From positions 1-28,163 of the IMG/VR virus record IMGVR_UViG_3300044974_000661: a DNA stretch of 28,163 nucleotides. One strand, written 5' to 3'. The notes beneath the pieces were generated by a model. The model saw only the letters and a list, made by a program, of their open reading frames with translations, was not told where the DNA came from and did not search any database. Numbering within the stretch: the stretch's first letter is position 1; each line of letters begins with the position of its first letter. This document shows positions 1 through 28,163 of this stretch, piece by piece. This stretch comes from a virus. Position numbers and translations under genes: made by a program.

Positions 1-274
1 ACCGTTCTTCCCACCATTCTTCCCACCGTTCTTCCCATTCTTCCCACCGTTCTTCCCACCATTCTTCCCACCGTTCTTCCCACCGTTCTTCCCATTCTTC
101 CCACCGTTCTTCCCATTCTTCCCACCGTTCTTCCCACCATACTTCCCGTTCTTCCCATTCTTCCCACCGTTCTTCCCACCATGGTTCCCATTCTTCCCAT
201 TCTTCCCACCGTTCTTCCCACCATGGTTCCCATTCTTCCCATTCTTCCCACCATTCTTCCCACCATTCTTCCCA
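1..274. repeat. Tandem 12-bp and 9-bp repeat array
   Basis: The array mixes a 12-bp unit (CCACCGTTCTTC or CCACCATTCTTC) with a 9-bp unit (CCATTCTTC). All lengths are multiples of three, so coding phase is never lost. A few units carry TGGTTC or TACTTC in place of TTCTTC. It is markedly richer in C than its surroundings and extends beyond the left edge. It behaves as coding tandem repeats prone to slippage. Confidence 0.9.
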
Positions 275-322
275 AGTTTTGGTCCATGGTTCCCATACTT
301 TGCTGGACTTAGAGTATATTAA
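2..322 (+). CDS. C-terminal part of a Pro/Phe-rich (PPFF)n repeat protein (5' end outside window)
   Basis: This frame is open from the window edge to TAA at 320-322, giving about 106 visible residues. From codon 1 to about codon 91 it is an uninterrupted array of PPFF and PFF units. The tail is non-repetitive and ends SFGPWFPYFAGLRVY. Three things favour this frame over the other five. The common CCA/CCG difference is silent here. The rarer unit variants replace Phe only by Trp (182, 224) or Tyr (140), keeping an aromatic residue. A + strand hairpin terminator follows directly. Every Phe codon inside the array is TTC although the surrounding genome is AT-rich. No function is recognised. The position in a phage structural region suggests a virion or fibre-associated protein, but that is inference. 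The other frames of the repeat are also open, so the frame choice is likely rather than certain. Confidence 0.6.
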   Translation, partial: PFFPPFFPPFFPFFPPFFPPFFPPFFPPFFPFFPPFFPFFPPFFPPYFPFFPFFPPFFPPWFPFFPFFPPFFPPWFPFFPFFPPFFPPFFPSFGPWFPYFAGLRVY

Positions 323-330
323 AATATAAA

Positions 331-371
331 ATAAAAAAATAGGGGCTAGAAATAGCCCTTATTTTTTTTAT
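331..371 (+). terminator. Intrinsic terminator after the repeat-protein gene
   Basis: The stem AGGGGCTA / TAGCCCTT (341-348 with 353-360) closes on a GAAA tetraloop. It is extended by a run of A residues before it and a run of eight T residues after it (362-369). The A/T flanks also pair, so it could terminate in both directions. It separates the repeat-protein gene from the oxygenase block. Confidence 0.9.
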
Positions 372-374
372 CTA

Positions 375-403
375 TTGTTTATTATAAAACTTTATGATAC
401 AAT
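375..403 (+). promoter_or_regulatory. Sigma70-like extended -10 promoter for the oxygenase block
   Basis: A -35-like TTGTTT (375-380) lies 17 nt before TACAAT (398-403), which is preceded by TG at 395-396 (extended -10). It sits just after the terminator and 25 nt before the ATG at 429, which has its own Shine-Dalgarno (TAGGAG, 416-421). Confidence 0.65.
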
Positions 404-428
404 TTACATACAGAATTAGGAGATTTTA

Positions 429-1154
429 ATGGAATGGTATGATTTACCAAGAGAAGAAAAAATAAACAAAAGACTTGAAGATAGTTTTGTAGATCAAAAT
501 ACTAAAGCAATTAATTTAGAATATGGAATACAGCTTTATAAAAATGCTATTTCAAAAGAAGAATGCAAAAAAATTATAGATTTAATAGAAGGTGAAGTAG
601 CAAAAAATTTACCTAAATTAGCATGGAATGGTGCCCACGTAAATGGGCCAGCGGAACATGGTTTAAAGGGCGCTCCAGTAGGACATGCAAGAAATTGTTA
701 CGATATAAAATTTAAAAAAGAAGCGCTTGGTTCATTTTACCCAAAAACAAAAGAATTGGAAACAGCATATGATTTAGTTGATCAGGGATTAACTAAGTGT
801 GTAAAGCATTACGAAAAAATATGGAATATTGGAATATCTTATAAAGAAGCATTTAATTTTGTTAAGTATTTACCTGGGGAGTATTTCAAAATTCATACAG
901 ATCATGGTCCTTACTATACATGCACATTATCTGCTGTAATATATTTAAACGACGACTATGTTGGCGGAGAATTAGATTTTACAAGGCATAATATAACATT
1001 AAAGCCAGATGCTGGGGACATAATATTGTTTCCATCAAATTTTGTATATGAACATGCGTCTTTAAACGTAAGTTCTGGAACAAAATATTCGGTTGTTGTA
1101 ATGATGGATTATAACGATAGATTCCATTCTGATGGAATTGGGGTTAATTATTAA
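429..1154 (+). CDS. 2-oxoglutarate/Fe(II)-dependent dioxygenase 1 (P4H-like)
   Basis: This 241-residue protein has the double-stranded beta-helix signature of the prolyl-4-hydroxylase-like 2OG-Fe(II) oxygenases. Fe(II) ligands appear as H156-x-D158 (IHTDHG) and H209. K219, ten residues later, fits the Lys that binds the 2-oxoglutarate C5 carboxylate in collagen P4H. The segment YLNDDYVGGELDF between them is a typical core strand. Such enzymes couple decarboxylation of 2-oxoglutarate to hydroxylation of a substrate; the substrate here is unknown. The N-terminal ~130 residues carry no recognised extra domain. The start is supported by a good Shine-Dalgarno at 416-421. It is the first gene of the block and is clearly related to the product of 1911-2591. 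No signal peptide is seen, so it should act in the host cytoplasm. Confidence 0.88.
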   Translation: MEWYDLPREEKINKRLEDSFVDQNTKAINLEYGIQLYKNAISKEECKKIIDLIEGEVAKNLPKLAWNGAHVNGPAEHGLKGAPVGHARNCYDIKFKKEALGSFYPKTKELETAYDLVDQGLTKCVKHYEKIWNIGISYKEAFNFVKYLPGEYFKIHTDHGPYYTCTLSAVIYLNDDYVGGELDFTRHNITLKPDAGDIILFPSNFVYEHASLNVSSGTKYSVVVMMDYNDRFHSDGIGVNY

Positions 1155-1914
1155 TAAAATAATTTTTAGGCCATATAAACCATGGCTTAATAAAAACAGT
1201 CTTTCTGCCCCATCAACAACACAGTCAGTAATGCCAGAATGGTATAAAACCGCAGATCGTTTTGCTAAAGCTCCCAATGGAGAATATTTTAAAGCTACAA
1301 AAGCGCATTGTCCAGTAACAAAAGAAGGAACAAAAGACGATTATGGCAAAATACCTACTTGGAAAGCCTGTCCAGCTATTATGGACGGATTCGCTACTGG
1401 ATATGTTTTAAAAACTCCAACAGATATTACATTTTATAAAAATTCAATGGGAAAGATAGATGTAAAGGTTGCTGATCAAAGACATAAAGATTTTATTCAA
1501 AACAGAATGCCTATGCCTCAATTTGAACATCCAAAGGGTTACTACAAAGAACACTTTGCTTGGTGGTCTCCTTGGTCTTTTGGAGTTCCAGAAGGATATA
1601 GCGCTTTATTTATGACTCCAATGAATAGATTTGATTTGCCTTTTATAAATACTACAGGCATAGTAGACAGTGATAGTGTTACAGAAATGGGCACATTACC
1701 ATTTTTTATAATAGAAGGATGGGAAGGCACATTGCCAGAAGGTACACCCTTTGTTCAAATATTACCATTTAAAAGAGAAGATTGGGAAAGTTCGATAGAT
1801 CAGATTTCACCTAATGAGATGATGCGTAGACAAGTAGAAAATTCTGCAAAGTATAGACAGCCCGACGGTGGTGTATATATAAAAAATGTATGGAGTAGGA
1901 GAGAGTATAAATGA
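1132..1914 (+). CDS. Conserved hypothetical protein, distantly DUF6065-like
   Basis: Not assigned with certainty; 260 residues if it starts at ATG 1132, which overlaps the upstream oxygenase gene by 23 nt and has no Shine-Dalgarno. TTG 1138 or a start further in is possible; protein-like sequence begins around the FRPYKPW segment. The C-terminal half has the same skeleton as the DUF6065 protein at 2591-3346. There is a Cys-Pro followed by a hydrophobic segment (CPAIMDGFATGY), a proline-rich middle strand ending TTGIVDSD, and a late GTPFVQILPFKRE strand that matches the AGTPVATFIPI strand of the other. Its stop overlaps the next ATG by four nt (ATGA). Being sandwiched between two paralogous oxygenases suggests it works with them, for example in handling their substrate or product; this is inference. 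Confidence 0.6.
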   Translation: MELGLIINKIIFRPYKPWLNKNSLSAPSTTQSVMPEWYKTADRFAKAPNGEYFKATKAHCPVTKEGTKDDYGKIPTWKACPAIMDGFATGYVLKTPTDITFYKNSMGKIDVKVADQRHKDFIQNRMPMPQFEHPKGYYKEHFAWWSPWSFGVPEGYSALFMTPMNRFDLPFINTTGIVDSDSVTEMGTLPFFIIEGWEGTLPEGTPFVQILPFKREDWESSIDQISPNEMMRRQVENSAKYRQPDGGVYIKNVWSRREYK

Positions 1915-2591
1915 TACCAAATAATTTGCAAAAAACTTGGTCAAGCAAAGAGCAGCTTGGTCCTGGAATTGTTGTTTATAGAGATGTTATAAAGCCAGAA
2001 ATAGATGTAATCAATAGGTTGGAATCTCTACTGGCACCAGTAAATTCTGGTAAAAAATTTGCATGGCAACCAGCATATGTTGGTTATCAGCAGCTAATGC
2101 CAGACTATAGAGACTGTAATGATTTTAAATTTAAAAAAACTGATATAGAGCATGATAAAACTGAAGAGTCTTTAAAGCTACAAGAGCTATGGCAAGACGT
2201 TTATGACGTTCAGTCTCCAGCAGTCGATGACTATAGAAGAAGTTTTAATTTAATGGAATTAAAGTATTGGGAAGCGTTTAACTTTATTAAATATGGTCCA
2301 GGGCAACATTTTATGGAGCACCATGATCATGGATATTCTTATAATTGTACAGTGTCATTAGTTGCATATGTTAATGACGATTATGATGGAGGAGAGTTAT
2401 ATTTTAGACTTCAAAATTTAAATATTAAACCTAAAGCTGGAGATCTTTATATATTCCCATCTAACTTTATGTATCCACATCAAGCAAAGCCAGTTCAGTC
2501 TGGAATTAAATATTCAATAGTTACAATGTTAGATTATAGTAAAAAATTCCATACTCCAGAAATGTATGACCCTAAGTGGGATAATGAATAA
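1911..2591 (+). CDS. 2-oxoglutarate/Fe(II)-dependent dioxygenase 2 (P4H-like)
   Basis: 226 residues. The active site reads H137-x-D139 (EHHDHG), H190 and K200, the same spacing and the same Lys choice as dioxygenase 1. The two share long blocks, such as EAFNF(V/I)KY.PG before the HxD, NDDY.GGEL in the core, and FPSNF.Y.H around the distal His. They are therefore paralogs from a duplication within the phage lineage, though diverged enough to have different substrates. The start overlaps the preceding gene as ATGA, with a purine-rich GGAGAGAG ahead of it. The stop overlaps the next ATG by one base, indicating translational coupling. The substrate is unknown. Confidence 0.88.
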   Translation: MIPNNLQKTWSSKEQLGPGIVVYRDVIKPEIDVINRLESLLAPVNSGKKFAWQPAYVGYQQLMPDYRDCNDFKFKKTDIEHDKTEESLKLQELWQDVYDVQSPAVDDYRRSFNLMELKYWEAFNFIKYGPGQHFMEHHDHGYSYNCTVSLVAYVNDDYDGGELYFRLQNLNIKPKAGDLYIFPSNFMYPHQAKPVQSGIKYSIVTMLDYSKKFHTPEMYDPKWDNE

Positions 2592-3346
2592 TGCATGTAA
2601 AAGCTTATAAGAATCCTGCAACAAGGGTTAAGATAGAGCAGACTAATGTAAGAAGAGATTGGATGGATAATACTGCAGCAGCACATGCATATAAATGTTT
2701 TCCAGTCACGTTAGCAAATACCGTAGGATGGTCAGTGTCATTTTTAGATGATATAGAATTTATCTGGGATGGAATTTCTGAAGCTCAAGATTCTCATGTA
2801 AAAATAATTAAAGATCCAGGTAATGTATGCAGTACATCAAGAGCAAATGCAACAATTAGTTTTTATACTGGGATATTCTTTGAAACAGACGAAAATACAA
2901 CAATGTTACAAATTGTTCCCCCAAACTATTTTATAGATGGAGCAACTCCATTTACAAGTTTAATTTCTACATCATTTTTTAATGATGCTATTCCCGTCGC
3001 CTGGATGATTACAAGGCCAAATACTGTAATTAAAATTCCTGCAGGAACTCCAGTTGCAACATTTATTCCGATATCTATTAAGAAATTAAATGAAATTGAA
3101 TTAACTATTGAAGATATGATTTTTTCAGATGATTTTTATAAAAGAAGACAAGAAAAGGCAATTGTCTGGGAAGAAAAAAGTAAAGATGGGTTTACTAATT
3201 TTTATAGAGATGCAGTAGAATATGACGGAACTAAATTAGGGGAGCATGAGGCTAAATCTATAAGACTTAAAATAAATGATTTATCTACCCCACCAACTAC
3301 ACTATCATCCGATAGACCAAAATCTCATGCTAATCCAGGGAAATGA
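2591..3346 (+). CDS. DUF6065 family protein
   Basis: 251 residues that fit my memory of the DUF6065 family. Recognisable elements are RRDWMDNT near residue 20, a Cys-Phe-Pro followed by LANTVGW (residues ~36-48), WDG near residue 57, TGIFFET in the middle, VPPNYFIDGATPF, and AWMITRPN followed by AGTPVATFIPI near the C-terminal third. The biochemical role of the family is not known to me. Members occur beside 2OG-Fe(II) oxygenases, as here, which suggests a shared pathway. The start codon overlaps the stop of dioxygenase 2 (TAATG). A C-terminal Ser/Pro/Thr-rich tail of about 25 residues looks disordered. No membrane segment or signal peptide. Confidence 0.72.
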   Translation: MHVKAYKNPATRVKIEQTNVRRDWMDNTAAAHAYKCFPVTLANTVGWSVSFLDDIEFIWDGISEAQDSHVKIIKDPGNVCSTSRANATISFYTGIFFETDENTTMLQIVPPNYFIDGATPFTSLISTSFFNDAIPVAWMITRPNTVIKIPAGTPVATFIPISIKKLNEIELTIEDMIFSDDFYKRRQEKAIVWEEKSKDGFTNFYRDAVEYDGTKLGEHEAKSIRLKINDLSTPPTTLSSDRPKSHANPGK

Positions 3347-3352
3347 TATAAT
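3344..3352 (+). promoter_or_regulatory. Extended -10 box, probable leaderless promoter for 3359
   Basis: TGATATAAT (TG at 3344-3345, TATAAT 3347-3352) ends six nt before the ATG at 3359. No Shine-Dalgarno lies before that ATG, and no clear -35 box is present. Transcription would start at or next to the ATG. Confidence 0.5.
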
Positions 3353-3358
3353 ATAAAT

Positions 3359-4117
3359 ATGGAAAATATGAATGTAAATCATTTAGAAAAAATAAAGGGG
3401 TCTATTACTCCTTCAGGATTTTTTGGAACCAGTAAAGATATGATAGTCGAGCTAGAAAACTTTATGACTGAAGAAGAAATAGATTTTCTAGAAAGCTCAG
3501 CAAAAAATATTACAATATGGGATATTACAGAAAGTCATGTAAATGAAAATGGAACAACCATATATGACGCAAATTATTGGAAAGACCGTGTTGCGACTAG
3601 ACCTTCTTTAGACAAGAATGACCCAAAAATAGGGCCAGTCATAGATGGTTTATTTCAAAAGCTTCAGCCAATTATAGAAAATTTTTATAAAGTAAAAGTT
3701 CAACCTACAGGACAAACAATTGTAAGATGGCTCCCTGGTCAGTTTCAAAAACCTCATGCTGATAAGGAATTGCATGATGGTCCAGATGCTGGGCTACCAA
3801 ATGATTTCCCTTACTACGACATAGCAAGTTTGTTCTATCTAAATGATGATTACGAAGGTGGAGAGATATATTGGCCGTTACAAGGCGTTAGGATTAAACC
3901 TAAAAGAGGAGCAGCTTATTTTTTCCCAGGAGATATGAATTATATTCATGGAGTAACTGAAATAAAAGGTAATATAAGATACACGGTCCCATTCTTTTGG
4001 ACTATATTAGAGCATACTGGAAACAATAAGCCAGATTTAAATAAAGAATACTATAGAACGCTTTTAGACCCAGAGATGCGTGGTAAAAATCTTTATGAGA
4101 GCGTTTATGAGGAGTAA
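3359..4117 (+). CDS. 2-oxoglutarate/Fe(II)-dependent dioxygenase 3 (P4H-like)
   Basis: 252 residues. Fe(II) ligands are seen as H133-x-D135 (PHADKE) and H197 (YIHGV). R207 takes the 2-oxoglutarate-binding position ten residues after the distal His. The core strand FYLNDDYEGGEIYW is typical of the family. It belongs to a different branch from dioxygenases 1 and 2: Arg replaces Lys and there is a longer insertion after the HxD. Unlike its neighbours it has a short intergenic gap ahead and a -10 box just upstream, so it may begin its own, leaderless transcript. ATG 3368 is an alternative start nine nt in. Its substrate is not indicated. Confidence 0.87.
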   Translation: MENMNVNHLEKIKGSITPSGFFGTSKDMIVELENFMTEEEIDFLESSAKNITIWDITESHVNENGTTIYDANYWKDRVATRPSLDKNDPKIGPVIDGLFQKLQPIIENFYKVKVQPTGQTIVRWLPGQFQKPHADKELHDGPDAGLPNDFPYYDIASLFYLNDDYEGGEIYWPLQGVRIKPKRGAAYFFPGDMNYIHGVTEIKGNIRYTVPFFWTILEHTGNNKPDLNKEYYRTLLDPEMRGKNLYESVYEE

Positions 4118-4120
4118 TAT

Positions 4121-4864
4121 ATGAGCAAATATAAAAGATTAACAGATGACATATTGGTATACGAAAACTTTTTAACTAAAGAAGAGTGTGATGCCATAAT
4201 TAACATATTAGAAACTCAAGTAAAAAGGGACAAGCTTTCATGGACCCCGATTACTTTTTATGAATCATATTCTTCTGTTTTGCCTAAAGATAATGATGAA
4301 GAATTAGAAGAGTTTGGATTAAGCCCTACATTCTTTTCTGACTTACAAACAAGAATTATAGAAACGGTTGCTGAAGTTCATGGAAAAGATCCAAAAGAAA
4401 TTTTTAAAATTGGATTTCACGCACAAAAATGGGAGCCTGGCGCCTATGCTAGAGAGCATTCAGACAACACTGATTTAGAAGGGAATACAGGTCCATTTGA
4501 AAGAAGTAGATATGCTTCGTTTTTATATTTAAATGATGATTTTGCTGGAGGGCTATTAAAGTTTAATAAGCAGAACCAAGAGCTACTGCCACAGACTGGA
4601 ATGGTTGCCTCATTTGCTGGAGGTTTTACAAATACTCATGAGGTTACTTTAATAGAAAGCGGCATAAGATATACACTAGGTTCTTTCTGGGACGATAGAG
4701 ATGAGTCTGCATATGGGCAAGAAAAAATAGATGAGTGGGCAGAAGAAATGAAAAAAATTAGAGAGCAGCAGGAAGTAGTAAAATCTGACTGGCAAGAAAC
4801 CTTAAAAGAAGGTTATAAATTAGATCCAGATGGTAACAAATATAAAATAGAGGAGAAAGCGTAA
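4121..4864 (+). CDS. 2-oxoglutarate/Fe(II)-dependent dioxygenase 4 (P4H-like)
   Basis: 247 residues. The active-site set is H113-x-D115 (REHSDN), H173 (NTHEVT) and R183. The core strand FLYLNDDFAGGLLKF is diagnostic of the P4H-like fold. The N-terminus (LVYENFLTKEECDAII) is the usual short helix that precedes the jelly roll in these proteins. The C-terminal ~50 residues are highly charged and probably helical. The start is fixed by AGGAG (4110-4114) six nt upstream, and the gene begins three nt after the previous stop. It overlaps the next ATG by one base. The substrate is unknown. Confidence 0.88.
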   Translation: MSKYKRLTDDILVYENFLTKEECDAIINILETQVKRDKLSWTPITFYESYSSVLPKDNDEELEEFGLSPTFFSDLQTRIIETVAEVHGKDPKEIFKIGFHAQKWEPGAYAREHSDNTDLEGNTGPFERSRYASFLYLNDDFAGGLLKFNKQNQELLPQTGMVASFAGGFTNTHEVTLIESGIRYTLGSFWDDRDESAYGQEKIDEWAEEMKKIREQQEVVKSDWQETLKEGYKLDPDGNKYKIEEKA

Positions 4865-5628
4865 TGAAACTAGAAGAAAAATTACATGAAAATGTTTACA
4901 TGTATTCAGATGTAATCGAGAATCCTCAAGAAATTCTTGATTTAATCAATAAGCTAGATGCAGATGATAGAGTAACTAAAGTAATTCCAAAATGGAATAA
5001 CTGGAACTCTAGCAGCAGAGATGGAAATATCTTTGGTAAAAAGAAAGATTTTAATTTAGCTGAAGTAGAAAGCTTAGACCCAGAAGTAAGAAAAGATGTT
5101 GATTTGATTATCTCAACAATAAGAAATGCAATTAAAAATATAGCTGAAGCTTTTATTGTAGATAGAGGCCTAAAGGGTGAGCCAAACATTTCGCCTTTTG
5201 TTGGTATATCAAAATATATTCCAGGTTGTGCTATGGGTGCTCATTTCGATAGACAGGCTGGAGATAATAGCTTAGAGTGGTCAATAATTATATATTGGAA
5301 TGATAATTATGAAGGTGGAGAAATTTCTTTTGTTATTAGGCCAGAAGATTTAAGACTAGAAGTCAATGGACACTTAAGGCCACCTGATGATGCATTAGAC
5401 CCAAGAACAAAGGATATGGTTACATTTACAGCAAAGCCAAAAGCTGGAAGCGCATTAATTTTCCCGTCTACAGATCCTTATAAGCATCAGGTTCATATAA
5501 TGAAAGAGGGAGAAAAGTATATAACCCCTGGATTTATATTTGTTGACGGATACGTTGTTGGTGGCCCAGGAGGTCCTACTGAGGAGTACATCAAGGCTTA
5601 TCATGAGCAAATGCAAGGCATGATGTAA
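4864..5628 (+). CDS. 2-oxoglutarate/Fe(II)-dependent dioxygenase 5 (P4H-like)
   Basis: 254 residues with H127-x-D129 (AHFDRQ), H208 (YKHQVH) and K218 as Fe(II) and 2-oxoglutarate ligands. The core strand IIYWNDNYEGGEISF is followed by an insertion of about 30 residues (RPEDLRLEV to DPRTKD) before the KPKAGSALIFP strand. This longer loop could shape a distinct substrate pocket. The start overlaps the previous stop (TAATG) and is preceded by GAGGAG at 4850-4855, so translation is coupled. A Gly/Pro-rich segment (VVGGPGGPT) precedes the C-terminal helix. The substrate is unknown. Confidence 0.87.
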   Translation: MKLEEKLHENVYMYSDVIENPQEILDLINKLDADDRVTKVIPKWNNWNSSSRDGNIFGKKKDFNLAEVESLDPEVRKDVDLIISTIRNAIKNIAEAFIVDRGLKGEPNISPFVGISKYIPGCAMGAHFDRQAGDNSLEWSIIIYWNDNYEGGEISFVIRPEDLRLEVNGHLRPPDDALDPRTKDMVTFTAKPKAGSALIFPSTDPYKHQVHIMKEGEKYITPGFIFVDGYVVGGPGGPTEEYIKAYHEQMQGMM

Positions 5629-5637
5629 TGCTGCTTA

Positions 5638-6219
5638 ATGAAAATAAATAAAATCTTTAACGGTATAATAGAAATTGAAGATTTTGTTTCTAAAGATGAA
5701 CAAGATTCCATATTGTCCTTTGCGAATTCTATTCCAGAGGACATATGGTTTAAAGAAGACAATAACATAGATTATGATTGGTGGAATGGCAAAGTAATTC
5801 CATCACCAAAATCTTTTACTGATTTAAATGTGCTAAGCAGCCTAGAAAAAAGAGTTATTAATTTATTTAATAATCAGCTAGAAGTGACGGGTATTAATTT
5901 AAATAGGTATAAAAATAATGATTTTTTAAACTATCATACAGATGAATGGATAAATAATCCGAAGCATTTTGTAAGGTATGGAGTAATAATTTATTATAAT
6001 GATAATTACGAGGGTGGAGAATTACATTATAAGGATTTAGAAATAATATATAGGCCAAAAGCAGGATCTTTAATATTACATGAAGGGCATATGCTTCATG
6101 GAACTTTACCAGTTAAAAGTAATTCAGTAAGATATTCTTCAACATTTTTTGTTAAAGAATTAAGAGGAAAAAATATTTCTTTAAATAAAGAAATATTTGG
6201 AGATACAGATGGATTATAG
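5638..6219 (+). CDS. 2-oxoglutarate/Fe(II)-dependent dioxygenase 6 (compact, P4H-like)
   Basis: 193 residues, the shortest of the six and close to a minimal double-stranded beta-helix. Fe(II) ligands are H100-x-D102 (YHTDEW) and H154 (MLHGTL). R165 lies eleven residues after the distal His, where the other five have ten. The core strand IIYYNDNYEGGELHY is intact. The ribosome binding site is weak. The gene begins nine nt after the preceding stop and overlaps the start of the methyltransferase-like gene that follows, which suggests the two are expressed together. Confidence 0.86.
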   Translation: MKINKIFNGIIEIEDFVSKDEQDSILSFANSIPEDIWFKEDNNIDYDWWNGKVIPSPKSFTDLNVLSSLEKRVINLFNNQLEVTGINLNRYKNNDFLNYHTDEWINNPKHFVRYGVIIYYNDNYEGGELHYKDLEIIYRPKAGSLILHEGHMLHGTLPVKSNSVRYSSTFFVKELRGKNISLNKEIFGDTDGL

Positions 6220-6796
6220 AGGCAATAGCGGTCAAGAAAAATTTGTACTTGATTTGCTTAAAAATAAAACAAACGGATATTATGTAGAATTAGGCGCATT
6301 TCATTCCAAAGACGGTAGTAATACTTATTATCTAGAAAACGATTATAACTGGAACGGAGTCTCTTTTGAAATTGATTTAGATAGACATAAAGAATTTACA
6401 GATAACAGAAAAAATCCTTGCATACTAGGGGATGCAACTCATTTTAACTATTTATCATATTTTGAAGAAAACAATTTTCCAAAACAGATAGACTATTTAC
6501 AAGTCGACATAGACGCTGGCTACACTCCAGAAGGTAATGCCGTAGGTAATCCATATTTAACATTACACGGCTTACTGTCTGTTCCTTTAAGTAAATATAG
6601 ATATTCAATTATAACTTTTGAACATGATGCTCAAATTGAATATAATAATAAAGGAATGCGTGAAGCACAAAGAGAAATTCTTTCATCCCTAGGTTATAAG
6701 CTGGTAGTTAGAGATTGGCATGAAGATTGGTGGGTTGATCCAAACACTATACCGTATTTGGATTATAGAGAAAAATTTAGAATGAGTTGGACTTAA
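6209..6796 (+). CDS. FkbM-like SAM-dependent methyltransferase
   Basis: 195 residues. The N-terminal GQEKFVLDLL segment leads into the SAM-binding strand YYVELGAFHSKDG, a variant of the VDVGA(N)xG motif of FkbM-type methyltransferases. This is followed by an acidic strand end (GVSFEIDLD), a GDAT segment, and the late motif IDYLQVDIDAGY that matches the DxLKxDxE region of the family. FkbM enzymes usually O-methylate sugars or natural products; the acceptor here is unknown. ATG 6209 is chosen because GGAG at 6199-6202 lies six nt upstream; a TTG at 6197 is the longer alternative. It overlaps dioxygenase 6 by 11 nt, so it probably belongs to the same modification pathway. Confidence 0.72.
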   Translation: MDYRGNSGQEKFVLDLLKNKTNGYYVELGAFHSKDGSNTYYLENDYNWNGVSFEIDLDRHKEFTDNRKNPCILGDATHFNYLSYFEENNFPKQIDYLQVDIDAGYTPEGNAVGNPYLTLHGLLSVPLSKYRYSIITFEHDAQIEYNNKGMREAQREILSSLGYKLVVRDWHEDWWVDPNTIPYLDYREKFRMSWT

Positions 6797-6797
6797 T

Positions 6798-7262
6798 ATG
6801 AGCGGTCAATTAAAACCTCAGCATTCAGATATAGTTTCTGAATATTTAAATAGTGTTAATGAAAAAAAAGCTAATGCCTACATGTTAACTATTTCCAGAG
6901 ATGGTGAAGATCCAGTAAGAACGATTATTTTTTATAATAATGCCATCGAGGCAGCAGAAGCGTATAATATGTATAACGATTGGGGTTTTGCAAAACAGTA
7001 TCTTACAATCACACTTTATGAGCCATCTGGAGTGGTAAATAAAAAAGTTTTTAAAAGAAATCAGGCAGGAGATCCTACCTTTTTAAGACAAAATTATTAT
7101 GATATTTCTGATGTTTTAAAATCATTAAAAACAAAAGTAGATTACAATACTTTTGAAGAAGCCTGTAAAGCAGTAGCAAAATCATTTGCAAAAGATAACT
7201 GGAGGTTTAGCCCAGAAAGGTTTTTAGAAGATCTTGGCATTGACAGCACACTAGAGGTATAA
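6798..7262 (+). CDS. Hypothetical protein, 154 residues
   Basis: Family not recognised. The protein looks globular and soluble. It has an N-terminal helix, a beta-rich middle (YMLTISRDGEDP, then TIIFYNNAIEAAEAYNMYND), a strand ending LTITLYEPSGVV, and an acidic helical C-terminus (SPERFLEDLG). No catalytic motif, signal peptide or membrane segment is seen. It starts one base after the methyltransferase stop and is the last gene before an internal promoter. Its place suggests membership of the accessory block, but not a function. Confidence 0.75.
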   Translation: MSGQLKPQHSDIVSEYLNSVNEKKANAYMLTISRDGEDPVRTIIFYNNAIEAAEAYNMYNDWGFAKQYLTITLYEPSGVVNKKVFKRNQAGDPTFLRQNYYDISDVLKSLKTKVDYNTFEEACKAVAKSFAKDNWRFSPERFLEDLGIDSTLEV

Positions 7263-7263
7263 T
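7234..7263 (+). promoter_or_regulatory. Probable leaderless promoter for 7270
   Basis: TTGGCA (7234-7239) lies 18 nt before TATAAT (7258-7263), which itself overlaps the stop of the preceding gene. The -10 box ends six nt before the ATG at 7270, and no Shine-Dalgarno is present. This predicts a transcript that starts at or beside the start codon. Confidence 0.5.
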
Positions 7264-7269
7264 GATAAT

Positions 7270-7452
7270 ATGGGTAAAAGACATTTTGCAGAAATGTATA
7301 AAAATAGATCTCAGCATAGGCATGACCAAGAATCTGACTGGTCGATGTTTGAAAAAGACATGGAAATTTTAACAGGAATGCTATACACAGTAGCTTCTAT
7401 ACCATTAAAACCTTTTATGCCAATAATTAATAAGGTAAAAAGAAAAAAATAA
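7270..7452 (+). CDS. Small hypothetical protein, 60 residues
   Basis: Function not recognised. The N-terminal half is basic and hydrophilic (HFAEMYKNRSQHRHD). The C-terminal half has a moderately hydrophobic stretch (LTGMLYTVASIPLKPF) followed by a basic tail (NKVKRKK). It could be a small membrane-associated or nucleic-acid-binding protein; the hydrophobic stretch is short for a full membrane span. Its stop overlaps the ATG of the LamG gene (TAATG), so it may serve to couple translation into that gene. Confidence 0.6.
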   Translation: MGKRHFAEMYKNRSQHRHDQESDWSMFEKDMEILTGMLYTVASIPLKPFMPIINKVKRKK

Positions 7453-9194
7453 TGTCGTACTATTATTCTGTTATAAAAGATTCTCCAATCGGGCTATGGA
7501 GACTAGACGAAACTTCAGGATCTGTAGTATACGACAGTTCTGGATGTGAAAATAATGGGACATATGTTGGGTCAATAATTAAATCTTCATTTCCTATGAC
7601 CAGCGGCGGCCAACACTCTGTTAAAATAACGTCATCTAATTATATAGATATTGATGTTAATAAAGACCTATATGGTTTGTCTAATAATATTGGATTAATA
7701 TCAAATGGAACCGAAGATAATGATTTTAGTTTTGAGGCATGGTTTCATCCAAAAACTTTAACATCTGAAACTAAAATATTTGCTGAAATTAACGACGTAG
7801 CTGGCATATATTATGACAATGGCAATATTATTTTTAAATTAACTGATAACGAAATTTATTATACAGTGCCAGATCCAAACAGATCCTTACACGTAGTTGG
7901 TACATATACTGTAAACTCAATTAATTTATTTTTAAATGGTGAACTTGTAGCAACAAAAAATGTTAGCATAGGTAGTTTTAATAATACTAATTTGTTGGCG
8001 GTGTCATGTGGACCTGCGTCTGGATCCGAATATTTTATTGCAGATTCGTTGGCCATATACAGATATGCACTTAACCAAGAAAAAATTTTAAACCATTACC
8101 TAGATTCTTTGCCTGGCTCAGAAGTTGATATAGTTAATCCAGACGGTGGAGAATTATTTAAAATAACAGATAGGCATCAAAACATAACAGAGAAGTATAT
8201 TTATCCTGTTCAAAAAAGCTGGGAATATTTTTTAAATGATGACTTGCTTTACAGACAAAAAACTAAAAGTATTTATTTAAACCCATTGTCAGAGTCAGGA
8301 TCTTTTGAAGAAACAATAAGCATAGTATATTGGAAAGATTTTATTTCGTCTAGGATAGAGTGGTCTGCAACCAAAGGGGTTTCTGTATTCGTATCAACAG
8401 ACAGTATTTCTTGGACAGAATGCGAAAATGGCAAACAGCTTCCTGGGTTCTCAGTAGAAAATTTTTCTGAAAATAAAATAGTTTATATTAAAGTTGAATT
8501 TAATTCAAATAATTCAGAAGTATATATTCCAGAGCTTTATTACTTAGGAATAGATTTTTATACTGAAAAGAAAATATTTGCTCATAATAGTCCAGCAAGA
8601 TTATCTACAGACACATTATGGGATATTAATTTTGGTTCAGTGGATAATTCTGTTTTGCATCGTTATCAAAATAACGGTGTAAATACAGACTCGTCTGGGT
8701 TTTATGTAGAAACAGAAATAGATGTAAAGAATGTTGAATTTATATTAGATCCAACTTCAATAACAAATGGGTATTTAATTTATAATAAAAATAATGATAA
8801 TGAATTTAGTATTCAAATTGGATCGGCAGGGCAAATAACTAAAACAAATATTTCTAACATTTATGTAAACGGCAATGATATTTCTTCAGAAACAAATATA
8901 TCCTCTCATATTTATCTTAATGAGCCAAATTATATTTTGATAAAATCCTCTGGCACCATGTCTGGTCAAATATGGTTAAATGCAAAAGTAGACGGTGCAA
9001 TAAAATCTGGAATTCTTGGAAACAATTTATATAATAACATTGCTTTATATGCCAAAGAGACAATAGATCATTATATGCATTATCAAATGTATATTGGAAA
9101 ATATACTGTTTCAGCATCGGATTCATCAATAGAGTTGACAGAAAAAACGATTAAGACCTATTCTAGAGACAGAATACTGCTAAATAACCTTTAG
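7452..9194 (+). CDS. LamG/concanavalin A-like domain protein, probable virion adhesin or fibre
   Basis: 580 residues. Residues ~8-210 form a LamG-type jelly roll. It opens with SPIGLWRLDETSGSVVYDSS, followed by NNGTYVG, the strand FSFEAWFHP, and LHVVGTYTVNSINLFLNGEL. It closes with FIADSLAIYRYALNQEKI, the usual final strand and helix. This fold is common in phage fibres and surface-binding proteins and often binds glycans. The remaining ~370 residues are beta-rich, with strand-like repeats and no enzymatic motif, and might include a second jelly roll near residues 390-570. It lies just upstream of the portal region, outside the usual tail-tip location. The start overlaps the previous stop. 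A tail, head-fibre or decoration role is inferred. Confidence 0.75.
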   Translation: MSYYYSVIKDSPIGLWRLDETSGSVVYDSSGCENNGTYVGSIIKSSFPMTSGGQHSVKITSSNYIDIDVNKDLYGLSNNIGLISNGTEDNDFSFEAWFHPKTLTSETKIFAEINDVAGIYYDNGNIIFKLTDNEIYYTVPDPNRSLHVVGTYTVNSINLFLNGELVATKNVSIGSFNNTNLLAVSCGPASGSEYFIADSLAIYRYALNQEKILNHYLDSLPGSEVDIVNPDGGELFKITDRHQNITEKYIYPVQKSWEYFLNDDLLYRQKTKSIYLNPLSESGSFEETISIVYWKDFISSRIEWSATKGVSVFVSTDSISWTECENGKQLPGFSVENFSENKIVYIKVEFNSNNSEVYIPELYYLGIDFYTEKKIFAHNSPARLSTDTLWDINFGSVDNSVLHRYQNNGVNTDSSGFYVETEIDVKNVEFILDPTSITNGYLIYNKNNDNEFSIQIGSAGQITKTNISNIYVNGNDISSETNISSHIYLNEPNYILIKSSGTMSGQIWLNAKVDGAIKSGILGNNLYNNIALYAKETIDHYMHYQMYIGKYTVSASDSSIELTEKTIKTYSRDRILLNNL

Positions 9195-9215
9195 TTTGTC
9201 ATACTGATTGACAAA
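9195..9215. repeat. Inverted repeat TTTGTCA-N7-TGACAAA
   Basis: Perfect 7-bp arms at 9195-9201 and 9209-9215 lie directly after the LamG gene stop and ahead of the pre-portal gene. The right arm carries a TTGACA (9208-9213). No T-run follows, so it is not a classical terminator. It could be an operator or a processing hairpin. Confidence 0.45.
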
Positions 9216-9241
9216 GTATAGACTTGAGAGCCTGAAAGTGG

Positions 9242-9247
9242 TAAAAT
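9242..9247 (+). promoter_or_regulatory. Possible leaderless -10 box for the pre-portal gene
   Basis: TAAAAT ends eight nt before the ATG at 9256, and no Shine-Dalgarno lies between them. A TTGACA at 9208-9213 is too far upstream (28 nt) to be its -35 box, so the promoter call rests on the -10 position and on the same geometry seen before 11227. Confidence 0.4.
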
Positions 9248-9255
9248 AGTAACCT

Positions 9256-9594
9256 ATGGAAATTAAAAAACTTGGATCAAAAATAAAGACTGGCGAGACC
9301 AGGCTTGGAGTTTATGTTTGGGAAATGCCAGACGGTAGGTGGATAGGAGACGATGAAAATAATTTCTTGTCTATTGCATCTATGAATGGAGACCTTTCTA
9401 GAATAGAATTGCTTGCCAAGGCAGTAAGAAGTTATGGGATTGAAGAAGGTAAGCCAAAGTTTCTTGAGGGTAGTAGGCAGATAGACGATGAAGAGTTTCA
9501 GCGTCAAAAAACAAGACTTGCTTTAGGCTTGGTTCCAGATGAATTAGATATTGGCGTATACAAAGATGAAATGAAAAAGTGGAGCAAAAAATGA
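9256..9594 (+). CDS. Conserved small pre-portal protein
   Basis: 112 residues, with a short beta-rich N-terminus (GVYVWEMPDGRWIGDDENN) followed by helices. The pattern resembles small genes that sit just upstream of the portal gene in actinobacteriophages, carrying a WxMPDG(R)xxxDD motif, a SYGIEEG segment and a late GLVPDE. I know no established function. Its stop overlaps the portal ATG (ATGA), so it belongs to the head operon. The start codon has no Shine-Dalgarno and follows a -10-like box, which suggests leaderless initiation. Confidence 0.7.
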   Translation: MEIKKLGSKIKTGETRLGVYVWEMPDGRWIGDDENNFLSIASMNGDLSRIELLAKAVRSYGIEEGKPKFLEGSRQIDDEEFQRQKTRLALGLVPDELDIGVYKDEMKKWSKK

Positions 9595-11171
9595 TTCAGT
9601 ATGAAGAAGATGTCCCAGGTCAGGATATAGAAATATCAAATGTTGCTGATTGGATGAAGTTTAATTCACCATCTATAAGTAATAACCAAGATCCATTTTC
9701 GATTGAAGGCGAAGAAATACTCAAGTTGTCTGGATTAAGCCCAGCTCTTAGAAGAAAAGTAAGCAGAGATGTACAAAAAAGATTTTCAGGAACAGACGGT
9801 ACGGGGACACAGCAACTACTAATTCAGCAAGCCGTTAGCGGGTATGCTATGTTTGATCTTGTAATGCCAGAATACAACCTAGATTATTTATCTACTATAT
9901 ATGAAATATCTCCATACAACTATGCAGCAATAAATGCAAAGGTTGCAAATATTGTTGGTTTAGGTTTTGATTTTGTAGAAACAAAAAAAACAAATGACTT
10001 ACTAGATGGAATTGAAGATGAAAAACAGCTAGAACGTGCTCGTAGAAAGCTCTCTAGAATTAAACAAGATTTACATGAATGGCTTGAGGACTGCAACGAA
10101 GAAGAAACATTTAAAGAAACATTGATAAAGTTTTATACAGATGTAGAAGCAACAGGAAACGGCTACCTTGAGATAGGTAGAACAACTGCTGGTAAAATTG
10201 GTTATATAGGTCATATACCATCTAAGACTATGCGTGTAAGGCGGTTAAGGGATGGGTTTGTTCAGTTACTTTATGGAAAAGCTGTATTCTTCCGTAATTT
10301 TGGAGATCAAAAAACACAAAATCCAATTGCTGGTGCAACAGATAGACCTAATGAAATCATACATCTTAAAAAGTATACTCCAAAAAATAATTATTATGGA
10401 ATTCCAGATATCATAGCAGCACAAAATGCCATGGCTGGAAATGAATTTGCTGGCAAATATAACTTAGACTATTTTGAAAATAAAGCGGTTCCTAGATATA
10501 TTATTACCGTAAAGGGAGCTAAATTATCTCCAGAGTCTGAGCGCAAGCTGTTGGAATTTTTCCAGGTAGGACTCCGTGGTAAAAACCATAGGTCTCTATA
10601 TATTCCACTACCGCCAGATTCCCCAGATTCTAAAACAGAATTTAAAATGGAACCGATTGAAGCGGGCACTCAAGAATCTTCATTCAATATATATCGTCAA
10701 TCAAATAGAGACGAAATATTAATGGCCCATAGAGTACCAATTAATAAAATTGGAACACCAGCAGGTATTAATTTAGCCGCAGCTAGGGATGCAGATAAAA
10801 CATTTAAAGAACAAGTTTGTGCCCCAGCACAAGATATTTTAGAAAAGAAATTAAATAGAATTATGATGGAAATGACAGATGCCCTTCAGCTTAAGTTTAA
10901 TGAATTAAGCTTAACTGATTCTGACACTCAATCTAAGATAGACGAAAGATATTTGAGATTCCAGGTAATTACCCCTAATGAAATTAGATTAAGAATGGGC
11001 CTAGTCCCACGTGAAGGTGGCGATGTGCCAGTTGATTTGCAGGCTCAGGCTGCAGAAATTAAAGCTCAAGCCATGCAAAGCAGAACAAGGGACCAGGAAA
11101 GATCTTCAAATTCTCCAGATAACTCTGGGGAGGGTAGAAATGCCAAGGGCGACGGAAGACAAGTTGAGTAG
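9591..11171 (+). CDS. Portal protein
   Basis: 526 residues, in the usual size range for portals of the PBSX/HK97-like type. The region SPYNYAAINAKVANIVGLGF (residues ~105-125) is the conserved N-terminal helix. It is followed by GNGYLEIGR, the clip/stem region with YGIPDIIAAQNAMAGNE, and the C-terminal signature MAHRVPINKIG with FKEQVCAPAQDILEKKLN. The last ~40 residues are Ser/Asn/Gly-rich and probably disordered. Twelve copies would form the DNA-entry vertex to which terminase and connector bind. ATG 9591 is preferred over the in-frame GTG 9579 because GGAG (9581-9584) lies six nt ahead and the ATG overlaps the previous stop. Confidence 0.92.
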   Translation: MIQYEEDVPGQDIEISNVADWMKFNSPSISNNQDPFSIEGEEILKLSGLSPALRRKVSRDVQKRFSGTDGTGTQQLLIQQAVSGYAMFDLVMPEYNLDYLSTIYEISPYNYAAINAKVANIVGLGFDFVETKKTNDLLDGIEDEKQLERARRKLSRIKQDLHEWLEDCNEEETFKETLIKFYTDVEATGNGYLEIGRTTAGKIGYIGHIPSKTMRVRRLRDGFVQLLYGKAVFFRNFGDQKTQNPIAGATDRPNEIIHLKKYTPKNNYYGIPDIIAAQNAMAGNEFAGKYNLDYFENKAVPRYIITVKGAKLSPESERKLLEFFQVGLRGKNHRSLYIPLPPDSPDSKTEFKMEPIEAGTQESSFNIYRQSNRDEILMAHRVPINKIGTPAGINLAAARDADKTFKEQVCAPAQDILEKKLNRIMMEMTDALQLKFNELSLTDSDTQSKIDERYLRFQVITPNEIRLRMGLVPREGGDVPVDLQAQAAEIKAQAMQSRTRDQERSSNSPDNSGEGRNAKGDGRQVE

Positions 11172-11189
11172 TCCTACTCAACCAGTTAT

Positions 11190-11218
11190 TTGCCTTTAGA
11201 TATATAGAAGTCTATAAT
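11190..11218 (+). promoter_or_regulatory. Sigma70-like leaderless promoter for the protease gene
   Basis: TTGCCT (11190-11195), 17 nt, TATAAT (11213-11218). The -10 box ends eight nt before the ATG at 11227 and no Shine-Dalgarno is present. This is the clearest leaderless arrangement in the window. Confidence 0.7.
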
Positions 11219-11226
11219 ATACACAT

Positions 11227-12567
11227 ATGACCATTGAAAAATCACATTGGTCTTCTGAAGGAAATGCTATTAATTTATCAGTTCCATTCACGAAGGTCAA
11301 TAGAGAAAAAAGAACAGTCTCAGGGTTTGCAACATTAGACAACCTTGACCAGACTGGCGATGTTGTCACGATGGAAGCAAGCATGAAAGCTTTTGAAAAT
11401 TTCCGTGGCAATCTAAGAGAAATGCATCAGCCAACGGCTGTAGGAAAAGTTGTTTCGTTTAGACCAGAAACATACTATGATCCAAAATCAAAAGAATTTT
11501 ACAATGGTGTTTATGTAGATGCATACATTTCAAAAGGCGCCCAAGATACTTGGGAAAAAGTATTAGACGGAACACTACAAGGATTTTCAATCGGCGGAAA
11601 GATTATAGATTCAGACACAGAAATGAATAAAGCAACGGGAGAATCTGTTCGCTTCATTAAGGATTACTCACTTGTTGAATTATCAATAGTAGATTCTCCA
11701 GCAAATGAACTCTGCAACATTTTGTCAATTGAAAAAGTCAATGGTCAAATGATTTTCAAAGGCATTGCAGCAGAAGTTAAAATGGAAAATATTTTTTATT
11801 GTGCAGAAAGCGATTCTGTATTTATGTCAACAGAAGCTGAGTATATTTCACCAGTTACTGGTAAGAAAACAGAGCTTATTGGTTGGGTGGAATCAAATGA
11901 TACAAATAAAGCAAAAGAAATAGATAAGATTCTTGATTTACACAAGTCAAGATTAAACACGTTGCCTGATGTAAAAATTGCAAAACAGGCAAACGCAGAA
12001 GGAGGTAATGAAGTGGAAAATTTAGAAACCACAACAACTACCGAAGAGACTGTTGAAAAGCTACGTGTGCCAGGACAAGAAGTTCCAGCTCAGGCTGAAG
12101 CAGAAGTTGCAGCACCAGTAGTTGAAGTAGAAAAGTCTGAAGAAGTAGTCTCTACAGAAGAAAACACTTCTGCCGAAGTTCTGGAAACAGCAGCCGAAGC
12201 AACAGAGGTTGTAGAACCTGATTTTGCAAAAATGCTAGGCGACCTTAAAGGCTTCTTCTCGGAGACTTTGGAAAAGGCCTCTGAGGCAAATGCCGCTCAG
12301 GTTTCAGCAATTAAAGAAACTGTTGAAACGTTTAGCAAGGGCGTAGATGCTCGAATTTCAGAATTAGCAGAAAAACACACATCACTTTCTGCCGCAGTAG
12401 AATCAATTAAGAATACTATTGATGGCGTAGAAAAGAGAGTGGACGCAGTCGAATCTGAGACTGCAATTAAGAAGTCCTCTGACCTTGGCGGGTCACAGGA
12501 AGTAACAATAAAAAAATCAAAATGGAACGGCACTTTCCTCGGTTCCGTTAGTGAATTGATAAAATAA
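11227..12567 (+). CDS. Prohead serine protease fused to a scaffold-like C-terminal region
   Basis: 446 residues. The N-terminal ~170 residues match the HK97-type prohead protease. They show ASM..FENFRGN, H67 in REMHQPTAVGKV, S121 in LQGFSIGGKI as the probable nucleophile, and a late VELSIVDSPAN segment. Residues ~175-260 form an extra domain. From about 265 onward the chain is Glu/Ala/Val-rich and low in complexity, then a coiled coil (about residues 335-415) precedes a short basic tail. This part resembles the delta/scaffold function that other phages encode separately. The protease would cleave scaffold and capsid N-termini during head maturation. The gene begins 8 nt after a strong -10 box without a ribosome binding site, and lies just upstream of the capsid gene. 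Confidence 0.85.
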   Translation: MTIEKSHWSSEGNAINLSVPFTKVNREKRTVSGFATLDNLDQTGDVVTMEASMKAFENFRGNLREMHQPTAVGKVVSFRPETYYDPKSKEFYNGVYVDAYISKGAQDTWEKVLDGTLQGFSIGGKIIDSDTEMNKATGESVRFIKDYSLVELSIVDSPANELCNILSIEKVNGQMIFKGIAAEVKMENIFYCAESDSVFMSTEAEYISPVTGKKTELIGWVESNDTNKAKEIDKILDLHKSRLNTLPDVKIAKQANAEGGNEVENLETTTTTEETVEKLRVPGQEVPAQAEAEVAAPVVEVEKSEEVVSTEENTSAEVLETAAEATEVVEPDFAKMLGDLKGFFSETLEKASEANAAQVSAIKETVETFSKGVDARISELAEKHTSLSAAVESIKNTIDGVEKRVDAVESETAIKKSSDLGGSQEVTIKKSKWNGTFLGSVSELIK

Positions 12568-12586
12568 GGTAGGTGAAAATAAACTA

Positions 12587-13621
12587 ATGAGTAATGAACT
12601 ATTAGCTAAAGCAGCAGCAGCCGATACTACCATGACAGGTAGCATGGTTGGAGCAGCAGATCCCACCGACGGTATCCATGTTGGATCCGAAGGTAAAGGT
12701 GGTCTCCTAAATCCAGAGCAGTCTGCACGATTCCTCGATTACATGTTCGATGCAACAGTAGTCGGTAAATTAGCACGTACAGTTCGCATGCGAGCTGATA
12801 CTACTGAGATTGATCGTATTGGCGTAGGCGAGAAGCTTATGAAGCTTGCTTCAGAAGCAGAGAATACTGGCACAAATGCTGCAGTACAATTCTCAAAGAT
12901 CTCTCTTACAACAAAGAAGCTACGTCTTGATTGGGAACTTTCAACAGAGTCTCTAGAAGACAATATCGAAGGTGCCGATCTCGAAGATCACATTGCACGT
13001 CTGATGGCAACACAGGCAGGTAACGATCTTGAAGATGTAGTTCTTAATGGTGATACATCTCTCTCATCTGACAATCTATACAAGGCCTTTGATGGTATTG
13101 TAAAGATTGCTAAGGCAAACGGTCACGTTGTTGACGCCGATGGCGCTAACATCTCCCGTGAAGTCTTCAATAATGCCCTAAAGGCACTCCCAAGAAAGTA
13201 CAAGCAGCGTCGTCCAGACCTTCGCTTCCTTTCTGGTTCTAATCTAATCCAAGATTACTTATATTCTACTTCTCAGAATATATCAAACGTTAACCCACAA
13301 GATATTGCAGCAAGCATTATCCGTGGCGAGACAGCAGGTCTTGGTGGTCCAGCAGGCTTCACAGCCCCATTTGCATTCGGTATTCCGATTGTTGAAGTTC
13401 CTTTGCTTAAGGAAACTCAGGGCGCTGATGGTGATCAGGGCGATATCCACTTGACATTCCCAAATAACGTTGTTATTGGTATCAAGCGTGATGTTACCGT
13501 GTACCGCTTCTTCTGGCCTAAGAAAGACTCAATCGAATATACAATGTATACTCGTGTTGGAGCTCAAATTGAACAAGCAGATGCTTGGGTCGTTGTTAAG
13601 AACGTTAAGGTTGCTTCCTAA
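12587..13621 (+). CDS. Major capsid protein (HK97 fold)
   Basis: 344 residues, in the usual range. HK97-like features include an N-terminal arm ending in GGLLNPEQSARFLDYMFDA, the VVGKLARTVRM strand, the spine helix region with LEDHIARLMATQAGNDLEDV, NGDTS, and a C-terminal strand set (NVVIGIKRDVTVYRFFWPKK). Its place between protease and connector supports the call. Codon use differs sharply from its neighbours: almost all Arg codons are CGT/CGC/CGA rather than AGA, and CTT/CTC are frequent. This fits selection for very high expression. A purine-rich AAGGTAGGTG lies about 11 nt before the ATG. A hairpin terminator follows the stop. Confidence 0.92.
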   Translation: MSNELLAKAAAADTTMTGSMVGAADPTDGIHVGSEGKGGLLNPEQSARFLDYMFDATVVGKLARTVRMRADTTEIDRIGVGEKLMKLASEAENTGTNAAVQFSKISLTTKKLRLDWELSTESLEDNIEGADLEDHIARLMATQAGNDLEDVVLNGDTSLSSDNLYKAFDGIVKIAKANGHVVDADGANISREVFNNALKALPRKYKQRRPDLRFLSGSNLIQDYLYSTSQNISNVNPQDIAASIIRGETAGLGGPAGFTAPFAFGIPIVEVPLLKETQGADGDQGDIHLTFPNNVVIGIKRDVTVYRFFWPKKDSIEYTMYTRVGAQIEQADAWVVVKNVKVAS

Positions 13622-13643
13622 TTAAATAGGAATTAAACTGCTG

Positions 13644-13682
13644 AAAAGCCTCCAAATTAATTTTTGGGGGCTTTTCCTTTTA
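13644..13682 (+). terminator. Intrinsic terminator after the major capsid gene
   Basis: The arms AAAAGCCTCC (13644-13653) and GGGGGCTTTT (13666-13675) pair over ten positions with one G-U, around a 12-nt loop. A T-rich tail (TTTTCCTTTT) follows. It ends the capsid transcript. Confidence 0.88.
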
Positions 13683-13691
13683 ATCTACTAA

Positions 13692-13700
13692 TGCTATAAT
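13692..13700 (+). promoter_or_regulatory. Extended -10 promoter after the capsid terminator
   Basis: TGCTATAAT matches an extended -10. No good -35 box lies at 17 nt, where the terminator T-tract falls. The ATG at 13728 follows 27 nt later, with its own AAGGAG (13717-13722). Confidence 0.6.
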
Positions 13701-13727
13701 TAATAGACCTAATATTAAGGAGATAAT

Positions 13728-14123
13728 ATGTCATTTGACACATTAAAGGTAAAAGAGTTAAAGCAGATTGCAGACGATTTTGCCGTAGATACTGAAGGAC
13801 TAAAGAATAAAGCAGACATTGTTGCCGCACTGGCAGAAGAAGGCGTGACCTGGTCCGTATATCAAAATACAATTAAAAATATTGAAGACGCAAAAGAAGA
13901 AGTAGAAGTTCTTACTAAATTTGATCCAAATCAAGAAGTTGATAAAGATGCTGTTCTTGTAAGAATGACTAGAAATAATTACAGATATGATGTTTTAGGT
14001 TACACATTTACTAAAGATCATCCTTTTGTAGCAATGCCAAGTGATAAGGCTCAGCAAATTTTTGACAAGGAGGAAGGGTTTAGATTGGCTTCGCCAAGAG
14101 AGGTACAAGAGTACTATAACTAA
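13728..14123 (+). CDS. Small post-capsid protein with Rho N/SAP-like N-terminus
   Basis: 131 residues. The first ~40 (TLKVKELKQIADDFAVDTEG...NKADIVAALAEEG) look like a helix-extended-loop-helix of the Rho N-terminal/SAP/LEM type. Phages often carry this small motif in a protein encoded just after the capsid gene. The C-terminal half (VLVRMTRNNYRYDVLGYTF, then PFVAMPSDKAQQIFD) looks like a compact beta-rich domain. A capsid-associated or head-completion role is inferred from position. The start is fixed by AAGGAG six nt upstream. Confidence 0.7.
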   Translation: MSFDTLKVKELKQIADDFAVDTEGLKNKADIVAALAEEGVTWSVYQNTIKNIEDAKEEVEVLTKFDPNQEVDKDAVLVRMTRNNYRYDVLGYTFTKDHPFVAMPSDKAQQIFDKEEGFRLASPREVQEYYN

Positions 14124-14132
14124 ACCTTATAA

Positions 14133-15116
14133 ATGGCAGAGATATACAAAAACACTAATACAGCGGTATCAACAAAATTATATATTAATGGAGAAGCTGT
14201 ACAGCCTGAAGGCGACGTAGTTGTTTATTTTTCAGATATAACTGAAGATCCTAAAGTATCTCCTGCAATTGACCCAGAAGATGTTATTCTAACACTTACT
14301 GCTACAGAGTCAGACGTAGATTTTAGCGTTTACTCTGTAATTGTTCCAGTAACTTATGCGAATCGAAATAGAAAATATAAATTGCAGTGGGTGTATGAAT
14401 ATAATTCCACAACATATTATCACTACACATATCTAGACGTAGTTACACCATATATCTCTATAGAAGAAGCTCTAGAGGATTTAGGTGTTGGGTCTGATGC
14501 AAATGATCCAAATTATAAATCATATCACGAATTAAGAATGGCAGAGAAGTACGCTAGAAAACAAGTGGAACACTTCACTGGACAAAAATTTTATTTGCAT
14601 GATAATAAATTTACAATTATGGGTAATGACTCATCAGTATTACCATTGCCGAGCAAAATTTATCAACTCCATACATTACATCAAAATGATAATATATTGA
14701 TAGATAATTTAAACAATATAAATAATATTGGTTACATTATTGAGCCAACTGCAAGCGGATTTGGAATTAAAATAAATCAGTCTTCTTTAATTGAAGGAGA
14801 TACGTATATTGCAAATGGTATGGTTCCTCCATCAATTCATGATGTTTCACCAAACATATTTAAGGCAAATAAATCATATGATGTCTATGCTAGATTTGGA
14901 TGGCATTCCGTACCAGATGACGTAGAGCAAGCTACAATAGAAATAATGAGATCGTATTTTTCAAAAGATAGAGCATGGAGAGATAAATACGTAAATAAAA
15001 TATCAACAACAGATTGGGACTTTGAGTTTAAATCAGAAGCATTCAATGGAACTGGGTCTTCATATGCAGACAAACTTCTTCTTGATTATGTTATAACTCA
15101 AATGGTAGTGGTATGA
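14133..15116 (+). CDS. Head-tail connector (adaptor) with an extra N-terminal beta domain
   Basis: 327 residues. Residues ~105-327 fit a head-tail adaptor. They start with ISIEEALEDLG, continue through a helical segment with MAEKYARKQVEHFTGQKF, and end in a helix that begins PDDVEQATIEIMRSYF with a DYVITQM tail. The first ~105 residues are beta-rich (VSTKLYINGEAVQPEG...YKLQWVYEYNSTTYYHYTYLDVVTP), an addition to the usual adaptor that resembles a small Ig-like decoration. The adaptor ring would dock on the portal. The start lacks a Shine-Dalgarno. Its stop overlaps the following ATG. Confidence 0.72.
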   Translation: MAEIYKNTNTAVSTKLYINGEAVQPEGDVVVYFSDITEDPKVSPAIDPEDVILTLTATESDVDFSVYSVIVPVTYANRNRKYKLQWVYEYNSTTYYHYTYLDVVTPYISIEEALEDLGVGSDANDPNYKSYHELRMAEKYARKQVEHFTGQKFYLHDNKFTIMGNDSSVLPLPSKIYQLHTLHQNDNILIDNLNNINNIGYIIEPTASGFGIKINQSSLIEGDTYIANGMVPPSIHDVSPNIFKANKSYDVYARFGWHSVPDDVEQATIEIMRSYFSKDRAWRDKYVNKISTTDWDFEFKSEAFNGTGSSYADKLLLDYVITQMVVV

Positions 15117-15541
15117 TGTTTAGCGTTGTAGACGGTCTATTGTCTATGACTTTAGATGTTTATAGACAAGAGGAAGAACAAGATCCAGACACTGGCGTTA
15201 TGAAAAGGCAATTTATGTATTATAAAACTTTGCCTTGTTACGCCAGAGGTGTTGTTGCTCAAAATGTTACAAGAAATTTAGATAAACAAATTTTTTCAAA
15301 CAAATATGAAAATCAGCAGTATTTAGAAGTTAGAACAATTGATAGGCTAACTCAGAGAGAAAAAATTTCTAATATAAAAGATTCCAATGGAAACCCAATA
15401 TGGTTTGAATTAAATTATCCAAATGATACTGCAACTGTGTTTGAAGTAGTAGGATCAACACCAATTACTGATCCATTCGGTTCGGTGGTTGGATATAATA
15501 CATCACTAAAGAGATCGGAGAATCAGCAAATTGGCTTCTGA
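15113..15541 (+). CDS. Probable head-tail stopper/neck protein
   Basis: 142 residues, the usual size for a stopper. The sequence is beta-rich (MTLDVYRQEEEQDPDTGVMKRQF, then YLEVRTIDRLTQREKISNI, then ATVFEVVGSTPITDPFG). The N-terminal DVYRQEEEQDPDTG segment is like those of SPP1 gp16/HK97 neck proteins. It overlaps the connector by four nt (ATGA) and lies in the classic adaptor-stopper-tail completion order. The function rests on order and general character, not on a decisive motif. Confidence 0.55.
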   Translation: MMFSVVDGLLSMTLDVYRQEEEQDPDTGVMKRQFMYYKTLPCYARGVVAQNVTRNLDKQIFSNKYENQQYLEVRTIDRLTQREKISNIKDSNGNPIWFELNYPNDTATVFEVVGSTPITDPFGSVVGYNTSLKRSENQQIGF

Positions 15542-16322
15542 GGCAATGGCATTGCAAGCTGCAAGCGGACTAGTTAGTTTAATGGCTGGTCAGCCTGTAA
15601 GTGGTGCAATTAAAGATTCCACGGTGGCGCAAATATCTGCTGCAATATTTTATAAAACAAATGTGCTTGCTAAATTAACTGCAAACAAAACATTTCAAAG
15701 TTCTTTTCAAAATGTTTTATTTAAACAAATAGATGAAGATTTTGGTCAGTATATAGATGCAAAAGCAAGAACATCTCCAAAATCTTTACACCACGTTTAC
15801 GAGTGGGGCAAGGCTGGGAATAGATCTGCAAGACTATTTAAATTAAATAAAATTTCTCAACAAGGATTAATGTTTCAAATTAATTATGAGCTTCTAGATT
15901 CCAGATCATTTGTTCCTTCAGAAACATCAAAACGTAGTCATGTTTTTATTAAAAAAGCTTCGGTTATGGAAGAAGGAAAATCTGTAGTTATCAAGCCTAG
16001 ATTTTCAGAAAGATTATCTTTTAATATTGACGGTAATACAATATTTATGCCTAAAGGAGAATCTGTTACGGTTAAAAAACCAGGAGGCGTGGCTACAAAA
16101 AATTCATTTTTAGCAGCGTATAAATATTTCTTTACTGGACAGCTAGTTAATATGTCGATTAAAAGATCTGGGTTTCAACGTTTATTTAATTCTAGTATCT
16201 CAAAAGCCCTTGAGGTGCCCGTACAAATTAAAACTGTGAGGTATAGCTTCTCACCTAACAGTATAGCCAGCGAGGCTGAGGCAGCCCTTCTAGGGGCTTT
16301 TTCGGGGGTATCTAATGGTTAA
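15531..16322 (+). CDS. Neck/tail-completion protein, 263 residues
   Basis: Not matched to a specific family with confidence. It lies between stopper and tail terminator, the position of HK97 gp10-like tail-completion proteins, but is longer than those usually are. It is basic and Ser/Lys-rich with alternating helices and strands (FQNVLFKQIDEDFGQYIDAK; INYELLDSRSFVPSE; VVIKPRFSERLSFNIDG). The TTG start at 15531 follows GGAG (15517-15520) at ten nt and overlaps the preceding stop; ATG 15546 is an alternative. The last ~20 codons are GC-richer and contain a terminator-like hairpin. Confidence 0.6.
   Translation: MASEAMALQAASGLVSLMAGQPVSGAIKDSTVAQISAAIFYKTNVLAKLTANKTFQSSFQNVLFKQIDEDFGQYIDAKARTSPKSLHHVYEWGKAGNRSARLFKLNKISQQGLMFQINYELLDSRSFVPSETSKRSHVFIKKASVMEEGKSVVIKPRFSERLSFNIDGNTIFMPKGESVTVKKPGGVATKNSFLAAYKYFFTGQLVNMSIKRSGFQRLFNSSISKALEVPVQIKTVRYSFSPNSIASEAEAALLGAFSGVSNG
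16283..16302 (+). terminator. Terminator-like hairpin inside the end of the neck gene
   Basis: AGCCCT (16283-16288) pairs with the G-rich arm ending GGGGCT (16293-16298), followed by T residues to 16302. The stem is short (5-6 bp) and lies in coding sequence, so it would act at most as a partial attenuator. Confidence 0.35.
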
Positions 16323-16824
16323 CTATAAGCTTGATGCTATGTTTGAGTTAAGGAAGTATCTTTGGAATAAATTAAAGGATACAGATATCTTTGATGAAAA
16401 TAATTATTATGCTGATAATTTAAAAGAAACATTGATACCAATTATTCCAGTTCAGCAAGCCCCAGAAATGAATCAATTTTTGAGCGGGAAAAAACATATA
16501 GTTTATGACAAAATAGGTTTATCATACGAAGACAATTGGCTCATATGCTGTGAGCAAATACTATTTACTATATATTCTACAGAGGTTTCAGATATAGTCG
16601 AAATAAGAAATTTTATGACGGACGAATTTAGAAGGATGGATGATTCAGCTAGGGACATAAACAAATGGTCTAATCTTTCTGACAAGTTTAAATTTCATAG
16701 CCTATTCATTGCTGACATTTCCCCAATTAAGCCATCAGAAGAAATACAGGGCTTTTTAGCGTCAGACGTAATTCTTGAGGTAAAATATTCAAGAATTACA
16801 GACAATAATGGCAGGTTTGCCTAG
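16315..16824 (+). CDS. Probable tail terminator protein
   Basis: 169 residues, the usual size for a tail terminator (gpU/HK97 gp11-like). It starts with a helix (AMFELRKYLWNKLKDT), then strands (KHIVYDKIGLSYEDNWLICCEQILFTIYS) and a second helix (DIVEIRNFMTDEFRRMDD). It ends with a strand (DVILEVKYSRI). This alpha/beta order fits the fold. The position just before the major tail gene supports it. The ATG overlaps the upstream gene by eight nt, with only a G-run ahead of it as a possible ribosome binding site. Confidence 0.65.
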   Translation: MVNYKLDAMFELRKYLWNKLKDTDIFDENNYYADNLKETLIPIIPVQQAPEMNQFLSGKKHIVYDKIGLSYEDNWLICCEQILFTIYSTEVSDIVEIRNFMTDEFRRMDDSARDINKWSNLSDKFKFHSLFIADISPIKPSEEIQGFLASDVILEVKYSRITDNNGRFA

Positions 16825-16844
16825 TTTGCTTTAGGCTGTATTAT
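16816..16844 (+). promoter_or_regulatory. Probable promoter for the major tail protein
   Basis: TTTGCC (16816-16821), 17 nt, TATTAT (16839-16844). The ~105-nt gap before the ATG at 16929 would form a leader with an AT-alternating stretch (about 16886-16899) and AGGAGG (16915-16920). Confidence 0.5.
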
Positions 16845-16928
16845 ACTCTAAAATTAGTCCTAGAGGAAAGGGCCTAGCCAGCCACAAATATATATATATT
16901 ACATTTCATGAAATAGGAGGTTTAATTC

Positions 16929-17609
16929 ATGGCACAATCAGCAGGTAATGCTAAAAATATTCTCGTTGGTGCTTCTCCATTGTTTATTTCAAACATTGAT
17001 ATTACAGAAGGATCAGCATACAAGGAAAACGCAGAACCAGGCTCAACAGATGCAGCTGCATATGAGACAACAAAATCTTATACAGATACACTTAATGGTG
17101 TAACAAGCGGTGCATTCTATTACAGAAACGTTGGTTTTACTAACAATGGTCTTCAGATCACATATAACCCAACATACGATTCTGTAACTGTTGACCAGTT
17201 GCTTGATACAGCTAAGCTGTTCAAGTCTGCGATGGAGGTTATGATCGCAACAGAAATGTCCGAAGGTACACTAGAAAATGTTCTAGTTGTATTTGGACAG
17301 GGATCAGACACTTTAACATCACCATCTACAGGAACACAAAGCGGAAATGATGTTCTCGCACTTGCGGGTGGATCATTAGGTGAAGCTCCAACAGAGCGTC
17401 AGCTAATTGCAGTTGGACAAGCTCCAACAACAGCTTCTCCAAAGACAGAGCGTGTATATTATGCACGTCGTGTTCTTTCTGTACAACAGTCACAGTTCTC
17501 TTTGGCTCGTACAACTCCAACCACTTTCCCAGTAACATTCCGTCTTCTTCCAGATGCTTCAAAGGTCGGTCAAGAATACGGTTTAATTATTGACCGTGCT
17601 TGGGCATAA
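16929..17609 (+). CDS. Major tail (tube) protein
   Basis: 226 residues, just downstream of the terminator gene and upstream of the assembly chaperones, the invariant place of the tail tube subunit. It starts with AKNILVGASPLFISNIDI. The rest is beta-rich with a tube-like core (GAFYYRNVGFTNNGLQITYNP) and a C-terminal strand pair (VTFRLLPDASKVGQEYGLIIDR). The AGGAGG eight nt before the ATG is the best Shine-Dalgarno in the window. Arg codons are nearly all CGT, as in the capsid gene, which fits very high expression. A terminator follows the stop. Confidence 0.88.
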   Translation: MAQSAGNAKNILVGASPLFISNIDITEGSAYKENAEPGSTDAAAYETTKSYTDTLNGVTSGAFYYRNVGFTNNGLQITYNPTYDSVTVDQLLDTAKLFKSAMEVMIATEMSEGTLENVLVVFGQGSDTLTSPSTGTQSGNDVLALAGGSLGEAPTERQLIAVGQAPTTASPKTERVYYARRVLSVQQSQFSLARTTPTTFPVTFRLLPDASKVGQEYGLIIDRAWA

Positions 17610-17631
17610 TAATTAATTTTAATTATTAAAT

Positions 17632-17656
17632 AAACCCCCCAGAAATGGGGGGTTTT
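17632..17656 (+). terminator. Intrinsic terminator after the major tail gene
   Basis: AAACCCCCCA (17632-17641) pairs perfectly with TGGGGGGTTT (17646-17655) around a GAAA tetraloop, and a T follows the stem before CATT. This is a strong hairpin. Confidence 0.92.
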
Positions 17657-17659
17657 CAT

Positions 17660-17688
17660 TTGTAGTGTTAATATCCTTATGTTATAAT
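17660..17688 (+). promoter_or_regulatory. Extended -10 promoter for the chaperone/tape-measure operon
   Basis: TTGTAG (17660-17665), 17 nt, TATAAT (17683-17688), with TG at 17680-17681 making an extended -10. The -10 ends 27 nt before the TTG start at 17716. Confidence 0.68.
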
Positions 17689-17715
17689 AATTGAGACATC
17701 CTTAAGGAGGATAAA

Positions 17716-18048
17716 TTGGCTACAAAAGTATACGACGTAGAAGAGATTGAATTACAAAATGGTGATAAGGCTAAACTTAAACCATTATCAATCAAGCAGC
17801 TCCGTAAATTCATGGAAGTTGTAAAAAAGACACAAGATTCAACAGATGAGAATGTTACGCTTAGCATTCTAATTGATGCATGTGCAGTTGCACTTGAAAC
17901 TCAATTACCAGATCTTGTTGCAGATAGAGATAAACTTGAAGACGCTTTGGACGTACCTACTATTAATCGCATTCTAGAAGTTTGCGGTGGAATTAAGATG
18001 GACGACCCAAACCTGATAGCGGCAGCGGTTCTAGCTGGTCAGAACTAG
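17716..18048 (+). CDS. Tail assembly chaperone, short product (gpG-like)
   Basis: 110 residues. The opening (ATKVYDVEEIELQNGDKAKLKPLSIKQLRKFMEVV) and a helical second half match the short chaperone encoded between tail tube and tape measure in siphoviruses. It would coat the tape measure during tail polymerisation. The TTG start is set by AAGGAGG (17704-17710) five nt upstream. Near its 3' end lies a CCCAAAC slippery heptamer from which the long product is made by -1 frameshifting. Confidence 0.85.
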   Translation: MATKVYDVEEIELQNGDKAKLKPLSIKQLRKFMEVVKKTQDSTDENVTLSILIDACAVALETQLPDLVADRDKLEDALDVPTINRILEVCGGIKMDDPNLIAAAVLAGQN

Positions 18049-18377
18049 ACTTAGCCGCACTAGAAGGACAAGTATTTCTTCTTGGGCATTGGAAGAATTA
18101 CGAAGAATTAGAAGAAAATTTATCAATGCCTGAGCTCATAAGAACATTGGAAGCAATGAACGACAAAGAGCATAACCAGCGAAAATTTGCAGCATCTCTA
18201 AAAGGAATACAATTAGATGATGAAGCGAAAACAGAAAGCAAGACTTTTGACGATGTAAAAAGAAAGGCACTTGGAATTACTGCATCTGCAGATGACGTAG
18301 TTTCACTACAAGGATCTTTTGCCAGCGATGCTGGATTTGGAATCGGAATGGGTCTTGGCTATTCGAGGAGTAATTAA
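17716..18377 (+). CDS. Tail assembly chaperone, -1 frameshift product (gpGT-like)
   Basis: Ribosomes that slip at CCCAAAC read 17716..18012 and then 18012..18377 in the -1 frame, giving about 220 residues. After the shift the sequence is PDSGSGSSWSELDLAALEGQ and continues open to the TAA at 18375-18377. The T extension has LFLLGHWKNYEELEENL-type helices and a Gly-rich end. It has no plausible independent start at its beginning, since the -1 frame is open well before its first ATG at 18126. The stop overlaps the tape-measure ATG, as expected. Known in lambda-like tails: the G:GT ratio controls tail assembly. Confidence 0.85.
18006..18045 (+). promoter_or_regulatory. Programmed -1 ribosomal frameshift site
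   Basis: C CCA AAC in the zero frame at 18006-18012 is an exact X XXY YYZ heptamer. The tRNAs can re-pair on CCC and AAA. About 15 nt downstream a small hairpin is possible: GTTCT (18028-18032) with AGAAC (18041-18045), loop of eight. The zero-frame stop follows at 18046. Confidence 0.85.
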
Positions 18378-21300
18378 TGGCTGACGAACAAATTGTAACG
18401 AGTATAGTCGCCAAAGCTGACTTGTCAAGCCTTGTGTCTGAAGTACACAGGGCTACAGCAAGTTTACAGCAATTACAAAGAGAATTATTAACATCAAATA
18501 AATCTATAGCAGCCTCAACAAAAGTTGCACAAAATGCTTTTAGAGATACCCTTACTAAAAGTGGTATGTATTCAAGCCACTTTGTTAATTTACAATCTGA
18601 CGTAGATAAATTTGGTAAAAATTTAGATGCTGGTAGATTAAAACTTAGAGACTATTTCCAAACATTTAGAACTCATTTATCCACAACAGGCGGAATGATG
18701 AGAGAGCTTGCTAAAGAGCAAGTAATGTTACAAAACTCAATACTTCAACCATTAGGCAGAAACGCCCAGGGTTTAATGCAGTACAATGTAATGATTCCAA
18801 GAGGCCTAGATGCTATAAAGAGTAAAATGCAGCTTGCTAATATGGAAGCCATGATTATGAATAGAACTCTTTCTCAAGGTTCTACAGCATTAATTAACTG
18901 GGGTAAAAATACACAGTGGGCTGGTCGTCAGTTAACTGTTGGTTTAACTGTTCCGCTAGCAATGTTTGGTGCTCAAGCAGCAAAAGCTTTTAGAGAAGCT
19001 GATCAAGAATTAACAAGATTAGTAAAGGTTTATGGAGACATATCTGGCTCAACATCAACCGACCTAGCTAAAATTAGAAAAGATGTTACTCAAACAGCTA
19101 AAGAATTATCTTCAGCCATGGGAGTTTCATTTAAAGAAACAATAGGTTTGGCTGCTGATATTGCTGCTACAGGACAACAGGGTGAACAGTTATTAGGTTC
19201 ATTAAAAGAAACTACAAGACTTGCAGTACTAGGTGAAGTCGACAGAGCTGAAGCCATGAAAGCTACTTTAGCAATTCAAACTGCTTTTAAATCAAATACA
19301 AAAGAATTAACAGAATCAATTAACTTTTTAAACGCAGTAGAAAACCAAACATCAACAACTCTAAATGACTTAGTTGATGCAATTCCAAAAGCTGGAACTG
19401 TTGTAAAACAATTGGGCGGAGACGTACAAGATTTAGCTTTGTATTTAACAGCAATGCGTGAAGGTGGAGTAAATGCTTCAGAAGCAGCAAACGCATTGAA
19501 GTCTGGTTTAGCTTCTATGATTAACCCAACAAAACAAACTATAGGGATTATGTCAGACTTTGGTATAGATATAATGGGTATGGTTCAAAGAAATACTGGC
19601 GATACAACAGGCATGATATTAGATTTACAAAAAGCATTAGATGGCCTAGACCCATTAAGCAAAGCAAGAGCATTAGAGCAAATGTTTGGTAAATTCCAAT
19701 TTGCTAGAATGGCAGCTTTGTTTAATAATTTAGGAAAAGAAGGCAGTCAGACTTTACAGGTCATGAACCTAATGAATGCCAGCGCATCACAATTAGCAGA
19801 GGTGGCAGGCCGAGAATTAAGTCTTGTAACAGAGTCTGCATCTGGAAAATATAGAAGAGCAATAGAAGGATTAAGAGCAAGTCTTGCAGATGTTGGAGAA
19901 GAGTTTTTAGGGGTAGCAACTAAATTTATTAATGCGTTTACAAAAGTATTAGATTTTTTCAACAATTTGCCAGATCCAATTAAAAAAGCAGTTACATATT
20001 TAGGTGGATTTACAGCAGTTATTGGTCCAATAATTATGTTAACTGGTGTTCTTGCTAACTTCTTTGGGTATATAACTAAGGGTATTGTTTCTCTAAGAGC
20101 ATTTTTCCAGGGTTCTCGTGGATGGAAGATGCTAACGCCAGAAATGATTGCAGCAGAAAAAGCTGCACAAATGGTTGAAAAATCTTTTTATTCAGATGCG
20201 GCTGCAGCAGAAGTATTACATGGAGCATTAACAAAATTAATTACAGATTATAGAACACTACAGCAAGCAATGATTGGTGGAGTAATACCAGTTAACCCAA
20301 CTGTTGCAACACCAGCTGGAAATGTTATGATGGGAAGAAGATCGGTAGATCCGACAAATGTTTATGCTGGTGAAACAAATACAAGAGCTATGTCTCATAT
20401 TTTGCCAAGAGATCCAAATAGACCAGCTTCTATGTTTGGAGGCGTTCCAGGAGCAATACCAGTAAATCAAGCAATTGGAAGAAATATGCAAATGTATATG
20501 GACGACACACTACCACATATTCAAGGATTAACTTCAATAAAAGGAGTATCAACTGGTATAGTTGCTACAGAGGCTGCAAGATTCCATGCTCTTATGGCAA
20601 CTTTAGGAATGCAGACAGAAGCAGAAGTTGCATCATTAAAGAAAACAATAGCACTTGGAGGCACTGTAAGTTCACAGCTCCTAGATACATTTGATGACAT
20701 ATTGCCTATTACAACAAGATTAAGCCAAAATGCAGCACAACAATCTGCTGCAATTGTTGCCGAGCTACGTGCTGGCAAAATAACAGTAGATGCTGCTAAA
20801 GCACAAATAATTGCTGTTAATACTCAACTTGAGCAGTCTTTAATGTCAGAGGTTGGAGCTTATGCCGCATCTCGTGGAAGATCAATTGATTTTTATAAAG
20901 CACCATTAATGAATCAGCCAGTTGTAGATGCTAACGGACAATTCACATTAAGAGATTTATATAAAAAAGAAAATAATAGAGCTGTAATGGAGGAGTTTGG
21001 AAGACTCCGTGGTGTTAGAACATTTGGAGCCCCATATAGTATACACACAACTAGAATACCAAGATTTTATGAGGGTGGAGGTATCGAGTCATTTGGCCCA
21101 AACAAAACGCAGGTTTCTGGACCTTCTTCTGTTAATTATGACGATAGGTTAGGATCAGTTCCTGTAGGAGGATATGTATTAAATCAATCTGCTTCTATGG
21201 ATCCAATGAACAGAGATTTAGTTGCAATGGCACCAGCAACATACAACGACGGTGGTAATATAACTGCAGCACTTACTCCAAAAGAAGTAGTATTTGGTCC

Positions 21301-24300
21301 AAACATTCATAAGATTCCAGGATTGTATGAAGCAGTAGATGCTGCTAATAATGGATATAATTTTGGCGGCCATATTATGAAAAATGTAAAGACATACGGT
21401 ATGCCATTCTGGAGTGCATTCTCAAGACTAAATACAATTAACAGTAGATACACAGCTGCTAGAACAGCATCTGGCGGCATGAATGCGGCATCTGGACAGC
21501 TTGGCTGGGGCGCAGAGTATAGAGCAAGATCTATTATGCATGATGCTACAATTTTATCAGAAAGAGGAATGCCTAGAGATTTAGCCCTTGCACGTGCATC
21601 AAAAGATTTTGATGAAGCTGTGGCATTCTCTACTTATTCTTCAGGCCCTTATATGGGGTCTATAAGTAATAAGTTATGGCAACAAAAGAGACTAGATCAA
21701 TTTAAAGTTTTAGATAAGGAATTGAAAAAAACTTATAATCCTGTATATGGTATGTCTAGGTCCAACAGAGATGCTTTAGTTTTGCCAAATGAAAAAACAA
21801 TTAAGTTTTTATTAGATAATGCAGAGTCACTTGGTGGTAAAGCACACGTACAAAGAATATTTAAATCTTTAGGAATTATGGACAAAGATGGAAGTATCAA
21901 TTTGTCAGGACTTGGTAAAAAAATGGTTACTGAGCATACTCTTCCATACGGTCAATGGGGTTATAGTGCCAGAGGAAATTATGGACAGGCAATGTGGGGA
22001 GAAAAGAATATTAATGATGCTTCTAATCAATTAAGAGCTCTTTTACAGTTTAGAAAAAATGAAGTTCCAGGAAGCTTAAGAGGATTTAGTTTATATCCAG
22101 ATCAATTAATAAAGTCTGACAAAGGATTAGAAATTTATAATAAATCTTTGATGAAAAATCTTGGATTTAGCATGCAGGAATTAAATCTTTTACAAAAAAT
22201 GGGAATCACATCTCTGCCACAGATATTTAGAGAGATAGTACAGCCTGGCAAGAAATATTTGCAAGGTGTTGGCGGAACTAGAAATGTTAGAACTTTATTC
22301 CCAGCAATGGCTGCAAATTATGGAGGTCCTATCGGAAGGGCTAAAAGAAATTACGGAAACCCAATTAAGCTATTAAGCCCTACCAATATGCTTAACATTT
22401 TAAAGCAAGCAAAAGAAATGTCAAGTAAGACGTCTTTAGGAAGTTTTGCTGATACTCCTGTAACTAAATACGGACATAGATTGGTTCCTAGTTCTGGGAA
22501 AAGTTTTCCAATACCTGGCGTATCTGGTTTGTATAAAAATGAAAATGGAGATTTAGTATTTTTTAAAGGGGTTCCAAATGAGATAACAGCAAAAGCAGAA
22601 GTATATGGAACAAGGATGGCAAGAGAAGTTTTTGGATTAAATGCTCCAGTTCAAACAATAAAAACAATTATGAACCCGTTAGATCCGTCTGGCAAAACAA
22701 AATTATTAGGATTAGAATCTCCTTTTGATCCTATATTTGCCACAGGCGGAACTAAATTTACACAAGATCAAATTATAAGACAAACAATTGCTTCACTTAT
22801 AATGGGCAACAAAGATTTATCAAAATCTAATGTGTTTGGAAATGTTTTAGCAGACGTTGGTCCAGCTGGAGTATTTTCTAAAGCTTCAATGAATACCGCT
22901 CATGCAAATAGTATGCATTCAATGGAGCAGCAAGCTGCGATTAATTTACTTGCAGTTCGTGGAGGAGCTAGAAAAGATTTTGCACACAATACATCAGCCG
23001 TAGTTAGAAAAATGACACCTAAGCAGTACGGCGATAAAATGAAAAATGCAATGAAAATAATGAGACCTAAATTATTAAAATTTATTGAGTCTTTACCAGA
23101 GCCAGACAGAGGTCCTTACATTTCTCTTCTAAAAAGATTTGATGAAGGAATGAATGTGGACTGGAGTAAATATCATTCTATGCATTCTTCACCTAAGTAT
23201 AATATGGGCGGCGGTATTGTAAGACCAGGTAGGTACGCTTATGGCAGAAAAGAGCGTAGGGCGGCAGATAGGGCATCCAGAAAACGCCAAGGTTTGTCTG
23301 GCATGTCTCCAACTGTAGACGAATTTGGACATCCAATAAGACAGCTTCAGGGGATGAACCCTCTCAGAGCTCCAGAAGGAAAAGAATTTAGAAGGTTTGG
23401 TGGTTACACCTATCAAGATTTACAAGGAAGATTTGGCAATAGAGGTATTCCTGCAATAACTCCAATATTTGTAGACACTGCAGAGGTGACTGGATATTCT
23501 AAACGTGGCGGTACAGTAAGAACAAATGTTCCATACCCAGTAGACACTGGCCTAGAAAGAATGTCAGGAATACTTAGAGCAACAAGTATGGGCAATCTTG
23601 CAATATTTGATAAAATATCAAAAGTATTAGAAAAGCCATTAATTGCAATTAGAAATGCAATTATATTCCAAAATAAAAAATTAATAGAAGCTCCAAAATT
23701 AACAGGATACACTGGTGGCAAAGAGTTAGTTCACGTCCCTGGATTAGGTAAAACCTATGGAAGAGAGATTGCAACTATTCCAAATTATAGCAACAGGTTT
23801 AACGCTTCTGCAGCAGCCCTGGCTGCTAGAAATATGTTGGATCCAATGGGCAGGCCAATGCAAAGTTTTGGTAATTTAACTGGAACAGAGGCATATAGAG
23901 CTATATCATTAATGTCTAATTATGATTCTGATGGCAAATATTTAGGAACAGGTTTCCAGCAGTCTAGAATTGCAAGATTATTAGGTCAGCAAGGAATTGG
24001 CAAAGATGCAATGAGACAGGCTGGTAGGTACGCCTCATCTTGGAAACTTGTAGATCAAGAACGTGGAATTTACCAAAGAAAAGCTGCTGGCATATACGGT
24101 CTTCGTAGAAATGAATATTCTCAATTTGTTCCAGGACAAGATGGAGCAGAAGGATCATTTAGGTCTATAACAAGAGGAGAAGCTGCTGAACTAGGTTATA
24201 GAAAGAATTTCCAATTGGGAATGGGTACCCAAATGGGATTGATGATGGGTAGCCAAGTTGGCGGCATGGCATTAATGCAACAAGATCCTTCAAAGAGATA

Positions 24301-26746
24301 TCTAGGCATGAATCCACAGACAGCTGGTATGGCTGCAATGGTAGCTGGATCAACATTACCATTTATGATTGGCCCTGCAGTTAGAGGTGTAAACAATTTA
24401 ATGGCAATGCGAGCAGCCTCTAAAGCTGGAGACGTAGCTGGTATGGCTTCAGCTAAAAATGCATCTTTATTGTTTAAATTCTTAAGTCCTGCAAAATTCT
24501 TAGCATTTTCTGGCGCATTAACAGCAGCAACTATTGCAATTATTGCTGTTAGAAAGCTAATGGATAACTGGAATCAGGATGCCACAAATAGATTTGGTAT
24601 GACTAAAAAGGCTGCTGAACAATTAGGAATACAATATATAGATTTGTCAGAAAAAATGAAAGCGATTAATGCAGCAAATGCTGCAGCAAATGCAAGTAAG
24701 TTTAGTGGAATGACAGGAGTCCCTGGCATAATGATGAAGCCAGAAGAAATGTCTAAGTTAGTAGAAAGTTCAAAAAAGCAGTTTGGTGAACTAATAGAAA
24801 CAATGAATAGGGCAGATGATTCAAACTTTGTTCCATTAATGTTAAATATAAAAGCTCAAATGTTAGGTGCGGGAAAATCTGTTGAGGAAACAAATAAAGC
24901 AATTTTGGGAATGATTGCAGCATCTAATCATGCAGATAAAGCATTTAAAGTTTTTTCAAATAGTGGATTTAGAGAAATGACAGATAGGGCAAGTGCTGCA
25001 AGACAATTATTTAAACAACTAAGAGATGAAATAAACAACCCTGGCGATCAGTTTGGAATTAAAATGACTGAAGGGTTTACTTATTTAATGAATAATGCAG
25101 ATAGTGCAGTTAAATCTTTAATAGGAACAAAAAATGCTCAAGGAGAAGTAATTGATGAGGCCATGGCCTTAAATCAAGTAATGAAAGAAATGTCATCAAT
25201 GGATGGCTTTAATACACAAATAGGTGGAAAAGCTTTCAATGCTTTGCCAAAAGAATTACAAGGAATTTTAAATGCTACTGATACAATAGGTGGATCTATT
25301 GCTAAGTGGCAACTATATGTGCAAAATACAAATTTTGAATTAAAAGACATGAGTTCAGAAACGGCTACAGCTTTGGTAGCTTGGAATTCAGCATTTGATA
25401 GTGCTGTAACTAAATTAGAAAAAGCTGGAGGAACAGACAGTACATTTGGAAAAATTGGCTCAGCTTTATCTAGATTACAAAAGATACAAGATGCTGTTGG
25501 AGCTAAGGCACAAAGAGCAGCTCAAATATCACAAAGAAATGCACAAAAAGAAATTGATTTAATAAATAAAAAAATAAAATTAATTGAAGATGAGGCAGAC
25601 GCTAAATTAAAAGCATTAAGAGCAACTCAAGAAAAAGAAAATTATCAGTTGCAATTACAAAAACTTCAATTAGAATATCAAGATGCATTAGCTCGTGGAG
25701 ATAGTGCTAAAGCTGCCAGAGCTCAATTAGATATTCAACAGTTAACAAAAGATAGACAAGCAGCTTTGGCCGAGCAGGCTATTATTGATGCAGCTAATGC
25801 AAAAAAGAAACCACTACAAACACAGATAGAGGGAATAAATAAAGGGCAAAGTAAAAAGAACGAACAGTTTCAGGATGCACAATACAGTGCTTCAAAGGCT
25901 GCGGAAACAGCAGCTTCGCTTCAAAAATATTCCGATGAATACCAGGCCCTGCTTAGAGAAAGATCAACTATTTCAGCAACTGATTATGATGCGCTACAAA
26001 AAAATCAAAACGCAATTAATCAATTTATTTCAGATATGCAAAAGGCTGGAGTTAAAACAGGAGATTTAGCAAAAGAACTAAGGTCGTCTTTTGATTGGGC
26101 ATTTACTGCAGATGGTAAAGCTAAAAACTTTGGAGCTCCAGCAAGTACTCCAAAAGGAGCACCTTCTCATTTAACAGACTTAGGCAGAATGTCAGGGCAA
26201 GGTAATTTAAATACACAACTAAATAGAGATTTGGCAATAGTAAATCAACAAGCAAACGTCATAGTTAAAGGAATCGCTGGCGGCAAAACATTAAGTGATG
26301 TTATTGATGCGCTAAGGGGAGATACAAAAAATAATAAGGCTGTTGCAAAATTAAATGTTTCTACATATAGCTCATACGGATATTCGAAATCGTATGCTAG
26401 CGAAAAAGATATAAAGAGCAAGGGAATAAAGGCTGGTCAAGTAATCGAAGACCAATACGGTAATAAATTTACAGTAGGAGCTTTGGTTAAAGGCTCTGGT
26501 TATTCACTAACTCCAAAATATAATTTTGGAGGCAAGGTTTCTATGCCTAGATACAATACTGGAGGCTCAGTCAGATATTCTGGCGGCGGAATGGTAACTC
26601 CAAATAGAAGAAACTATGGAAATGCACTGTATAATATAAATGTGGAGCTTAATGGAACTAACTTAAATGCAGATGACGTTGCAAAAGCAATACATAAAGA
26701 AATGAGAGTAAGAGAAATTGCAGGCGGAGTAGGAAGGCAAGCATAA
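18377..26746 (+). CDS. Tape measure protein with embedded kinase-like domain
   Basis: 2789 residues, the largest gene. Residues ~1-150 are helical. About 250-390 match the phage tail tape-measure core (LAADIAATGQQGEQLLGSLK; GGDVQDLALYLTAMREGGV). A hydrophobic segment lies at ~540-575, two more at ~1985-2005 and ~2040-2062. A coiled coil lies at ~2365-2485. Gly-rich linkers of the Y/F-x-x-GG-x-V kind occur near 896, 995, 1314, 1608, 1712 and 2714-2743 and separate insert domains. The insert at ~1350-1570 carries K1397, E1408, D1480-x4-N1485 and D1493-V-G, an arrangement like HipA/PI3K-type kinases. Tape measures set tail length, at roughly 0.15 nm per residue, so up to about 420 nm if all were stretched. 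The folded inserts make the real length shorter. GAGGAG precedes the ATG. Confidence 0.93.
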   Translation: MADEQIVTSIVAKADLSSLVSEVHRATASLQQLQRELLTSNKSIAASTKVAQNAFRDTLTKSGMYSSHFVNLQSDVDKFGKNLDAGRLKLRDYFQTFRTHLSTTGGMMRELAKEQVMLQNSILQPLGRNAQGLMQYNVMIPRGLDAIKSKMQLANMEAMIMNRTLSQGSTALINWGKNTQWAGRQLTVGLTVPLAMFGAQAAKAFREADQELTRLVKVYGDISGSTSTDLAKIRKDVTQTAKELSSAMGVSFKETIGLAADIAATGQQGEQLLGSLKETTRLAVLGEVDRAEAMKATLAIQTAFKSNTKELTESINFLNAVENQTSTTLNDLVDAIPKAGTVVKQLGGDVQDLALYLTAMREGGVNASEAANALKSGLASMINPTKQTIGIMSDFGIDIMGMVQRNTGDTTGMILDLQKALDGLDPLSKARALEQMFGKFQFARMAALFNNLGKEGSQTLQVMNLMNASASQLAEVAGRELSLVTESASGKYRRAIEGLRASLADVGEEFLGVATKFINAFTKVLDFFNNLPDPIKKAVTYLGGFTAVIGPIIMLTGVLANFFGYITKGIVSLRAFFQGSRGWKMLTPEMIAAEKAAQMVEKSFYSDAAAAEVLHGALTKLITDYRTLQQAMIGGVIPVNPTVATPAGNVMMGRRSVDPTNVYAGETNTRAMSHILPRDPNRPASMFGGVPGAIPVNQAIGRNMQMYMDDTLPHIQGLTSIKGVSTGIVATEAARFHALMATLGMQTEAEVASLKKTIALGGTVSSQLLDTFDDILPITTRLSQNAAQQSAAIVAELRAGKITVDAAKAQIIAVNTQLEQSLMSEVGAYAASRGRSIDFYKAPLMNQPVVDANGQFTLRDLYKKENNRAVMEEFGRLRGVRTFGAPYSIHTTRIPRFYEGGGIESFGPNKTQVSGPSSVNYDDRLGSVPVGGYVLNQSASMDPMNRDLVAMAPATYNDGGNITAALTPKEVVFGPNIHKIPGLYEAVDAANNGYNFGGHIMKNVKTYGMPFWSAFSRLNTINSRYTAARTASGGMNAASGQLGWGAEYRARSIMHDATILSERGMPRDLALARASKDFDEAVAFSTYSSGPYMGSISNKLWQQKRLDQFKVLDKELKKTYNPVYGMSRSNRDALVLPNEKTIKFLLDNAESLGGKAHVQRIFKSLGIMDKDGSINLSGLGKKMVTEHTLPYGQWGYSARGNYGQAMWGEKNINDASNQLRALLQFRKNEVPGSLRGFSLYPDQLIKSDKGLEIYNKSLMKNLGFSMQELNLLQKMGITSLPQIFREIVQPGKKYLQGVGGTRNVRTLFPAMAANYGGPIGRAKRNYGNPIKLLSPTNMLNILKQAKEMSSKTSLGSFADTPVTKYGHRLVPSSGKSFPIPGVSGLYKNENGDLVFFKGVPNEITAKAEVYGTRMAREVFGLNAPVQTIKTIMNPLDPSGKTKLLGLESPFDPIFATGGTKFTQDQIIRQTIASLIMGNKDLSKSNVFGNVLADVGPAGVFSKASMNTAHANSMHSMEQQAAINLLAVRGGARKDFAHNTSAVVRKMTPKQYGDKMKNAMKIMRPKLLKFIESLPEPDRGPYISLLKRFDEGMNVDWSKYHSMHSSPKYNMGGGIVRPGRYAYGRKERRAADRASRKRQGLSGMSPTVDEFGHPIRQLQGMNPLRAPEGKEFRRFGGYTYQDLQGRFGNRGIPAITPIFVDTAEVTGYSKRGGTVRTNVPYPVDTGLERMSGILRATSMGNLAIFDKISKVLEKPLIAIRNAIIFQNKKLIEAPKLTGYTGGKELVHVPGLGKTYGREIATIPNYSNRFNASAAALAARNMLDPMGRPMQSFGNLTGTEAYRAISLMSNYDSDGKYLGTGFQQSRIARLLGQQGIGKDAMRQAGRYASSWKLVDQERGIYQRKAAGIYGLRRNEYSQFVPGQDGAEGSFRSITRGEAAELGYRKNFQLGMGTQMGLMMGSQVGGMALMQQDPSKRYLGMNPQTAGMAAMVAGSTLPFMIGPAVRGVNNLMAMRAASKAGDVAGMASAKNASLLFKFLSPAKFLAFSGALTAATIAIIAVRKLMDNWNQDATNRFGMTKKAAEQLGIQYIDLSEKMKAINAANAAANASKFSGMTGVPGIMMKPEEMSKLVESSKKQFGELIETMNRADDSNFVPLMLNIKAQMLGAGKSVEETNKAILGMIAASNHADKAFKVFSNSGFREMTDRASAARQLFKQLRDEINNPGDQFGIKMTEGFTYLMNNADSAVKSLIGTKNAQGEVIDEAMALNQVMKEMSSMDGFNTQIGGKAFNALPKELQGILNATDTIGGSIAKWQLYVQNTNFELKDMSSETATALVAWNSAFDSAVTKLEKAGGTDSTFGKIGSALSRLQKIQDAVGAKAQRAAQISQRNAQKEIDLINKKIKLIEDEADAKLKALRATQEKENYQLQLQKLQLEYQDALARGDSAKAARAQLDIQQLTKDRQAALAEQAIIDAANAKKKPLQTQIEGINKGQSKKNEQFQDAQYSASKAAETAASLQKYSDEYQALLRERSTISATDYDALQKNQNAINQFISDMQKAGVKTGDLAKELRSSFDWAFTADGKAKNFGAPASTPKGAPSHLTDLGRMSGQGNLNTQLNRDLAIVNQQANVIVKGIAGGKTLSDVIDALRGDTKNNKAVAKLNVSTYSSYGYSKSYASEKDIKSKGIKAGQVIEDQYGNKFTVGALVKGSGYSLTPKYNFGGKVSMPRYNTGGSVRYSGGGMVTPNRRNYGNALYNINVELNGTNLNADDVAKAIHKEMRVREIAGGVGRQA

Positions 26747-27336
26747 TGGGATATACAGTTTTACCTAAAGGTTCAATATTATATATAGAGGCTCTAGATC
26801 CATTGGCTATGACAATAGGATCTACTACATTTACATATCCAAATGCTAGTTCTTCAACAAATGCTGGAGGACAAAACTATACTACTGCAGCAGCAACTAA
26901 AAATATATTATTACCAGCAGATAAATCAATTTTAAAATTTAGAAGAGTTACAGAACATAATCGTTCTGAGTTTAATAATAGAACTTTAAGAGTAGAGCAA
27001 TCACAAAGAATGGCAAATGGTACATTAAGAAAATATGTTGTTGCAGATAAACAACAGTGGGATATAGCTTGGACGATGGTTCCATCTTATAGAAATGAGA
27101 CAGTGGATGGAGCTTGGGGGGCAGAAGATTTAAAAACATTTTATGAAAGTTCAGCAGGTCGTGGATCTTTTAAAATTAAAATTAATACTTCTCATAATCC
27201 TACAAATATAGAAGGTTCTAATTGGGAAGCAAATGCAAATACATATAATGTTGTTTTTACTTCATGTGATTTTACACTTGTAAAAAGAGGAATACAGCCT
27301 TTTTGGAATGTTAAGCTAAGCCTGGAGCAGGTATGA
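26746..27336 (+). CDS. Distal-tail-like protein, 196 residues
   Basis: It lies right after the tape measure, the place of the distal tail protein that forms the hub between tube and tip. It is beta-rich, with SILYIEALDPLAMTIGSTTF early, a middle RRVTEHNRSEFNNRTLRVEQ followed by WDIAWTMVPS, and a C-terminal strand pair (YNVVFTSCDFTLVKRGIQPF, WNVKLSLEQV). It resembles small tail proteins in this position in actinophages. The ATG overlaps the tape-measure stop (TAATG), with GGAAGG upstream; the stop overlaps the next ATG (ATGA). The assignment rests mainly on position. Confidence 0.65.
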   Translation: MGYTVLPKGSILYIEALDPLAMTIGSTTFTYPNASSSTNAGGQNYTTAAATKNILLPADKSILKFRRVTEHNRSEFNNRTLRVEQSQRMANGTLRKYVVADKQQWDIAWTMVPSYRNETVDGAWGAEDLKTFYESSAGRGSFKIKINTSHNPTNIEGSNWEANANTYNVVFTSCDFTLVKRGIQPFWNVKLSLEQV

Positions 27337-28163
27337 TAACTGCTAGCAGTACTATAAAAGATATACTTAAATATAACACTACAGTCTCTACTACAGCTGG
27401 TGCACGGATTGAATATAATTTAAATACAATGGTTAGATATATAAAAGCAAACTCATCTGGAACAGATCATGCTTTATCTGGAGCATTTAAAAAATTATTT
27501 CCTATAGATACAATATATAAACCATTCAGACCGTTACTTCCTGGCATTAAATATTATATTTATACAACAGAAACATCTCCAGGAAATCAAACAGATACTC
27601 CAAAAAATTCTTTTGATCTCCCACGTACTATTGGTATGTCAGATAAACCAAGACTGTACTACCCTGGATCTGAAACTTATTATAAATATTGGGTTGGGCC
27701 TAAAAATGAAGACATAGATATTTCATTAGAATATTTTTCTGATGAATCTAATACTTTATCAAAAACAATAACCGCTAATAAAGTTGTTGCAAGATTTGAA
27801 ACTTCTCATGATACGCCGACATCTTGGACTATAAAGGCCGTTAATTTAGAAGGACTAGAGGTGTCCCTAGCATCTGGCACAACTTTAAACTCAAAAGGAG
27901 AAGCAATAGTTTATTATAATGGAACCAATTGGTCAACAACAGAGCCTTCTTTATATACAACAACTCAATCATTTAAAAAAATATCTTTAACTGCAATAAA
28001 CTCAAATACTGGAAAATTTTTGGGAGTATTAGAATTAAGTCCTAGATGGATTATAGATATAGATAGTGATGTAGAGTCTTTTGAAATTAATAAAGAGATG
28101 GATGATTCTTCAGAATCTTTACTCCCTGTAGGAAAATTAACTGCAAACACACTAAGTCTTAAT
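27333..28163 (+). CDS. Tail-tip/baseplate protein, 3' end outside window
   Basis: The frame is open for 277 codons from ATG 27333 to the window edge, with no stop. The visible part starts TASSTIKDILKYNTTVSTTAG and contains a segment RIEYNLNTMVRYIKA. It then has several beta-rich stretches (YYIYTTETSPG; YYKYWVGPKNEDIDISLEYF; WTIKAVNLEGLEVSL) and ends near SPRWIIDIDSDVESFEINKE followed by LPVGKLTAN. The last block resembles repeated parts of large minor tail proteins. It overlaps the preceding gene by four nt. A receptor-facing tail-tip role is inferred from gene order. Confidence 0.65.
   Translation, partial: MITASSTIKDILKYNTTVSTTAGARIEYNLNTMVRYIKANSSGTDHALSGAFKKLFPIDTIYKPFRPLLPGIKYYIYTTETSPGNQTDTPKNSFDLPRTIGMSDKPRLYYPGSETYYKYWVGPKNEDIDISLEYFSDESNTLSKTITANKVVARFETSHDTPTSWTIKAVNLEGLEVSLASGTTLNSKGEAIVYYNGTNWSTTEPSLYTTTQSFKKISLTAINSNTGKFLGVLELSPRWIIDIDSDVESFEINKEMDDSSESLLPVGKLTANTLSLN

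What the first reader, a model, noticed from the sequence alone, without database searches (positions are those of the whole stretch)
429..6219. Array of six distinct 2OG-Fe(II) dioxygenases in a phage virion region
Six separate genes within 5.8 kb each keep the full HxD...H...K/R set, so none looks decayed. They are diverged in length, loops and 2-oxoglutarate-binding residue, suggesting six substrates or positions rather than dosage. Single P4H-like oxygenases are common in phages; six in a row next to structural genes is unusual. They may act in sequence on a virion protein, a host surface glycan or a peptide.
Basis: partly seen in the sequence, partly recalled or inferred. Interest (0 to 1): 0.78.

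Follow-up and report, generated by a model that had tools for sequence, protein, structure and literature searches.

The report
Phage hydroxylase array beside proline-rich fibre
A freshwater phage carries six different proline-hydroxylase-like enzymes right behind a tail-region gene made of proline-phenylalanine repeats, and this pairing recurs in unrelated phages, which suggests that phages chemically harden or decorate their own fibres much as plants and animals do with collagen-like proteins.

Summary
Six PF13640-type 2OG-Fe(II) oxygenase genes lie at 429-6219, each with an intact HxD...H...K/R set. They are not strictly 'in a row': two DUF6065-family genes interleave (order O-a-O-b-O-O-O-O). 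The array is not an oddity of this contig: the order is conserved in dozens of related contigs and active-site residues are kept in 98% or more of 624 homologues. The phage is an aquatic relative of Streptomyces Stanwilliamsviridae with a probably actinobacterial host (whiB). The main new result lies outside the given coordinates. The gene directly upstream, truncated here at 2-322, is the C-terminus of an Fn3 protein ending in a (PFFPPFFP)n tract, downstream of tail-fibre genes. IMG/VR contigs picked only by a PFFPPFFP DNA pattern carry 2OG oxygenases in 48 of 50 cases, mostly 5-12 each. Collagen-like-fibre contigs do so in 2 of 50. The pairing spans different capsid lineages and two contractile-tailed phages. 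A predicted structure of one array enzyme matches prolyl hydroxylases best, led by algal P4H with a (Ser-Pro)5 peptide. Best explanation: a dedicated maturation cassette that hydroxylates a proline/aromatic-rich tail fibre. Linkage, conservation and fold are shown; substrate and chemistry are inferred. No biochemistry exists.

The parts
2..322 (+). C-terminal 106 residues of a tail-region protein ending in a (PFFPPFFP)n tract (40% Pro, 47% Phe), cut by the contig end; candidate substrate of the array
   Evidence: Frame fixed by relatives L087/L090/L093/L095, where the tract follows an Fn3 domain in the same ORF (PF00041 E 1.3e-10); composition
333..368 (+). Terminator-like hairpin followed by T run, between the repeat protein and the array
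   Evidence: MFE -19.5 kcal/mol, z -4.4; function not shown
429..1154 (+). 2OG-Fe(II) oxygenase 1 (P4H type)
   Evidence: PF13640 46 bits; HTD/H/K
1132..1914 (+). DUF6065-family protein a, not an oxygenase; start codon uncertain
   Evidence: phrog_7084 E 5.1e-34; no Pfam match
1911..2591 (+). 2OG-Fe(II) oxygenase 2 (P4H type)
   Evidence: PF13640 55 bits; HHD/H/K; AF2 model pLDDT 89 matching prolyl hydroxylases, Z up to 19.9
2591..3346 (+). DUF6065 protein b; predicted dUTPase-like (beta-clip) fold without dUTPase motifs
   Evidence: PF19541 E 3.7e-33; model pLDDT 85
3359..4117 (+). 2OG-Fe(II) oxygenase 3
   Evidence: PF13640 31 bits; HAD/H/R
4121..4864 (+). 2OG-Fe(II) oxygenase 4
   Evidence: PF13640 29.5 bits; HSD/H/R
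4864..5628 (+). 2OG-Fe(II) oxygenase 5, with a long insert between the core strands
   Evidence: PF13640 38.1 bits; HFD/H/K
5638..6219 (+). 2OG-Fe(II) oxygenase 6 (shortest; most divergent between close relatives)
   Evidence: PF13640 40.2 bits; HTD/H/R; 44% identity to L087 counterpart
6197..6796 (+). FkbM-like methyltransferase, tentative
   Evidence: PF05050 only sub-threshold (E 0.03-0.1 in 5 of 11 homologues); present only in some arrays
6798..7262 (+). Conserved protein of unknown function, frequent in the arrays
   Evidence: no family match
7452..9194 (+). phrog_11584 protein upstream of the portal gene (right-hand flank of the slot)
   Evidence: E 1e-26
9579..11171 (+). Portal protein
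   Evidence: phrog_12 E 4.8e-56; 57-60% to Streptomyces phages
12587..13621 (+). Major capsid protein
   Evidence: phrog_1623 E 1.2e-91; 58-63% to Stanwilliamsviridae

Best explanation
The array is a virion-maturation cassette. The phage makes a tail-region protein whose C-terminus is a long rod of Pro-Phe-Phe-Pro repeats (in relatives FF-x-PP-G/S or TPFGF repeats). The clustered P4H-type oxygenases use O2, 2-oxoglutarate and Fe(II) to hydroxylate prolines, and perhaps neighbouring side chains, at different positions or with different regiochemistry along it. The hydroxyl groups would stiffen the rod or serve as handles for later steps, such as the FkbM-like methyltransferase here or the SDR and glycosyltransferase genes found in the same slot of relatives. 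DUF6065 proteins are non-oxygenase partners, possibly substrate-holding factors. Shown: intact enzymes, conserved order, purifying selection, prolyl-hydroxylase-like predicted fold (one enzyme), and strong genomic linkage to Pro/aromatic-repeat proteins across phage lineages. Inferred: the substrate, the chemistry, the division of labour and the effect on the virion.
For: Repeat protein directly upstream in relatives, order PFF-O-a-O-b-O(n). Blind test: 48/50 records picked by a PFFPPFFP DNA pattern carry PF13640, mostly 5-12 copies, against 2/50 for collagen-like GPTGPTG records; 2OG density 33.6 against 0.6 per 100 kb, and 51 of 60 PFF genes with a downstream 2OG have it within 1.5 kb. Only 10/50 share the window's capsid type and 9/50 a distant one; G052 and G066 are contractile-tailed (tail sheath) and still carry PFF-2OG-DUF6065. 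In G135 the array is ~10 kb away from its usual neighbour yet stays beside its FFxPP protein. Repeat-free members G017 and G139 lack 2OG. Predicted fold: listed matches are essentially all prolyl hydroxylases, top algal P4H with (Ser-Pro)5, Z 19.9; profile nearest B. anthracis P4H, E 4e-11. Active sites kept; dN/dS 0.03-0.16 for most array genes. Cultured cyanophage S-SCSM1 has 2OG genes interleaved with tail-fibre genes, one fibre with Arg/Pro/aromatic-rich repeats.
Against: No biochemistry or proteomics. Contigs are fragments and phylogenetically non-independent; habitat could confound the comparison. PFFP is not a known P4H motif, and fold does not set the substrate. The repeat protein has not been shown to be in virions. 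One 36.8-kb record (G041) has a PFF protein but no 2OG, and several have only 1-2. A terminator-like hairpin separates the repeat gene from the array.
Confidence: 0.62

Rival explanations
1. The oxygenases modify other virion or tail-fibre proteins (Fn3 domains, Mtd-type fibres, distal tail proteins) or free peptides; adjacency to the repeat protein reflects a shared tail-fibre locus only.
For: The locus also holds Mtd_N-type fibre genes and distal tail proteins with Fn3, Listeria-Bacteroides and TSP1-like repeats.
Against: Collagen-like-fibre contigs do not carry 2OG arrays. G017 keeps Mtd-like fibre genes but has no repeat protein and no 2OG. In G135 the array travels with the FFxPP gene.
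Confidence: 0.17
2. They act on host molecules: surface glycan or peptide tailoring, or prolyl hydroxylation of a host protein such as EF-Tu.
For: Foldseek's top hit is the Pseudomonas P4H-EF-Tu complex (PPHD acts on EF-Tu, PMC4543633). Glycosyltransferases and an FkbM-like gene occur in the slot.
Against: Six diverged enzymes for one host target is hard to explain; copies track a phage-encoded repeat protein rather than hosts or capsid lineage.
Confidence: 0.1
3. Metabolic role: consumption of 2-oxoglutarate to manipulate host nitrogen signalling, as proposed for cyanophages.
For: Published proposal for multi-2OG cyanophages (PMC3037559).
Against: One active enzyme would do; six diverged orthologue groups and location among late tail and capsid genes argue otherwise. 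That proposal concerns NtcA of cyanobacteria, whereas this phage group carries whiB (8/8 contigs of at least 85 kb).
Confidence: 0.04
4. DNA base hypermodification (TET/JBP-like) followed by glycosylation.
For: Weak PF12851 similarity for genes 3 and 6 (14.5 and 20.6 bits); glycosyltransferases in some relatives.
Against: Below the PF12851 cut-off (34.9); structural and profile neighbours are prolyl hydroxylases.
Confidence: 0.02

Closest known systems
Algal P4H (Cr-P4H type I, PDB 3gze/2jig) and collagen-type P4Hs (B. anthracis P4H 5hv0, PBCV-1 vCPH 5c5t)
   Same: Same double-stranded beta-helix core and HxD/H/K-R site; best structural and profile neighbours; act on proline-rich repetitive proteins (established knowledge)
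   Different: About 14-20% identity; encoded as 5-12 diverged copies by a tailed phage next to a PFFP repeat rather than S-P or P-P-G repeats; activity untested
Multiple 2OG-Fe(II) oxygenases of T4-like cyanophages (PMC3037559; Synechococcus phage S-SCSM1)
   Same: 2-5 copies per genome in the published table; in S-SCSM1 2OG genes are interleaved with tail-fibre genes
   Different: About 33% identity at best; window-type DUF6065 protein b has no GenBank phage match; different host group; published role proposed as 2OG metabolism
Streptomyces phages of Stanwilliamsviridae (Faust, StarPlatinum)
   Same: Capsid 58-63%, portal 57-60% identity and similar order from the phrog_11584 position to the tape measure
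   Different: No PF13640 gene and no PFF/FFxPP tract in the two genomes tested; glycosyltransferase, RNR and endolysin genes occupy the region upstream
Virion-glycosylation loci of actinobacteriophages (recalled, not tested)
   Same: Tail-proximal modifying enzymes
   Different: Hydroxylases rather than glycosyltransferases dominate here

Membership tests
2OG-Fe(II) oxygenase, P4H type (PF13640) | Profile match above gathering score | tested here: met
   All six, 29.5-55 bits against 27
2OG-Fe(II) oxygenase, P4H type (PF13640) | HxD...H iron triad and K/R for 2OG | tested here: met
   All six; kept in homologues
2OG-Fe(II) oxygenase, P4H type (PF13640) | DSBH fold like prolyl hydroxylases | tested here: met
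   Model of gene 2 only, pLDDT 89, Z 19.9 to 3gze
Prolyl hydroxylase (activity) | Hydroxylation of peptidyl proline | not testable with these tools
   No assay; fold shows no function
TET/JBP DNA dioxygenase (PF12851) | Profile match above gathering score | tested here: not met
   14.5 and 20.6 bits against 34.9
DUF6065 (PF19541) | Profile match, gene 2591-3346 | tested here: met
   115 bits against 26.6
DUF6065 (PF19541) | Profile match, gene 1132-1914 | tested here: inconclusive
   No Pfam match; both genes match phrog_7084
dUTPase | dUTPase fold | tested here: met
   Foldseek E 1e-4; VIA Z 11.2, rmsd about 4 A over about 120 residues
dUTPase | Conserved dUTPase motifs (AGxD, PRSG, GxxDxxYxG, P-loop-like) | tested here: not met
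   0 of 97 and 0 of 91 homologues by regular expression for the four motifs; a looser motif-3 pattern matched 1
FkbM methyltransferase (PF05050) | Profile match above gathering score | tested here: not met
   13.1 bits against 22.7; best E 0.03 among homologues
Stanwilliamsviridae | Shared capsid and portal proteins and gene order | tested here: met
Stanwilliamsviridae | Whole-genome relatedness at family level | not tested
   Window is a fragment

The most novel reading that the evidence does not exclude
Several unrelated phage lineages share a mobile cassette (proline/aromatic-repeat fibre protein plus multiple diverged prolyl-hydroxylase-like oxygenases plus DUF6065) that makes a hydroxyproline-rich, multiply tailored fibre, a bacterial-virus counterpart of collagen or plant extensin, with each enzyme setting a different position of the repeat.
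Probability: 0.5. Interest if true: 0.86.

Novelty: new variant of a known kind. Interest (0 to 1): 0.72.

Why it matters
Phage 2OG oxygenases are abundant in aquatic viromes and their role is unsettled; the published idea is 2-oxoglutarate metabolism. The linkage found here names a specific, phage-encoded candidate substrate and so makes the question directly testable by virion proteomics or by incubating purified enzymes with repeat peptides. If right, post-translational proline hydroxylation of virion fibres would be a common and overlooked feature of freshwater actinobacterial phages and a source of new prolyl hydroxylases with unusual Pro-Phe specificity.

Tried and rejected
Assembly artefact: rejected, because the same order recurs in many contigs. 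Decay: rejected. Recent tandem duplication: rejected, because six separate clades. TET/JBP: rejected at profile level. Collagen-like fibre as the general substrate: rejected as the driver, because GPTGPTG contigs lack 2OG. The array-less MCP loci first looked like counter-examples; L008 turned out to have the array and FFxPP gene further upstream, and L013, L064 and L066 are too short upstream to judge. A PFF pattern scan of bacterial genomes gave almost only single chance matches with no 2OG link. Literature on DUF6065 or phage hydroxyproline fibres: none in the held library. FkbM could not be confirmed by NCBIfam or PDB sequences. The random control pattern (residue order shuffled) had only 16 stretches, 3 with one 2OG each. 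VIA-align is limited to Foldseek's candidates, so absence of other folds is not evidence.
Full report
WHAT IS THERE. The window is a 28,163-bp linear IMG/VR fragment. Six ORFs at 429-1154, 1911-2591, 3359-4117, 4121-4864, 4864-5628 and 5638-6219 each pass the PF13640 gathering score, match phrog_61 and keep HxD...H...K/R. Two further genes inside the interval are not oxygenases: 1132-1914 (phrog_7084) and 2591-3346 (PF19541 DUF6065). The sequence is therefore O-a-O-b-O-O-O-O, followed by a tentative FkbM-like gene (PF05050 only below cut-off), a conserved unknown, and then phrog_11584, portal, protease, capsid, tail and tape-measure genes.

WHOSE GENOME. Capsid and portal proteins are 58-63% and 57-60% identical to Streptomyces phages of Stanwilliamsviridae, with similar gene order from the phrog_11584 position rightward. 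The two reference genomes tested have no PF13640 gene. WhiB, which a paper on isolated freshwater actinophages calls a key indicator for actinophages (PMC10202952), is present in all eight related contigs of 85 kb or more. An actinobacterial host in fresh water is likely but inferred.

IS THE ARRAY REAL AND FUNCTIONAL? Among 35 long related contigs, 30 have 2OG genes, usually 5-10. In loci chosen by capsid protein alone and reaching more than 4 kb beyond the phrog_11584 gene, 24 of 28 carry at least one and 23 at least three; a 25th, L008, has them further upstream. Of 624 complete homologous ORFs nearly all keep every catalytic residue. dN/dS between close relatives is 0.03-0.16 for most array genes (dS is near saturation, so the figures are rough). 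Gene 6 and some middle genes evolve faster (about 0.29-0.34). The six window genes fall into six separate clades, mostly one copy per locus (support 0.87-0.97 except 0.47 for gene 5), so they are old, maintained paralogues.

THE NEIGHBOUR THAT MATTERS. The first 322 bases read PFFPPFFPPFFPFFPP...GPWFPYFAGLRVY* in frame +2. In relatives the same tract is the C-terminus of a protein with a Pfam-significant Fn3 domain, downstream of Mtd_N-type fibre genes. In clades lacking the exact PFFP pattern, the same position holds FFxPP(G/S/R) or TPFGF repeats. Some versions end in an intein/Hint-like domain (PF14890, sub-threshold). A second PFF-bearing protein, about 1,000 residues, lies in the tail region tens of kb away in several genomes. 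The window tract is cut by the contig end, and the strand and frame rest on relatives.

INDEPENDENT TEST. I scanned IMG/VR with a DNA pattern for PFFPPFFP that knows nothing of oxygenases. Of 50 whole records searched, 48 carry PF13640 genes, mostly 5-12. For 50 records picked by a collagen-like GPTGPTG pattern the number is 2, one over the cut-off. Nominal Fisher p is 3e-23, but related contigs are not independent, so the p-value should not be taken literally. At stretch level the densities are 33.6 and 0.6 2OG genes per 100 kb. Only 10 of the 50 have the window's capsid type, 9 a distant one, 31 none detected. G052 and G066 encode tail sheaths and so are contractile-tailed phages, yet carry PFF, 2OG and DUF6065 side by side. 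In G135 a collagen-like fibre and a glycosyltransferase lie between the array and the capsid genes, and the array remains beside its FFxPP gene. G017 (104 kb) and G139 (17 kb covered upstream) have neither; G017 has two weakly matched glycosyltransferase-like genes in the slot. All this ties the oxygenases to the repeat protein rather than to capsid lineage or to fibres in general. Limits: fragments, capped samples, clade and habitat structure, and exceptions such as G041 (PFF protein, no 2OG in 36.8 kb).

WHAT THE ENZYMES LOOK LIKE. An AlphaFold2 model of gene 2 (pLDDT 89) matches prolyl hydroxylases almost exclusively among listed hits: algal P4H with (Ser-Pro)5 at Z 19.9 (rmsd 2.3 over 174 residues), PHD2-HIF complexes at about 19, Pseudomonas P4H-EF-Tu at 18.7. 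The six-sequence profile finds B. anthracis P4H first. TET/JBP is below cut-off. This favours peptidyl proline as substrate but does not prove it. DUF6065 b is predicted to have a dUTPase-like fold but none of the dUTPase motifs tested, so it is filed as a fold resemblance only; DUF6065 a relatives occur in haloarchaeal tailed viruses, in the two checked away from annotated 2OG genes.

MECHANISM AND RIVALS. Most likely the cassette hydroxylates the Pro/aromatic rod at several positions, giving a stiffer or decorated fibre tip for host binding. Other virion substrates, host targets, 2OG consumption and DNA modification are ranked lower for the reasons given. Several enzymes would make sense because the repeat contains several distinct proline contexts, but this division of labour is inference.

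KNOWN OR NEW. Multiple 2OG genes in phages are known (up to five per cyanophage genome, PMC3037559), and S-SCSM1 shows 2OG genes interleaved with tail-fibre genes, one fibre bearing Arg/Pro/aromatic-rich repeats (a single example). I found no report in the held library linking such arrays to a repeat substrate or describing the PFF-2OG-DUF6065 cassette; subscription papers are mostly not held. I rate it a new variant of a known kind, with a testable and potentially broader reading.

Noticed in passing
window 1132-1914 and 2591-3346: DUF6065 has a predicted dUTPase-like fold with no dUTPase motifs; relatives of gene a occur in haloarchaeal tailed viruses (HF2, Halorubrum tailed phage 7), in one of them close to a thymidylate synthase gene.
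   Followed up: partly
L177:3063-6749 and L176:3794-7573: Distal PFF proteins carry thrombospondin-1-like WSxWSxCS...TRTRTC repeats (by eye) or eight Listeria-Bacteroides repeats (PF09479).
   Followed up: no
L168:14574-15887, L106:3-959, L182:7748-9406, L174:12734-14116: Some Fn3-repeat proteins end in an intein/Hint-like domain (PF14890 E 2e-4 for L168, below cut-off), suggesting self-processing.
   Followed up: no
window 2-322: The PFF tract uses TTC 48 times and TTT twice, whereas nine other genes of the window use TTT 170 and TTC 46.
   Followed up: no
L591 2141-3406 (Synechococcus phage S-SCSM1): Short tail fibre with an Arg/Pro/aromatic-rich low-complexity insert lies among several 2OG genes; a cultured system for testing the idea.
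   Followed up: partly
L008, L066, L085 (upstream of the phrog_11584 gene): Collagen-like G-x-y fibres, with a glycosyltransferase gene next to that of L008, occupy the slot in some capsid relatives.
   Followed up: partly
L169:3310-4005: A short-chain dehydrogenase gene (PF00106, E 8e-40) sits in the array of the TPFGF-repeat clade, hinting at oxidation after hydroxylation.
   Followed up: no
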